This document shows positions 1-64,000 of a stretch of DNA of 64,000 nucleotides, in pieces. Source of the stretch: Candidatus Tiddalikarchaeum anstoanum (GTDB taxonomy: Archaea; Nanobdellota; Nanobdellia; Tiddalikarchaeales; Tiddalikarchaeaceae); the NCBI GenBank assembly GCA_902385255.1, contig CABMEV010000010.1, positions 1 to 64,000 of the forward strand, in the 5' to 3' direction. Both the position numbers and the translations under genes were made by a program. Each line of letters begins with the position of its first letter. Within the stretch, counting starts at the first letter, position 1. Under the pieces are notes generated by a model. It ran no database searches and was not told the DNA's origin. It was given only the letters and a program-made list of their open reading frames with translations.

Positions 1-2823
1 ACCTCCACTTCCTCCCGGACCAACCCATCCTCCCTGTCCTCCACCTCCACCGCAACCACCTGTTGTCATTGTTCCATTATTATATTCCGCTCCTTGAACT
101 CCTGAGATTCCGCCAAGGTATCCTTTACCTGTTGCACTAATCATTCCTCCAGAATTCACTGTAATATTTCCTGCCCTGAATGCAAGTACTCCTACTAAAT
201 ACCCATCCCAAGCGCTTGAAGTAAGAACTCCTCCATTATTAACAATGACTGAAGAATAATGAGGAATTTTCTCCACCATTGCATTTCCACTTAAAGTGTA
301 TGAATTTCTTAAAGGATGCATTAATGTAATATTATTTCCCAAAATGTTTGTTATCTGGTTTGTTTCATATAAACCTGCATTATTTCCTTTCATTTCAATT
401 ATTAATATTTCATCATTAATATTTGCATTAATTGAAGTTGCAGGAATTAAACTGATTAAATAACGAATAATCACAATACCTTGGTTGCCATTTGTTGCAA
501 CTCCTCCTGCATTTCCTGCAGTTCCTCTAAGACTATTACTTGAATCTCCTGGTGTTGTTCCTGAACCAGCACTTAATGTCGCTGAAGAAACATAGCTTGG
601 ATTATAATATCCGCTGCCTCCACCTCCGCCACCCATTGTGTTGGACTCGCTGTATCCTCCTGCTGAACCACCAAAGTATCCACCTCCACCTCCGCCACCG
701 TAACTGTTAATTCTAACAACTCCTCCCTGAAGTGGTCCTTGTCCTCCGCCAAGATTAGTTGCAGAATCACAGCTGGCGTTAGCTCCTGCTGAAACTTGTG
801 TTCCCGGATTACCTCCATAAGCAGATTTGCCATCATAAGGTGAAAATCCTGTTTGTCCGCTGCTTCCTCCTCCAGCTCCTCCCGCGTTACCTGTTCCTGC
901 CCTGCTTGAACCACCACCTCCGCCTCCTCCTGCTATAATAAGAGCATTAGCCTGCGAGATGCTTGATAAGAACACTCCTGAATAACCACCACCACCTCCA
1001 GCATACCTGTTGTCATTGTTATTATTTGATGCTCCGCCTCCTCCTCCTAACGCGCCGGTGTTACTGTTAACTACTCCTCCACCTCCCACAACTATTGAAT
1101 ATGATGAACCGCTAGTCACGCTTAATATACCATTAGCTGCTCCTCCTGCACCTCCAGGAGAACCATAACTCCATCCTCCCACTGTTCCTCCTGCACCTCC
1201 ACCTCCCCATAGAATTACTTCAACATTTCCTGAAAATGTAGAGTTGAATGTTCCAGAACTAGTAAAAGTATGATAACGGTATTCTCCAATGTCTATTATT
1301 GTTCCTCCTGTTGGTTGTGAAACATTTGCAGCAATAATAAGCGATGTTCCGATTAATGCATTGCTTGTCAACACTCCTCTTTTACTGTCAGTGTAAGACG
1401 TGCCGCTCACAATAAGGTCTCCATCATTATTCATAAAACCATTATTCAAACTTGAATTTCCGTATCTCATGAAAATATTAACAGTGCTTAATGCTGGTAA
1501 GTCACGTATTGAAACCCAAATGTTTGTATTAGGGGTGTTACATCCACTTTCAATCCAGTAAGAATATTCATAATTTGTTGAATTAAAAAATCTTAAATCT
1601 CCACAGTCGGATTGAAGTTGACCTAATGAAATTAAAGATTGGGTGTTTATACTGAAATTCAAATAATAATCCTTGAACGCTGTTGATGTCGGGTTATTTA
1701 CAGTTAAATTGAGGCTGTATGGAAAATTTAAATAAGATCCTCCACTAAATCCAGGCATCCAAGTATTGTTATAATAATTACATAAAGAACTGCTTGAATC
1801 AATCCCCCCTAAAAACAGTACTCCTTGTTTACAAATATAATTTGTTGAACTCAGTGTTCCGTTATAGAACGTGTCATTTATCCCGTCATCACCACAGCAA
1901 AGTCCATTTGTAGAATTTAAAACAATCCATGAATAACCTAAAGACTCACATGAAGATTGATCATTATCACCGTCAACATTAATATATCTTAAAATTATAA
2001 TTCCTGAGCCTCCTGCTCCTCCATCACCTCCTCTTGCCGCACCTCCTCCTCCACCTGTATTTGCAGTTCCGCTAGTTCCCACTCCCGCTGCATTAGATGC
2101 ACCTCCACCTCCTAACCCTCCTGATATTGTTCCAGAACTGCTTGTTCCTCCGCCTCCTCCTGCATAATAAGTTGAAACTCCAGATATAGAATATGCTAAT
2201 CCATCACCTCCTGCTCCTCCAGTTGATGTTGTTGGCGCGTTTTGTCCTGCGGCACCTGAACCTCCACCTCCACCACCTGCTGCGTATGGAGCTGAACATG
2301 CACATCCATTTCCACCTGCATTTCCTTGACCTGTTGTTCCTGCACATCCTGTACCGCAGTTAGCTGCTCCTCCTCCTGAACCATCAGCCCAACCACCATA
2401 TGCACAATTAGAAGGTTCTCCATCACTGTCATGACCTGTACCTCCGCCTCCACCATAAGCTATCAAAGTTCCAAACATTGAATTTTCACCATGACGACCG
2501 TTAACTACTTGGCCACTTCCAGTTACACCTCCACCACCTCCACCTCCTACGGTGACTGTTATCTTATTTCCCGGAGTAGTGGCATAAGAAGGGTTATAGA
2601 TTAATCCTCCAGCTCCTCCACCACCTGCTGAACGAACTCCGCTCCAAATATCCTTACCTCCGCCTCCACCGCCAGCTACAACTAATACTTCAACAGAAGT
2701 TACTCCAAATGGAACAGTCCAATTAGTAGTTCCAACTGATGTAAAATTTAAAATAATATAATCAGCACCGAATGATGAAGAAATAAATAATAGTACTAAA
2801 ATGAGAAATAATGACTTCTTCAT
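1..2823 (-). CDS. Very long Gly-rich secreted/surface protein with embedded DUF2341-like segment; C-terminus runs off the left edge
   Basis: Minus frame from ATG at 2823 (MKKSLFLILVLLFISSSFGADYIILNFTSVGTTNWTVPFGVTSVEVLVVAGGGGGG...) stays open to position 1 (941 codons). Signal peptide, many GGGGGG blocks, and a segment ...SYWIESGCNTPNTNIWVSIRDLPALSTVNIFMRYGN... typical of DUF2341. Missing from ORF track because no stop lies in the window. Confidence 0.85.
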   Translation of the reverse strand, partial: MKKSLFLILVLLFISSSFGADYIILNFTSVGTTNWTVPFGVTSVEVLVVAGGGGGGKDIWSGVRSAGGGGAGGLIYNPSYATTPGNKITVTVGGGGGGGVTGSGQVVNGRHGENSMFGTLIAYGGGGGTGHDSDGEPSNCAYGGWADGSGGGAANCGTGCAGTTGQGNAGGNGCACSAPYAAGGGGGGSGAAGQNAPTTSTGGAGGDGLAYSISGVSTYYAGGGGGTSSSGTISGGLGGGGASNAAGVGTSGTANTGGGGGAARGGDGGAGGSGIIILRYINVDGDNDQSSCESLGYSWIVLNSTNGLCCGDDGINDTFYNGTLSSTNYICKQGVLFLGGIDSSSSLCNYYNNTWMPGFSGGSYLNFPYSLNLTVNNPTSTAFKDYYLNFSINTQSLISLGQLQSDCGDLRFFNSTNYEYSYWIESGCNTPNTNIWVSIRDLPALSTVNIFMRYGNSSLNNGFMNNDGDLIVSGTSYTDSKRGVLTSNALIGTSLIIAANVSQPTGGTIIDIGEYRYHTFTSSGTFNSTFSGNVEVILWGGGGAGGTVGGWSYGSPGGAGGAANGILSVTSGSSYSIVVGGGGVVNSNTGALGGGGGASNNNNDNRYAGGGGGYSGVFLSSISQANALIIAGGGGGGGSSRAGTGNAGGAGGGSSGQTGFSPYDGKSAYGGNPGTQVSAGANASCDSATNLGGGQGPLQGGVVRINSYGGGGGGGYFGGSAGGYSESNTMGGGGGGSGYYNPSYVSSATLSAGSGTTPGDSSNSLRGTAGNAGGVATNGNQGIVIIRYLISLIPATSINANINDEILIIEMKGNNAGLYETNQITNILGNNITLMHPLRNSYTLSGNAMVEKIPHYSSVIVNNGGVLTSSAWDGYLVGVLAFRAGNITVNSGGMISATGKGYLGGISGVQGAEYNNGTMTTGGCGGGGGQGGWVGPGGSGG

Positions 2824-2883
2824 TGGTTAAATTATATTTTTGATTGTTTAAAATTATTACTTAATAATGTAAAAAATATAAGC

Positions 2884-3145
2884 GGAGGGAACTTCCTGCT
2901 ACTGTAAAACAACCCGAAAAACTTGTCCTTATACTTTGCTCCACTTTGCAACCTTTCGAACACCGAAAAAGTTACCTTATAGCTGCTCCGATCAAGGCCT
3001 CACTCTTTCAGCAACTAGTCAGTCCCGAAAGACAAAGCTTCGACGCTAGGCATAAGGGGTTTTCCAAGATGATTGCGATAGCAGGGCTTTCAGTCCACCA
3101 GAGACTTGTGGTATAGGGCTTCGTCAGAACCCGACCTATCCCTCC
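2884..3145 (-). ncRNA. ffs: Archaeal SRP (7S) RNA
   Basis: Minus strand: terminal helix GGAGGGA/UCCCUCC; helix-5 pairings CCUGCUAU/GUAGCAGG, CAAUC/GGUUG, CCUUAUGC/GUAUAAGG; 10-bp helix CUGAAAGAGU/ACUUUUUCGG enclosing AGGCCUUGAUCGGAGCAGC (SRP54-binding GGAGCAG); two small Alu-type hairpins near the 5' end; TATA-like TTTATAATTTAAAA about 25 nt upstream. Confidence 0.75.
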
Positions 3146-3196
3146 AAAAACTACAAGCATTTTTTTAAATTATAAACATATCGGAATACAACAAGT

Positions 3197-4273
3197 ATGA
3201 CTATTGAATCTAAGATTAAACAGCTCGCAAAAATACTAGTCGAGCACTCAGTTAAGGTTAAACCAGGGGAACTGGTGCAAATAAAATTTGAAGGGTTTGG
3301 AAAACCGCTCGTAGACGAGCTGACTAAAGAAATCAGCCTAAAAGGCGCTTATTACCTTGTCACGATGAATATTTCAAACCGTGTGAAAATGGCGCCTATG
3401 AGCAATTTAGAAAGAGAAGTGCCGGGAAGCAGGGAGATAGCCAATAAGATAGACTGCCTGATATCCATAGATGATGATGAAGACTTGTACGAATTAAAAA
3501 ACGTTAAAGCCGAAAGGTTAAACGCCGTATCCAAGGCGAATCATGACGTTCACGAGTACATAATAAACAACAAAAAGTGGTGCATAGTGAGATACCCTAC
3601 TGTTTCTTACGCCCAGCAGGCAGGAATGAGTTTTGAAGAATACTCCGATTACGCGTTCAAAACTATGATAACAGACTGGAAAAAAGTCAAGGATAAACTA
3701 GCACTATTGAAAAACAAGCTTGACAAGACTAATATTGTCAGGATAGTTGGCAAAGAAACAGATATTTCTTTCAGCGTCAAAAACAGGAAGAGCATAGTGG
3801 CTGCAGGAGAGTATAATATGCCTGACGGCGAATTATTCACAGCTCCTGTGGCGGACAGCACAACAGGTGAATTATTCATACCTATAGCGTTTCACGATTC
3901 TGAAAAATTTGAAAACTTGAAATTATATTTTGAAAAAGGAAGAGTTGTAAACTTCAGCGTGAAAGGCAAGAAGAAGAAACTTGAAAAATTATTGAGCGTG
4001 GATTCTAACGCCAAGAGACTCGGTGAGCTTGGAATAGGTATAAACAAAGGGATAAAAGAAATTGTTGGAGACATATTATTTGACGAGAAAAAAAACCATA
4101 CAGTGCACTTGGCTCTGGGCTCCGCGTATCACGAATGCTTCAATGAAGACTTGAAAAAGATGAAAAAAAATGATGTTAGTGAATTAACAAACAGCAGTTC
4201 TCTTCACTGGGATTTGATAATCAGTCCTGAGAAAGTCTTTTTTGACAATAAAGAGCAAAAAATATGGGAATAA
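3197..4273 (+). CDS. M29-family (thermophilic) aminopeptidase
   Basis: 358 aa; N-terminal KQLAKILVEHSVKVKPGELVQIKFEG and C-terminal HLALGSAYHE...SSLHWDLI resemble M29 peptidases. Confidence 0.75.
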   Translation: MTIESKIKQLAKILVEHSVKVKPGELVQIKFEGFGKPLVDELTKEISLKGAYYLVTMNISNRVKMAPMSNLEREVPGSREIANKIDCLISIDDDEDLYELKNVKAERLNAVSKANHDVHEYIINNKKWCIVRYPTVSYAQQAGMSFEEYSDYAFKTMITDWKKVKDKLALLKNKLDKTNIVRIVGKETDISFSVKNRKSIVAAGEYNMPDGELFTAPVADSTTGELFIPIAFHDSEKFENLKLYFEKGRVVNFSVKGKKKKLEKLLSVDSNAKRLGELGIGINKGIKEIVGDILFDEKKNHTVHLALGSAYHECFNEDLKKMKKNDVSELTNSSSLHWDLIISPEKVFFDNKEQKIWE

Positions 4274-5069
4274 ATAGGAATAAGTAATTTCCCTCGTCAG
4301 CTACCTGAATGTTGAATCCGGGGCCCAAAGTGCTCGTTATTGTCTGATATTTTAGTATTAAATATTCCCTGTTGAATTCGCAGGAATTATCAGACACCGT
4401 CACGACATACTCGCCGCTTGAGCCGCTTATTGTTGAACGCAGGATGTGGGTGAATACGTAGGACTGGCCTGGCTGCAGGGAGAACAACTCATTCTTGATG
4501 CTTTGGGTTGAGTATTCCCCTGTGAATGATAAAATATCAGAGTAAACCGAAGTGTCAGTTGTTACATTAATAGTTATGTCTGACAGAATAATGCTCGGAT
4601 TGTCAACGAGGTATGACAGTTTCAAGAATTTTGTCGACTCAATGGACTGCAATGTGTCCAACGATGTTGGGGATATTAAACTGACGCTTACTCCGTTTTT
4701 TACTATCCCTTCGTAAGTTGTTGAATTAAGAGTTTTTAAACCCGCTGAGTCTGAGTAAGTGAAATTTGCAGAGAAAAAAATGGCAGAGCCTTTAACTAGG
4801 CATGGGACGCTGACGTGGAATATCACTTGCTCGGTTGTACCGTGAGGTATAACCCTAGGTGATGAGTAAATATTATAATTATTGAATCCGAAAAGTTCGC
4901 TTGACATTAAAACAGCGTCAGTGTCCCCTGTATTGCTGAGATATACAGTCAGGGCTGACACTGAGTCGGAATATAAATCATAATTTAAGCTTTGGATTTC
5001 AAGAGATGAAACTGCAAAAATAATATTAACAGACAACAATAGGGTTAAAATAAAAAATATAAGTCTCAT
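4221..5069 (-). CDS. Secreted/membrane-anchored hypothetical protein
   Basis: 282 aa, N-terminal signal peptide, Ser/Thr-rich beta-type ectodomain, C-terminal TM; convergent overlap with preceding gene. Confidence 0.7.
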   Translation of the reverse strand: MRLIFFILTLLLSVNIIFAVSSLEIQSLNYDLYSDSVSALTVYLSNTGDTDAVLMSSELFGFNNYNIYSSPRVIPHGTTEQVIFHVSVPCLVKGSAIFFSANFTYSDSAGLKTLNSTTYEGIVKNGVSVSLISPTSLDTLQSIESTKFLKLSYLVDNPSIILSDITINVTTDTSVYSDILSFTGEYSTQSIKNELFSLQPGQSYVFTHILRSTISGSSGEYVVTVSDNSCEFNREYLILKYQTITSTLGPGFNIQVADEGNYLFLFIPIFFALYCQKRLSQD

Positions 5070-5104
5070 TCTTAATATTAAAAATGAGATAATATAATAA
5101 AAAG

Positions 5105-6283
5105 TTATAGTTGGACTAGTTCGACGCTCTTACTCTTTGCCCTGATGTCCGTGCTTACTAAGTATCTGATTCCCTTTTCTTCAGCTATACTTACTAAGTC
5201 CTTATCAATTATACCATCCAAGACTATTGCGTTAACATCCTTTAACTCATTAAGGGTGTTTATCAATTCAGATACCGGGACTTTTCCAAGGATAGTCATG
5301 TTCTTGTCTAACAAGTAAGCTCCTCTTGTTCCAAACAATTCGTTAAGCATGCCTCTGAATGCCTGAGTGTCAGAGTGGTCATTCCTGTTTTGCTGCATTG
5401 GTCTTCTAGACTCCCTGTCTCTGCCGTCCCTTTCCCTGTTATGATTATTCCTGTTGGTTTTGCCTTCAAATTCAGCCATGGACATTCTTGAACGAAGGGC
5501 TTTGTGAATCTCTTTGCCTGTTAATTCCTCGACTTCTTTTCCGTCAGGGGCTCTTGCTACGAATTCCACGCCTCCTGCTGCTGATACTGCTTTAACTATT
5601 AATTCTCCGCCTCTGTCGCCGTCAATGAATAAAGTACATGATTTGGTTTTCATCAAGTTCTTTATGGTTTTTGGAACATTGTTTGCCCCGTTTAGAGCTA
5701 TCACTCCGTTAAACCCATATTTTATCAGGTTTACAACATCAGCTCTGCCTTCCACTATTAGTATTTCCTTGACAGCGTCAATATCATTTGATGCTGAAAG
5801 TTTTTCAGGACCATAATCCATGATTGAGCCTGCACGAACACTCTGCTTTACTTCATCAGTTATTTCCTGCGTATCTGTGTCTGTGCTCGCCATTCCTTTT
5901 AGAAGATGCTTCGCTCTTTCGAGCACTTGCTCTCTCTTGTTCATCCTTACATCATCAACACTTTTGACAGATATTTTAGAAACACAAGGACCTATCCTTT
6001 CAATGGTCTCAAGTGCTGCTGCTATTATTGCAGTCTCAGTCTTGTCCATGCTTGAAGGCACTATTATTTCTCCCTTAGTCTCATTATCTTTTGTTTCGAC
6101 GTTAACCTCTATCCTTCCTATTCTTCCGCTCTTCTGTAATTCCCTAAGTTCAAGTTCTGAGCCAAGCAGGCCTTCAGTTTGTCCGAATATTGCACCGACT
6201 ATGTCGTTCTTGTCAACAGTTCCTGTTGCTGTAATCTCTGCGGTTATGATATATTTTGTTGATACTGGATATATTTTACCCAT
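5105..6283 (-). CDS. dnaG: DnaG-type primase with Toprim domain
   Basis: 392 aa; KYIITAEITATGTVDKNDIVGAIFGQTEGLLG and Toprim EILIVEGRADVVNLIKYGFNGVIALNG...LFIDGDRGGELI. Confidence 0.93.
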   Translation of the reverse strand: MGKIYPVSTKYIITAEITATGTVDKNDIVGAIFGQTEGLLGSELELRELQKSGRIGRIEVNVETKDNETKGEIIVPSSMDKTETAIIAAALETIERIGPCVSKISVKSVDDVRMNKREQVLERAKHLLKGMASTDTDTQEITDEVKQSVRAGSIMDYGPEKLSASNDIDAVKEILIVEGRADVVNLIKYGFNGVIALNGANNVPKTIKNLMKTKSCTLFIDGDRGGELIVKAVSAAGGVEFVARAPDGKEVEELTGKEIHKALRSRMSMAEFEGKTNRNNHNRERDGRDRESRRPMQQNRNDHSDTQAFRGMLNELFGTRGAYLLDKNMTILGKVPVSELINTLNELKDVNAIVLDGIIDKDLVSIAEEKGIRYLVSTDIRAKSKSVELVQL

Positions 6284-6319
6284 ATTTTTTTACACCTCTT
6301 TTTTTGGAGTAGTTTTTTT

Positions 6320-6664
6320 TTACAAGCCTTCTACGTGGCTTATTCCTAGTTTAGCAAGGTGTTTCCTAAAAGATCCATCTGTTGTTACGCCGAGTCGCAA
6401 AAACTCTTTTTTAAGTTTAGAATAAAGCTTACTTCCTGCTTTGTCGTTATCCGTTAAGATTATGACTTCCCTGTGATTCTTCGCAATTTTCTCAGCGAAG
6501 GAATATAATGGCATACGTGAAATCTGCTCCACGTTGAATATTCCAAACTTTTTGAGTTTTGATACATCTTTTTGCCCTTCAACAATCACTAACTTATTAA
6601 CTCGTATAATTTCATCAATGACGTCTTTTCTTGTTAAAGGGAAATTGTCGCCCTTCACTAACAC
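6320..6664 (-). CDS. Small Toprim-domain protein (UPF0292-like)
   Basis: 114 aa; KLVIVEGQKDVSKLKKFGI...VIILTDNDKAGSKLYSKLKKEF; directly upstream of dnaG on the same strand. Confidence 0.8.
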   Translation of the reverse strand: MLVKGDNFPLTRKDVIDEIIRVNKLVIVEGQKDVSKLKKFGIFNVEQISRMPLYSFAEKIAKNHREVIILTDNDKAGSKLYSKLKKEFLRLGVTTDGSFRKHLAKLGISHVEGL

Positions 6665-6805
6665 AACTCCTCCTCGCGAATGAACAACTGTTCTTGCTCT
6701 GATGTTGTAACCTCGCGAAGGGCTACCTTGCCTATCACTATATTAGAAAAAATTAGTATAAAAACATTACTATAATGGGTTATTTTACGTTTAAACAGTA
6801 TTATT

Positions 6806-6825
6806 AATTTACAATATGGTAAATT
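6806..6825. promoter_or_regulatory. Near-perfect palindrome AATTTACAATATGGTAAATT, putative operator
   Basis: Direct reading; matches the palindromes at 27790 and 28608. Confidence 0.5.
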
Positions 6826-6948
6826 AATGGATATTTTCTTTTTTACCTCAATTCGGAAAAATAATAAAACGCATCGGCGCTGTTTAAGTTTTGTGGTGTT
6901 CTATATTGATAATTGCTTTATAACAGCAGTGTATTGTTATTATTCTCG

Positions 6949-7377
6949 ATGGCTGAGGAGAGTTCCAAGTTTTTTTTACAAAACCTTGTTCAAAGAGAGC
7001 TTAAAACTTACATAGACATTGTAAATTCCTACCCGAACGTAAATGATGAGCACCATTTTAATCCTTTAAGGAGCACTAAGCATTCTGTTTACAGGGCGAT
7101 TCACTGGTACCTGCTTGATAATAGATTAATTTACCAGACTGAAAGTGCCAAGGATAATAATTTTGATTACAAAATTATTTGGAAAATGAAGGATTTTGAC
7201 AAAGATACAGTTGTTGGCGGGATAATTAAAAAATACCAGGATTACTTGGAGTATTTCTTGGAGGATTTAAAATTGGAAACTGAAGTGAATGAGAGTTTTG
7301 AATCTTTTCTAAAAAGAAAGAGTACAAAACCAGACTTGATTTTGAACAATATTATAAATGAAAAAGTATGCCATTAA
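6949..7377 (+). CDS. Hypothetical protein
   Basis: ORF track starts at 6913; internal ATG at 6949 (MAEESSKFFLQNLVQ...) is a more natural start; soluble protein-like composition. Confidence 0.65.
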   Translation: MAEESSKFFLQNLVQRELKTYIDIVNSYPNVNDEHHFNPLRSTKHSVYRAIHWYLLDNRLIYQTESAKDNNFDYKIIWKMKDFDKDTVVGGIIKKYQDYLEYFLEDLKLETEVNESFESFLKRKSTKPDLILNNIINEKVCH

Positions 7378-7381
7378 GTTT

Positions 7382-8866
7382 TCAGCAGGGCCTGATTTTT
7401 GCAGACAAAATATTTTTTAACTCGCTTATTTTTACCCGCTCCTGTTTCGTACTGTCTCTTTCTCTTAACGTGACTGTGTCTGTTCCTGCTGTATCAAAAT
7501 CTACTGTCACACAAAAATGCACTCCAACCTCATCCATTCTCGCGTAGCGTTTTCCAATGCTTCCTGACTCGTCATAGAATACGTCAAAGTTGCATCTTAA
7601 CAGGTAATAAAGTTCCTTTGCTTTCTTTGTCAGTTCTTCCTTATTGGATAATAATGGGAATATTGCAACATCTATAGGGGCGATTCTTGCAGGCAGTGAG
7701 AGCAGTGTCCTGTCTCCTTCTATTCTCATACTATTCTCAATTATTGCATAAAAAGTCCTGTCAACACCTATTGAAATCTCCCAAATATGAGGTATTAACC
7801 TGTTTCCTTTGTCGTCTGTGTATCGTAAGTCCTCTTTGCTTCCTTCCATATGCCCCTTAATGTCATAATCAGTCCTGTAATTATTGGCTATTAATTCAAC
7901 CCATCCGATGGATGTCCTCACTTCAAAATCGAATGCTTCTTTTGCGTAGAATGCTCTCTCATCAGAGTCTAATTCCCTGAATCTCATATCTTCTTTTTTA
8001 ATTCCGTATTTCTCATACAACTCCTGAGTCCTTGCTAAATAGTATGCTATCAGTTTTCCGCTGACTAATTTTTTGGCAACTAAGTCTTTTGCTTTTATCG
8101 GTTTTGTTGATTTATCGCCTGCTCTTTGAATCATTATTTCATAGTCTTCAACCTGCTCGAAATTTTCAATATCATTTATCTTGGCAGGGTCGAAGAATAC
8201 TTCTGTCTCCATCTGCGAGAACTCGATTGACCTAATAAGGCTCTGCCTTGGGCTTATCTCATTCCTGAATACTTTTCCGTACTGTGATACTCCTTTTGGG
8301 AGTTTTAACCTCATAGTCTTTGTGAGTCTTGCAAAATCAAGGAATATTGACTGGCATGATTCAGGCCTAAGGTATGTTCCCTTATCCCTTGCCACTCCAA
8401 CTTTTACTTCAACCATCAGGCTTGCCTTGTCAACGTCCATTAACTGTCCTGTGCATTTTGGACAGATTATCTTGTTTTGCCTTAATGCTTTTGTAAGCTC
8501 TTCGTTGCTCATCGCTTCCTTAAAATTCCCGTCCTTAACGTTTTCTTCTAATAACTTATCAGCTCTGAATATTGATTTGCATTTAGTGCATCTTGTGATT
8601 GGGTCTTTGAAATTTTTCAGGTGGCCTGATGAGTTGAATACATCCTCGGACATTACTATCGCACCGTCTATTTCGAAGAAGTCTTCCTTCTGGACTAAAT
8701 CCTTCCTCCACATATCAACTATTTTTCTCTTGATTGCAGCACCATAAGGTCCATAATCAAAGAATCCTGCAAGGTATCCAGTATAAATTTCTGAAGATGG
8801 AAAGAACAAGCTTCGCCTCTGCGCCAGGTTTATTACATCATCGTAGGTTATTTTATGCTCAGTCAT
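7382..8866 (-). CDS. glyS: Glycyl-tRNA synthetase
   Basis: 494 aa; class II, LFFPSSEIYTGYLAGFFDYGPYGAAIKRKI and FRNEISPRQSLIRSIEFSQME. Confidence 0.95.
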   Translation of the reverse strand: MTEHKITYDDVINLAQRRSLFFPSSEIYTGYLAGFFDYGPYGAAIKRKIVDMWRKDLVQKEDFFEIDGAIVMSEDVFNSSGHLKNFKDPITRCTKCKSIFRADKLLEENVKDGNFKEAMSNEELTKALRQNKIICPKCTGQLMDVDKASLMVEVKVGVARDKGTYLRPESCQSIFLDFARLTKTMRLKLPKGVSQYGKVFRNEISPRQSLIRSIEFSQMETEVFFDPAKINDIENFEQVEDYEIMIQRAGDKSTKPIKAKDLVAKKLVSGKLIAYYLARTQELYEKYGIKKEDMRFRELDSDERAFYAKEAFDFEVRTSIGWVELIANNYRTDYDIKGHMEGSKEDLRYTDDKGNRLIPHIWEISIGVDRTFYAIIENSMRIEGDRTLLSLPARIAPIDVAIFPLLSNKEELTKKAKELYYLLRCNFDVFYDESGSIGKRYARMDEVGVHFCVTVDFDTAGTDTVTLRERDSTKQERVKISELKNILSAKIRPC

Positions 8867-9008
8867 AAATTATTGAAAGAAAAAACAGTTCTATTTTTAA
8901 AAGATTGTTCTTTTAATTTGCATGAAAAACCCTGATAAACATGAAAAGGTTTATAAATCTGAAACTCGATACTAACTACATTAATAGTTCTAGAAAGGAT
9001 TTGATTAT

Positions 9009-9635
9009 ATGGAAGAACAATCTAAAAAAGGAACAACCACAGTCGGTATTAAGGTAAAAGAAGGAATCGTGCTTGCAGCTGACAAAAGGGCAAGCATGGG
9101 ATACTTAGTAAGCAACAGCAATGCTGAAAAAATACATTTCATAGATGAAAGTACAGCGATGACTTTTGCAGGAAGCGTTGCAGACAGCCAGATGCTGCTT
9201 AGATTCTTAAAAAGCCAGTTAGAATTATACAAATTAAAGAAAGGCAAAAAAGCCGGAGCAAACGCTATAACAACTCTATTATCACACTTTTTATTCTCAA
9301 ACGGGCACTCATTCTCGCCTTTCATGATACAATTCATAGTCGGCGGCGCTGACGAAGACGGATTCAGGCTTTTTAGCCTGGATATGCTTGGCTCTAAAAT
9401 GGAAGAGGACAAGTTCACGTCAACTGGAAGCGGAAGCCCAGTAGCTTTTGGTGTTTTAGAAGAAGGATTCAAAGATGATATGAATTTATCTGAAGCTCAA
9501 AAACTTGCAGTTCATGCTATCAAGGCAGCAATAAAAAGAGACATGCCAACCGGCGACGGAATAGATGTAATCATTATAGATAAAGACGGCGCTAAAAAAA
9601 TAGATAAGAAAAAAATCCAGTCATTAATGGATTAA
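9009..9635 (+). CDS. psmB: Proteasome beta subunit
   Basis: GTTTVGIKVKEGIVLAADKRASMGYLVSN; catalytic Thr after short propeptide. Confidence 0.95.
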   Translation: MEEQSKKGTTTVGIKVKEGIVLAADKRASMGYLVSNSNAEKIHFIDESTAMTFAGSVADSQMLLRFLKSQLELYKLKKGKKAGANAITTLLSHFLFSNGHSFSPFMIQFIVGGADEDGFRLFSLDMLGSKMEEDKFTSTGSGSPVAFGVLEEGFKDDMNLSEAQKLAVHAIKAAIKRDMPTGDGIDVIIIDKDGAKKIDKKKIQSLMD

Positions 9636-9652
9636 CAAAAAGTAAGATTTTC

Positions 9653-11551
9653 ATGGCTTCTAAAGAAATCATAACCAAGATTAAAAATTTGTTACCTGAA
9701 GAGGCGCGAATATCAGACGTTGCTTTCGAGGGGGCAAATATTGTACTGTACTCTAAGAACAAAGCATTCGTACTTAACAGTAAAGAACTTCTTGGACAAA
9801 TAGTGAATGAAATTAAAAAAAGGGTCGAGATAAGGCCTGACGAGTCTCTCCTCGAACCTCAGGAATTCACTGAAAAGTTCATAAGGGAAAACGTTCCGGC
9901 TGATGCTGAAATTGGAGACGTATGGTTTGATGAAAAACGAAGCCTCGTAATAATAGAAGCAGGGAAGCCCGGCTCTGTCATTGGAAAAGAAGGGGAAACA
10001 ATACAGCTTATAAAAACTAAAACAAGCTGGGTTCCGCTCATTCGAAGAAAACCAGTTATCAAATCAGACCTTATCAGGAATATCAGATTAACTCTTTACA
10101 AGAATTCAAATTTCAGAAGAAAGTTCCTGCAAAAGATAGGCGAGAAAATTTACAATCCTTGGGAGAGAACCAACAAGTACTGGGTTAGGGTAAGCTGCCT
10201 TGGAGGATTTAGGGAAGTTGGAAGAAGCTGCGTATTACTGCAGACGTCAAATTCTCAGGTTATGCTTGACTGCGGAATAAACGTTGCAAGCGACGACTCA
10301 GCATTCCCGCAGCTTGAAGCTCCGGAATTCGATCCAAAAAGACTTGATGCGGTAATAGTAACCCATGCACACTTAGACCACTGCGGATTCGTGCCATACT
10401 TATTCAAATGCGGCTATGAAGGTCCAGTATACTGCAGCGAACCTACAAGGGATGTGATGACTCTTCTTCAGCTTGATTATATTGACATATCAGAAAAGGA
10501 AAACAAGAAAATGTTATACACAAGCAAAGAGGTGAAGGATATGGTCAATCATACAATATGCTTGAATCCTAATGAGGTAACTGATATCACACCTGATGTC
10601 AGGATAACACTATTAAACGCCGGGCATATTCTTGGAAGCAGCCTTGCACACTTAAACATAGGAAATGGTTATCACAACTTATTATACACAGGTGACTTGA
10701 AGTTTGCACAGACTCAGACCCTCGAACCTGCAGTCTCAAAATTCCAAAGAGTTGAAACGCTGATAATGGAAGGAACTTACGGCGGGGCGCAGAATATTCA
10801 GCCAGGGATAGAAGAGAGCGAAGCATTCCTAGTAAAGATAGTGAAAGAAACAGTCCTTAGACGAGGAAAGGTCTTAATACCTGTTCTTGGAGTTGGAAGG
10901 GCCCAGGAAGTCATGGTAATGGTTGAGGAATTAGTGAGGAAAAAAGAGATTCCGGCAGTGCCTGTAATAGTTGATGGAATAGTATGGGATATTACTGCAA
11001 TATACACAACTTACCCTGAATACTTCAACAAGAATATTAGAAACTTAATATTCCAAGAGGGGCATAACCCGTTCCTTAATACATTATTCAAACAGCCAGT
11101 GAACCAGAAAGAGAGGTTAAAAATAATGGAAGAAGAAGGTCCATGCGTAATACTAGCAACAAGCGGCATGTTAACAGGCGGACCCAGCATGTTTTATTTC
11201 GAAAGAATGGCTGATAATCCAAGGAACAGCTTGATATTCGTAAGCTACCAGGGTAAAGGAAGTCTTGGAAGAATATTACAAAGAGGAGACAAGGAGATAA
11301 CAATAGACACGCAGGAAGGCAGGCGTTTATTAAAGGTAAATCTGGAAGTTTACACAATTGAAGGGTTAAGCGGCCACAGCGACAGATTACAGCTCATGAA
11401 TTTCGTTAAATATATGTCTCCAAAACCTAAAAAAATCATAATAAACCATGGAGAAGTGAGCAACTGCTTGGACCTTGCGAGCAGTATTTATAAAAAATTT
11501 GGAATAGAGACTACTGCACCCAAGAATCTTGAAGTTGTAAGGATAGGATAA
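9653..11551 (+). CDS. aCPSF1-type KH / metallo-beta-lactamase / beta-CASP ribonuclease
   Basis: 632 aa; HAHLDHCGF, KH segment GKPGSVIGKEGETIQLI, GMLTGGPSMFYFERMADNPRNSLIFVSYQ. Confidence 0.95.
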   Translation: MASKEIITKIKNLLPEEARISDVAFEGANIVLYSKNKAFVLNSKELLGQIVNEIKKRVEIRPDESLLEPQEFTEKFIRENVPADAEIGDVWFDEKRSLVIIEAGKPGSVIGKEGETIQLIKTKTSWVPLIRRKPVIKSDLIRNIRLTLYKNSNFRRKFLQKIGEKIYNPWERTNKYWVRVSCLGGFREVGRSCVLLQTSNSQVMLDCGINVASDDSAFPQLEAPEFDPKRLDAVIVTHAHLDHCGFVPYLFKCGYEGPVYCSEPTRDVMTLLQLDYIDISEKENKKMLYTSKEVKDMVNHTICLNPNEVTDITPDVRITLLNAGHILGSSLAHLNIGNGYHNLLYTGDLKFAQTQTLEPAVSKFQRVETLIMEGTYGGAQNIQPGIEESEAFLVKIVKETVLRRGKVLIPVLGVGRAQEVMVMVEELVRKKEIPAVPVIVDGIVWDITAIYTTYPEYFNKNIRNLIFQEGHNPFLNTLFKQPVNQKERLKIMEEEGPCVILATSGMLTGGPSMFYFERMADNPRNSLIFVSYQGKGSLGRILQRGDKEITIDTQEGRRLLKVNLEVYTIEGLSGHSDRLQLMNFVKYMSPKPKKIIINHGEVSNCLDLASSIYKKFGIETTAPKNLEVVRIG

Positions 11552-11587
11552 ACTTTTATTAATTGAAGAAGAATAAGGTAATTAATT

Positions 11588-12094
11588 ATGGTTACTGAAA
11601 TTAGAAGCATTACCAGGATACAATTAAACCCCAAGCCTTTTTTGGTAAATATCAAGGAATTAGCAGATAAGATACATGAACTTATGCAGAATTTAAATTA
11701 TGATACTGATGAAGAGTCTCACAAGTTTGAGCAGGGAGCCACGCCCGAAGAGGTTAAGGATTTAGAAATCAGGATAAGCGGGTATAAAGCGATTGATAAT
11801 TATTCAAAATTCAAGATAGAGACATCCATTGTAATGGTCAGGGGGAAAAAGGAAAAAATAAAAGTAGGCAATAAGACCAAGGATGTTTTCAGGGGCGACG
11901 GGAAGATAACCATACTGCCTGTACTAATACTTGATTATGATAATAAATGGGAGAAAGACCCGTATCTGCATTTCTTAAAAAATATTTATGAACGATTCTT
12001 ATACTTTTCAACAAGGAAAGCTTTAGCTGCAAAATTATTTGCGGAAGCAACCAGTGTGAAAGATGACATTAAGGATTTTTTAAATATGGAGTAG
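11588..12094 (+). CDS. Hypothetical protein (paralog of next gene)
   Basis: 168 aa; shared LxxDYDxKWExxPxLxFxK...F with 12105..12605. Confidence 0.8.
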   Translation: MVTEIRSITRIQLNPKPFLVNIKELADKIHELMQNLNYDTDEESHKFEQGATPEEVKDLEIRISGYKAIDNYSKFKIETSIVMVRGKKEKIKVGNKTKDVFRGDGKITILPVLILDYDNKWEKDPYLHFLKNIYERFLYFSTRKALAAKLFAEATSVKDDIKDFLNME

Positions 12095-12104
12095 TGAAAA
12101 AAGT

Positions 12105-12605
12105 ATGCCAAGCGTTTTTATAGTAGGAAAAACAGTCGTTACAGTAAAGAATGTAATGTTTGATTACAAATCTTTTTACAGAATACTGCACAAAACAATC
12201 TCGGACAAAGGGTACTGGATTGAGGAGAAATCTTACACAAACGTTCCAGGAGAGAATAAAAACAGCATGGATTTTTACTGGCTGTGCCAGAAAGACGTTG
12301 ATGATTACAGCAGGTACAGAATAGAGGTCCAGGCAAAGTTTGAAGTTGAAAACGTTACAGCATTAAAGAACAACCAGAAAGCAGAGATGGAAAAAGGGGA
12401 CGGCAGCATACTACTTAGGGCGTCGCTTGTTACGGATTATGATTCGAAATGGGAGGAGAACCCCATACTTAACTTTTTCAAAGTGCTGTTTGAAAATATT
12501 TTCGAGCGCTCAAGCATCTCAAAATACTTAAACGATGTCAAGACTGAAATGTTTGAAGTAGAGAACGAGATGAAGAGCTTTTTTAACATTCAAAGAATGA
12601 TGTGA
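12105..12605 (+). CDS. Hypothetical protein (paralog of preceding gene)
   Basis: 166 aa; VTDYDSKWEENPILNFFKVLFENIF. Confidence 0.8.
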   Translation: MPSVFIVGKTVVTVKNVMFDYKSFYRILHKTISDKGYWIEEKSYTNVPGENKNSMDFYWLCQKDVDDYSRYRIEVQAKFEVENVTALKNNQKAEMEKGDGSILLRASLVTDYDSKWEENPILNFFKVLFENIFERSSISKYLNDVKTEMFEVENEMKSFFNIQRMM

Positions 12606-12618
12606 GAAGATTTTAATT

Positions 12619-14451
12619 ATGAAGCCAAAATTTTATGTTACAACACCGATTTATTATGTAACTGATAAGCCCCATATTGGCAGTGCTTACCCAACTATAG
12701 CTGCAGATATATTGGCAAGGTATAATAAAATAAATGGTTCTGATGTTTTCTTCCTGACTGGCAGCGACGAACACGGTGAAAAACTGCAAATAGCTGCTGA
12801 AAAAAATAATGTGGAACCTCAGAAATTCGTGGATGAAATTTCGCAAAAATTTAAAGTTGCATGGAAAAAATTAAATATTGAATATAACAGGTTTATACGA
12901 ACAAGCGACCCGGACCATATCAAGAAATGCCAGGAATTCTATAAAAAAGTCTACGACAAAGGCGATATTTACAAAGGGACTTATGAAGGACTCCACTGCA
13001 TCCCTTGCGAAGCTTACTGGACTAAAATACAAGCCCCTAATAACATTTGTCCGGACTGTAAAAGGGAGCTTAAATTAATGAAAGAAGAGTCATATTTTTT
13101 CAAACTTGGCAAGTACCAGGATAAGATAATTGAGCATATTAAGAAGAATCCTAATTTTATACAACCTGAAACCAGGCGCAATGAAATATTATCATTCTTA
13201 AAACAGCCTTTGCAGGATTTGAGTATTTCAAGAACAAACATTAAATGGGGAATTCCTGTACCTAACGATCCAAAACACGTATTATACGTGTGGTTTGACG
13301 CATTAATTAATTACTTAACTGCAGTTGATAATGACAAACTAAAAGCATTCTGGCCGCCGAATCTTCACATAGTTGGAAAGGAAATCACTAGGTTTCACTG
13401 CATTACGTGGCCAGGGATGTTATTGGCAGCAGGTTATGAGCTTCCAAAAACAATATTCGGACACGGCTGGTGGACTGCGAACGGCGAGAAGATGAGCAAA
13501 AGCAAGGGCAATGTTTTTGACCCTATTGAGATGGCTGATAAGTACGGCGTTGACGCTTTCAGGTATTTCCTGTTCAGGCAGATGCCTTTTGGAAGCGACG
13601 GCGATTTCAGCGAGGCTGCACTTGTTGAAAGATTGAATAACGAATTAGGCAGCGAGATAGGCAACTTGGTGACTAGGACTATGAAGATGCTCCAGTTATT
13701 TGCTAACAGCTGCGTGCCTAAAAGTAAACCTGATTCTTCTCTGCTTAAGTCTTACAAATTAATACTTTCAGAATACAAAGAGTCAATGGCTAAGTATGAC
13801 TTATTCAATGCATTAAACAAAGTTATGGAGTTTGACCATTTGATGAACAAGTACATCACCAATAATGAGCCTTGGAGTTTGGCAAAGAAGGATAAGGTCA
13901 AACTTGAGGAGGTATTGTTTAATATCTCACAGGCAATTAATGCACTAAGCTGTTTGCTTTACCCTTTCATGCCTGACACCAGCAAAAAGATTGACTCTGC
14001 AATAAACATTGAGAAATCGTATAATGAGGACTTTGGTAATGTTAAGCCGGGAACAAAATTTAATGCACCTATTATATTATTCCAGAAAGTTGAGAAGAAA
14101 GTGAATCATGAAATAGTTGATGAAAAAAAGAAGACTGGTTCTGTTAGTTTTGATGATTTCAAGAAGATTGATATAAGAACGGGTGTTATTAAGCAGGTTG
14201 AAAAATTAACAGACAAGCTTTACAAATTGAAGGTTTTGGCTGACAAGGAGCGAACTATCGTCTCCGGCATCGCCGAGTTTTACACCGACAAGGAGTTACT
14301 GAACAAAAAAATTGTATTAATCACTAATCTTGAGCCTAAGCAGATTAAAGGCGTGTTAAGCGAAGGGATGGTTCTCGCCGCTGAAAAAGACGGCAAAGTG
14401 GTGCTACTTACGACTGATAAGGAAGTCGGGGAAAACGCTGAAGTATTATGA
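12619..14451 (+). CDS. metG: Methionyl-tRNA synthetase with C-terminal tRNA-binding domain
   Basis: 610 aa; TTPIYYVTDKPHIGSAYPT, KMSKSKGN, C-terminal FKKIDIRTGVIKQVEKL. Confidence 0.95.
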   Translation: MKPKFYVTTPIYYVTDKPHIGSAYPTIAADILARYNKINGSDVFFLTGSDEHGEKLQIAAEKNNVEPQKFVDEISQKFKVAWKKLNIEYNRFIRTSDPDHIKKCQEFYKKVYDKGDIYKGTYEGLHCIPCEAYWTKIQAPNNICPDCKRELKLMKEESYFFKLGKYQDKIIEHIKKNPNFIQPETRRNEILSFLKQPLQDLSISRTNIKWGIPVPNDPKHVLYVWFDALINYLTAVDNDKLKAFWPPNLHIVGKEITRFHCITWPGMLLAAGYELPKTIFGHGWWTANGEKMSKSKGNVFDPIEMADKYGVDAFRYFLFRQMPFGSDGDFSEAALVERLNNELGSEIGNLVTRTMKMLQLFANSCVPKSKPDSSLLKSYKLILSEYKESMAKYDLFNALNKVMEFDHLMNKYITNNEPWSLAKKDKVKLEEVLFNISQAINALSCLLYPFMPDTSKKIDSAINIEKSYNEDFGNVKPGTKFNAPIILFQKVEKKVNHEIVDEKKKTGSVSFDDFKKIDIRTGVIKQVEKLTDKLYKLKVLADKERTIVSGIAEFYTDKELLNKKIVLITNLEPKQIKGVLSEGMVLAAEKDGKVVLLTTDKEVGENAEVL

Positions 14452-14978
14452 AATTTCCATTCAAATGGAACGGATATATTATTAGGTCACCTAAGATTAG
14501 CGATGCTAAACTCGCCATGAATTTTATTAATGCTTTTGTTGAAGAAAATGCAGATATTAACATGAACAAGAAAACTTCATTGAAAAATGAAAAAGAATGG
14601 CTTAAATGTATAATTTCTGATTATAAAAAAAGAAAAAGTGTTCAGTTGTTTGCGTTTAATGAAAAAAATATTGTTGGAAGCACAGGAATTAATCTTAAAT
14701 CCTTCAAGCAGAGCCATATTGGAAGTTATGGAATCACTATATCCAAAGGGGAAAGAGGTAAGGGTTTAGGAAAGAAACTAACTGAGTTAATACTCAAACT
14801 GGCTAAAGAGAGATTGAAAGGACTTGAATTAGTCATTCTTGAAGTTTTCAAAAGAAACAAAAAAGCAATTAGTATGTATAAAAAATTCGGTTTTAAAACC
14901 GTTGCAACACTAAAAGGAACTATTAAAAATAAGGGCAAATATTTCGATGAATATATAATGCACTTATGGGTGAAATAA
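14448..14978 (+). CDS. GNAT-family N-acetyltransferase
   Basis: GERGKGLGKKLTELILKLAKE; 4-bp overlap with metG. Confidence 0.88.
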   Translation: MKFPFKWNGYIIRSPKISDAKLAMNFINAFVEENADINMNKKTSLKNEKEWLKCIISDYKKRKSVQLFAFNEKNIVGSTGINLKSFKQSHIGSYGITISKGERGKGLGKKLTELILKLAKERLKGLELVILEVFKRNKKAISMYKKFGFKTVATLKGTIKNKGKYFDEYIMHLWVK

Positions 14979-14984
14979 CATAAA

Positions 14985-15059
14985 TGGGCCCGCCCGGATT
15001 TGAACCGGGGGCCGCTACATTATCAGTGTAGCGCTCCAACCAGGCTGAGCTACGAGCCC
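14985..15059 (-). tRNA. tRNA-Ile (GAT anticodon)
   Basis: Minus strand GGGCTCGTAGCTCAGCCTGGTTGGAGCGCTACACTGATAATGTAGCGGCCCCCGGTTCAAATCCGGGCGGGCCCA; 7-bp acceptor, loop CTGATAA. Confidence 0.95.
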
Positions 15060-15124
15060 ATTATCTAAATAAGAAAATATGGTTAATTTTAGATTTAAAA
15101 AGTTTCCATTTTGCATATAATTGA

Positions 15125-15655
15125 TTATTGAGTATTTTGTATAATATTAAAGCTTGAAGTTAGACTGTTCCATAATGTACCAATCATAGGTCCAATACTG
15201 CCTATCACACTGGTTATTGAAGTAGTATCTATATTCAGGCTGCTCAAAGCCGTACTAGTTAAGGTTTCTGTTAAGGTGCCTAAGCTTCCATAAGAAAATG
15301 AAAATGCAAGACCGCAAACAAAGCATATAATACCTAAAATGAATATTATTAATTCTCTCTGATCTTTAGGTCCGGCTAGCGAGAATAACGGCCCACAAAG
15401 AGCAGTGGTTAATGGAAAAAATGTAAGAATTGTTCTAACTATAGCAGGTATTTTATTCAGTGTCACTGCAAGTTTATCAACAATAGTGAATAAAATAATG
15501 CATGAAATAATGCCAACTATACCAAAAATCCAAACTAATACATATAAAACATTCTGCCACCATAAGTCTGTTGAATTAGTCCAGCTTGCTCCAAAAATCA
15601 TAAGACCAATTGTACCAACAAAAAATAATAACGCGAAAATAGGCTTTGCTATCAT
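15125..15655 (-). CDS. Multi-pass membrane protein, hypothetical
   Basis: 176 aa, about 4 hydrophobic segments. Confidence 0.7.
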   Translation of the reverse strand: MIAKPIFALLFFVGTIGLMIFGASWTNSTDLWWQNVLYVLVWIFGIVGIISCIILFTIVDKLAVTLNKIPAIVRTILTFFPLTTALCGPLFSLAGPKDQRELIIFILGIICFVCGLAFSFSYGSLGTLTETLTSTALSSLNIDTTSITSVIGSIGPMIGTLWNSLTSSFNIIQNTQ

Positions 15656-15709
15656 ATATTAAGAAATATAACTATATAATTTATAAACCTAACTTACTAC
15701 TAATTAAAA

Positions 15710-16474
15710 ATGGACAGTCTTATTTTTCTGGGAACTGGAGGAGGCCGTTTTGTAACCCCTACACAGCTTAGAGCTACAGGAGGAATTGTATACAAAACAG
15801 GAAATCACCAGATTCACATAGACCCAGGACCTGGAGCATTACTTAGATGCAAAGAATGCAAGATAAACCCATTCGACACAGACATAATAATAGTAACACA
15901 CACCCATATCGACCACTCAAACGACTTAAACATAATGGTAGAAGCAGTAACCAAGTCAACAATGGAAAAAAGAGGGACGTTAATTACAGTAAACAGCGTA
16001 CTCGAAGAGAAAGTATTAAGCGAATATCACAGAAAATTACTGGGAAAAATAGCAATACTAAAACCAGGAGAAACATTAGAATTGGAAGGTTTAACAATAG
16101 AAGCAACAAAATGCAAGCACTCTCATGAAGAAGTAATAGGTATAAAATTCAAAACAAAAGATTACACAATATACCTGACTGGCGATACCAAAAATTATCC
16201 AGGATTCGAAAAAAACTTTGAAGGAGCCGACTTAGTCATCGCAAACGCTGCCCTTCCTGCAAGCAGGGAACTCCCCTATCATATGTCAACAAAAGATTTG
16301 ATAGAAACTCTGAAACTCGTAAAGGATAAGCCGGGAAAAGTTGTAATAACACATTTTGGTCATGAAATGATAAACTTAGGACCTGAAGTTGAAGCGGAAA
16401 GAATAGAAAAAGAAACAGGAGTAAAAATAGAAGCTGCAAAAGACGGAATGGTGCTTACTCTACAACACAAATAG
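15710..16474 (+). CDS. Metallo-beta-lactamase-fold hydrolase (RNase Z-like)
   Basis: LGTGGGRF, HTHIDHSND, YLTGDTKNYPG, THFGHE. Confidence 0.88.
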   Translation: MDSLIFLGTGGGRFVTPTQLRATGGIVYKTGNHQIHIDPGPGALLRCKECKINPFDTDIIIVTHTHIDHSNDLNIMVEAVTKSTMEKRGTLITVNSVLEEKVLSEYHRKLLGKIAILKPGETLELEGLTIEATKCKHSHEEVIGIKFKTKDYTIYLTGDTKNYPGFEKNFEGADLVIANAALPASRELPYHMSTKDLIETLKLVKDKPGKVVITHFGHEMINLGPEVEAERIEKETGVKIEAAKDGMVLTLQHK

Positions 16475-17048
16475 CAGAAACAACCCCGGCACTGGTTGTA
16501 ATCATAATAGTATAAGATTCTGTGGACACGAGGGCCGCACCCATAGTGTTTGATATAACAGCTCCCCCAACACCTATAATATTATTAGGCGCAGTGAAAG
16601 CCTTGGAAGCAATAACAGTGGTATCTAAAACTAATTCTAGATTAGAAATAGTATATTCCGCTCCGCCGTTATTCTGGACAGATAAAATAACCTGGTTTGG
16701 AGGAATACAGGAAGCAGTCATGGATAACGGCAAAACTGAGTTGTTCAGTGCAGGAACCAGTAAAGAAGGAATTATTGTACTGGCATAATTGTAAATTATG
16801 AAAGACAAAGTGACTAATATTATCAGAAATAACAAAGGGAAAAACCAGGAAGGTGTTTTTTGCTTCTCTTTAGGAATTGTTAAAATTAAAGGCTCCTCCT
16901 CGCTGGATGGCATATCTTCAAAATGGACGCGAATCTTATAATACATTTCAGGATTTGAAATCTTCAATTTGTTCATGTAATCCTCAAACTCTTTAGGCCT
17001 CTCGCGCCTCATAATCTTTAACTGCACAACTAGCGAAGCAATATCCAT
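16455..17048 (-). CDS. Single-TM hypothetical protein with beta-type ectodomain
   Basis: 197 aa; WFFPLLFLIILVTLSFIIYNYA. Confidence 0.7.
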   Translation of the reverse strand: MDIASLVVQLKIMRRERPKEFEDYMNKLKISNPEMYYKIRVHFEDMPSSEEEPLILTIPKEKQKTPSWFFPLLFLIILVTLSFIIYNYASTIIPSLLVPALNNSVLPLSMTASCIPPNQVILSVQNNGGAEYTISNLELVLDTTVIASKAFTAPNNIIGVGGAVISNTMGAALVSTESYTIMITTSAGVVSAICVVE

Positions 17049-17065
17049 AATTAAATAAAATATTA

Positions 17066-18034
17066 CTACTCGCTTAATAAATAGTTTGTTAAAACATCAA
17101 AACGAGATTTTATAACATTCTCAGAAGGGATAAAAATAACCTCTGCAGCCTTAATCTCGCTGAACTTTGCCCTGGCTTTTTCAGACCAGGATGTGAACGT
17201 AGCAATAGAATTATGGGATGAAATCAGTAAGTGGGTGTATCTTTCCTTGTTTATCTTGGCAAAACCGACAACGTGAGGGTCGTTCTTCAGGTAAGAAAAA
17301 AGCTGCGGAGAAACCCTGCTCTCAATAAGTGTGACAACAAGAAGCCTCCCTGGAGGCGAGAAAAAATTAGGAAAGAAACACGAAGGATTATCTATTATCT
17401 TATTCTTAAACATAAGGTCCAGTCGGTTCTTCACAGTCTTCCTGTGGACCCCTAACTTTTTGCCTATAAAAGAAGTATTGATGGAAACAAAATCACCATT
17501 TAACAGCCTCATAAGAATATTAAATGATAAATCATCCAAAGACTCGCCAATGTAATCCCTCTCATCCTTCTCTTTCAAACGGCGCATTAAATCATTAAAA
17601 TCAACTTTTAAGAAAAACTCAGTGGGAACGTATATGCTCTCACTATCGCCAACTGATGTATCCTGATAAAAAAGTTTGTCCTCCCATACTTTATGCGAAA
17701 CTATATCCTTGAAAAACCCGAAAAATAATAAGTTATAATCAGCCTGCCTGATTTTGAATAATCCTACAATGTTATAATCCTTAACCAGCCTGTTCATGTG
17801 ATTATCATCGACAGGATAATTAACAAAACCGAGAACGAACAATGGATAAGATTTCAAAATATTAGAATAAAAACAGAAAGGAGGCAGAATAATACCCCTA
17901 CTTATCAAGTCATTAATCCTGCTTTGCGCGCTATTTCTATGGCACTTTAATGTCTTACTCAGCTGGTAAAGATTAACAAAGACGCCCTGGCCCGAACAAA
18001 CCAGCTTCAAAATAGACTTATCAAGCGAATCCAT
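17066..18034 (-). CDS. Transcriptional regulator with two winged-helix (Lrp/AsnC-like) units
   Basis: 322 aa; two HTH-like segments (LYQLSKTLKCHRNSAQSRINDLISRGII; TSFIGKKLGVHRKTVKNRLDLMFKNKII). Confidence 0.7.
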   Translation of the reverse strand: MDSLDKSILKLVCSGQGVFVNLYQLSKTLKCHRNSAQSRINDLISRGIILPPFCFYSNILKSYPLFVLGFVNYPVDDNHMNRLVKDYNIVGLFKIRQADYNLLFFGFFKDIVSHKVWEDKLFYQDTSVGDSESIYVPTEFFLKVDFNDLMRRLKEKDERDYIGESLDDLSFNILMRLLNGDFVSINTSFIGKKLGVHRKTVKNRLDLMFKNKIIDNPSCFFPNFFSPPGRLLVVTLIESRVSPQLFSYLKNDPHVVGFAKINKERYTHLLISSHNSIATFTSWSEKARAKFSEIKAAEVIFIPSENVIKSRFDVLTNYLLSE

Positions 18035-18270
18035 CTACCTAAGATATATAGTGACAAAATTAATATATTTAATCCAAAAGAGTATCAAAAATTACTAAAA
18101 ATAGACAAAAACAGACAAAAAATGATAATTTTTGATTTAAATTGTTCTCTTTTTTACATGCAATACCCAGTAATCGTGTAACTATAATTTAAATACTTAA
18201 CCAAACATTATAGTAAATTGTAGAACCAAAATAGAGGTGGTTTAATTACGTATAAAAGGACCCTAAACAC

Positions 18271-18364
18271 CAACCCTGCTTTAACCGAGACGTAAATACT
18301 ACACAAAAAAGATTGGTCAAAAAATACCAAAAAGGTAGAAGTGCTCGCTCCAAAGCAGGGGTTG
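18271..18364. ncRNA. Putative structured RNA (long stem-loop), strand undetermined
   Basis: Arms CAACCCTGCTTT (18271-18282) and AAAGCAGGGGTTG (18352-18364); inner CGAG/CTCG and TACC-AAAAA-GGTA; no ORF; TATA-like boxes nearby. Confidence 0.35.
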
Positions 18365-18491
18365 TGTGTTCCATTTATGTGTATTCTTTATTTTAAAATT
18401 AAATGCAGCTTATACAACAGTCCATTTCGAAATAATATTAAAAATAATTTATAGTTAATTATATAAAAGGGTATAATTACATTTTAGTATA

Positions 18492-19595
18492 ATGACCATA
18501 ACAGGGGAACAAGCATACGAATTGCGCAAAATAATCAAGAAATTAGAAAAAGTCCGCGCACCTGCAACTGAATTAATATCATTATACATACCAAAAGGTT
18601 TCAACATAAATGATGTAAAAACACAGTTAGCAACTGAATTATCATTAAGCTCCAACATAAAAAGCAAACAAACAAGAAAAGCAGTCCTTGATTCTATAGA
18701 AAAAGTAAACAGCGAATTAAAGCAGTATGTACAAACCCCTCCAAAAGGAATAGCAATATTCGCAGGAGACTTCGAACAGCAGCAGAGCAAAGCTAACACA
18801 GACCTGATTGTGATCGACGACCCTCCTGAAGATATAACAACACGTATGTACAGGTGCGACCAGAAATTCATACTGGACCCTATAATAAACATGATAGAGG
18901 CAAAAAACGTGTACGCGTTAATCAGTATGGATAAGACCGAGGCTGCAATAGCCCTGTTAAAGGGCACGTCTGTGAAGGTTATGGCTAAACTAAAAAGCTT
19001 AATACCTGGCAAATTCAGGGCTGGAGGGCAAAGTGCAGTAAGGTTCAGCAGGGTAAGGGAAAACCTCACAAAATACTGGTATGAAGAAATCAGCTTCAAG
19101 GCAAATGAAGTTTTGGACCAAATAAAAGATTTGAAAGGAATAGTGCTTGGAGGACCAAGCCAGGCAAAAGAAGAAATGCTCAAAGAGGAAAAGATGCACA
19201 AGCCCCTTAGGGACAAGATAATTGGTGTAATAGATACCGGATATTCCGGAGAGGATGGCATCAGGGAATTAGTGCAAAAGAGCGAGGACTTATTATCACA
19301 AGAGTTAATATTCAGCGAGAAAAAATTACTCACTGATTTTTTTGGAAGACTTGCAAAAGGTGAAAAAGTAACGTACGGGCTCCAAAAAGTAATAGATGCA
19401 ATACAGATGGGCGCCGTGGAGAAAGTGATATTATCCGAAGGATTGGACGAGAAAACTATAGATGATATAGAAGTATTGGCGCACAAGTACAAAACAGAAG
19501 TAATACTAGTATCCACAAATACTGAAGAAGGGGACCAGTTCAAACTAATAGGCGGCGTCGGCGGACTATTAAGATATGATATAGGCGATTACTAA
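18492..19595 (+). CDS. prf1: Peptide chain release factor aRF1
   Basis: 367 aa; NIKSKQTRKAV and KFRAGGQSAVRFSR. Confidence 0.95.
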   Translation: MTITGEQAYELRKIIKKLEKVRAPATELISLYIPKGFNINDVKTQLATELSLSSNIKSKQTRKAVLDSIEKVNSELKQYVQTPPKGIAIFAGDFEQQQSKANTDLIVIDDPPEDITTRMYRCDQKFILDPIINMIEAKNVYALISMDKTEAAIALLKGTSVKVMAKLKSLIPGKFRAGGQSAVRFSRVRENLTKYWYEEISFKANEVLDQIKDLKGIVLGGPSQAKEEMLKEEKMHKPLRDKIIGVIDTGYSGEDGIRELVQKSEDLLSQELIFSEKKLLTDFFGRLAKGEKVTYGLQKVIDAIQMGAVEKVILSEGLDEKTIDDIEVLAHKYKTEVILVSTNTEEGDQFKLIGGVGGLLRYDIGDY

Positions 19596-19634
19596 CAGGT
19601 TTTTTAAAATAACAATTTATACTTATTTAATATC

Positions 19635-19847
19635 ATGGCTGAATTCTCGCTGAGTGCAATAGAGAGGTTATTAAAAAAATCAGGATGCAAAAGAATCAGT
19701 GTTGAAGCATGCGAAGAGTTGAGGGATATCCTTGAAAAAAAGGCCGTAAACGTTGGGAAAACGGCGTGTAAACTTATGATTCATGCAAAAAGGCGGACAA
19801 TACTTAAAGAAGATATTAAACTGGCAAATGAAACAGAGGAAAAATAG
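19635..19847 (+). CDS. Archaeal histone
   Basis: 70 aa histone fold: FSLSAIERLLKKSGCKRISVEACEELRDILEKKAV...AKRRTILKEDI. Confidence 0.9.
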   Translation: MAEFSLSAIERLLKKSGCKRISVEACEELRDILEKKAVNVGKTACKLMIHAKRRTILKEDIKLANETEEK

Positions 19848-19883
19848 CAATATATTTATATATGATTTTCTAGCTGTTTATCT

Positions 19884-20108
19884 ATGATATACGACAAAGA
19901 AGGTCTGGAGAAAGCAATCTCCTGTTTTGTCCAAAAAAATAGTTTAAGCATAAAATATGACGAAAACAGCTTTAATTCCAGGGATAGTTATATCATAAGC
20001 CAGAATAGTAAAGTAATACTTGAAGTTGCCCTGCCAATTACCGAGCTATTTAATGAAAACGCCTACTGTTCCTGTAATTTATGTCATTACAAAAAACCAG
20101 TTCAGTGA
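19884..20108 (+). CDS. Small hypothetical ORF, possibly 5' part of a frameshifted gene
   Basis: 74 aa; convincing composition up to about LPITELFNEN, Cys-rich tail implausible. Confidence 0.4.
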   Translation: MIYDKEGLEKAISCFVQKNSLSIKYDENSFNSRDSYIISQNSKVILEVALPITELFNENAYCSCNLCHYKKPVQ

Positions 20109-20226
20109 CGGATTAATAAAAGCAATAAGGGAACAATACAAAGGGAAGATAGGATTTCATAAAAGTTATGAAAAATCAAATCTAGAAATAATTGATGAAA
20201 ATGGCAATGTGCAAATAATAAGGTAA
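20053..20226 (+). CDS. Small hypothetical ORF, possibly 3' part of the same frameshifted gene
   Basis: MKTPTVPVIYVITKNQFSDGLIKAIREQYKGKIG...; overlaps the preceding ORF in another frame. Confidence 0.4.
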   Translation: MKTPTVPVIYVITKNQFSDGLIKAIREQYKGKIGFHKSYEKSNLEIIDENGNVQIIR

Positions 20227-20266
20227 AAATAGTTTTAAAAAAGAGTGACAATTACCAAAAATAATT

Positions 20267-22588
20267 ATGATAACAGAAAACCGCTGGGATAAAAGCATAG
20301 AAGAGCCCGTAATTAATGAATGGATTAAGAGCAAATTATACAGTTTTGATAATAATTCCAAAAAACCAACTTACTCAATAGATACGCCTCCCCCTTATAT
20401 CAACGCCCCAATACACATGGGCCACGCATACACTTACTGCCAGATGGATATGATGGCGCGTTACAAAAGGATGAAAGGATTCAACATCCTATTCCCATTA
20501 GGATTAGACTGCAACGGGCTACCTATAGAAATACAGGCTGAAAAGAAATATAATATTAGCATCCACAAAACATCACGAGAGGATTTTATTAAAAAATGCA
20601 AAGAGATGCTTGACGAAGCGAGCACCATATCAAGCAATGGGTTAAAAAGATTAGGAATAGGATTCAACAATTTTGAAATAGATTATAAGATAGGAAGCAA
20701 ATACTTGACTGACGACCCGGAGTACAGGGCAATGACCCAGAGGACATTCAAAACAATATGGGATATGGGTCTCGTATATGAGGATAACAAACCTACAAAC
20801 TACTGCCCTATATGCAGAACCACAATAGCAGACAGCGAGATAGATTATAAAGAAGAAAAAACAAAACTTAATGATATAAAATTCAAAGTAAAAGAAACAG
20901 GGAAAGACATCATAATAAGCACAACGAGGCCCGAACTGTTAAACTCCTGCAGAATAATACTCTACAACCCTGAAGATACTAGATATAAAACATTGGAAGG
21001 AAAACATGCAATAATACCTATATTCGGGCGCGAAGTCCCGATAAAAGCGCATCCTGCTGCAGAAAAAGAGTTCGGAACAGGGCTTGTAATGATATGCAGT
21101 TTTGGAGACACTACAGATATTAGATTATTTATCGAGCTAAAACTAGAACCAATATATTCCATAGACGAAGCCGGAAGGATGAATAAAAATGCAGGAAAAT
21201 ATGAGGGGTTAAAAGTCTCTGAAGCTAGAACAAAAATATTGGAAGACTTAAAAAACAGCGGATATTTAGCCGGACAGAAAGATATAGACCACAGGACGCC
21301 AACGTGCGAGAGAAGCAAAAACCCAATAGAATTCATAGCTATGAAAGAGTTCTACATAAAGCAATTAGAGTTCATACCTAAGATAAAAAAAGCAGCTGAT
21401 GAGATAAAATTCTTCGCACCTGAAAGCAAGCAATTATTAATAGACTGGCTTGGTGCAGTAAGCATAGACTGGCCAGTATCAAGAAGAAGATATTACGCAA
21501 CGGAGATACCAATATGGTACTGCAATAAATGCAAATATATATACGTCAATGACACCGGGAAATACTTAAGACCTTGGAAAGACCCGTGCCCGATTAAGAA
21601 CTGCCCAAAATGTGGGAGTATAGAATGGACAGGGGAAACAAGGATATTCGACACGTGGTTTGACAGTTCAATAAGCGAATTATACATTTTAGGATACGAC
21701 ACTGACAAGGATTTCTTCAAGAAGAATTACCCTTGCACTATGAGACCGCAGGGAAAAGACATAGTAAGAACTTGGCTTTATTACACAATACTTAGAGGGC
21801 TGCAACTCACAGGGAAAACATGCTTTAAGGAAGCATGGATAAACAAGCATGTGGTTGACGAACACGGCTACAAAATGAGCAAAAGCAAGGGCAACGGCAT
21901 AGACCCTATGGACTTAATTAACAAGTTCGGAAGCGAAGCTGTAAGATTCTGGAGCGTAATGGAGGGAGACATAACAAAAGGGGATATCAGATGCAGTTTT
22001 GAAAAAATAGAGGGCGCTGGAAAATTCAACTCTAAGTTATGGAATGTTGCAAAATTCGTAAGCAGTTTTGAAACCGCAACCAAGCCTAAAAAATTAAACC
22101 AATGCGATGAATGGATAATAAACGAATTAAATAAAATTATACAAGAATGCGACAAGAACTATAACACGTATGAATTTAACAGCGTTGCAAAACTAATCAG
22201 AAATTTCGTATGGGATACTTATGCAAGCAACTACTTGGAGCTCGTTAAAAGAAGGGCATATGACAAAGATAAAAGCGCATTATACACATTAAATGAGACT
22301 TTCAGAAAAATATTACTCATTCTCGCCCCGATAATACCTGTAATAACTGAAAAATTATGGAAAGAAATGTATAATAAAAAAGAAAGCATACACATCCAGA
22401 ACTTCCCTGAAAGCAGAGAGACTAAGATGTCAGAGTACACAGCCAAAATGCTTGAATTTAACTCTAAAGTCTGGACTATAAAGAAAGAGACAAACAGGAG
22501 CCTAAAAGACCAAATAAAAATAGAAATACCCAAGGAACTCGAAATATTCAAGGAAGACCTTGTAAAAATGCACAATATTGAAGCATAA
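20267..22588 (+). CDS. valS: Valyl-tRNA synthetase (archaeal type)
   Basis: 773 aa; YSIDTPPPYINAPIHMGHA, LFPLGLDCNGLPIEIQ, DWPVSRRRYYATEIPIWYC, KMSKSKGN. Confidence 0.85.
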   Translation: MITENRWDKSIEEPVINEWIKSKLYSFDNNSKKPTYSIDTPPPYINAPIHMGHAYTYCQMDMMARYKRMKGFNILFPLGLDCNGLPIEIQAEKKYNISIHKTSREDFIKKCKEMLDEASTISSNGLKRLGIGFNNFEIDYKIGSKYLTDDPEYRAMTQRTFKTIWDMGLVYEDNKPTNYCPICRTTIADSEIDYKEEKTKLNDIKFKVKETGKDIIISTTRPELLNSCRIILYNPEDTRYKTLEGKHAIIPIFGREVPIKAHPAAEKEFGTGLVMICSFGDTTDIRLFIELKLEPIYSIDEAGRMNKNAGKYEGLKVSEARTKILEDLKNSGYLAGQKDIDHRTPTCERSKNPIEFIAMKEFYIKQLEFIPKIKKAADEIKFFAPESKQLLIDWLGAVSIDWPVSRRRYYATEIPIWYCNKCKYIYVNDTGKYLRPWKDPCPIKNCPKCGSIEWTGETRIFDTWFDSSISELYILGYDTDKDFFKKNYPCTMRPQGKDIVRTWLYYTILRGLQLTGKTCFKEAWINKHVVDEHGYKMSKSKGNGIDPMDLINKFGSEAVRFWSVMEGDITKGDIRCSFEKIEGAGKFNSKLWNVAKFVSSFETATKPKKLNQCDEWIINELNKIIQECDKNYNTYEFNSVAKLIRNFVWDTYASNYLELVKRRAYDKDKSALYTLNETFRKILLILAPIIPVITEKLWKEMYNKKESIHIQNFPESRETKMSEYTAKMLEFNSKVWTIKKETNRSLKDQIKIEIPKELEIFKEDLVKMHNIEA

Positions 22589-22639
22589 GTTTAACTTAGA
22601 ATAAGATTTTTAAACCCTTGCTAGATTCTTTTTATCCTT

Positions 22640-23041
22640 ATGAGTGGAGAAGTAACACCAACAGATGTTCACAGTATAAAAGAGGGAAATTACGTTGTTT
22701 TCGGCGGAGCCCCATGCGTAGTGAAAGTTATAACTTTCAGTGCTCCAGGCAAGCATGGACACGCAAAATTCAGAATAGAAGCAATAGGAGTATTCGACGG
22801 GAAGAAGAGAATAGAAGTAATAACTGGAAAATCAAGAGTTGACGTCCCAATAATTGAAAAAAAGAACGCACAAGTGCTTAGCATCGGCGGAAACAAAGTG
22901 CAGGTAATGGATTCTGAATCATATGAGAATTTCGAACTAGAAATGCCAACTGAAGAGGAATTAAAAAGCAAGATAAAGGAAGGCGCAGAAGTTCAATACT
23001 GGGATGTTATGGGAATGAAACAAATAAAAGGCGTAAAGTAA
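22640..23041 (+). CDS. Translation factor aIF5A
   Basis: Hypusination motif SAPGKHGHAK; 133 aa. Confidence 0.95.
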   Translation: MSGEVTPTDVHSIKEGNYVVFGGAPCVVKVITFSAPGKHGHAKFRIEAIGVFDGKKRIEVITGKSRVDVPIIEKKNAQVLSIGGNKVQVMDSESYENFELEMPTEEELKSKIKEGAEVQYWDVMGMKQIKGVK

Positions 23042-23106
23042 AAATCCCTTTTTAAATTCTATTTTTTTAGTTAGTTTTATAAATAAATCTTTATCTTTAC
23101 TTAAAC

Positions 23107-23379
23107 ATGGGCTTTGATTTTTTAGACTTCATGAAACCGTTTATTGCAGGAACAGTGATACTGACTATATTTGCAGGAATAAACGCTCAAACAATAAACA
23201 ACATATTAGACAGCGTTACAAATACAGTAGAACAATTAATAACTTTTGCAATATCAGCAGTGCCTTTCATAATATTCATGTCAATATTATTATTCAAACC
23301 TTTACGTGAAGGGTTTGGCAGCGCATTGGCAAAAATAGGGGGATACCCCAGCAAAGTAATCGAGACATTCCTGAAATAA
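23107..23379 (+). CDS. Small membrane protein, hypothetical
   Basis: 90 aa, two hydrophobic segments. Confidence 0.65.
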   Translation: MGFDFLDFMKPFIAGTVILTIFAGINAQTINNILDSVTNTVEQLITFAISAVPFIIFMSILLFKPLREGFGSALAKIGGYPSKVIETFLK

Positions 23380-23386
23380 ATTTTTT

Positions 23387-24418
23387 TTAATTCTTATCGC
23401 CGAATTCAACTTCTTCAGCTATGCGCTTTAACTCCACATTGTAGTCAATATTCTCAACAATACGGCTCGTTATTATCTCAATGCTGTTCGTGAAAGTGTT
23501 CAGTGAAGTCCTGCCATATATGAAAACTTCCTTGCCCAATATCTTGCTCTTAATCGAATCTACAGGGAAGGTGGAATCTTCATGGCTGTCTGCCAATTTT
23601 ATGGCTTCGATAGTTGGCATGCCCATTATCACTTCTGCATCTCTTCCGAAACTTGTGCAGCGTATAGTGCCTGTACCGTCATCTAAGACGAATGTTACAA
23701 ACATCTTGCGGGAAGGTGATACCTTGCCATGCTCCGAGCACATAGATAATCCCTCATCAGACTTTATGCTCTTTCCGCACTGCGGACAGACATTAAAGAA
23801 TATATTCTTCTTGTAAACCTGAACTATTGCACCAAAACATTTTACAAAAGAATCCGGCTTTATTTCAACAATATCAACAAATTCAGCCTTGCTTTGCTTA
23901 TCTGTTGCATTAATGCTCTTTGGGTCAATATCATCAGGGTTAACCCTAACTTTAGTCCTGTAACTGACATGGAGCTCCAATTTTCCAAACTTGTTCTCCT
24001 TGACATAGGCATTAATGACTTTTATTATGTCGTTTTCCTTAATGTTCTTGAATATGTTAATAGAGTCATCCCAGAAAACAACCCTTGCAAATCCTGTGCC
24101 ATCATTTAATGACAAACTTCCAACTTGTTTCTTTTTTCCATCCTTTTCAAAAGTAGTAACAGGAAAGGTATCAGTCACTTTTCCAAGTACTATAACATTC
24201 CTAAGCCCTCCAACCAGATTCTTAATATTCACGAAATCCTGGCTCGCGTCGCTGTCAATTAAGTTGACACCTAACTCGTTGGCTATGATATGCGCAGCTC
24301 CCTCCTTGCTGACGAGGTTGTCCAATTCTGCAATTTTATCATTAATCTTGCTGTTTAAAACTTCAGCGGATAAGTTTGTACTCTTAACTATGCGCTCGAT
24401 AATTTCATTAAACTCCAT
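23387..24418 (-). CDS. RPA-like single-stranded DNA-binding protein
   Basis: 343 aa; OB-fold LGKVTDTFPVTTFEKDGKKKQVGSLSLNDGTGFARVVFWDD and zinc motif CPQCGKSIKSDEGLSMCSEHG. Confidence 0.9.
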   Translation of the reverse strand: MEFNEIIERIVKSTNLSAEVLNSKINDKIAELDNLVSKEGAAHIIANELGVNLIDSDASQDFVNIKNLVGGLRNVIVLGKVTDTFPVTTFEKDGKKKQVGSLSLNDGTGFARVVFWDDSINIFKNIKENDIIKVINAYVKENKFGKLELHVSYRTKVRVNPDDIDPKSINATDKQSKAEFVDIVEIKPDSFVKCFGAIVQVYKKNIFFNVCPQCGKSIKSDEGLSMCSEHGKVSPSRKMFVTFVLDDGTGTIRCTSFGRDAEVIMGMPTIEAIKLADSHEDSTFPVDSIKSKILGKEVFIYGRTSLNTFTNSIEIITSRIVENIDYNVELKRIAEEVEFGDKN

Positions 24419-24529
24419 AAATAGTCTTGATAATTGCCTAATATTTTAAAACTTTGGTTAAAGACACCTTTTATTCACCGAATAGTAAATACTAAAGTTT
24501 TTAAAAGAGACTTTAACGATTAAACACTA

Positions 24530-24733
24530 ATGACAGAAAACCTGAAATCTTTGAACACTAAATACAACGAAATGGTGGATGAATTGTTTGAGGAATTATT
24601 ATGTGATAAGTGTATGAAGACAATAAAGGTAGGTAATGCTGACGGCAAACTAGTTAATATGCTCAATAATGAAACATTATTCTTATGCAAAAAGTGCAAT
24701 GAAGAAGTAAGAAACCTAATTAAGAAATCCTAA
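24530..24733 (+). CDS. Small zinc-binding hypothetical protein
   Basis: 67 aa with CDKC...CKKC. Confidence 0.6.
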   Translation: MTENLKSLNTKYNEMVDELFEELLCDKCMKTIKVGNADGKLVNMLNNETLFLCKKCNEEVRNLIKKS

Positions 24734-27435
24734 CTTTTCGACGGGTCCTTATGCAGCCATCCTGGAGCCAAGAACAAGCCAAGTGTGGAGAAAACGAATA
24801 TTACACCTAATTCCTGCATCGTTAATGCTGCAGTGTTGAAAAACTGCTGGAAGAAAGGCAGGAATACAAAACCAAGCTGAAGCAGCACTGAAACAACAAC
24901 GGCGCCAGTCAGCCACAAGTTTGATACAAAATTATTATAGAATCCTCTGAAGAAGAAGTTCACCTTGTCATCCCTGCAGTTGAAAACAAGGAATAATTCA
25001 TATATTACAGACTGTGAAATCGCAGCCGTCCTTGCTCTCAAAAGACTCAAAGCAGAGCCGGTAACAAAATAATTCTCCAAATATAAAACAAGTATGTACA
25101 TTACAATTGAAACAAAAGAGTAAACTATACCTGAAACTATAATAAAAGGAGATATCTCGCCAATCAATGTCTTATTAGGGTCTCTTGGCTTATTACGCAT
25201 CACGTTTTTATCTGTAGGTTCAACGCTTAACGCTATTGCAGGCAGTCCATCAGTAATGAGGTTAAGCCATAATATATGCAGAGGAAGGTAAGGTATAGGT
25301 ATTCCAAATAATATCATAAATAATACAACAACAATAGAACCGAAGTTTGCAGCAAGAAGGAACTTTATGAATTTCTTAATATTTTCAAAAATGCCTCTGC
25401 CCTCCTTAACTGCATTGACTATTGTTGAGAAATTATCATCTGTAAGTATTATATCGCTTGCTTCCTTAGTCACATCTGTTCCCTTAATTCCCATGGCAAC
25501 ACCTATATGGGCGCTCTTCAATGCTGAAGCATCATTTACCCCATCACCTGTTACTGCCACGATTTCACCCTGCCGTTTCAGCTCTTTAACAATATTCAGC
25601 TTATTCTCGGAGCTGACTCTTGCGAAGATTGATGCGTTAGAAACTGCATCCCTAAACTCGTGTTCGTCCATGGAATCAATATCTGTTGCTGAGACTGCAA
25701 TGTCAGTGTCACTCACTAAGCCTATCTGCTCCCCTATCGCTTTAGCTGTGATTAAGTGGTCTCCTGTAAGCATCATTACACGAATTCCTGCGGTCTTGCA
25801 CAGTTTGATGGCCTCTTTCACTTCATTTCTCGGAGGGTCTATCATGCCAACAAGACCTAAAAATATTAAATCATTCTCAAGAGACTCATTACAAACTTCT
25901 GCTTTTTGGGATAATGGCTTGTAAGCTAGTGCTAAAACCCTCAGCGCGCTTGATGCAAACTTAATATTCTCTTCTAATACTTTCTTTTTCATAGAATCGG
26001 TTAAGGCAATAATCTTATCATTATTATTAATCTTTGAACACAGATTTAATAATATGTCAGGTGCGCCTTTTGAAAAAACAAACTGTTTTTTGGAAGACTT
26101 ATCCTCATAAATCACGCTCATCATCTTCCTTTCAGAACTGAAAGGAACTTCGCCTTTTTTTTCATACTCTTTGGAGAGCGATTTCTCGCTGATTCCCGCC
26201 TTAGCAGCCAGAACAATAAGGCTGCCTTCAGTAGGGTCGCCAAAGATGCTAAAACCTTCCTTTCCATCTTTCAATGTTGCGTTATTGCATAGAGCGCCTG
26301 TTTTTAACAGCAAAGAAATCTTGGAAGCAAAAACGTGATCTTTGCCTGTGAAAAATTCGCCTTTTGGATTATAACCTGTCCCAGTAACCCTGTACTCATT
26401 TACTCCATCAAATATGTGAGTCACTGTCATCTCATTCTTAGTCATCGTACCTGTCTTATCAGAACATATGACTGTTACATTGCCCAATGTCTGGACTGCG
26501 GAGAGCTTGCGGACAATAGCATTCTTCCTTGCCATACGCTGCATGCCTAAGGCCAATGTCACAGTTATCACTGCAGGGAGGCCTTCAGGAACTGCGGAAA
26601 CTGCCAAACTAATACTTGTCATAAACATAACAAATATATTCTGTTTAAAAATAACACCAAAAACGAACACTAATGCGATAATTACACCAATTACAATTGC
26701 AAGCCAGCGGCTCATCTTTTCTATCTCATTTTGAAGAGGAGGAATATCCTTCGTTAACGTCTGAACATTCTCTGCTATCTCACCAACTTCAGTATTCATG
26801 CCAGTAGCGGTTACAACTCCCTTACCTTTTCCATAAGTTACAAGGGAGCCCATGAAAATCATATTATTCCTGTCTACTAAACTTAGGTCGTCTTTTTCCT
26901 TCCTTGAGTGTTTTAAGACGGAAACACTCTCGCCAGTTAAGTGCGACTGGTCAACCTTAAGGTCATAAGACTCAATTAAGCGGACGTTTGCAGGCACGCG
27001 GTCTCCAGTATCCAATAAGACAATATCACCTGGTACTAAGTTCTTGCTCCAGATTTCCTCACGATTAGAGTCACGTATGACTATCGATTTAGGTGCAGCA
27101 AGCTTCAGCAATGCTTCAACAGAACGCTCGGCCTTATACTCCTGAATAAAACCGAGAACGGCATTAAGAATTATTATGGCCCCTATAACTATAGTGTCAG
27201 TTATTTCGCCAAGCATGAAGGATATTATTATTGCAAAAAAAAGCATGTATATCATTACATTCTTAAACTGTGATAAAAATATTTCAAAAACTGAAATTTT
27301 CTTGGCCTGCTTAATCTCATTAGCGCCGAACTTCTTCAAACGCTTTATAACTTCAAGATTAGAAAGGCCGGTTTTTGAAGTGTTTAATTCCAATAAGACT
27401 TCATCAACGGATAAAGCATGAAAACTGACAACCAT
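24730..27435 (-). CDS. Cation-transporting P-type ATPase
   Basis: 901 aa; DKTGTMT, TGES, MLTGDHLITAKAIG, VTGDGVNDASALKSAHIGVAMG. Confidence 0.95.
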   Translation of the reverse strand: MVVSFHALSVDEVLLELNTSKTGLSNLEVIKRLKKFGANEIKQAKKISVFEIFLSQFKNVMIYMLFFAIIISFMLGEITDTIVIGAIIILNAVLGFIQEYKAERSVEALLKLAAPKSIVIRDSNREEIWSKNLVPGDIVLLDTGDRVPANVRLIESYDLKVDQSHLTGESVSVLKHSRKEKDDLSLVDRNNMIFMGSLVTYGKGKGVVTATGMNTEVGEIAENVQTLTKDIPPLQNEIEKMSRWLAIVIGVIIALVFVFGVIFKQNIFVMFMTSISLAVSAVPEGLPAVITVTLALGMQRMARKNAIVRKLSAVQTLGNVTVICSDKTGTMTKNEMTVTHIFDGVNEYRVTGTGYNPKGEFFTGKDHVFASKISLLLKTGALCNNATLKDGKEGFSIFGDPTEGSLIVLAAKAGISEKSLSKEYEKKGEVPFSSERKMMSVIYEDKSSKKQFVFSKGAPDILLNLCSKINNNDKIIALTDSMKKKVLEENIKFASSALRVLALAYKPLSQKAEVCNESLENDLIFLGLVGMIDPPRNEVKEAIKLCKTAGIRVMMLTGDHLITAKAIGEQIGLVSDTDIAVSATDIDSMDEHEFRDAVSNASIFARVSSENKLNIVKELKRQGEIVAVTGDGVNDASALKSAHIGVAMGIKGTDVTKEASDIILTDDNFSTIVNAVKEGRGIFENIKKFIKFLLAANFGSIVVVLFMILFGIPIPYLPLHILWLNLITDGLPAIALSVEPTDKNVMRNKPRDPNKTLIGEISPFIIVSGIVYSFVSIVMYILVLYLENYFVTGSALSLLRARTAAISQSVIYELFLVFNCRDDKVNFFFRGFYNNFVSNLWLTGAVVVSVLLQLGFVFLPFFQQFFNTAALTMQELGVIFVFSTLGLFLAPGWLHKDPSKS

Positions 27436-27475
27436 GGAAAAATTAAATCAGCGGGCTGTTTAAAAAAGTGACTAA

Positions 27476-27748
27476 TTACTTGCTGTATAAATTCTTAATT
27501 GTTGACACTGCAGCCTCAAAATCATTAATACTTATTAAAGGACTAAGAATCTCCTCCAATTCAAGCCTTGTTACATTAGTCTCGATGCCGTCACTTGATA
27601 CACCTCTAGTTTCAGAATCAACATTATAAACAGTCAATAATTTATCTGATGAATTATAAACTAAATAAGAATCATCACTAAATTGTGTTATACGAGTCTT
27701 ATTTTCCATAATGACTGTTACTATGCGTGGGGTTTTATCGTTATTCAT
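27476..27748 (-). CDS. Hypothetical protein
   Basis: 90 aa ORF. Confidence 0.55.
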   Translation of the reverse strand: MNNDKTPRIVTVIMENKTRITQFSDDSYLVYNSSDKLLTVYNVDSETRGVSSDGIETNVTRLELEEILSPLISINDFEAAVSTIKNLYSK

Positions 27749-27789
27749 AAAATCTAGGGAGGAAGAGTTATAATAAAAACCTTAATTTA

Positions 27790-27805
27790 TTTACCATATG
27801 GTAAA
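27790..27805. promoter_or_regulatory. Perfect 16-bp palindrome TTTACCATATGGTAAA, putative operator
   Basis: 32 bp upstream of the 27838 winged-helix gene. Confidence 0.6.
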
Positions 27806-27837
27806 AATATAAAAAGTGGCGTTGAATATTAAAAAGT

Positions 27838-28404
27838 ATGAAAGGCCGTCCTGAAGGCAGCATAATAAGAGAAAGAATAATATCCATAATAGACAGGTTA
27901 GGAACAGGTTACGGATATGAAATTTATAAAATATACAAACAAATTTTTGGAAAAGTCCATATCAGAAGCATATATTATAATCTCAAAAAAGGAATAGAAA
28001 AAGAGGAAATAATTGTAGTCAATGTAAAAAGAGAGCTTGGAGACTACTCCTGGGGTGATGAGGTGGAAAAAGTGTACTTCTCACTCGGGCCTTATGCAAA
28101 AAAAGAGACAAATTTAGATGATATCAAGAAGATAGAACAGATAACCTCACCAAAAAATAAGATAGAAATAGACTGGCATAAAGAAATAAAACAAATAATA
28201 GAGCAGCTAAAAAAAGAGATAGAAGATTACGGCGAAAAGTACAGTAAAATGTCAAATCAGGGGAAAAAATTACTGCAGCAAAGGATTAATGAAAAATTCA
28301 AAAAAGTAAAACAATATAGTGAAGGAAAGATAACAAAGGAAGAAATCGAAGATTACCTGAAAAATATAGAGCAATTATTGAAAGAAAAAAATATTTCTAT
28401 ATGA
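27838..28404 (+). CDS. PadR-like winged-helix protein with C-terminal coiled coil
   Basis: 188 aa; RERIISIIDRLGTGYGYEIYKIYKQIFGKVHIRSIYYNLKKGIEKEEI. Confidence 0.7.
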   Translation: MKGRPEGSIIRERIISIIDRLGTGYGYEIYKIYKQIFGKVHIRSIYYNLKKGIEKEEIIVVNVKRELGDYSWGDEVEKVYFSLGPYAKKETNLDDIKKIEQITSPKNKIEIDWHKEIKQIIEQLKKEIEDYGEKYSKMSNQGKKLLQQRINEKFKKVKQYSEGKITKEEIEDYLKNIEQLLKEKNISI

Positions 28405-28442
28405 TGCATATGCAATTACTCCAGTAGGGCTAAACACCCATA

Positions 28443-28463
28443 CCCCTTAGTTTCATATGGAAC
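28443..28463. repeat. ORB-like element 1: CCCCTTAGTTTCATATGGAAC
   Basis: Resembles reverse complement of the archaeal ORB consensus (GTTCCAGTGGAAACnAAgGGG type). Confidence 0.75.
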
Positions 28464-28499
28464 GTGTGGAGAATATTTCGGAAACCGAACAATACTATA

Positions 28500-28520
28500 C
28501 CCCTTAGTTTCAAGTGGAAG
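28500..28520. repeat. ORB-like element 2: CCCCTTAGTTTCAAGTGGAAG
   Basis: Direct repeat of element 1 at 57-bp spacing. Confidence 0.75.
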
Positions 28521-28550
28521 TTATGGAGAAATTGATTTAAATAAAAAACA

Positions 28551-28568
28551 TATATACTAGAGTATATA
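28551..28568. repeat. Perfect inverted repeat TATATACT-AG-AGTATATA
   Basis: Direct reading. Confidence 0.7.
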
Positions 28569-28607
28569 GAAAACGTAGAATGGTTTGAAACTATTATTAT
28601 ATTATTA

Positions 28608-28623
28608 TTTACCATATAGTAAA
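28608..28623. promoter_or_regulatory. Palindrome TTTACCATATAGTAAA, putative operator inside the origin
   Basis: One-position variant of 27790..27805. Confidence 0.55.
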
Positions 28624-28765
28624 TTATTATTATATAACAAGTATTTCCATAAGAAGTAAACCTGTAGTTGCTTATAAACTACTCCGATGTCCACATGAAG
28701 TGTAGGTGTCAGTGTACTAAAGTAGCAAAATCTTTATAAGGTCTCTTTCCTTTGGAGATTAATTT

Positions 28766-29974
28766 ATGGTTCAGATGTCTGCTCTCGACTTCTTTGAAGA
28801 CTATTTACAGAAAAAATCATTGTTCAAGAATGCAGATTCTTTGACGTTAAAATTCACGCCCAATAACATTCCTCACAGGCATCCGGAGATTAATCTCATA
28901 GCGCAAATACTTGCCCCATCGTTAAGATTCATAAAACCATCAAATATTTTCATATACGGAAAACCAGGGACAGGCAAGACTTTAGTTGTGAAGAATGTCT
29001 TATCAAATCTTGAAAACGTTGCGAGCACCAAAAAAATACCTTTAAGGTCTGTATATCTGAACTGCAAGATGAATAATATAGCAGATACCGAGTACAGGAT
29101 TATTGCACAAATATCAAGGGAGTTTGGCAAGGAAGTTCCAATAACAGGACTTCCTACTAATGAGATATACAAAGAGTTCTTTTCAGTAATAGACACGAAA
29201 GAGCAGATGATAATATTAATACTCGATGAGATAGATGCTCTTGTTAAAAAATGCGGGGATGATATCCTTTACAGCTTGACAAGGGTTAATGAGGAATTAA
29301 AACACGCAAAGATTTCAATTATAGGCATAAGCAATGACATAAATTTTATGACTTACTTGGAGCCTAGGGTTAAGAGCAGCCTTGGCGAGGAAGAGATAAT
29401 TTTCGCACCTTATGATGCAGTTCAGTTAAAAGATATATTATCAGAGAGGGCAGGTATAGCATTCAATGAAGGTTCATATGATATTCCTGTTATCTCAAAA
29501 TGTGCAGCTTACGCGGCGCAGCAGCATGGCGATGCGAGAAGAGCAATAGCTTTGCTCAGGGTTGCAGGCGAGCTTGCAGAGAGAGCAAGTAAGCCTCTTA
29601 CTGAGGAATTTGTAGACTTGGCTGACAAGCAGTTAGAGCGCGACCAAGTTATGGAATTAGTTAAGAACCTGACATTGCAGTCAAAACTTGTATTTTATGC
29701 AATTATCCAGACATTAAAGAATCATTCAACACCGGCGTACACTGGAGAAATTTTTGAACTATACAATAAGCTGTGCGGCAGAAACAGCGTCGAAGCGCTT
29801 ACACAGAGAAGGCTTAGTGATTTAATAGGGGAGTTGGACTCTGTCGGACTGATTAACGCTAAAGTCATAAGCAAAGGGCGTTACGGAAGAACAAGGGAGA
29901 TAGTGCTTGCAATAAGCGAAGAGAACATTCACAGGATAGAAATTACTCTCGAAGAGGATTTGGAATTAAAATAG
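28766..29974 (+). CDS. Orc1/Cdc6 origin-binding AAA+ initiator
   Basis: 402 aa; NIFIYGKPGTGKTLVVKNVL, ILILDEIDAL, C-terminal winged helix. Confidence 0.95.
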   Translation: MVQMSALDFFEDYLQKKSLFKNADSLTLKFTPNNIPHRHPEINLIAQILAPSLRFIKPSNIFIYGKPGTGKTLVVKNVLSNLENVASTKKIPLRSVYLNCKMNNIADTEYRIIAQISREFGKEVPITGLPTNEIYKEFFSVIDTKEQMIILILDEIDALVKKCGDDILYSLTRVNEELKHAKISIIGISNDINFMTYLEPRVKSSLGEEEIIFAPYDAVQLKDILSERAGIAFNEGSYDIPVISKCAAYAAQQHGDARRAIALLRVAGELAERASKPLTEEFVDLADKQLERDQVMELVKNLTLQSKLVFYAIIQTLKNHSTPAYTGEIFELYNKLCGRNSVEALTQRRLSDLIGELDSVGLINAKVISKGRYGRTREIVLAISEENIHRIEITLEEDLELK

Positions 29975-30009
29975 TTTTATAAATATGTTATTATTCACAT
30001 CTTATTGTC

Positions 30010-31500
30010 ATGAGTTTTATTGATAATTGCTTAAGTTCAGGATTCTTGGTTAGCAGCACTCTGAAAGGCAGGGAAGCTATGGATTTTGGCAAATTTCAGG
30101 AATTCATTAACACGCTGAAGGATAAGCCTCAAATCATAGATGACGTTTTGCTCAAACAGTTTGATGAATTCTTAAATTCTTTTTTTGAAAAAAAAATTGA
30201 GGATAACATCAAAGTTGATGTTACTGTTAAACAATTTCGCGAAAAAGACATTCATAAAGTTGAGGTCATTAAAAATTATCCTTTGAATAATAAGACCCGC
30301 AACATGACTGACTGGTTTGATTATTATGTAAGCCGTTATAACAGCATGAGAAAATTATTGGAGTTCAGGACAGAGCTGAGGAATGCAACTAGTATAGCTT
30401 CCATTATGAAGATGGCAGGAAGGAATCAAGTTTCAACAATAGGATTAGTCAAGGATATCAAAAAAACGCATAATAACAATTATATTATTGACATCGAAGA
30501 CCCAACAGGCGTCATGAGCACAATACTAAGCGGCGAAAAGGATAATCTGAAAAAATTGGCAGAGGAATTAGTGCATGATGAAGTTGTTGGAATAGTAGGC
30601 TCAGTCAGCAACAAAAGAATATTCATTTCTGATATCATTTCACCTGACGTTCCAGAAAAGGAGACAATAACAAGTCCTGTGGAAGAGTATGCTTGTTTCA
30701 TAGCTGATACCCATATTGGCAGTGTTAATTTTGAGAAGGAGATGTATGATAATTTTGTATCATGGCTTAAGGGAAATTCAGGAAGCGAGGATAATAAGAA
30801 CGTTGCCAAGAAAGTAAAATATTTGTTCGTAATAGGCGACTTAGTTGACGGTGTCGGCGTATACCCTGGCCAGGAGAAAGAATTGAAGATTACAGATATT
30901 TACAAACAGTACGAATTATTTGCAGATTACTTGAAGGATTTGCCAAGCGACATACAGCTTGTTTTCATACCTGGGAACCACGATGCAATAAGACAGAGTG
31001 AGCCGCAGCCTCCTCTGTTTAATGATATTGCAAAACCCGTGTTCAACTTGTCTAATGTTAATAATTTATCAAACCCAAGTATGGTATCTATAGGCGGAAT
31101 GGATGATTTCAGGGGGCTTAATGTTTTAATGTATCACGGCTTTAGCTACACTTATTATGCTTCTACTGTTCAGAAACTAATCCCTATCGGCATGGACAAA
31201 CCAGATAATGTTGGAGAGTTCTTGTTGAGAAAACGCCACTTGGCGCCATCCCATGCCAGCGGATTGATTACTCCTGAAGCTTTTGACCCTTTAGTGATAG
31301 ATACAATACCTGATGTCTTAGTGTCAGGGCATATTCACACATTGGGTCATAGGAAGTACAAGTCAACTAATATTATTGCAACAAGCTGTTTTCAGAAGAT
31401 GACTAGTTTCATGCAGAAATTAGGCCACCACCCAACGCCAGGATTTGTGCCGTTATTGAATATGAAAACGAGAGCCGTTAAGGTAATGAATTTTACCTAA
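30010..31500 (+). CDS. polB: DNA polymerase D small subunit (DP1)
   Basis: 496 aa; phosphoesterase motifs ADTHIGS, GDLVDGVG, IPGNHDA, SGHIHTLG. Confidence 0.95.
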   Translation: MSFIDNCLSSGFLVSSTLKGREAMDFGKFQEFINTLKDKPQIIDDVLLKQFDEFLNSFFEKKIEDNIKVDVTVKQFREKDIHKVEVIKNYPLNNKTRNMTDWFDYYVSRYNSMRKLLEFRTELRNATSIASIMKMAGRNQVSTIGLVKDIKKTHNNNYIIDIEDPTGVMSTILSGEKDNLKKLAEELVHDEVVGIVGSVSNKRIFISDIISPDVPEKETITSPVEEYACFIADTHIGSVNFEKEMYDNFVSWLKGNSGSEDNKNVAKKVKYLFVIGDLVDGVGVYPGQEKELKITDIYKQYELFADYLKDLPSDIQLVFIPGNHDAIRQSEPQPPLFNDIAKPVFNLSNVNNLSNPSMVSIGGMDDFRGLNVLMYHGFSYTYYASTVQKLIPIGMDKPDNVGEFLLRKRHLAPSHASGLITPEAFDPLVIDTIPDVLVSGHIHTLGHRKYKSTNIIATSCFQKMTSFMQKLGHHPTPGFVPLLNMKTRAVKVMNFT

Positions 31501-31537
31501 GGCTTAAAAATCCCTCTTTGTTTTTTATTTAATTGTT

Positions 31538-32005
31538 ATGACTTGTCCTTTATGTCAGTTAATTAAGAGGATTAATGAAAAAAATATTGGGAAGAAACAT
31601 TGGACTAAGAAAATAGGCAATTTAATATTTTCAGGAGAGAGGTATATCTGCGAGAAAGAGTTTGACAGAGGTTTCATAGATATAGTCAGGTACTTGGATG
31701 ATGATTTCTTATTTGTTAATTCAGTACGAAACAAGAACAAAGAGAGGGATGTCGTTGTCTGCATCCCGTTAAAACACGTGGATAAGAAGGATTTGGTTAA
31801 GAGGACTAATTCTGAACTGTTAAGGAAGCTGAATAAGGCGGTAATCAAGTTTATTGAATCAAACTATAAGGGTGACAATGAGAGTGTCAGGGTCATTGAG
31901 AACTTTGGAAGCTTAGCTTCAATACCAAAACATGCGCATAAACAGATAGTGTATACAAAGACTAAAGGGCTGCACCTCATTTACAAACCTTTTAATTATA
32001 AGTAA
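31538..32005 (+). CDS. HIT-like domain protein
   Basis: 155 aa; N-terminal CPLC, C-terminal SIPKHAHKQIVY resembling HxHxH. Confidence 0.55.
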   Translation: MTCPLCQLIKRINEKNIGKKHWTKKIGNLIFSGERYICEKEFDRGFIDIVRYLDDDFLFVNSVRNKNKERDVVVCIPLKHVDKKDLVKRTNSELLRKLNKAVIKFIESNYKGDNESVRVIENFGSLASIPKHAHKQIVYTKTKGLHLIYKPFNYK

Positions 32006-32780
32006 ATTCTGCGTCTACGACTTCACCAATCAGGTTATTAAGGTCATAATAGTAATAATTTTCATTGTTTTCGAAAATTAGGATTTTACCCTTGACGCAC
32101 ACCACTCTGCCATTAACCAGGCCTTCGTGTACGCATGGCGTTTTTGGTATTGAGTCGAGGCCTTCATAAAATTTTCTTACATTTGTAATATTTGTTTCCA
32201 TATTTTTTTCTTTTAAAAAAGCAGCAAGGAGTTCCCTGTCATCTTTCATGAATGATTTAATCTTTGCGCTTGTGCTTATCCTGTCTGTTACTTCTTTAGC
32301 CATATTTTTCTCCAGAGCCCTGATGTTCAATCCGTTATCCGAGCCAATCAGGCATGCATAGTCTGCTCCCTGCTCTATCCAGCGTTTCAGATACCTCCCT
32401 GCACTTGTTATGCCAACTTTCACCTTTTCACCAATTAACACTAGGTATAGAAAATGAGTTGTTGACAGGCATTTTTTCATGACATCCTCCGTAGCCGAGC
32501 ATTTTGAGCCGTCGCAAGATGCGCAGATGTTAAAACTGTCTTTACTCCTGCATACGCTGCACTGTTTTCCATAATTTATTGTTAAGTTGTCAGGGCAGAT
32601 TTTATGCTCGCCGTTTTCAAAATATCCTGTGCATTTTTTCCCAAACTCATTAAGAACTTTTATTGTTGTATTCCTCTTTAGATGAACGTATTCCTTGCTC
32701 TTATCTTCCTTGGTCAGTTCCAGAAAGGGTTTTGCTTTCTTATCCAATGTCCAGAACATCCCTGTAACGTGGCACTTCAT
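31992..32780 (-). CDS. DUF2797-like protein
   Basis: 262 aa; HFLYLVLIGEKVKVGITSAGRYLKRWIEQGADYACLI plus Cys clusters. Confidence 0.7.
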   Translation of the reverse strand: MKCHVTGMFWTLDKKAKPFLELTKEDKSKEYVHLKRNTTIKVLNEFGKKCTGYFENGEHKICPDNLTINYGKQCSVCRSKDSFNICASCDGSKCSATEDVMKKCLSTTHFLYLVLIGEKVKVGITSAGRYLKRWIEQGADYACLIGSDNGLNIRALEKNMAKEVTDRISTSAKIKSFMKDDRELLAAFLKEKNMETNITNVRKFYEGLDSIPKTPCVHEGLVNGRVVCVKGKILIFENNENYYYYDLNNLIGEVVDAEFTYN

Positions 32781-32913
32781 ATTCCATAATTGATTACTCT
32801 ATTATTATAATAAACGTTTTTGATGATACTTCCGTTAATATCAAATATTGATTTAGAATTGTTATTTTTAAGTATAACAATGTTTTTTAAACAGGTCTCT
32901 TTTCAATAAAGTT

Positions 32914-34866
32914 ATGGTTGTTTGTTCTGAAAGAATTACTGGGTATTTAAAGAGCCTTGAGGATGAAACGTTAAAGGAGTATAGTATTGCAGAACAGGCA
33001 AGAAGCAAGGGCTTGGACCCTGAAGATAAGGTTGACATTCCATTAGCTGTTGATGTAGCTGACCGTTGTGAAGGTTTAGTTGGAGCATCCGTACCTGAAA
33101 TTGTAGGAACCGGTATCTCCGCAAGGATTCGTGAGCTTGAAAAACAGTACAGCAGCGGAGACTGGAGAGTTGCATTAATAATAGGTGCAGAAGTTGCTAA
33201 AAACAAGTTCTTCACATTCACATCTCTGGAAAAGGCTATGGAAGCAGGAGTTAGAGTAGGATTAGCTTACATCACACTTGGAGTTACATGCGCCCCGCTG
33301 GAAGGATTCATAGAATTAAAATTAAAGAAAAGAATGGACGGGGCAGGGGATTATTGTTCTATATTCTTTGCAGGTCCGATAAGGGCGGCAGGCGGAACTG
33401 CGGCCGCAGTCACTGCATTAATTGCGGATTATATCCGCAGGGAGTGCGGCGTTAAAGAATATGACGTTCAGCCTGACGAGTTAAACCGCTACTACGCTGA
33501 ATGCCAGGATTATGATGAGAAAGTTTCACGCCTGCAGTATCGTCCTTCAGAGGAAGAGTTAAAGTTCATGGTTCAAAAACTTCCAATAGAATTAAACGGG
33601 GACCCAACAAGCCAGTTAGAAGTTAGCAATTTTAAGAGATTGAAGCGCGTCGAGACTGACTTAATCAGAGGAGGAATGTGCCTCGTACTATGCGAGGGAT
33701 TATGCTCCAAGGCAAAAAAGATGATTGTTAAAATTCAGAAATGGGGAGAGAGCATGGGCTTGAAATACTGGATGTTCCTTCAGGATTATGTTGATCTTCA
33801 GAAAAAGATTAATGCAGCTCTTGCAAAGCCAAAAACAGACGAGCCATTGTCACTAGTTAAGGTGAAACCTAACGCTAAATTCATTGAGGAAATAGTTGCA
33901 GGCCGTCCAGTATTCTCACACCCGTTGTCAATAGGCGGTTTTCGGTTAAGGTATGGGCGGAGCAGGCTTAGCGGCCTCGCATCAGCATCAGTGCACCCGG
34001 CAACTATGAGGATAAGTGATGATTTTATAGCGACAGGAGTTCAGTTAAAAGTTGAACGCCCAGGTAAGGCATGCGCAATCAGCCCGTGTGACTTAATATC
34101 AGGCCCACTTGTGAAATTGAAGAACGGCGAAGTTTTATGGCTCGAGTCCGAAGAGGACGCGTTAAAATACAGGAAGGATATTCTTGAAGTCTTATTCATT
34201 GGTGACATACTCTTTTGCTTCGGTGACTTCATGGAGAATGGTTCAATGCTGGTGCCTCCTGGCTACGTTGAAGAATGGTGGCGCGAGGACTTAAACAAGG
34301 CTCTGACAGCAAAGCCGTTGGAGGAAGTTCAGAAGAAAATCAGCGTGAATATCGGTGCAGTATTAAAAGACCCGCTTCGCATCAAAGTTTCATTAAGTGA
34401 TGCATTAATATTATCGAAAGAGTTAAACATACCTTTATACCCGAAACATGTTTTTTTCTGGAAGAATATTTCAGTTAATGAGTTAAAGGAATTGGTTGAA
34501 TCTTTAAAGAAAGCTGACTTGTCAAAACAGATTCTTCCGTTAAGTGTTAAGCCAATATTGGAGAAGATTTACCTGCCTCATAAAGTGGTTGGCGGAGAGT
34601 TAGTATTGTCAAAGGATGTTTTTGACGCGCTGCTTGTTAATCTAGGATTTGACAATGGCTTTAAGGAAATAATAGGGGACAATGCTCTTGATATATTAAA
34701 TAAGATTTCGGGATTGAAATTGAACGATATCTCTGGCACTTTTGTAGGAAGCAGGATGGGCCGCCCTGAGAAAGCAAAACTAAGGCATATGACAGGCAGT
34801 CCTCAGGGTTTATTCCCTGTTGGCGACGAGGGAGGAAGGCTCAGGAGTTTTAACGCTGCAAGCTAG
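32914..34866 (+). CDS. polC: DNA polymerase D large subunit (DP2), N-terminal portion
   Basis: 650 aa ending ...SRMGRPEKAKLRHMTGSPQGLFPVGDEGGRLRSFNAAS-TAG. Confidence 0.95.
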   Translation: MVVCSERITGYLKSLEDETLKEYSIAEQARSKGLDPEDKVDIPLAVDVADRCEGLVGASVPEIVGTGISARIRELEKQYSSGDWRVALIIGAEVAKNKFFTFTSLEKAMEAGVRVGLAYITLGVTCAPLEGFIELKLKKRMDGAGDYCSIFFAGPIRAAGGTAAAVTALIADYIRRECGVKEYDVQPDELNRYYAECQDYDEKVSRLQYRPSEEELKFMVQKLPIELNGDPTSQLEVSNFKRLKRVETDLIRGGMCLVLCEGLCSKAKKMIVKIQKWGESMGLKYWMFLQDYVDLQKKINAALAKPKTDEPLSLVKVKPNAKFIEEIVAGRPVFSHPLSIGGFRLRYGRSRLSGLASASVHPATMRISDDFIATGVQLKVERPGKACAISPCDLISGPLVKLKNGEVLWLESEEDALKYRKDILEVLFIGDILFCFGDFMENGSMLVPPGYVEEWWREDLNKALTAKPLEEVQKKISVNIGAVLKDPLRIKVSLSDALILSKELNIPLYPKHVFFWKNISVNELKELVESLKKADLSKQILPLSVKPILEKIYLPHKVVGGELVLSKDVFDALLVNLGFDNGFKEIIGDNALDILNKISGLKLNDISGTFVGSRMGRPEKAKLRHMTGSPQGLFPVGDEGGRLRSFNAAS

Positions 34867-34875
34867 AATGGTGTA

Positions 34876-36393
34876 GTGACTGCGGAGTTCCCTTTGTTTT
34901 ATTGTGCGAAGTGCAATAAGGAGACTGTTTACAGGACTTGCGAGTACTGCGGAGCAAAGTCTGATTTGAAATACTTCTGCAATAAGTGCAAGAAAATTAG
35001 TATGATGAAGTCCTGCTGCGGTATCCCGACAAAGCCTTACAATAAGAGGCCAATTAATATTAATCATTATATCAGGCTCGCTCTTAAGAGGTCAGGTCTT
35101 CAGATGCCTCAGTTAGTGAAAGGAGTGAGAGGAGTCTGGGATAAGGAGAGATTGACTGAGGATTTCATGAAGGCGCTTCTTAGGGCAAAAAATGATGTCT
35201 TTGTTAACAAGGACGGCACAGTTAGATATGATATTATTGAGACAGTGTGCACGCATTTTAGGTGTTCAGAGATAGGGTTGTCAATTGAGAAGGCTAAAAA
35301 ATTAGGCTACACTAAAGACATTGAAGGCAGCGCTCTGGAGAATCAGAATCAAGTGTTAGAACTCCTCCCTCAGGATGTAATTCTTCCTGACTGCAAGGAA
35401 TGGCATGATGCGAGCGCTTCAGATTTCCTGCTTAGGGTATGCAGCTTCATAGATGACGAACTGCGTTTTTTTTACAACCTTCCGCCTTTCTTTAATTTCA
35501 AAGTTAAGGATGACTTAATCGGCATCCACATAATAAGCCTGGCTCCGCACACCAGTGCTGGAATCGTGAGCAGGGTGATTGGTTTTAGCAAGACTCAGGG
35601 TATGTATGCTCACCCTTACCTGCACGCAGCATGCAGGCGTAACGCTGATGGTGACGAGTTAGGCATCATATTATTGCTTGATGCGTTATTGAATTTCAGC
35701 AGGAAATTCCTGCCTGATCACAGAGGCACCAGGACGATGGATGCGCCTTTAGTTTTGAGCGTAAAATTAGACCCTATGGAAGTTGACAGTGAAGCTTTCA
35801 ATGTCGACGTTGTCGACCATTACCCGCTGGAATTTTACGAGGCTGCAGTTAACTGCAAGATGCCTGCAGAGTTCACAGGCATAAAAAGGGTTAATGATTT
35901 GTTGAATAAGCCTGAACAGTTTGAAGGTTTAAAATTCACTCATGATACGAGCACAATGAATCAGGGCCCTTATGTCAGTGCGTATAAGACTTTAGAGTCA
36001 ATGGATGATAAGATGCAGTCGCAGATAGGTCTTGCGATGAAATTGAAAGGAGTTGATGCAACGGACGTTGCAAGATTAGTTATTGAAAAGCATTTTCTGA
36101 AGGATTTGAAAGGTAATCTTAGAAAGTATTCAAGGCAGGGTTTTAGGTGTGTTAACTGCAATGAGAAGTACAGGAGGCCTCCTCTTTCAGGGAAGTGCAA
36201 CGCCTGCGGAGGAAAGATAGTTCTAACAATAGCGGAAGGCAGTGTTAAGAAATATCTTGAAGCTTGCCTTAATCTCGGCAAAAAATTCAAATTATCACCT
36301 TATCTTCAGCAGGACTTGATGCTTCTTGAACGCAGGATTGAAGGATTATTCGGCAGGGCTGCCACGAAACAAATCAGACTGAGTTCCTTCTGA
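34876..36393 (+). CDS. polC: DNA polymerase D large subunit (DP2), C-terminal portion with catalytic NADGDE
   Basis: 505 aa, same frame as 32914..34866; CRRNADGDELGIILLLDALLNFSRKFLPDHRGTRTMDAPLVL; C-terminal PIP-like QIRLSSF. Confidence 0.95.
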   Translation: MTAEFPLFYCAKCNKETVYRTCEYCGAKSDLKYFCNKCKKISMMKSCCGIPTKPYNKRPININHYIRLALKRSGLQMPQLVKGVRGVWDKERLTEDFMKALLRAKNDVFVNKDGTVRYDIIETVCTHFRCSEIGLSIEKAKKLGYTKDIEGSALENQNQVLELLPQDVILPDCKEWHDASASDFLLRVCSFIDDELRFFYNLPPFFNFKVKDDLIGIHIISLAPHTSAGIVSRVIGFSKTQGMYAHPYLHAACRRNADGDELGIILLLDALLNFSRKFLPDHRGTRTMDAPLVLSVKLDPMEVDSEAFNVDVVDHYPLEFYEAAVNCKMPAEFTGIKRVNDLLNKPEQFEGLKFTHDTSTMNQGPYVSAYKTLESMDDKMQSQIGLAMKLKGVDATDVARLVIEKHFLKDLKGNLRKYSRQGFRCVNCNEKYRRPPLSGKCNACGGKIVLTIAEGSVKKYLEACLNLGKKFKLSPYLQQDLMLLERRIEGLFGRAATKQIRLSSF

Positions 36394-36403
36394 AACTATT
36401 CTT

Positions 36404-36814
36404 TTAGATTGTTAAGAAGATGATGCACAATATTGCAGAGATAAAACCCAGTATTGTTTTAAGAGTGACTTTCTCTTTCAAAATAGTAAATCCAAGTATG
36501 CCTTGCATTAACATTATACCAACACTTTGCAGTGGGGAGACCAATGATACAGGAGCCATCCTGATTGCAATATAATAAAATGATAATCCTGTGGAAACAA
36601 GAAAACCGGATAATAAGGCTAAAAATAATTCATGTTTGCTTATTGTTAGTTTGAATTTCTTGACTAAAACGTATATTATAACTCCGATTAATCCCCCTGC
36701 GTACTGCATGAACAGCAATAATAATGGATTAAAACTTGAAGATAGAAGTTTAACTATAAAAACCAGAATGCCCTGCAAAAACATTGCTGCTAACGCGTAA
36801 AAAAACCATTCCAT
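36404..36814 (-). CDS. Half-size EamA/DMT-family transporter
   Basis: 136 aa, 4-5 TM; LVSPLQSVGIMLMQGILGFTILKEKVTLK. Confidence 0.75.
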   Translation of the reverse strand: MEWFFYALAAMFLQGILVFIVKLLSSSFNPLLLLFMQYAGGLIGVIIYVLVKKFKLTISKHELFLALLSGFLVSTGLSFYYIAIRMAPVSLVSPLQSVGIMLMQGILGFTILKEKVTLKTILGFISAILCIIFLTI

Positions 36815-36821
36815 TAATTTT

Positions 36822-37214
36822 TCACCTTAACAAGTAAACACTCACCACTCCAAATAATAATCCGAGCGCAATGTTCAAATTCAGCGGTTCATGCAGTATG
36901 ATAAAACCCAGTATTGCTGAAATAAGCAGGTTAAGAGTCCATATTGGGCCGGCCCTTGTTAAACTGCCTTTAACTAATGACACATAAAAAAGAGTTAGTG
37001 AGCAGAAATATCCAAAACCAAGCAGCAGTAATAATGGATTAAATATTAATTCTCCGCCAGTAAGTAAGTTATATGATGCGACGAGAGGTGTTGCTAGCAT
37101 GAACTGGTAAAGCATTACCACATTTGGCTTAACTTTTTTTACCAATTTTTTAACGATAAAGGAGTTAAATCCCATAAATAAGACTGCGAGAACCAGGTAA
37201 ATTTGCCAAATCAT
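36822..37214 (-). CDS. Half-size EamA/DMT-family transporter
   Basis: 130 aa, 4-5 TM; GPIWTLNLLISAILGFIILHEPLNL. Confidence 0.75.
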   Translation of the reverse strand: MIWQIYLVLAVLFMGFNSFIVKKLVKKVKPNVVMLYQFMLATPLVASYNLLTGGELIFNPLLLLLGFGYFCSLTLFYVSLVKGSLTRAGPIWTLNLLISAILGFIILHEPLNLNIALGLLFGVVSVYLLR

Positions 37215-37259
37215 GTTTATTGAAACGTTTTTATCTAATAAAAACCTAACTGAACTATT

Positions 37260-37781
37260 ATGGATGCATTAAAGGCGATTAATACCCGGCGCAGTATCAG
37301 GAAATACAAGCAGAAAAAAATCTCAATCCAAACAGTTAAAAAATTAATAGGCGCCGCGAGAAATGCTCCATCATCTTTTAATGAGCAGTCATGGGTTTTT
37401 ATTACCGTTACGAACAAGGAGACTAAGGAAAAACTGGCAGAGCATAAAAGCCAGAAGAGCAAATTCATGAAGGATGCGCCGTTAATAATCGCATGCTGTT
37501 ATGACACCACAAAGACTAGGACTAAGGCGCATAATCTTGAAAACGTTGCAGTAGCGTCAGAGAATATTCTAGTTGCTGCCAACGCATTAGGGCTTGGGGC
37601 ATGCTACGTAGGCGGATTCGACCCTGAATATCCTGAAATTGAAGATTCAATAAACATTGCATTGAAACTGCCTTCTAACATAAAAATAGTTTGCTTAATA
37701 ACAATCGGCTACCCTGATGAGAAACCTGCAAAAAAAAGTATGCGCCCGATATCTGAAGTATGGAAAATGGAAAAATACTAG
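37260..37781 (+). CDS. Nitroreductase-family protein
   Basis: INTRRSIRKYKQKKIS...AARNAPSSFNEQSWVFI...ANALGLGACYVGGF. Confidence 0.92.
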   Translation: MDALKAINTRRSIRKYKQKKISIQTVKKLIGAARNAPSSFNEQSWVFITVTNKETKEKLAEHKSQKSKFMKDAPLIIACCYDTTKTRTKAHNLENVAVASENILVAANALGLGACYVGGFDPEYPEIEDSINIALKLPSNIKIVCLITIGYPDEKPAKKSMRPISEVWKMEKY

Positions 37782-37815
37782 TTTTTATAAAAACTAAAAA
37801 TATTTAAATATAATT

Positions 37816-37995
37816 ATGGAATTAGAAAACATATTACCTAAAAATTTCAAAAAAACAGCGGACTTAAAAAATGAAGTAATAACCGGAAATTATATTCTTA
37901 ATATCAATGAGATGTGTGATTATAGACCGCAAAAAATATACTCTATACTCCTAGGAAAAAAATTAAAAAAGGAAACAATTATTTTTTTAATTTGA
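37816..37995 (+). CDS. Possible 59-aa ORF
   Basis: MELENILPKNFKKTADLKNEVITGNYILNINEMCDYRPQKIYSILLGKKLKKETIIFLI; TATA-like TATTTAAATA upstream; below the ORF-track cutoff. Confidence 0.35.
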   Translation: MELENILPKNFKKTADLKNEVITGNYILNINEMCDYRPQKIYSILLGKKLKKETIIFLI

Positions 37996-38791
37996 TAATT
38001 TCGTCTATGAATTCGTCAGCTGTCAATATGTCTTTTCTAAATCCTTTTATCTTCTGAGCCAGTTGTGTTATGATTGGAGGGCTCACGTCAGTCTTCTTTA
38101 ATAAATCGCTGTTCATGAATGCTGTTCTCTTATCTCCATCGAAGATGAGATTTGAATCCCACATAACTATCACCCTTGATGCAACTTTCGAAACCAAGTT
38201 CATATCGTGAGAGATTATTATCACAGTATGATTCTTTTGCAGCTCCTTTATCAGCGCTTCTATCTTAACCGTGCCCTCATGGTCCTGGCCTGATGAAGGT
38301 TCATCAAGTATGATAACTTCAGGATTCATCGCAATTATTGATGCTATTGTGACAAGCTTTTTCTTGTTCAAGCTTAAATCAAGAGTGTGCATTTTCTTGT
38401 CCTTCTCCAGTCCGACAATTTCCAGCGCGTTTAACACTCTCTTATTAATTTCCTCTTTTTTCAGATTCAGGTTACCGGGTCCGAAGGCAACCTCGTTATA
38501 GACGCTGTTATTGAATATCTGGTCATCAGGATTTTGGAATACGTACCCTACAATCTTTGATAATTTAGCAGTGTTCTCATTTTTTGTCGAAACACCGTTT
38601 ATCAGCACTTCTCCGCTTGTGGGTTTTAACAGCCCGTTGAAGGTCTTTACAAGCGTAGTCTTTCCGCTGCCATTATGCCCTATTATAGCCACAATTTCGC
38701 CTTTATTTATTTCAAGATTTATATTTCTCAACGCGACCACTCCATTTGGGTAGGAGAACATTAAATTATTGACTTTTATTATAGGAGTCAT
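37979..38791 (-). CDS. ECF transporter ATPase (EcfA-type)
   Basis: Walker A GHNGSGKTT, FQNPDDQIFN, ILDEPSSGQD. Confidence 0.9.
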   Translation of the reverse strand: MTPIIKVNNLMFSYPNGVVALRNINLEINKGEIVAIIGHNGSGKTTLVKTFNGLLKPTSGEVLINGVSTKNENTAKLSKIVGYVFQNPDDQIFNNSVYNEVAFGPGNLNLKKEEINKRVLNALEIVGLEKDKKMHTLDLSLNKKKLVTIASIIAMNPEVIILDEPSSGQDHEGTVKIEALIKELQKNHTVIIISHDMNLVSKVASRVIVMWDSNLIFDGDKRTAFMNSDLLKKTDVSPPIITQLAQKIKGFRKDILTADEFIDEIIKLKK

Positions 38792-39639
38792 CTTTTCATC
38801 ACCTCACATACCATTTCTTCAGCATCTTTCATTGTCAGGCATAAAGGTTTATTCCATAATTTTTTTTCCTTCATCTTGTATGACAGAGTGGTTAACTGCG
38901 ACGGCTCTATTCCGTACTTTTTCAGCAAAGTAATATCTGTAAGAATACTCCTGGCATCACCGTCTGCAGCTATTTCTCCCTTATCCATTATTATAATCCT
39001 GTCCGCGAACTCAGCCAACTGGTCCACGTTTTGGGTGTTCAATAAGATTGTAATCCCTTTGCTTGCAAGTTTTTTAATTAGGTCAAAAACGAGTTTTGTA
39101 CCAAGCGGATCTAACTGCGCGGTCGGCTCATCCATGACGAGTATTTTCGGCTCCATTATTAATACGCTGGCTATTGCAACTTTCTGCTGCTGGCCTCCTG
39201 ACAATTCGAAAGGATTCCTACTGCTGAATTTTTCAAGACCTATCAGTTTAACCATTTCCTCAACACGTTTTATAATCTCATGCCTTTGGATTCCAAGATT
39301 TTCAAGTCCGAATGCGAGTTCTTCCTCGACAGTTGTTCCTGCACCGCTTAACTGGTTTGTAGGCGACTGGAATACGAGTCCGACTATTGTTGACAGTTTA
39401 GAAAGGCTGGAAGTTTCAACATCGACTCCGTCGACAATTATATTTCCTTCAAATTTTCCAGGGTAAAAGTGAGGTATTAATCCGAGGATTGATGAACATA
39501 AAGAACTCCTTCCAGCTCCAACTCTACCTATCATTCCTACAAATTCGCCTTTTTTAATTGTTAAATTAATTTTTTTAATTATCGGAGTATTGAATCCTTC
39601 ATAAGTCCATGAGAAATTTTTGAATTTTAGTATATCCAT
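38788..39639 (-). CDS. ECF transporter ATPase (EcfA-type)
   Basis: GRVGAGRSSLCS, FQSPTNQLSG, LSGGQQQKVAIA. Confidence 0.9.
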   Translation of the reverse strand: MDILKFKNFSWTYEGFNTPIIKKINLTIKKGEFVGMIGRVGAGRSSLCSSILGLIPHFYPGKFEGNIIVDGVDVETSSLSKLSTIVGLVFQSPTNQLSGAGTTVEEELAFGLENLGIQRHEIIKRVEEMVKLIGLEKFSSRNPFELSGGQQQKVAIASVLIMEPKILVMDEPTAQLDPLGTKLVFDLIKKLASKGITILLNTQNVDQLAEFADRIIIMDKGEIAADGDARSILTDITLLKKYGIEPSQLTTLSYKMKEKKLWNKPLCLTMKDAEEMVCEVMKR

Positions 39640-40403
39640 GATAACACCCCTACTGTTACGGAGATAATCACCGTTGCTATTATTATATTCCTGTCTCTTT
39701 TTCTAAATACTGTCTGCCTGAAACTTGTCTTTTCGCAGTCTGCTGAGAATGCTCTCGCTTCCAACGCCATTGTGCGCTCTACTGCTTGCTGTACTGAACC
39801 TATGAATAATGGCCCGAGGAGCGGCACGTACGCGCGGAGTCTCTTTATTATATTCCCTGAAACGTCTAATCCCCTGCTTTTCTGCGCGTCAATTATGGTT
39901 TCAACCTGCATTTGTATGCTTGGTATTACATGCAGTGTGGATAATACTATATATCCCACTTTATACGGCATTTTAAGTTTTCTTAGCGCGTTTACTAAAT
40001 CCCCTGGGTGTGTTGTCAGCACGAATAAGAATCCGTAAACCATCATTACTAAGAGTCTGGCTGATATTTCTGCCGCGTAAATAATTCCTTCCTTCCATAT
40101 TATTATGTTAGTGAAAGGTATTGTATATAGCGGGGTTAACCGGAAGGGATAGAACAATCCTTGTATGCTGAATAATATTGCGAAAATAATCAATAAGTAC
40201 CTTATTGGTTTGAACACGTCCCACGTCAGCTTTGATATATAAGACAACGGAAGTATTAGTGCGAATAATATTAAATTATTAACAGGTCCAAGAATGAATG
40301 CGAGTATTATAACGCAGATGAGCGCTGTTAATTTAGTTAGCGGGTTTAATTTATGGATTAACGAGTCTCTTTCTATGTAGGAAATTAGAATTGTTCTTGG
40401 CAT
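39627..40403 (-). CDS. ECF transporter transmembrane protein EcfT
   Basis: SLIHKLNPLTKL..., IDAQKSRGLD, LEARAFS. Confidence 0.9.
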   Translation of the reverse strand: MPRTILISYIERDSLIHKLNPLTKLTALICVIILAFILGPVNNLILFALILPLSYISKLTWDVFKPIRYLLIIFAILFSIQGLFYPFRLTPLYTIPFTNIIIWKEGIIYAAEISARLLVMMVYGFLFVLTTHPGDLVNALRKLKMPYKVGYIVLSTLHVIPSIQMQVETIIDAQKSRGLDVSGNIIKRLRAYVPLLGPLFIGSVQQAVERTMALEARAFSADCEKTSFRQTVFRKRDRNIIIATVIISVTVGVLSWIY

Positions 40404-40439
40404 AATTAAAAAATAAAAAAAGAATATTTAATAAGTTGT

Positions 40440-41081
40440 TTATTTTATCAGTTTCGCGTATCTGAAAAGCTTCACGTATTTCTCAGGTAGTCCTTTTATA
40501 GTCAGCCAAGGCAAGTATGTTGCTATTATTGCTTTATCAAGAAGATCTGTTAAGAATCTTGAAGCAATTATTGATGTCCAGAATTTTGCCCCTGTCGCTT
40601 GGAAGAATGCGAATACTAAGTCAATACCTGTACCTGAAATACCTCCCATTACCAATACTGATATAGGTGAAGTAATCAGTGTTGCAGTTGCTGCGAGCAC
40701 TACACCAATTATAGGTACGTGCCACCATATCTTAAACCATCCTTTGTACGTGCAGTATCCTGCTACTAATCCAAGACCTAATTGTACTAATCCGAAAAAT
40801 ACTGATGTGGGTCTGCCATACGCTATCGCTGTTACAACATTTGTTAAAAACCCAGCTGCTCCTGCAACCCAAGGTCCTGCAAGCATTGCAGCAAATATTG
40901 TCCCTATTGTATCTAAAAATATAGGAAGTCCAAGCGCAGTTGATATTAATCTACCAACTTGGTTGATTCCAATAGCAATAGGTATCAAAACGATTGCTAT
41001 GGTAGTAAAGTCTTTGCCAATATTCTTGAATATACTCTCTTTTTTATCGTTCTTTTCTACCGATTTACTCTTTATCGCCAT
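40440..41081 (-). CDS. ECF transporter S component
   Basis: 213 aa, multi-TM, LPIFLDTIGTIFAAMLAGPWVAGAAGFLTNVV; in operon with A/A/T genes. Confidence 0.85.
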   Translation of the reverse strand: MAIKSKSVEKNDKKESIFKNIGKDFTTIAIVLIPIAIGINQVGRLISTALGLPIFLDTIGTIFAAMLAGPWVAGAAGFLTNVVTAIAYGRPTSVFFGLVQLGLGLVAGYCTYKGWFKIWWHVPIIGVVLAATATLITSPISVLVMGGISGTGIDLVFAFFQATGAKFWTSIIASRFLTDLLDKAIIATYLPWLTIKGLPEKYVKLFRYAKLIK

Positions 41082-41816
41082 TTAACCATTCACCTCCTTT
41101 AGTTTTTTAATTGCATCCAGTGCAATTATAATAGTATTTTTTTCTCCTTCTAATCTTTGTTTTTCCTGTTTTATGATATCTTTTGATGTTTCTTTTTTAG
41201 CAATATTCATTCCCGCGTAAAATATAAAGCCTACTCTGAACCCTTTTATCTCCCCGAGTGTAAATAATATTGAGGATTCCATGTCGCTTCCGATTACTCC
41301 CATCTCTCCCCATTTTTCCATTAAATCCCTGTGATTTTTTGTATAGAACGCGTCACAGCACATCGTAATCCCATAAAAGAATTTTTTCTTCGACTCTTTT
41401 GCGCTGTCTATTAATGCTTTTAACACTTCAAAATTAGGCACTGCAGCAAATCCTTCAGGGGCATATGATAGTGAACTTTTTTCTTCCTTACAGACTCCTG
41501 TGCTTATTACAATATCCCCTGTGTCTATTTCTTTTTTTGTAACCCCTCCGCTTCCAACTCTGATTATTGTCTTTGCCCCGCACTGCACTAACTCCTCTAT
41601 GACAATAGCAGCGCTTGGTATCCCAATGCCCGTTGATGCCAGTGTGACAGGGACTCCTTTATATTCTCCATTATATACGACGAATCCTCTGTTTTCGCTT
41701 ACTTTTTTAGGATTCTTTAACATTAAACTTGACCTTTCAACACGTCCAGGGTCTCCCATTATCAGAACGTATTCGTTTATATCTTTCTCAGAAACATGCA
41801 AATGAGGAGTTATCAT
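41082..41816 (-). CDS. Nucleoside phosphorylase (PNP/UDP family)
   Basis: MITPHLHVSEKDINEYVLIMGDPGRVERSS...; start moved from 41894 to ATG at 41816 matching the paralog. Confidence 0.88.
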   Translation of the reverse strand: MITPHLHVSEKDINEYVLIMGDPGRVERSSLMLKNPKKVSENRGFVVYNGEYKGVPVTLASTGIGIPSAAIVIEELVQCGAKTIIRVGSGGVTKKEIDTGDIVISTGVCKEEKSSLSYAPEGFAAVPNFEVLKALIDSAKESKKKFFYGITMCCDAFYTKNHRDLMEKWGEMGVIGSDMESSILFTLGEIKGFRVGFIFYAGMNIAKKETSKDIIKQEKQRLEGEKNTIIIALDAIKKLKEVNG

Positions 41817-41860
41817 AAAAAGATAATACATACCCCTTTTTTTTATAACCTTCGTAATTG

Positions 41861-42655
41861 TTATTTGAATACTTTTTTTGCCTCTTCTATGCATTCTTCA
41901 ATAGTTAAGCACGGTTTCAGGCCTAATTTTTTGGAAATCTTTAGCGCTTCAGGAGGTTCAACAAATGCCGTGCACAAAGCTTTGTTATTCTGGAATATTT
42001 TAATTTTTGAATCGTCAGCTATTATTCTTCCATCGCACATGACTATTATTCTATCGACCATTCTTGCGATGAACTCCATATCGTGTGATATGATAATGAC
42101 TGTTTTATCTTTTAATGAGTGGATTATTTTTTCGACAGCAATTTTTCCTTTATAATCCTGTCCTGTAATCGGTTCGTCAAATATTATTATTTTAGGGTCC
42201 ATTGCCAATACGCTTGCTATAGTAAGCAGTTTTCTTTCGCTGTAATTAAGGTTTGAAGGGTGCACGTTTCTTTTTTCATAAAGTTTTATGTTTTTTAATA
42301 CACTGTCTGTCCTGTGTTTGATTTCATTTTTTTTAAACCCCTGCTGTACCAGTCCGAATTCTATCTCCCCTTTTATTGTCGGGTTGAATATCTGGTCCGC
42401 CGGGTTTTGGAAAACGAATCCGACTGTTTTGGACATATCTGCTATTTGAACATTTCTTGTGTCAACGCCGTTTACTATTACGCTTCCTTTTGTCGGCTTA
42501 AGCAGGCCGTTTAAATTTTTGATAAGAGTTGTTTTTCCTGCACCATTTTGGCCTATTATGCCTATTTTTTCGCCGTCGTTTATTTTAAGATTCAGTTCTT
42601 TTAATGCATTTGTTCCAGTTGGATAAGTAAAAGTTAAGTTATTTATTTCAATCAA
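41861..42655 (-). CDS. ECF transporter ATPase (EcfA-type)
   Basis: GQNGAGKTTLIKN, FQNPADQIFNPT. Confidence 0.9.
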   Translation of the reverse strand: MIEINNLTFTYPTGTNALKELNLKINDGEKIGIIGQNGAGKTTLIKNLNGLLKPTKGSVIVNGVDTRNVQIADMSKTVGFVFQNPADQIFNPTIKGEIEFGLVQQGFKKNEIKHRTDSVLKNIKLYEKRNVHPSNLNYSERKLLTIASVLAMDPKIIIFDEPITGQDYKGKIAVEKIIHSLKDKTVIIISHDMEFIARMVDRIIVMCDGRIIADDSKIKIFQNNKALCTAFVEPPEALKISKKLGLKPCLTIEECIEEAKKVFK

Positions 42656-43449
42656 ACTTTCAGCATCTCCATGATTTTTTTGTTATAGTTCATTTTGTAC
42701 AAAAGTTCTGTCTCTGCAGGAACTTCAATATTGTTTCTTTTTAATAATTTGTAATCAAGAAGCACTTCTATGGGTTTTCCTATTTTTACTATCTTGCCTT
42801 TGCTCATTACTATTACGCGGCTTGCAAGTTCTCTTATTATATTCATTTTTTGTGTTATCAGTATGATTGTCTGTTTTCCTTTCAATTTTTTAAGTTCTTC
42901 AAAAACTTCTTCTGCACCGCTTGGGTCTAACTGGCTTGTTGGGTCATCAAGCACTAATATTTTCGGCTTCATTGCCAATACGCTCGCTAACACCACTCTC
43001 TGCTGCTGGCCTCCGCTTATATCGAAAGGGTCTTTGTATCTTATTTTTTCTATATCAAGTAATTTTAAGACTGAGTTTATCCTGTTTTTCATCTCTTCGC
43101 GAATGAGCCCCAAGTTTTCCAGCCCGAAAGCTATCTCTTCTTCGACAGTGGTGCCATACCCTGTTAGTTGTGTTAAGGGGTTTTCAAGAACCATTCCAAC
43201 TATTTTTGAAATATCGCTTATATCTATGTCTGCTGTTTTTATGCCCGCAACTTCGACTTCCCCGGACATTATGCCGTTTACAAAATGAGGTATTAGCCCG
43301 TTTATGCATTTTGCAAGTGTGCTTTTTCCAGATCCTATGCTGCCTATTATAACTGCTAATTCACCTTCTTTAATTTCTAGATTAATATTCCGCAAAGCGT
43401 AATTATTCGTCCCTGAATATTTAAAATTCAGATTTTTTATTGTTATCAT
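42652..43449 (-). CDS. ECF transporter ATPase (EcfA-type)
   Basis: GSIGSGKSTLAKC, ISGGQQQRVVLA; start moved to MITIKNLNFKYSG (43449), giving a 4-bp overlap with ecfT. Confidence 0.9.
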   Translation of the reverse strand: MITIKNLNFKYSGTNNYALRNINLEIKEGELAVIIGSIGSGKSTLAKCINGLIPHFVNGIMSGEVEVAGIKTADIDISDISKIVGMVLENPLTQLTGYGTTVEEEIAFGLENLGLIREEMKNRINSVLKLLDIEKIRYKDPFDISGGQQQRVVLASVLAMKPKILVLDDPTSQLDPSGAEEVFEELKKLKGKQTIILITQKMNIIRELASRVIVMSKGKIVKIGKPIEVLLDYKLLKRNNIEVPAETELLYKMNYNKKIMEMLKV

Positions 43450-44198
43450 ACAATTATTATTCCTCCGACTATCACTGCCAGAATGATTGAGGTTATAGTG
43501 TCTGTTTTTCTCCACAGCTCTTCTCTGAAAAAAGTCCTTTTGTTTTTGGAAAAGAAGGCTCTAAGTTCAAGGCTTATGCTTCGTTCATATGCCTCGTCAA
43601 GCATAGATAAGATAAGCGGCATCAGGAGAGGTATGTAAGCCTTTATTCTTTGTATTATTCCTCCGATTATTCGGAGCCCCCTTGCCTGCTGTGCGTCCAT
43701 TATTTTTTTTGCTTTTTCCTCCATTAATGGTATGAATTGGATTGTTGCCAGTGTGACAAAAGCTGCTTGTTTTGGAAGGCCGAGTTTTGACAGCGAAGCT
43801 ACCAGGTCTGCAGGGTTAGTCGTAAATATTAATATATAAGAAATAGAAACGAAGGATAATAATTTTGCAAAATAGTTAAATCCTATGATTAATCCGTCTA
43901 ACTTTATTGATAGAAAGTAGAATGTCGCTATTACTTGTGTTGCTGCGGGGTTAAGTATTCCGTGGAATATTACCAGCGTTATTAAAAGAGGCGTCATTAT
44001 GAACCCTAGGGTTTTGAAGAATTCTTTTGGTATTTTTGCCGCAAATGCCAAGATGAAGGACAGTGCGGAGAACAGTGATAACTTGTATGTTTCCCTGATT
44101 AGAAAACTTAGGAATATAATAATAAGAGCTAAGAATATTTTTACGGCAGGGTTTAATTTATGGATTAAACTGTCTTTTTTTATATAATTAGTTAACAT
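43446..44198 (-). CDS. ECF transporter transmembrane protein EcfT
   Basis: SLIHKLNPAVKIFLALII, MDAQQARGLR, LELRAFF. Confidence 0.9.
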   Translation of the reverse strand: MLTNYIKKDSLIHKLNPAVKIFLALIIIFLSFLIRETYKLSLFSALSFILAFAAKIPKEFFKTLGFIMTPLLITLVIFHGILNPAATQVIATFYFLSIKLDGLIIGFNYFAKLLSFVSISYILIFTTNPADLVASLSKLGLPKQAAFVTLATIQFIPLMEEKAKKIMDAQQARGLRIIGGIIQRIKAYIPLLMPLILSMLDEAYERSISLELRAFFSKNKRTFFREELWRKTDTITSIILAVIVGGIIIV

Positions 44199-44223
44199 AA
44201 AAAAATAAAAAAGAAGAGATTAC

Positions 44224-44844
44224 TTATCTCTTTTTCTTTTCTACAGCTGATTTTTTCTGGGTTTCAGATTTGAAGTACTTATCAGGCAATAAGTTCATTA
44301 TTGCGAACACTAAGAATACAGATATTGCTTTATCCATTATGTCCCCAAGCAGTTCTGATCCAATAACTGCAGTAAGTAATCCGTGTGTAGTGCTTGTTCC
44401 TAAGAATAATGCAGTCAGCAAGTCTACTCCTCCGCCTGTTACTCCGCCGTATATATAGACTGTTATTGGTGCTGATATCGCTGTTGAAATCAGTGCTAAA
44501 GCTACAGTTACTCCTAACAAGTCTATTATGCCTGACTTCTTGTTGTATCTTCCTATCTTGTATAAATATCCAGTCAGAAGGCCGACTGCCATATTTACTA
44601 CGAAGTAAGGTCCGCCTACTGGGTCGAATGTAACCCATTTTATGATGTTAGTTGCGGCTCCTGCAACTGCACCTGTCCATGGTCCTGACAGTACGGCAAC
44701 AAGCATTGTACCAATTACGTCAAGCCATACTGGCAGTTTTAGTGTTTGTGCTATAAATGCACCAACCCAGTTTATTACAATACCAACTACGATTAATAAT
44801 AAACCATAGCTGTTAAATTCCTTTTTAATTTCTTTAAAATCCAT
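44224..44844 (-). CDS. ECF transporter S component
   Basis: 206 aa, LPVWLDVIGTMLVAVLSGPWTGAVAGAATNII; similar to 40440..41081. Confidence 0.85.
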   Translation of the reverse strand: MDFKEIKKEFNSYGLLLIVVGIVINWVGAFIAQTLKLPVWLDVIGTMLVAVLSGPWTGAVAGAATNIIKWVTFDPVGGPYFVVNMAVGLLTGYLYKIGRYNKKSGIIDLLGVTVALALISTAISAPITVYIYGGVTGGGVDLLTALFLGTSTTHGLLTAVIGSELLGDIMDKAISVFLVFAIMNLLPDKYFKSETQKKSAVEKKKR

Positions 44845-44891
44845 TAATATTAACCTCCTTTAGGTATTAATTAAAAAAGAGCCGACTATTC

Positions 44892-45632
44892 TTATAATTT
44901 TTTTATTGCATCGAGCGCCGCTATAATTGAATTGTTTTCTCCAATACTTAATTCTCCAACTCCTTTTTGCACATCTTTTTGAAATTTTTCAACGTCTTTT
45001 CCTGCGTCAGCATTTCCGTAAGCGCTGACAATATTCAAAATCGAGCCTGTTTTTAATCCTTCAATTTTTCCAACTAAGAATATTGTTGATGATTCAAAAT
45101 CGCTTCCTAAAACCCCTACTTTGGACCAGAATTTTTCAATTGCCGGAGTGTTCTTTGTATAAAAACTGTCATGGCTTCTGATTGTTCCGGAATAATATCT
45201 TAATTTTAATTCTTTAGAGCTGGAAATTAAAGCATTAAATACTGAACTATCTGCAACTGCAGGAACATCTTTAGCGGCATACATATCTGTTGTACCATCC
45301 TGCCTGATTGCCTGTTCAGGAATTATTAATTCACCAATTTTCATATCTCTCTGCAGGCTTCCGCAGCTTCCTATTCTTATTACCACTTTAGCGCCAAGCT
45401 CTGCCAGTTCATGGAGAGCTATAGCAGTACTTGGTCCTCCCATTCCGCTTGAGCAGACAGTTATCTTTTTGCCTTTATACGCACCGTTATAAATTGTAAA
45501 TTCGCGGTTGACATTAATTTTTTTAGAGTTCTCTAAATGTTTAGCTATTCTAATAACTCTTCCAGGGTCACCCGGCATTAAAACGTAAGGATTGACATCC
45601 TTTTCAGTTATTTGAAGATGAGGAGCTGTCAT
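44892..45632 (-). CDS. Uridine/nucleoside phosphorylase
   Basis: MTAPHLQITEKDVNPYVLMPGDPGRVIRIAKHLE; SSGMGGPSTAIALHELAELGAKVVIRIGSCG. Confidence 0.92.
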   Translation of the reverse strand: MTAPHLQITEKDVNPYVLMPGDPGRVIRIAKHLENSKKINVNREFTIYNGAYKGKKITVCSSGMGGPSTAIALHELAELGAKVVIRIGSCGSLQRDMKIGELIIPEQAIRQDGTTDMYAAKDVPAVADSSVFNALISSSKELKLRYYSGTIRSHDSFYTKNTPAIEKFWSKVGVLGSDFESSTIFLVGKIEGLKTGSILNIVSAYGNADAGKDVEKFQKDVQKGVGELSIGENNSIIAALDAIKKL

Positions 45633-45722
45633 ATTCTGTAGGAGTTGTTCTTTTTTTTTATAGTCTTCGCAAGTGAAATTTTAGAAATATTTTTAAGCAT
45701 GGTATTAACCCATTCAATTAAA

Positions 45723-46889
45723 ATGGAGTTAAAAACTTTAAATGCAGATTACGAGCAGCAGAAAATGAAGCTTTATGATTTAAAGACTCTTTATTCTGAA
45801 TTGAGGGAAAGATTCATAGTTTTAGGAAAATATAAAGACGCTGACAAGTGCAGCACAAAAATTGAAAGAATTATCAGCAAGGAGAATGAAAGCTCTCTTG
45901 ATATATTGCTTATCCCTAATCTCGAATCGGATTATATCTCTTTAAAACGGCGTTTATTGGAGGATAATCTGTGCAGTGTGTGCAGTTCTAAAAATACTTT
46001 TTATTATGATGAGCAGAGAGGAGAAATTGGCTGTTTAAACTGCGGGGCTATTTACAGCGATAAGTATATTGACAGGGGTCCCGAGTGGAGGGCTTTTAAC
46101 AGCGAAGAACAAGTTAAGTGTGTTAGAACAGGAGCTCCAAGTTCAAATTGTATTTACGACAAAGGTTTGAGCACAATAATAGATGTTAGAGATAAAGACG
46201 GTTTAGGAAAACCAATCCCTTTAAAGATGAGAGATCAAATTTATAGGCTCAGAAAATGGCAGAACAGGATAGCGACGTCAATTGATAGAAATCTTTCTCT
46301 TGCTTTTTCAGAGCTTGAAAAATTATGTGAAAAGATAAAAACATCTCCTTCTGTGAAAGAGGATGCCGCCTTAATTTATAGAAAAGCAGTTAGCCATAAA
46401 TTAACCAGAGGGCGAAGTATTGAATCAGTTATTGCTGCATCTTTTTATATTGCTTGCAAAGGATATTATAATAATAGTAAGAAAGATGTTAATGTCAGCA
46501 ATTTAGCACCAATAACTATGAATGACCTCGTTGAGGCAACGCATATTAAAAAGAAATATTTATCCAGGAGTATTCGCATTATAGTTAAAAATTTGGGATT
46601 GTCTTTATTTAATAATACTCCAAATTCTTATCTACCCAAGCTTGCAAGTGATTTAAATCTTTCAAATGAAACTCAGACTAAGGCAGAAAAAATAATACAA
46701 AAAGTAAGTAAAACAAGTATAACTTTCGGGAAGGACCCAATTGGTGTTGCTGCAGCGTCATTATACATTGCAGCTAAGATGAATAAGGAGTATATAACAC
46801 AAAAGATTGTAGCGAATGCTGCTGGAATTACAGATATTACTGTAAGAATTAGGTATAAAGAGATTTATAAAAAATTACATAAAATTTAA
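45723..46889 (+). CDS. Transcription initiation factor B (TFB/TFIIB) with N-terminal extension
   Basis: Zinc ribbon CSVCSSKNTFYYDEQRGEIGCLNCG, two cyclin repeats; start at 45723 (MELKTLNADYEQQ) preferred over 45645. Confidence 0.9.
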   Translation: MELKTLNADYEQQKMKLYDLKTLYSELRERFIVLGKYKDADKCSTKIERIISKENESSLDILLIPNLESDYISLKRRLLEDNLCSVCSSKNTFYYDEQRGEIGCLNCGAIYSDKYIDRGPEWRAFNSEEQVKCVRTGAPSSNCIYDKGLSTIIDVRDKDGLGKPIPLKMRDQIYRLRKWQNRIATSIDRNLSLAFSELEKLCEKIKTSPSVKEDAALIYRKAVSHKLTRGRSIESVIAASFYIACKGYYNNSKKDVNVSNLAPITMNDLVEATHIKKKYLSRSIRIIVKNLGLSLFNNTPNSYLPKLASDLNLSNETQTKAEKIIQKVSKTSITFGKDPIGVAAASLYIAAKMNKEYITQKIVANAAGITDITVRIRYKEIYKKLHKI

Positions 46890-48077
46890 ATAGAACATAA
46901 TAGTAGGTATGACCAAGCATCCCAATAATTGGCTTTTTCTTATCTTATTCTTGTCGCATAAGTATCCTATTATTGTTGAAACAGCCAGTATGATTATTCC
47001 AACTGGACCATCAATTGCCACAGTCAGGATTGAGACGAATAATATCACTCCTATATTTAACAGCCTGTTATTGAACCAGTCAGTTCTTTGCGAGACCCAT
47101 AATGCAGATTTAACCAGAAGGTAAGATGATAATACGCACGAGAGGAACCCTGAGAATAATAATACAAAATAATTATTTGAATCAATAATTAATAGCGTCC
47201 CTATTTTCTCAACAACACCGCTGCGTCCCTTTCCTAGTGTGAGGAGAGATATCAGGCTTAGAACCAAGTCTGCAATGTTTATGCTGCTCATGCTAGCTAT
47301 CATTCGTTCATCGCTTCTCTTTCCTCCTTCCACATCCTCTGACAACAATCCTACCTGGCTCGGGCTCATGCTGGGCACTAATGCCATGACTATCGAGCTT
47401 AGTATGCCTATTATGCTGGCCTTTGCCAAATCGAAGAAATCAGAGTCTATTACTACTTTTTTCATCTGAGTGGGTATTTTCTCACTCTTTCTGCCTGAAA
47501 TTAACAGGCTTCCTATTCCAAAAAGCCCGGTGAGCATGGGGAGAAAAGGGTCTTTCAGGTTAATATTGAATGTTATTAATCCAAGCAATCCTGATATTGT
47601 GAAGAAAATAAGCGCTAATCTGCTGTTCTTCTCTTTTATAATCAAGTGCATGCATATCGCGGCAAGTATTAGCCACGCGTAACCCTTTATCATATCATAT
47701 AACGCGATTATTGCATCTTTCAGCAGGAATCCGACGCCGAGGAATATTGCATAAGTCATAACGCTCGTCATGGCTACTATTCTCATTCCAGCAAGGCTTC
47801 TCTTGTTTAGTAAGAGCTTGTGAAGAGGCATCCTTACAAGAATTTCCCCTTCTTCAGGAACTCCAAGATAACACGCTGCCAAAAAATCGAATATGTTGCT
47901 TGAAACTAGCATGGAGAATAAGAATATGCTAATTTCAAGATTATCACCGCCTGCTAGTATTATTGCTGAAAGCGTGTTCGCGTGAAGCCCGGGAACTACA
48001 CCTATTACTATCCCAACAAGTACACCAATTATAATTGCCAGTATTGAACTAATAATCATCAAAGGTATCAAAATCAA
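46875..48077 (-). CDS. TctA/DUF112-like multi-pass membrane protein
   Basis: 400 aa; GIVIGVVPGLHANTLSAI...LGVPEEGEILVRMPLHKLL. Confidence 0.7.
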   Translation of the reverse strand: MILIPLMIISSILAIIIGVLVGIVIGVVPGLHANTLSAIILAGGDNLEISIFLFSMLVSSNIFDFLAACYLGVPEEGEILVRMPLHKLLLNKRSLAGMRIVAMTSVMTYAIFLGVGFLLKDAIIALYDMIKGYAWLILAAICMHLIIKEKNSRLALIFFTISGLLGLITFNINLKDPFLPMLTGLFGIGSLLISGRKSEKIPTQMKKVVIDSDFFDLAKASIIGILSSIVMALVPSMSPSQVGLLSEDVEGGKRSDERMIASMSSINIADLVLSLISLLTLGKGRSGVVEKIGTLLIIDSNNYFVLLFSGFLSCVLSSYLLVKSALWVSQRTDWFNNRLLNIGVILFVSILTVAIDGPVGIIILAVSTIIGYLCDKNKIRKSQLLGCLVIPTIMFYLNFM

Positions 48078-48123
48078 AGCCGTTAAAAAGTATTAAAACT
48101 TACCAATTAATTATTGAATTAGT

Positions 48124-48468
48124 ATGGCTTACTTATCAGATTACGACCGCAATATTATCTTTAATGATTTTAAACAAATCGAGTCAATAGACAGGACTAT
48201 AATCAAAGGAGACAAGGAGCCTTTTGTTATCAGATTATTAATAGTGCCAGGCAGTGATGAAAAAGTTGCACATTTTTTCTTAAGTCCAAAGAGTGAAGCA
48301 TTAACTTTCAAAAACAATTTTTTCTTGAATAATAATGCTGAAACTTTTAACATTTCAGTGCTTGGATTTTTGCTCCCAGACTCGTGGTCAGGGGAGTTAA
48401 ACATGGTAGTTGACGGTTTTGCTAAAAAAATACCGCTGCATTTCGAGAAAAGAAGCCTACTTTTTTAA
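48124..48468 (+). CDS. Hypothetical protein
   Basis: 114 aa ORF. Confidence 0.6.
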   Translation: MAYLSDYDRNIIFNDFKQIESIDRTIIKGDKEPFVIRLLIVPGSDEKVAHFFLSPKSEALTFKNNFFLNNNAETFNISVLGFLLPDSWSGELNMVVDGFAKKIPLHFEKRSLLF

Positions 48469-48981
48469 TAATAACTTGGAGTATTTTTTATCATCCCAGA
48501 CTATTAGACCCTTATTCCACTTCTTGTCGCGCATTATTTTCATGATTTTTCTGACATTTTCATCGCTTTGGATTTTACTAGTGTCTATTTCTATAACTTT
48601 ATTCTTATTCGTGCTGCTTGAGAAATAGTTTACTATCTCAGCCTCTACGTTTTCCATTATCTTGTTTTTAGGATAATTTCTTTTCTTTAATCTTTTAGCA
48701 AGAGTGAACGGTTCGCACCTTAAGACTACTATCACATCTACTTTCGGCGCGTACTCAATAAGATGGGTATCCAAGACGTAAGAATGCGGCAGGAATTTTT
48801 CCAATAATTTTTTCAGGCAGGGCTTTATTATTTTTACATTCTTTTCAACGCTTTCCACAACGTTCGGATTATCATTTATTATCTCCTTAGTGCTGAAATA
48901 AGGCAGTTTTAACGCTTTTGCCAGCTTTTTAGAATTCGTCGTTTTTCCGGTTCCAGGTGTTCCCGTGACTAATATTTTCAT
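48457..48981 (-). CDS. Adenylate kinase-like NTPase (AK6/Fap7 type)
   Basis: MKILVTGTPGTGKTTNSKKLAKAL; VLDTHLIEYAPKVDVIVVLRCEP. Confidence 0.88.
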   Translation of the reverse strand: MKILVTGTPGTGKTTNSKKLAKALKLPYFSTKEIINDNPNVVESVEKNVKIIKPCLKKLLEKFLPHSYVLDTHLIEYAPKVDVIVVLRCEPFTLAKRLKKRNYPKNKIMENVEAEIVNYFSSSTNKNKVIEIDTSKIQSDENVRKIMKIMRDKKWNKGLIVWDDKKYSKLLLKK

Positions 48982-49577
48982 ATTTTTATTATTCTTCCTT
49001 CAGGTCCGGGGTTAAAGCATAATGTTTTTCCTATTTTCATCTCTTTTCCTGCAGCTTCATGAATATGCCCGAAACAGGCGTATTTTGGCTGGTGTTCTTC
49101 TATCCATTTTCCAACTTCGAAACTTCCAACATGCATTCCCCCTCCAACAAGGTCGAGAACTGTATTTTTTGGAGGAGTATGGGAGACTAATACCGTGACT
49201 TTTTCATAATTCTTTGACAGCATTTTTTTGAATTCATCATCTGTTAATTCATAAGGCGTGTTCCACGGGCTTACTGTTCCACCTCCTATTCCAAGGAATC
49301 TGATTCCATTATCCTCATAGACATCTTCCTGTATGCTTATTATATTTTCATAATCTTCAAGTGCTTCTTCTACAAAAGTAGGAGTCTCATTGTTTCCAGG
49401 TATTATCAGCATCTTCTTGCCCGACTTGTCAAGTATACTTATAATGTCGCCGAATCCTTCACCCATTATGCTCAAGTCTCCGCAGCATACCATTAAGTCT
49501 GCATCTTTGCTTTTTTTAACCAACAATTCTGCTTTTTTGGCGTCGCCGTGCACGTCCCCGAAGAACAACACATTCAT
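48978..49577 (-). CDS. Calcineurin-like metallophosphoesterase
   Basis: FFGDVHGDAKKAE, CCGDLSIMGEG, IPGNNE, CFGHIHEA. Confidence 0.9.
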   Translation of the reverse strand: MNVLFFGDVHGDAKKAELLVKKSKDADLMVCCGDLSIMGEGFGDIISILDKSGKKMLIIPGNNETPTFVEEALEDYENIISIQEDVYEDNGIRFLGIGGGTVSPWNTPYELTDDEFKKMLSKNYEKVTVLVSHTPPKNTVLDLVGGGMHVGSFEVGKWIEEHQPKYACFGHIHEAAGKEMKIGKTLCFNPGPEGRIIKI

Positions 49578-49582
49578 TTTTT

Positions 49583-51484
49583 TTATTCACCTTCTGATAA
49601 TAATAGTGTGATTTTCCTGTCTGTATTTTTTGCACGTATCAGTTTTTGCCCAAGGTCGCTCTTGTTTGATACTTTAATTTCTCCTTTCTTGCTGACCGTT
49701 GCAGTGAATAAGAATTCATTATCGACGAAGAAGTCTATACTTTTTGCAGCGTAACTATTATTGAATATGAATGAAGTGTTCTTCTTGTCAAATATGCTTT
49801 TGTAATCTATTGATTCTTTATTCTCCTTCTTGGCGTCTTCCATAAGTGTTTCATTTTTGGCAAGTTCCCTCACATCTATTTTTACACCTATCTTTTTCTC
49901 CAATTTTTCAATATTTTTCCCGCTTTTTCCTATGACTTTTGCTATTTCATAATTTGGTATGTAAAGTATTATTGAATTGTCGCTTGGCATCTCTATTTTA
50001 AGAGGAGTATCCCTTGGAAGTTCCTGTCTTATCCTTTCTTCTATTGCTGTTTTTGCTATGTTCCTGGCTGGGCTTACTGTCATTATCTTTTTCATTTTTT
50101 TAATAGGTACTACAACTGTTTGTTCTCCGAAAGTGTACATCTCATACTCTAAGTCATTAGTATAGAAATCCCTTACTTCTACTATAGGTCTTGATAAGTC
50201 TTCTTCAGTCATGCCTGTTGGCACTTTTACAGTCATTGATAACTCCAGCACTTGGCCTACTTGTCCTTTTTCTATGAATATTACTGTATCAATCACGCTT
50301 GGAACCATTCCTAATTCTATTTTTCCGACGAATCTTTGTATTGCATCTATAGGGTTTGTTGCATGTATTACTCCTACCATTCCGGTTCCGGCCAGCCTTA
50401 AATCCTTGAACAATTCGAAGTCTTGGACGTTTCTTATCTCGTCTATTATTGTATAATCCGGTCTTGACAATAAGAGTATATCATGCAGTTCTTCATTTGT
50501 TGCTATATTCTTGGAGTATTGTGTTATCTCAGGAGGTAATATCAAGTCCCTTGGCGACTCTATTGTTTTTACGACTTTATTTTCTTCAAAGTAGAAAGTT
50601 GCAAGAGCCTGGCAGAATGTGCTTTTTCCATTTCCGGGAGCACCGGCAACAAGTATTCCTTCAGCGCTCTCCCTTAAACGCTCATATAATTTTTCATTCA
50701 GGTTATACTCTTTCATAGTCATTACTTTTACAGGCCTGACGCATGTTATCTCCCAGCCGTCTGATAACGGAGGCCTAGTTATTACTATCCTATAATTCCT
50801 GTACTGTATTATTGTAGAGCCGCCTCTTTCTATTTCCACAAAACTATTCTTGTCGAGTTTTGCCTTCTCAACTATTTCTTTTGCATATTTTTCAATATCT
50901 TCGCTTGTGAGCCTTTCTTTTTTAATCTCTTCAAAAACCCATTCCCCTGGTTTTCCTTTCTTTGCCTTAGGCGTCGAATCCTCCCTTAAGTGCACGCTCA
51001 TTGTGTTTTCATCAAAGAATTTTTCTATGCTTAAATGCTCAAGTTCTTTTTTTAATGATATGAATAATGTTTTGATTCCGAGTGATTTTGCGATTACATT
51101 CTGCACTTCGTCTGCTGTCACGAGTGTCGCATTTTTTAACATGGCTAAGTTTCTTACTATCGCGTTTAGTTCGCTTAATCTTTGTATGCGGAGCCTAGAG
51201 TATGGTTTTTTTTCGCCTTCGAATTCCAACATTATTTTGTCTTTTTTTTCAAGTTCCTTTACTTCTTCTATCTCTTCTATTCCGAATATGGCTGTTGTCT
51301 GTTTCCTGTTAGCGGCGTATTCAAGTTCATCTATTATGGCATTATGGATTATTATGGTTCCTGAAATCTTTTTTTCATTGACTAAGTCCAGGAGCAATCC
51401 CTCTATTACGATGCTTATGTCAGGTATGAATACGTTTTTATCCTCTGCATCCTCCGCTAATTCTTTTATTATTTTCTTGTCCAT
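49583..51484 (-). CDS. PIN domain + PilT-like ATPase + KH domain protein
   Basis: 633 aa; VAGAPGNGKSTFCQALATFY, PDYTIIDEIRN, KH YEIAKVIGKSGKNIEKLEKKIG. Confidence 0.92.
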   Translation of the reverse strand: MDKKIIKELAEDAEDKNVFIPDISIVIEGLLLDLVNEKKISGTIIIHNAIIDELEYAANRKQTTAIFGIEEIEEVKELEKKDKIMLEFEGEKKPYSRLRIQRLSELNAIVRNLAMLKNATLVTADEVQNVIAKSLGIKTLFISLKKELEHLSIEKFFDENTMSVHLREDSTPKAKKGKPGEWVFEEIKKERLTSEDIEKYAKEIVEKAKLDKNSFVEIERGGSTIIQYRNYRIVITRPPLSDGWEITCVRPVKVMTMKEYNLNEKLYERLRESAEGILVAGAPGNGKSTFCQALATFYFEENKVVKTIESPRDLILPPEITQYSKNIATNEELHDILLLSRPDYTIIDEIRNVQDFELFKDLRLAGTGMVGVIHATNPIDAIQRFVGKIELGMVPSVIDTVIFIEKGQVGQVLELSMTVKVPTGMTEEDLSRPIVEVRDFYTNDLEYEMYTFGEQTVVVPIKKMKKIMTVSPARNIAKTAIEERIRQELPRDTPLKIEMPSDNSIILYIPNYEIAKVIGKSGKNIEKLEKKIGVKIDVRELAKNETLMEDAKKENKESIDYKSIFDKKNTSFIFNNSYAAKSIDFFVDNEFLFTATVSKKGEIKVSNKSDLGQKLIRAKNTDRKITLLLSEGE

Positions 51485-51535
51485 GTTATTACAATTTCAA
51501 AGATGATGCCGTTGTTTTTAAAACAATTGCACTAT

Positions 51536-52825
51536 CTAGTCCTTTCCTATTTTTTTAATGCCGCCCATGTAAGGCACTAATACCGCTGGTATTTTTACGC
51601 TTCCGTCAGCTTCCTGATAATTCTCTATCACTGCCACGAGAGCCCTCACTGTAGCCACGCATGTGCTGTTTAATGTGTGCACGAATCCTTCAGGAGGCTT
51701 CCCGTTTTCCATTCTGTATTTGATATTCAATCTCCTTGCTTGGTAATCTGTCATATTAGAACATGACACTATCTCCCTGAATTTTTCCTGGCCTGGCAGC
51801 CATGCTTCAATATCGTATTTTTTGGCTGCTCCGACTCCGATGTCGCCTGTGCATATGTTCACCACGTGGTAGTGTATCTCGAGGCTTTGCCAGAATTCTT
51901 CTGCAGTTTTTATTAATAATTCATGCATAGCCTTGCTGTCTTCAGGTTTTGATAATATGACCATTTCTACTTTGTTAAACTGGTGCACCCTGAATATTCC
52001 TTTTGTGTCTTTGCCGTGGCTGCCAGCTTCAGTCCTGAAGCATGCGCTGTAACCGCAGTATTTTTTAGGCATGTCAGAAGACAGCAGTGTTTCATCCATG
52101 TGATAACTCGCAAGCGGGACTTCGCTTGTTCCAATTAATGACATGTCCTGTCCTTCAAATTTTATATTGTAAAGGTCGGCTTCGCCTGCAGGCAGGTAAC
52201 CTGTTCCGTAGAAGCATTTCTTGTAGCACATGTACGGGGGCACCATGAATGTGAACCCTCTGCTTCGCAGGAAATCTATGGCATAAGTTGCTATTGCGAA
52301 TTCAAGCCTTGCCAGGCTGTTTTTCAGGAAATAATTCCTCGCTCCTGCTACTTTTGCACCTCTTTCAATATCATACCAGTCGTTTAGTTCGCATATTTCC
52401 TGGTGGCTCTTTGGTTTGAACTTGAAGCTTGTCTTTTTGCCCCATACTCTTATTTCCTTATTTTCAGAATCGTCTTTTCCAACAGGCACACTGGCGTCGA
52501 GTATGTTTGGGAAGCGGTCGAGAAGGTATTGTGTTCTTTCCCTGTTTGTCTCTATCTCTTTTTCAAACTTGTCTATTTCATCATTATTCTTGGTCATCTC
52601 GTTAATTTTTTTCTGTTTCTCTTTTGCTTCCTTTATTGTGCCTATCTGTTTGCTGACCGTGTTCCTTACGCTTTTTAGATCGTCCCTTTTTTTTATGAGC
52701 GTTCTCCACTCATTGTCGAGTTTTATTACTTCGTCAACCCATTTTATTTTCTCGTTATCTCCTCTTTTTTTCAAGTCATTTCTTATAACATCAGGGTTTT
52801 CACGAAAAAGTTTGATATCTAACAT
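51536..52825 (-). CDS. serS: Seryl-tRNA synthetase
   Basis: 429 aa; MLDIKLFRENPDVIRNDLKKRG, FRTEAGSHGKDTKGIFRVHQFNKVE, NSTCVATVRALVA. Confidence 0.96.
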   Translation of the reverse strand: MLDIKLFRENPDVIRNDLKKRGDNEKIKWVDEVIKLDNEWRTLIKKRDDLKSVRNTVSKQIGTIKEAKEKQKKINEMTKNNDEIDKFEKEIETNRERTQYLLDRFPNILDASVPVGKDDSENKEIRVWGKKTSFKFKPKSHQEICELNDWYDIERGAKVAGARNYFLKNSLARLEFAIATYAIDFLRSRGFTFMVPPYMCYKKCFYGTGYLPAGEADLYNIKFEGQDMSLIGTSEVPLASYHMDETLLSSDMPKKYCGYSACFRTEAGSHGKDTKGIFRVHQFNKVEMVILSKPEDSKAMHELLIKTAEEFWQSLEIHYHVVNICTGDIGVGAAKKYDIEAWLPGQEKFREIVSCSNMTDYQARRLNIKYRMENGKPPEGFVHTLNSTCVATVRALVAVIENYQEADGSVKIPAVLVPYMGGIKKIGKD

Positions 52826-52874
52826 AGTAAGTAGTGATAGTTATTAACATTTAAAAACTTTTTAGAATAAATTT

Positions 52875-53591
52875 TTAATCCCAGAATCTCATTTCAACGT
52901 TTTTATTCTTCTTAACCCACGTTTTTAAGTCTTTTACGAATGTTTCAGGATAAGTCTTATTGTTCAGGGCTTTATCATACACTGTGTCCCCTGGCTTAAA
53001 GCGCTGCAGCACGAGCTTTGAAGGCTTGACTATCTTATTAATGCCTTCAATATCATTTAACGTGTGCAGTGTTGGGACAACAGTCATCCTGAACTCGTGC
53101 GGGATTCTGCTCTTCTTGACCATTTCAAAACTTTTCTCAAATTGTTTGAACATCTTATTATTGCCTGTTACCAAATTGTAAGATTTAGCGTTGAATGCGC
53201 TTTTAATGTCCATTGCTATAAAATCGAAAGTGTTTTTCTCAACCAGCCTTTTAAGCCTTGCCGGGAAGGTGCCGTTAGTCTCAATGCCTAACTTTAATCC
53301 ATGTTTTTTGCACCAATCTTTTATGTCTAATACGGCATTCTCCTGCAGTGTAGGCTCCCCTCCGCTTAATACCACGCTGTCTATTACCTGCAGATTCTTA
53401 TTCAATTTTTTATAAATAGAAATTAACGGCTCTTTCTTCTTAGGCACCATATCTTTGCTGTTATGGCAGAATTTGCATCTTAAATTGCATCCCTGCAGAA
53501 AAACAACACTCGCTAAATGTTCAGGGTAGTCTATGCTTGAAACTTCCTGAACCCCTGCAATGAAAACATGCATAATTAAAACAATACACAA
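52875..53591 (-). CDS. nrdG: Anaerobic ribonucleotide reductase activating radical SAM protein
   Basis: CNLRCKFCHN, VVLSGGEPTLQ. Confidence 0.9.
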   Translation of the reverse strand: MCIVLIMHVFIAGVQEVSSIDYPEHLASVVFLQGCNLRCKFCHNSKDMVPKKKEPLISIYKKLNKNLQVIDSVVLSGGEPTLQENAVLDIKDWCKKHGLKLGIETNGTFPARLKRLVEKNTFDFIAMDIKSAFNAKSYNLVTGNNKMFKQFEKSFEMVKKSRIPHEFRMTVVPTLHTLNDIEGINKIVKPSKLVLQRFKPGDTVYDKALNNKTYPETFVKDLKTWVKKNKNVEMRFWD

Positions 53592-53696
53592 ACATTACTA
53601 TATAAAGTTTTATTACTACTTATCTCCAACAATATATTTTTATTAAAAAAAATATGGTGAAATTTTTTAATATTAGCGTGTCTAGTTTTTTTTAAG

Positions 53697-54818
53697 ATGG
53701 ATAATATTATTGGCATAATTTCTGGAGGGAAAGATATAACTTTAGTTGGAACTGCTCACGTCAGCAGGGAGAGCAGGGATAGTGTTCATAAAATAATCGA
53801 GGAGTTAAAGCCTGATGTAGTAGGTGTGGAGTTATGCCAGAAACGCTTTGATAGCCTTACAAAACCCGCAATGTCGGACAAAAACATTACAAATACTATA
53901 TCAAAAAGTGATTTTAAGCATTTAATATTTCAGACACTGCTTACTTGGTACGAGCAGAGAATTGCAAAAAACGTCAAGGTTGACGTGGGCAGCGAGATGC
54001 TTGAGGCAATAAAGATTGCAAGCAAGAATAACATTCCCATTGCATTATTAGACAGGGATATTACTGCAACAATGTCGCGTTTATTGAACGGCTTATCCAC
54101 TTATGAAAAAGTGCAGCTCTTCTTTGACATATTCCGCTCATTATCCGATAAAGTAAGCGAGGAGGATATAGAGAAGTTGAAAGAGCATAATACTGTTGAT
54201 GCATTAATCGATGAATTAGGAGAATCATCACCAGTTCTCAAGAAAGTGCTGCTCGACGAGCGTGATGAGTACATAGCAAATCAGATTGGGGGAATCAAGG
54301 AGAAGAAGGTAGTCGCATTCCTGGGCGCCGCCCACATAAAAGGCGTAAAAAAAATATTAGTAGAGGGCGTAAAGGAGAAAATAGTTATTAATATTAATAA
54401 GAAGCAGTCCCATTCAAAATTAATACTTCCCTCTATTTTTGTGATTATTCTATTATTAGGCTTTGTTAAATCACTCCAGACATTAATTTCAATGATATTT
54501 TATTGGGCTGTTGCCACTATGTCAGGCGCTTTTTTAGGAGGATTGTTAAGTCTGAGTAATCCGTTGTCTATACTGCTTGGAGTACTTTTTGCACCAATAC
54601 TGTTTGTTATTGATAATGCAGTCTACAGTTCTAAGGTGGAATCAAGCATGAGAAAAGTGAAGGAAAGCGACTTATTAAGATTAGGTGATATTGTCAGCGT
54701 AAAAGGTATCTATTCGAACAATCTTACAAGGATTCTTCTAACATTTTCAGCAGTGAAAATCATGACAGTAGCCGGATTAATAATAGGATTAATTTCTATG
54801 GCATCTCTGCTCATGTAA
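53697..54818 (+). CDS. TraB-family protein
   Basis: LVGTAHVSRESRDSVHKIIEELKPDVVGVELCQKRFDSL; VVAFLGAAHIKGV; C-terminal TMs. Confidence 0.92.
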   Translation: MDNIIGIISGGKDITLVGTAHVSRESRDSVHKIIEELKPDVVGVELCQKRFDSLTKPAMSDKNITNTISKSDFKHLIFQTLLTWYEQRIAKNVKVDVGSEMLEAIKIASKNNIPIALLDRDITATMSRLLNGLSTYEKVQLFFDIFRSLSDKVSEEDIEKLKEHNTVDALIDELGESSPVLKKVLLDERDEYIANQIGGIKEKKVVAFLGAAHIKGVKKILVEGVKEKIVININKKQSHSKLILPSIFVIILLLGFVKSLQTLISMIFYWAVATMSGAFLGGLLSLSNPLSILLGVLFAPILFVIDNAVYSSKVESSMRKVKESDLLRLGDIVSVKGIYSNNLTRILLTFSAVKIMTVAGLIIGLISMASLLM

Positions 54819-54853
54819 AATATTAAAAAACCCGCGTGATTATTAGATTAATT

Positions 54854-55435
54854 ATGTTAATAGTGTTTGAAGGTGCGGACGGGAGCGGTAAGACAACGCA
54901 GTCAAAATTATTGTACAAGTATCTTAAACACAAAGGCTTAAAGGTTATACTTACTAAGGAGCCGACTAAGGGTCCGATAGGAAGGCTCATCAGGAAGAAT
55001 TTCTTATATTCTAAATTTAACAATGTTTACGTTGACGCATTCCTGTTCGCAGCTGATACATATTCTCATATTGAATCTGTAATAAAGCCATCTCTCGCCA
55101 AAGATGTTATAGTAATCTCTGACAGGTATTTCTACTCTAATCTTGCATACCAGGGCGCTGAAGGGTTAAGCCTTGACTACCTTGTCAAGCTGCATGAGAA
55201 TACGTTAAAGCCTGACGTTGTCTTCCTGCTGGACTGCGATGTTGATACGTGCATGAAGAGGTTAAAAAAAGTAAGGCGTTCAAAGTACGAGACGAGGGAT
55301 TTCTTATCCAAAGTTAGAAATAGTTACCTTATGCTTAAAGATAAATTGGATGATAAGATTATTTTATTAAACAGCAGCGAGTGTATTAATGACATTAATA
55401 ACAGGATAATAATGGAGGTTGAAAAATTATTATAA
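54854..55435 (+). CDS. tmk: Thymidylate kinase
   Basis: MLIVFEGADGSGKTTQSKLL; ISDRYFYSNLAYQGAEG. Confidence 0.93.
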   Translation: MLIVFEGADGSGKTTQSKLLYKYLKHKGLKVILTKEPTKGPIGRLIRKNFLYSKFNNVYVDAFLFAADTYSHIESVIKPSLAKDVIVISDRYFYSNLAYQGAEGLSLDYLVKLHENTLKPDVVFLLDCDVDTCMKRLKKVRRSKYETRDFLSKVRNSYLMLKDKLDDKIILLNSSECINDINNRIIMEVEKLL

Positions 55436-55521
55436 AAAAATTTTACTTAATTCTGCTACTTTGCATAGGAGCAGGACTCACTCTTTTATCAACCCGTTTT
55501 AGCGCAGTATACTCTGATTAT

Positions 55522-56475
55522 GTGAATAGTATTTTTTACGCAGTTAATATGATTTTATTCGCAAGCATAATCCTTATGATGTTTTTAGAGGCTAGGACTA
55601 TAAGCTTCGTCAGCAAATTATTCTTCCTGTCATGCATATTCCTGGTGTTCTACTTCTCATCAGTTATAGCTAAAGGAGTATTCATCCTCACATTCTTCGG
55701 CACCGAAGTTGTGGCTACGTTTTCAATCTTTTTCCTTATATGCTCAATTGCTTTAATGCTGCTGTCATCGATGGCGTTAAAACACGAGTCAGCAGTGCTT
55801 GACAATGCCATGTTGACGTTTGTCGTTTTCATACCTTTAATATTATATGCAGTGTGGATGCTTGTTGATAACTCTTCAATATCAACCATGCTGTCCTCAG
55901 GATATACTCCGCTTAAGATTTTCATAATATCTTATGTTTACATCTACTGTGCAATGATTTTCTATAATGGTTTCTCAGCGGTAAGCAATGTTCTCACTGT
56001 CAAGTACAAGTTCATATCTTTCATCGGCGGAATATTCATAGTCTTTACTTCCTCAGGTTTGAAGACTGTTAATTTCATGCCTGAATTCACCGGGCTTTTC
56101 TCATTGTTCGGCAGCTTTATCGCCTGCATCGGCTTATTATTGGATTCAAGCCTGGCTTTGTACGGCAAGTCATTTTCCATACTGCTTGATAATCTGAAAG
56201 GGATTCAGAGATTGAAGTTTTCAAAATATCTGCAGTCCTTATTTAAGAAGGATAAGCGTCTCGTCGCTGAAGTCCGCGATGATTACGTGTTTGTCAGGGA
56301 CAGTGTATCTATAGAGAATACTGAGGAGAAGAAGATATATGAGAAGATACTCTTGTCAGCATTAAGGTGGTATAGGAGGAATGTTAAAGGCGCATCTAAA
56401 AAAATTAAGGAACTCAAACAGTTTTACAACAAACAAGTATTCCTTACAAGAAAATTGAACGAGATGCTAATCTAG
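55522..56475 (+). CDS. Multi-pass membrane protein, hypothetical; N-terminus may lie upstream
   Basis: 317 aa; frame open upstream to about 55423 and encodes a further hydrophobic segment. Confidence 0.65.
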   Translation: MNSIFYAVNMILFASIILMMFLEARTISFVSKLFFLSCIFLVFYFSSVIAKGVFILTFFGTEVVATFSIFFLICSIALMLLSSMALKHESAVLDNAMLTFVVFIPLILYAVWMLVDNSSISTMLSSGYTPLKIFIISYVYIYCAMIFYNGFSAVSNVLTVKYKFISFIGGIFIVFTSSGLKTVNFMPEFTGLFSLFGSFIACIGLLLDSSLALYGKSFSILLDNLKGIQRLKFSKYLQSLFKKDKRLVAEVRDDYVFVRDSVSIENTEEKKIYEKILLSALRWYRRNVKGASKKIKELKQFYNKQVFLTRKLNEMLI

Positions 56476-58124
56476 ATTCTATCCTGCTCGTATGTTATTC
56501 CTTTTTTTATGCAGAGTTCTGCTTTCCCAAGTTCACTGCCTATATACATTAGGTGCGACGGGTCTATTAATGAGTTCTTTTCAGCGAGTATGGTGTAGAC
56601 TTCTTTTGCACTGTCTCCTTCAACTTTGTCAAGTTCGCTGTTGTCCTTAGGATTTAAATGCTTGACTATTATTTTCTTGTTCTCAACGCTTATTATGTAA
56701 TTTCCTCTCGGGTCTTTGAAGTCTTCATTGTAATAATGGTACTTTTTCAGCATCTCCTTAACCTGCTCGTAGTAATGGGCGTATATTTGTGCGCTTCCGG
56801 ATATTATAGTTAATAACCCAGGCTCTACTTTTATCCTGTCAGCTATCTCTTTCTGTATTGCTGCGCATCCGTAAGCGTTCTCAGGCCAGCCTTGGGTCAT
56901 GTCATGGCTCCTGAAGAATACAGTCAGGTTTAATTTCTCATCCTGGACCATTGCCTGCAGTAATACTAGACAAGGGGAGCTCTTATGCTTTCTCATGAGT
57001 TCGTCCTGTACGTGCCATGTGATTGCGACGCACGCTTTTGAGTATATGTCTTTTGTTAATACGTCAATTATGTCCTTTATCTGGTCTACTTCTGCATAGC
57101 CGTTGGATAGATATTTCACATTGGCGTCAATCCACGGTCCTTTTCCAAACTCGTAATCCTTATACTTGTCAGTATTAACTAATTCTTTTATCGGCTCGCT
57201 TGGTGAAGTATATGCTCTTAATTTATTCCCGTAAGTGTACGCTTTTCCTTCCGGAAGAATTGGTGATAATATCTCGCTTTTGTAAGCGTTTATTTTCTCT
57301 ATAGTTAACGGCACCAGGAACGGATTAATTGATAAATCCATGTCCTGCGGGTTGTGCACGACCACAGTCATATCATTAATCTCCTTTACCCACCTGTCAG
57401 TGTTGGCGTTCATAAGATTTTTTCTTCCATACCTGTTTATTGCGTGTATCATCTTAATCCATGAGTCAGGTATGTTATTTCCGTGGATTATTATAGGCCC
57501 TCCTTCGTAAGGGAATGTTTCCTCCTGTTTTTCATAACCAAAAATGAAGGGCTTGTCAGAGAAAGGCTCCTTTGTTAATTTTTTCATTAATTTGTTTGCT
57601 TCTTTTATCTTGTTATCAAGAGATGAGTTTGGCATCTTCTTGTTCAAGTCTATAAGTTCAACTTTTTCCCTGACTTTGTTTATCATCTCTATAGGTATAT
57701 TATTGTCAAAGTGCACTGCTGTTTCGAATCCAGCAACTCTTCTTTCATTATTTATCCCTTTTTCAAAGAATGCCCTGACAGCGTTCGCGGATGTTAGTTC
57801 AGTCTTGGTTTCGCAGCCTGTTTTTGAGGCGTACTCTTCGCCGAGCAGTATTACGTATCGGATGTATGGATTTGCAAGTATGTTTCTTATCATACCGTTT
57901 AATCCTGCAGGCGTGTAAAAGTTTGATGCTAGTGCGAGATTATCTTTGTCAAGAAATGGAAGTATTGCATCTCTCATAGTCCATAAGAATGTGACTGCGA
58001 AGTTGGCTTTTGTCACCCTTAATTCTTTATGGTGCGGGAATGCTATCCTGTCCCTTACAGTTACCGGCCAGCCTTTTTCGCCGTTTGAGCCTATCTCGTT
58101 TTTCACTAATTCGATTAAACTCAT
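56472..58124 (-). CDS. Thymidylate synthase-like protein fused to an N-terminal MtrA/DUF4346-like domain
   Basis: 550 aa; N-term RNILANPYIRYVILLGEEYASKTG; C-term SSPCLVLLQ...LTVFFRSHDMTQGWPENAYGCAAIQKEIA and HYYEQ. Confidence 0.75.
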   Translation of the reverse strand: MSLIELVKNEIGSNGEKGWPVTVRDRIAFPHHKELRVTKANFAVTFLWTMRDAILPFLDKDNLALASNFYTPAGLNGMIRNILANPYIRYVILLGEEYASKTGCETKTELTSANAVRAFFEKGINNERRVAGFETAVHFDNNIPIEMINKVREKVELIDLNKKMPNSSLDNKIKEANKLMKKLTKEPFSDKPFIFGYEKQEETFPYEGGPIIIHGNNIPDSWIKMIHAINRYGRKNLMNANTDRWVKEINDMTVVVHNPQDMDLSINPFLVPLTIEKINAYKSEILSPILPEGKAYTYGNKLRAYTSPSEPIKELVNTDKYKDYEFGKGPWIDANVKYLSNGYAEVDQIKDIIDVLTKDIYSKACVAITWHVQDELMRKHKSSPCLVLLQAMVQDEKLNLTVFFRSHDMTQGWPENAYGCAAIQKEIADRIKVEPGLLTIISGSAQIYAHYYEQVKEMLKKYHYYNEDFKDPRGNYIISVENKKIIVKHLNPKDNSELDKVEGDSAKEVYTILAEKNSLIDPSHLMYIGSELGKAELCIKKGITYEQDRI

Positions 58125-58183
58125 AATTTTAGTCTAATTCTTTGTATTATTTAAATAATATGTAACCACTAAGAAATGAATTA

Positions 58184-58444
58184 TCAGCTCATTACCCTTT
58201 TTATCTCTTTCACTAACTGGGCCTTTGTTGGTTTCTCGCCGAAGAATATAGTTTCATCGTTTACTGCTATGCTTGGCGTCTCCATTACCTGATACATTAA
58301 GCCTTCCAATGGGTCTTCTTTTATGTCAACTATTCTGAAGTTAAGATTCAAGTCCTTGGCTATGGCTTCGCACATCTTCTTGACATCAGGGCAGTTTGGG
58401 CATGTTGGCAGCGTGAATACAGTTAACGTATTTTTGCCTTTCAT
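58184..58444 (-). CDS. Glutaredoxin/thioredoxin-like protein
   Basis: 86 aa; LPTCPNCPDVKKMCE. Confidence 0.85.
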   Translation of the reverse strand: MKGKNTLTVFTLPTCPNCPDVKKMCEAIAKDLNLNFRIVDIKEDPLEGLMYQVMETPSIAVNDETIFFGEKPTKAQLVKEIKRVMS

Positions 58445-60483
58445 ATATTATACCTCTTCCTGTCTGTTATTTCAGCTTTCTTTCCGGCATTCCATGCTTT
58501 AACAGGTGTTAAATATCCGGTTATTCTTGAATACCATTCTATTTTTTTGCTTCCGCAGTTCGGGCACGCTTTCTGCATCCCATTGCTTAATTTTTTGCAA
58601 TCCATGCACTGGCTCATGTCTTTAGTGTATGAGAAGTAAGAGCATAACGTTTTTGTTGCAATCTTCTGTGTGAAATCTTTTATTGCCTTAGGGTCAGGGT
58701 CAGTATCTCCCATGAATATGTGGGTTATGGCTCCTCCCATTAAAAGAGGGTGGAAACTGCTTTCTATTTTTATCCTGTTCCAAAGCGGTATGTCTGCGCC
58801 CACGAATACGTGGCTGCTGTTGGTATAATACACATTATCAGTATTCTTTGTCCCTTTAACTATGCTTTCCTTGTAGTCTTTGCTGTCGAGTTTTGCAAAT
58901 CTGTTCGCAACGCTTTCCGCAGGTGTCTGGACAAGACTCCATCTTTCTCCTGTTGCTTTCTGCATATTGAGCGTTTTATTCTTCATATGGTCGAGGATTT
59001 TAAGCCCGAATTTCCATGCATCTTTGCTTTCATGAAGTTGTTTTCCTGTTATTGACTGTACTGCTTCGTTTAGTCCTACAAATCCGAAACTATTAGTGCT
59101 TGAATTAATGTCAAAGTAAGGCTCCCCGTCGAATTCTTGTGTCAGGAAAGGCGAGCCTCCGTTTAACAAATATTTTGTTATCGCATTTCTTTTTGCTTCG
59201 AATACTAATTTTGCAAGTTCGAACGTCCTGTCAACTTCTTCGTAGAATAATGTTTCATTTCCTTTTGATTCATAAGCGCATCTTGGAAGATTAGTAGTTA
59301 CTGTGTCCAGGCTTCCGAATCTTAATTTTCCTGCTTCTATTGCTTTCATCTGCTTGCTGTCAGGTATCAAGAAGTACCTGCAGCACTGGCTTTGCACCGC
59401 GTCAGGCATGTATGGCGCTGCGAGATTCAGGAAGTAAGGCGAGCCGAATTTGCTTGCCATTTTTGCTATCTTAAACAATTCTTTTTCGTACTTGTTGGTT
59501 CTTATTACGCTTCTCCTCAGTTTAAATTCAGGTTTAGGGAATTCGAATGCTCTTCCCGAATAATCACCCTCGGTGTAAACATCTATGAATGCGTTTAATA
59601 TCTGTCTTGATTCATCTTCGAAATCTCCGTAAGTTACCCCCTCTTTTGTCACTCCTCCAGGTAGAGTTGCAAGTTGTTTGGTTAAATACTCAGGGGGTTC
59701 AAGCTCCAAGCTTACGCTTGTGAAAGCAGTCTGTCCGCCTCTTGAAAAATTTGTCATTGATAATTCGTAAATGAAATATTGTATTGCCTGTTTTATCTCA
59801 TTATAACTTAAACCTTTTGTGTAAGGTGCTAGTATCACATTGAGGAAGTCATATCCTTGTCCGCCGGAGAAACAGCACTGGCTTGTCTGCAGTACTTTGG
59901 CAAGCTGCATGACCGCTGTGTTTAGGTGCTTTGCAGGTCCTGCAACGTTGGTTGACACTCCTCTTCCGTCAGTTTTTACTCCATATTTTAGGAATAAGTT
60001 TGCAGGAACTTCAAAACAGAATGGTCTCGTAACAAAGTAGTCTAACTTATGGATGTGGATTCTTCCCTGCATATGAGCCTGGCTTGCTTCTTTTGGTATT
60101 ACTTTAAGGAGAGCGTATTCTTTTGCAACGCTGTCTCCCATGCTTTTATGTACGAATTCAGGATTATAGTAAGTGTTTGCATTCTCATCATCCGTATTAT
60201 ATATTAATTGGGTTACATCATATACTGGAAGTCCAAGCCTTGTATACTTGTCACGCGCATCTTTTAGTCCAAGCTGTAAAAGTTTTACGCAGACTAATTC
60301 CCTTATAAGAGGTCCGGAGACGTAATCTAATTTTAATTTTTTAATATCTTCATGAACTTCATTAGCAACTTTTTCCGCGATGTTCTTTGGAAGGTCCGCC
60401 TCCCTCATCAGGCTCTCAGTAATTTTCTTATTTTCTTGTTCTTCAATTGTGCCCCTATTTGTCAGAACAAGAATTTTATCCAT
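58441..60483 (-). CDS. nrdD: Anaerobic ribonucleoside-triphosphate reductase
   Basis: 680 aa; C-terminal Cys4 CMDCKKLSNGMQKACPNCG and glycyl radical RITGYLTPVKAWNAGKKAEITDRKRY. Confidence 0.95.
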   Translation of the reverse strand: MDKILVLTNRGTIEEQENKKITESLMREADLPKNIAEKVANEVHEDIKKLKLDYVSGPLIRELVCVKLLQLGLKDARDKYTRLGLPVYDVTQLIYNTDDENANTYYNPEFVHKSMGDSVAKEYALLKVIPKEASQAHMQGRIHIHKLDYFVTRPFCFEVPANLFLKYGVKTDGRGVSTNVAGPAKHLNTAVMQLAKVLQTSQCCFSGGQGYDFLNVILAPYTKGLSYNEIKQAIQYFIYELSMTNFSRGGQTAFTSVSLELEPPEYLTKQLATLPGGVTKEGVTYGDFEDESRQILNAFIDVYTEGDYSGRAFEFPKPEFKLRRSVIRTNKYEKELFKIAKMASKFGSPYFLNLAAPYMPDAVQSQCCRYFLIPDSKQMKAIEAGKLRFGSLDTVTTNLPRCAYESKGNETLFYEEVDRTFELAKLVFEAKRNAITKYLLNGGSPFLTQEFDGEPYFDINSSTNSFGFVGLNEAVQSITGKQLHESKDAWKFGLKILDHMKNKTLNMQKATGERWSLVQTPAESVANRFAKLDSKDYKESIVKGTKNTDNVYYTNSSHVFVGADIPLWNRIKIESSFHPLLMGGAITHIFMGDTDPDPKAIKDFTQKIATKTLCSYFSYTKDMSQCMDCKKLSNGMQKACPNCGSKKIEWYSRITGYLTPVKAWNAGKKAEITDRKRYNI

Positions 60484-60569
60484 GTCTGTTAGTTATCTGT
60501 CGAAGGTTTAAAAACAATGCTTAACATTAATATATGCAATAGAAAATATATAACAATAGGCCATATATC

Positions 60570-61280
60570 TTATTTCGTTATTGCAATAAACTCCCTGATG
60601 AAAGGTTTTACACTCTTTTTCACCCTAAGTTCACTGCTATATATTGGAGTTTCAGTGGTTTTCCTCCAGCACTCAAGGAAAAAACCCCTCCTGAATGATA
60701 TGTATCTTCTCTTTGGAGTATTCTCTATGCGCAGCCAGCTTCTAGTCTCAGGAAGTCTCGTATAATACAACGGATCATAGACTATTATCTCATCCCTTTC
60801 CTTGTTATACTCGAGGACTATTAGCCATATGAATCCCGCATTTGCCTGTTTATACAAGTAGTTGGCATTAATGTATAATAATAAAGGTCCGCCCCATATC
60901 CACTCTCCAAGTTTTGTCTCCATATCTTCGTTAAAATTCTCTTTGACGCCAAGTTCCAGGCATTTCTTTTCGCGCTCCCTGCTGTATTCTTCAATATTCT
61001 TCAAAGGGTCTTTGACGTGGCTGTCTTTCTCCTTGTAAATTTCAACATTCAACCCTTCTTCTTTTGCAAAAAGCGCCAGGTCGTAAAGTATAGGGGTCTT
61101 CCATGGATTATTTTTCAATAATTTTCTGTTGACATCCTCGGAATATATGCTTAAATCCCTGATTTTTTTCTCATAGACTGGAACATTATTGTAATAATCT
61201 ATTAATATCTTTGTGCATGTAACACCTGTTTGTTTATTTTTTCTGCATGTATAATGCGGGAGGTTTCGTTTCATAAACAA
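60570..61280 (-). CDS. Hypothetical protein, weakly peptidase C39-like
   Basis: 236 aa; GVTCTKILIDYY and IIVYDPLYY. Confidence 0.5.
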   Translation of the reverse strand: MFMKRNLPHYTCRKNKQTGVTCTKILIDYYNNVPVYEKKIRDLSIYSEDVNRKLLKNNPWKTPILYDLALFAKEEGLNVEIYKEKDSHVKDPLKNIEEYSREREKKCLELGVKENFNEDMETKLGEWIWGGPLLLYINANYLYKQANAGFIWLIVLEYNKERDEIIVYDPLYYTRLPETRSWLRIENTPKRRYISFRRGFFLECWRKTTETPIYSSELRVKKSVKPFIREFIAITK

Positions 61281-61320
61281 TTATTTTTATAACTTAGGAG
61301 TTATTTAATAGTTTTTATTT

Positions 61321-61848
61321 ATGAGGCTGTTTACTGCAGTGGAAATTCCGGTTAATATAAGGAAAAAAGTTCAGGATTTGATTGATAAGTACAGGAAAGT
61401 GGAGCCTTGCGCGAAATATGTTGCTTATGAAAATATTCATATCACATTAAAATTCTTAGGCGATGTTGGCGAGAAAAAAGTTGATAATATTATTGAGGAG
61501 TTAGGGAAGATTAAGAATAAGAAATTCGAATGCAGATTAGGCAAGATTGGAGGCTTTCCAAATACAGTTCACCCAAAGGTTGTATGGGTGGGGTTGAAAG
61601 AAGGTGCTGATAACTTAGTCAACTTGTATTTCGGGATTGACAAGGCGACGCCTGGTTTTTCTGAAGAGTTAAAGCCGTACCACCCGCATGTCACGCTTTT
61701 TCGCTGCGATGGCATAGTGGATAAATCCATTTTTGGCGAGCAATTTGAATCTGACTCATTCAAGGTTGAGAATTTCCTGCTTATGAAATCAGTGCTTACT
61801 CCAAAAGGGCCGGTTTACAGTGTTGTTAAAAGTTTCAAACTGGCATAA
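61321..61848 (+). CDS. thpR: RNA 2',3'-cyclic phosphodiesterase (LigT/ThpR)
   Basis: HITLKFLGDVGE and HPHVTLFR. Confidence 0.93.
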   Translation: MRLFTAVEIPVNIRKKVQDLIDKYRKVEPCAKYVAYENIHITLKFLGDVGEKKVDNIIEELGKIKNKKFECRLGKIGGFPNTVHPKVVWVGLKEGADNLVNLYFGIDKATPGFSEELKPYHPHVTLFRCDGIVDKSIFGEQFESDSFKVENFLLMKSVLTPKGPVYSVVKSFKLA

Positions 61849-61890
61849 AAACCAAAAATTACTAAATATACTATATATTAAATATTATTT

Positions 61891-62916
61891 ATGGGTATAG
61901 CACTTTCCGGATTGTTTAATCCGGTGGAGATAAATATTGAGAGTTTGTCAGGCAGGAAGATAGCGATAGACGGCAATAATGCATTATACCAGTTTGCTTC
62001 GACAATCAGGCAGTATGACGGTTCTTTTCTTATGGACTCTAAAGGCAGAGTAACTAGCCATTTAAGCGGATTATTTTATCGCACCATGAGTTTGTTAAAG
62101 CACGGCGTTAAGCCTTGTTTTGTTTTCGACGGGAAGCCTCCTTCTTTTAAGAATGCAACAATAGGCGAACGAGTCAATGCAAGGGAGAAGGCCAGGGAGG
62201 AATATAAGTTGGCATTGGAGGAGGAAGATTTCGAGCGCGCAAAAAGCAAAGCCCAGCAGTCTACGAGGATAACTCCTGAAATGTTTGATGAGAGCAGGGC
62301 TTTATTGGACTATATGGGTGTCCCTGTTATTAACGCCCCGAGTGAGGGTGAAGCGCAGGCGTCTCATATGTGCTTTAAGGGTGATGTCTTTGCCTGTGTC
62401 AGCCAGGATTATGATAGTTTATTGTTCAACTCGCCTATTCTTATCAGGAACCTGAATATTACAGGTAAAAGAAAACTGCCTCAGAAGAATATTTATGTAA
62501 ACATCACTCCTGAAAAGATTGTTCTGCAGGATGAGTTAAACCGCCTCGGCCTTTTCCATGACCAGCTTATCATGATGGGTATACTGGTTGGCACTGATTT
62601 CAATCCAAAAGGAATCTTTGGTATTGGCCCGAAAAAAGCTTACGACTTGGTTAAGCAGTATCCTAATTTTGATACGCTGTTCAATAATGTCAAGTGGACT
62701 TTTGATATTTCTCCGAAGGAGATTTTTGATTTTTTCAAGAACCCTCCAGTAACTAACGATTATAATCTGCATTGGAAGCAGCCTAATCCTGACAAGATTT
62801 TTGAGTTATTATGCGATGAGCACAACTTTAGCAAGGACAGGGTTGAGAATACATTAGGCAAACTGTCGCAGCTCAGGAAGAAGGAAGGACAGACCGGACT
62901 GGATAAATTTTTTTGA
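61891..62916 (+). CDS. fen: Flap endonuclease FEN-1
   Basis: 341 aa; IAIDGNNALYQF, PSEGEAQASHMC, SQDYDSLLF, C-terminal PIP box QTGLDKFF. Confidence 0.96.
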   Translation: MGIALSGLFNPVEINIESLSGRKIAIDGNNALYQFASTIRQYDGSFLMDSKGRVTSHLSGLFYRTMSLLKHGVKPCFVFDGKPPSFKNATIGERVNAREKAREEYKLALEEEDFERAKSKAQQSTRITPEMFDESRALLDYMGVPVINAPSEGEAQASHMCFKGDVFACVSQDYDSLLFNSPILIRNLNITGKRKLPQKNIYVNITPEKIVLQDELNRLGLFHDQLIMMGILVGTDFNPKGIFGIGPKKAYDLVKQYPNFDTLFNNVKWTFDISPKEIFDFFKNPPVTNDYNLHWKQPNPDKIFELLCDEHNFSKDRVENTLGKLSQLRKKEGQTGLDKFF

Positions 62917-62932
62917 ATACGGGGCTAAAAAA

Positions 62933-63664
62933 ATGAAAAAATTCAGCGCAAAAAAAGTATACAATAAAATAGCCAAGAATTATCATGATTCAAGAACATC
63001 CAAAAAGAGTGAGTCCTGGTTTTTTAATAATTGTTTAGAAATGCCTAATACTTTGAAACTGTTAGGGAACGTAAAAAGGAAGCGCATTTTGGACCTCGGA
63101 TGCGGCACAGGTATTTATGCAAAAATATTAGCAAAGAAGGGCGCTAAAGTTGAAGGAATTGACATCTCAGAGAAGGAGATAGATATTGCAAGAATTGAGA
63201 ACCCGAAAATTAGTTTTCAGGTTGGCAGTGTTGAGGTGCTGCCTTACAAGAATAACAGCTTTGATATTGTTCTGTCTGCTTTGGTGCTGGAGTACTTAAA
63301 GAACTGGACTAAGGTATTATCAGAGGTAAGAAGAGTTCTTGTGAAAGGTGGATATTTTATTTTCTCGCTGCATAATCCTGTCTCAGCCTGCATCAAGATT
63401 AAGAATAATAAGGTGCGTGTCTATGATTATTTTAATGTTTCAAAAATTGAAACAAAATGGCCTAAGAGTTTAAAGAGTGTTAAGATGGTGTGGTATAATA
63501 AAACTATAGGGTCAATTGTTAAATTACTGGTTAAGAATGGTTTTATCCTTGTTGATTATGATGATGCCAGGCCTTTACCCAAAGCCAAAACATTATTCCC
63601 AAAAGAGTACGCAAGTGCGGCAAAAAGGCCTTATTTTTGCACTTGGAAGTGGAGGAAACTTTAA
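62933..63664 (+). CDS. Class I SAM-dependent methyltransferase
   Basis: ILDLGCGTGIYAKILAKKGAKVEGIDIS. Confidence 0.92.
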   Translation: MKKFSAKKVYNKIAKNYHDSRTSKKSESWFFNNCLEMPNTLKLLGNVKRKRILDLGCGTGIYAKILAKKGAKVEGIDISEKEIDIARIENPKISFQVGSVEVLPYKNNSFDIVLSALVLEYLKNWTKVLSEVRRVLVKGGYFIFSLHNPVSACIKIKNNKVRVYDYFNVSKIETKWPKSLKSVKMVWYNKTIGSIVKLLVKNGFILVDYDDARPLPKAKTLFPKEYASAAKRPYFCTWKWRKL

Positions 63665-63780
63665 GACTTGAAAAACTAGTTGCCTCAGGAGTCAACTTGA
63701 ATCATATTTGTTTCATTTCAAGCCATCTGTCATCATTGGCAGTAAGGATAAAGAATTTTTAGGTTTAAAATATTTGCTAT

Positions 63781-64000
63781 TCAGCTAAAGAGTGTAATTT
63801 TTATCTCATCCAGAAATGATACAAAATCATGTTTTAAGATTTTGCCAGCATCTAATATGAATTTTTTAACCAGGCTTTTATACCTGGCACTTATCTCTTC
63901 AAACCCGTCTTTTCCCATTCTTCCATTATATATCTCCCTAGCGCCGTATCCGAAAGTTTCAAGCCTCTTATCCGAGAGTTTTATGCAAACATCCCTTATT
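63781..64000 (-). CDS. Partial hypothetical CDS running off the right edge
   Basis: Open minus frame IRDVCIKLSDKRLETFGYGAREIYNGRMGKDGFEEISARYKSLVKKFILDAGKILKHDFVSFLDEIKITLFS-TGA; not in ORF track. Confidence 0.65.
   Translation of the reverse strand, partial: IRDVCIKLSDKRLETFGYGAREIYNGRMGKDGFEEISARYKSLVKKFILDAGKILKHDFVSFLDEIKITLFS

Follow-up and report, generated by a model that had tools for sequence, protein, structure and literature searches.

The 64,000-nucleotide window analyzed here (contig CABMEV010000010.1 of Candidatus Tiddalikarchaeum anstoanum) contains two five-gene cassettes, placed head to tail, each of which reads P-S-T-A1-A2 along the minus strand (45632-37979). Ten minus-strand genes with this repeated order, each cassette with an S component, an EcfT and an ATPase pair of its own, had been claimed in the initial annotation, and both points were confirmed by the open reading frames and by Pfam matches above the gathering score (PNP_UDP_1, ECF_trnsprt, CbiQ, and ABC_tran) and, for the separate transporter sets, by NCBIfam. 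Cassette 2 opens with a nucleoside phosphorylase-I family protein (2P, 246 aa, 44892..45632; PF01048, 127 bits), followed by an ECF substrate-binding S component (2S, 206 aa, 44224..44844; PF12822 above cut-off; NF045596, 113 bits), an EcfT transmembrane component with the coupling motifs DAQQARG and ELRA (2T, 43446..44198; PF02361, 103 bits), and two ECF ATPases (2A1, 42652..43452; 2A2, 41861..42655). The likely start of 2A1 is at 43452 (MITIKNL) and not at 43515, to which its open reading frame reaches. The phosphorylase of cassette 1 (1P, 244 aa, 41082..41816; PF01048, 113 bits; TIGR01718, 195 bits) very probably starts with the ATG at 41816 (MITPHLHV) and not at 41894, and its stop codon directly abuts the ATG of the S component (1S, 213 aa, 40440..41081; PF12822 above cut-off; NF045596, 118 bits). 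EcfT (1T, 39627..40403; PF02361, 105 bits) and two ECF ATPases (1A1, 38788..39639; 1A2, 37979..38791) complete the cassette. Since the genes are spaced by 0 to 47 nt or overlap slightly, co-transcription of all ten is plausible, and a TATA-like element found by inspection (CTATAAAAAA, 45654..45663, minus strand), 22 to 31 nt upstream of the 2P start codon, is a candidate promoter for them. With an S component, a T component, and two ATPase genes together, each from the right family, both cassettes have the makeup of group I (dedicated) ECF transporters. Convergent to the cassettes lies a nitroreductase-family gene (37260..37781, plus strand; PF00881 and synteny), which in DPANN relatives is conserved next to type-1 cassettes. 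A pair of EamA (DMT) transporter genes of half size (36404..37214, minus strand; PF00892 on 36822-37214, synteny for both) also has a conserved place beside such cassettes.

Closer inspection of the ATPase motifs revealed one composite ATP site that keeps all motifs and a second, degenerate one. 2A1 has an intact signature (ISGGQ), a DD Walker B, and no switch histidine; in 2A2, Walker A, Walker B, and the switch histidine are intact and the signature is degenerate (LNYSERK). Likewise, 1A1 has LSGGQ, an arginine in place of the Walker A lysine (GRVGAGRS), and a glutamine in place of the switch histidine, and 1A2 combines intact Walker A, Walker B, and switch histidine with a degenerate signature (LSLNKKK). 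LSGGQ was absent from the A2 ATPase in all 47 of the 47 pairs examined, and the A1 ATPases of archaeal type-1 cassettes also lack the Walker A lysine and the switch histidine. Judging from these motifs, the competent site would be formed by Walker A, Walker B, and the switch of A2 together with the LSGGQ of A1, and ATP may be hydrolyzed at this single site. In contrast, the solved EcfA2 of the folate ECF transporter (4mki) has LSGGQ where 1A2 and 2A2 lack it, and in ECF-FolT2, nucleotide is bound and the signature motif is engaged at both sites in the closed state (PMC10368641). This asymmetry had not been mentioned in the initial annotation.

The S components have the six-helix fold of ECF S components. 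For the AlphaFold models of 1S (pLDDT 90) and 2S (pLDDT 89), the top 19 and top 14 Foldseek matches, respectively, were all ECF S components, among them FolT, ThiT, and RibU (probability, 0.99-1.00; E, 0.01-0.2; TM, 0.43-0.63). The best named family for both is the CD3073 putative ECF S component of NCBIfam (NF045596), which is matched over its full length but with scores (117.6 bits for 1S and 112.9 bits for 2S) below the curated cut-off of 180. The same family was also the best, full-length match for the S proteins of the relatives scanned, with all S scores between 104 and 134 bits and thus under 180. An assignment by HMM family, as suggested earlier, therefore yields a resemblance to CD3073, a family to which NCBIfam gives no substrate. 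A scan for relatives of 2S in viral contigs found none. Known-substrate ECF transporters mostly carry vitamins or metals, and it is imaginable that the S components transport a vitamin or a free base and that the phosphorylases are adjacent by chance. The cassettes do share the S fold and the four-part architecture with the folate transporter (FolT, EcfT, EcfA, and EcfA′), and the sole subthreshold vitamin match of 1S and 2S was to folate (TIGR04518, 20 to 22 bits; cut-off, 60), with weak matches to FolT in the PDB (E = 0.001 to 0.06). However, identity to FolT is about 20%, and the gene context is that of nucleosides and not of folate. Clustering with vitamin or metal S families, named in the initial annotation as the outcome that would contradict a nucleoside transporter, was not seen: neither 1S nor 2S matched BioY, ThiT, RibU, FolT, CbiM, QueT, or the other such families above cut-off in Pfam or NCBIfam, no solved or named vitamin or metal S family scored above cut-off, and the genome has no riboflavin-type S component (PF07155). 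Furthermore, relatives of the S components adjoin two unrelated families of nucleoside-cleaving enzymes in several bacterial phyla and two archaeal groups, which makes a vitamin or free base improbable as the substrate.

In these neighborhoods, which come from Bacillota, Chloroflexota, Actinomycetota, Spirochaetota, haloarchaea, and DPANN, the enzyme is either a nucleoside hydrolase or a phosphorylase of the uridine type. In a sample dominated by related Bacilli, such an enzyme was found within 6 kb of the S gene at 43 of 69 loci, and at 31 of the 41 with a complete T-A1-A2 set; PfkB and LacI were told apart in these counts by simple motif labels. The operons of Bacilli run from LacI through nucleoside hydrolase, S, T, A1, and A2 to ribokinase, and the hydrolase tested scored best with RihA (338 bits; cut-off, 433). 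The same transporter type thus stands beside an enzyme that cleaves nucleosides, but a hydrolase replaces the phosphorylase, a regulator and a kinase are included, and only a single cassette is present. A phosphorylase near the S gene in Clostridia passes the uridine phosphorylase cut-off, S family members of haloarchaea and Enterococcus are flanked by nucleoside hydrolases, and in DPANN relatives the arrangement is P-S-T-A-A, in several cases accompanied by a PfkB kinase. Thus, the combination of a phosphorylase and an ECF transporter is real but not unique, and the earlier view of it as an uncommon arrangement is not supported. The import of nucleosides followed by cleavage of base and sugar, in turn, is well supported, because the S genes of relatives adjoin these enzymes so frequently. 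Import of queuosine or another modified nucleoside or compound derived from tRNA, whose modified base the linked hydrolase or phosphorylase would set free, has a precedent in QueT/QrtT, ECF S components for a purine-derived compound whose salvage employs nucleoside hydrolases such as QueK (PMC11130926). We regard it as still more improbable than a vitamin, as in Pfam and NCBIfam, 1S and 2S match PF12822 and NF045596 but none of the QueT families, and the linked bacterial enzymes tested were RihA-like or uridine phosphorylases; together with ribokinase and LacI regulators, these point to the use of ribose. In our model, it is therefore likely that each cassette encodes a dedicated ECF nucleoside importer and a cytosolic phosphorylase.

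The closest enzyme family to 1P and 2P is uridine phosphorylase (TIGR01718; solved structures 4lnh, 3qpb, and 4g8j), the best equivalog for both at 195 and 196 bits (cut-off, 280); 4lnh is the closest solved structure to 2P. Phosphate- and ribose-binding residues are kept in the alignment of both (GDPxR, NR[EG], IR.GS, and M/F-E-S), and the loss of nucleoside-binding residues, the second contrary outcome named earlier, was thus not observed for phosphate and ribose. The base site differs from known types. The base-binding loop insertion of VcUP and SpUP is absent from both proteins, the region of the uracil-binding Gln/Arg loop is short, the aligned residues being N and R in 1P and N and P in 2P, and the position of E. 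coli Asp204, Asp or Asn in DeoD-type purine nucleoside phosphorylases, is Met in 1P and Ser in 2P. With scores below every equivalog cut-off and neither the insertion nor the Asp/Asn, the sequences of 1P and 2P do not point to one base. As to the two specificities proposed earlier, purine versus pyrimidine, cassette 1 has a pyrimidine-like appearance and our data lean toward pyrimidine nucleosides as its substrate, with no such lean for cassette 2; neither base-site signature is canonical. The two cassettes could also share one broad range of nucleosides as substrates, with the second copy adding capacity or a different affinity. The architecture of the two is identical, invariant residues are common to both S components, and relatives with just one cassette survive. 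Against this, P and S each fall into old clades that mirror one another, and the residues at the base site differ (type 1 has M, L, or I, 2P and the related L057b have S, and the Meg22 genomes have D), so that a common substrate appears unlikely, if clearly less so than a vitamin, and the cassettes probably have different nucleoside preferences.

The identical gene order, head to tail, might suggest a recent tandem duplication in this lineage, as considered in the initial annotation, but the paralogs are only 35 to 47% identical, and no gene falls into the same clade of relatives as its paralog. Approximately unbiased (AU) tests reject sister pairing of 1S with 2S (p 8e-46) and of 1P with 2P (p 5e-38); a recent duplication is thereby ruled out for practical purposes. 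The P and S trees have two old, matching clades, with T, A1, and A2 concordant for type 1. In addition, a distant relative (L057) carries both cassettes, apart and in opposite order, and the syntenic site in G035 has only a lone divergent S gene. By these phylogenies, the cassettes are old, anciently diverged paralogs that are now adjacent. As for a single archaeal origin of both versus separate acquisition, the AU test gave p 0.19 (S) and 0.30 (P).

The two EcfT genes (PF02361) are the only ones in the 1.16-Mb genome, and two of its three PF01048 genes lie in the cassettes. A few family searches for pathway genes in this 94%-complete genome found HPRT, an MTAP-APRT fusion, PRPP synthase, PurC, and a PurF-like gene, and did not find OTCace-family (PyrB), PyrE, UPRT, or PfkB. 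The scavenging lifestyle proposed earlier finds partial support here: OTCace-family (PyrB), PyrE, and UPRT were missing from the matches, whereas PurC and the PurF-like gene were among them. In our model, the S component would bind a nucleoside outside and carry it inward by toppling, powered by the EcfT and the A1/A2 ATPases of its cassette, with hydrolysis of ATP at the single composite site. With phosphate, the phosphorylase would then cleave the nucleoside, yielding (deoxy)ribose-1-phosphate and a free base. HPRT and the MTAP-APRT fusion could rescue purine bases, and ribose-1-phosphate could be converted to ribose-5-phosphate and PRPP. With UPRT not found, free uracil would lack the UPRT route to UMP. 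The Rubisco gene of the genome has an in-frame stop, and with PfkB not found, the ribose-1-phosphate kinase route is absent; a path via this kinase to type III Rubisco was rejected on these grounds.

In sum, we propose a wide ECF family that imports ordinary nucleosides with a one-site ATPase motor, of which a DPANN archaeon has two versions differing in specificity, a proposal to which we give slightly less than an even chance. In the literature searched, we found no ECF carrier for ordinary nucleosides, although the 2009 ECF paper of Rodionov may hold an earlier prediction, and nothing relevant on the CD3073 family, on ECF transporters paired with a nucleoside hydrolase or a uridine phosphorylase, or on nucleoside transport by ECF transporters in DPANN. 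For a widespread S family without a substrate in NCBIfam, our analysis predicts one, and the family's consistently asymmetric ATPase pair is a natural test of the number of ATP sites needed by an ECF transporter. For DPANN archaea with reduced nucleotide synthesis, there are now named genes by which their nucleoside supply can be tested.

The two cassettes occupy ten ORFs on the minus strand, running from 45632 to 37979 in the order 2P-2S-2T-2A1-2A2 and then 1P-1S-1T-1A1-1A2 (P, phosphorylase; S, substrate-binding component; T, EcfT; A1 and A2, ECF ATPases), and Pfam matched them above gathering scores (PNP_UDP_1, ECF_trnsprt, CbiQ, and ABC_tran). The starts of 1P and 2A1 were revised to 41816 and 43452, since relatives' lengths then fit and gaps and overlaps stay small. 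The ATG of 1S directly abuts the TAA of 1P, and a candidate TATA-like element, CTATAAAAAA, was found, by inspection only, 22-31 nt upstream of the 2P start. Flanking genes include those for archaeal DNA polymerase D, TFB, and tRNA synthetase. The DNA polymerase D large subunit gene (DP2; 32914-36393) has a single in-frame TAG at 34864, which may be a real split, a mutation, or an assembly error; its relative in L031, a locus of genome G035 from the same family, is uninterrupted. An SRP RNA at 2885-3144 (minus strand) matches the bacterial large SRP model barely above cut-off.

The model NF045596 ("CD3073 family putative ECF transporter S component") matches 1S and 2S over the whole length of the model, with 118 and 113 bits, respectively, below the cut-off of 180. 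In keeping with the initial annotation, which suggested nucleosides as the substrates, no vitamin or metal S family matched either protein above its cut-off. Their AlphaFold models (pLDDT 89-90) matched solved S components only, with FolT, ThiT, RibU, PanT, and others at the top, and these matches were modest (E 0.01-0.2, TM 0.43-0.63). Seven S residues are invariant across 55 relatives, among them Asp42 and Asp171 (2S numbering). In the genome, which spans 1.16 Mb in 13 contigs and is 94% complete, the only two EcfT genes are those of the cassettes, and family searches found no riboflavin-type S component; hence, the cassettes look like dedicated importers.

Scanning genomes with the S alignment gave 261 relatives, 80 of which were kept. 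Loci in Bacilli usually begin with a LacI regulator and a nucleoside hydrolase, followed by S, T, A1, A2, and ribokinase (Pfam-checked), and the hydrolase tested had its best score, 338 bits, against the pyrimidine hydrolase RihA (cut-off 433). One Clostridia phosphorylase, encoded near its S gene, exceeds the uridine phosphorylase cut-off, and transporters of Chloroflexota, Actinomycetota, and Spirochaetota have a phosphorylase gene after them or nearby. A hydrolase or phosphorylase is found ≤6 kb from S in 43 of the 69 loci with a called S gene, a count that overstates independence, many loci being close kin, whereas the spread over phyla does not; among loci with complete T-A1-A2, the fraction is 31/41. 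In annotated records, a nucleoside hydrolase adjoins a CD3073-like S gene in Haladaptatus, Halomarina, Enterococcus, and a Lacticaseibacillus plasmid, and nucleoside deoxyribosyltransferases do so in another Haladaptatus; an annotated relative from Salmonella has no nucleoside-enzyme neighbor. In the Meg22 genomes (L058 and L059), downstream of A2 come a pair of adjacent genes, one weakly matching PHP_C, and a PfkB kinase.

The closest family to 1P and 2P is uridine phosphorylase (195-196 bits, below the cut-off of 280), and both retain the phosphate and ribose residues, in line with the nucleoside-phosphorylase reading. Phosphorylase reactions are reversible and may run in either direction in the cell. 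The base site is noncanonical, without the long uridine-type loop. Where the purine proton donor (E. coli Asp204) would sit, 1P has Met and 2P has Ser; relatives grouping with cassette 1 (type 1) carry M, L, or I there, as do uridine phosphorylases, and those grouping with cassette 2 (type 2) carry Ser or Asp. These residues suggest that cassette 1 may lean to pyrimidine nucleosides; no such lean was read for cassette 2.

Of the three PNP_UDP genes in the genome, two are 1P and 2P, and the third encodes a fusion of MTA phosphorylase and adenine phosphoribosyltransferase (431 aa; G000:C3 ~124.9-126.2 kb, L145 1495-2790). HPRT was found above cut-off, and family searches found PRPP synthase, a PurF-like protein, and SAICAR synthetase. 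Family searches of the genome found no OTCace member (PyrB/ArgF), UPRT, or PfkB, and no OPRT was among its Pribosyltran matches; pyrimidine synthesis therefore appears incomplete. The scavenging lifestyle initially suggested is partly supported; given the genes found, de novo purine synthesis is not entirely missing. A type III Rubisco gene (G000:C1 ~53.7-55.0 kb, L148 6696-7970) has one in-frame TAA.

Cassette 1 and 2 paralogues share 35-47% identity, and their P and S genes group apart: the type-1 clade includes L118, L102, L105, G035, and L057a, and the type-2 clade L057b and the Meg22 genomes. The T and ATPase trees recover the same type 1, with type 2 less resolved. As to the question of segmental duplication or separate acquisition, AU tests rejected a sister relationship for both 1S+2S (p 8e-46) and 1P+2P (p 5e-38), but one common origin of the two types was not rejected (p 0.19 for S, 0.30 for P). 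L057, a locus of the distant relative G279, starts with cassette 1, continues with nitroreductases and an EamA pair, and ends with cassette 2 and PfkB; in the window, cassette 2 comes first, followed by cassette 1, a nitroreductase, and the EamA pair. In G035, the syntenic interval from DP2 to TctA contains only a single, divergent, type-2-like S gene (L031 7080-7763; 31% match to 2S), and the type-1 cassette, whose module this S gene may share, lies elsewhere. The separate clades and these arrangements show the direct tandem to be two old cassettes brought together. In DPANN relatives, type-1 cassettes are accompanied by the nitroreductase and two half-size EamA genes (36404-37781 in the window), with a possible role as base or metabolite exporter.

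Comparing the ATPase pairs of the window (37979-43452) and of loci L057-L136, we found the A2 signature without SGG in 47/47 pairs adjoining CD3073-like S genes and the A1 signature with SGG in 44. In archaeal type-1 A1 proteins, Arg replaces the Walker A Lys, and the switch His is Gln or Asn; in 2A1, Asp takes the place of the catalytic Glu and Gln that of the switch His. Enterococcus and fused haloarchaeal ATPases are split likewise. The solved EcfA2 4mki, in contrast, has LSGGQ where A2 of CD3073-like systems lacks it, other ECF families being compared through a few solved chains only. By analogy with asymmetric ABC transporters, one competent composite site would be expected, formed by A2 Walker A/B/His and A1 LSGGQ.

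The cassettes are a real, conserved system and most likely encode two dedicated ECF nucleoside importers with their own phosphorylases. The arrangement is not as uncommon as initially supposed, and the surprise is only moderate, since the link of this S family to nucleoside enzymes is widespread; its substrate and its asymmetric ATPase motor merit testing.
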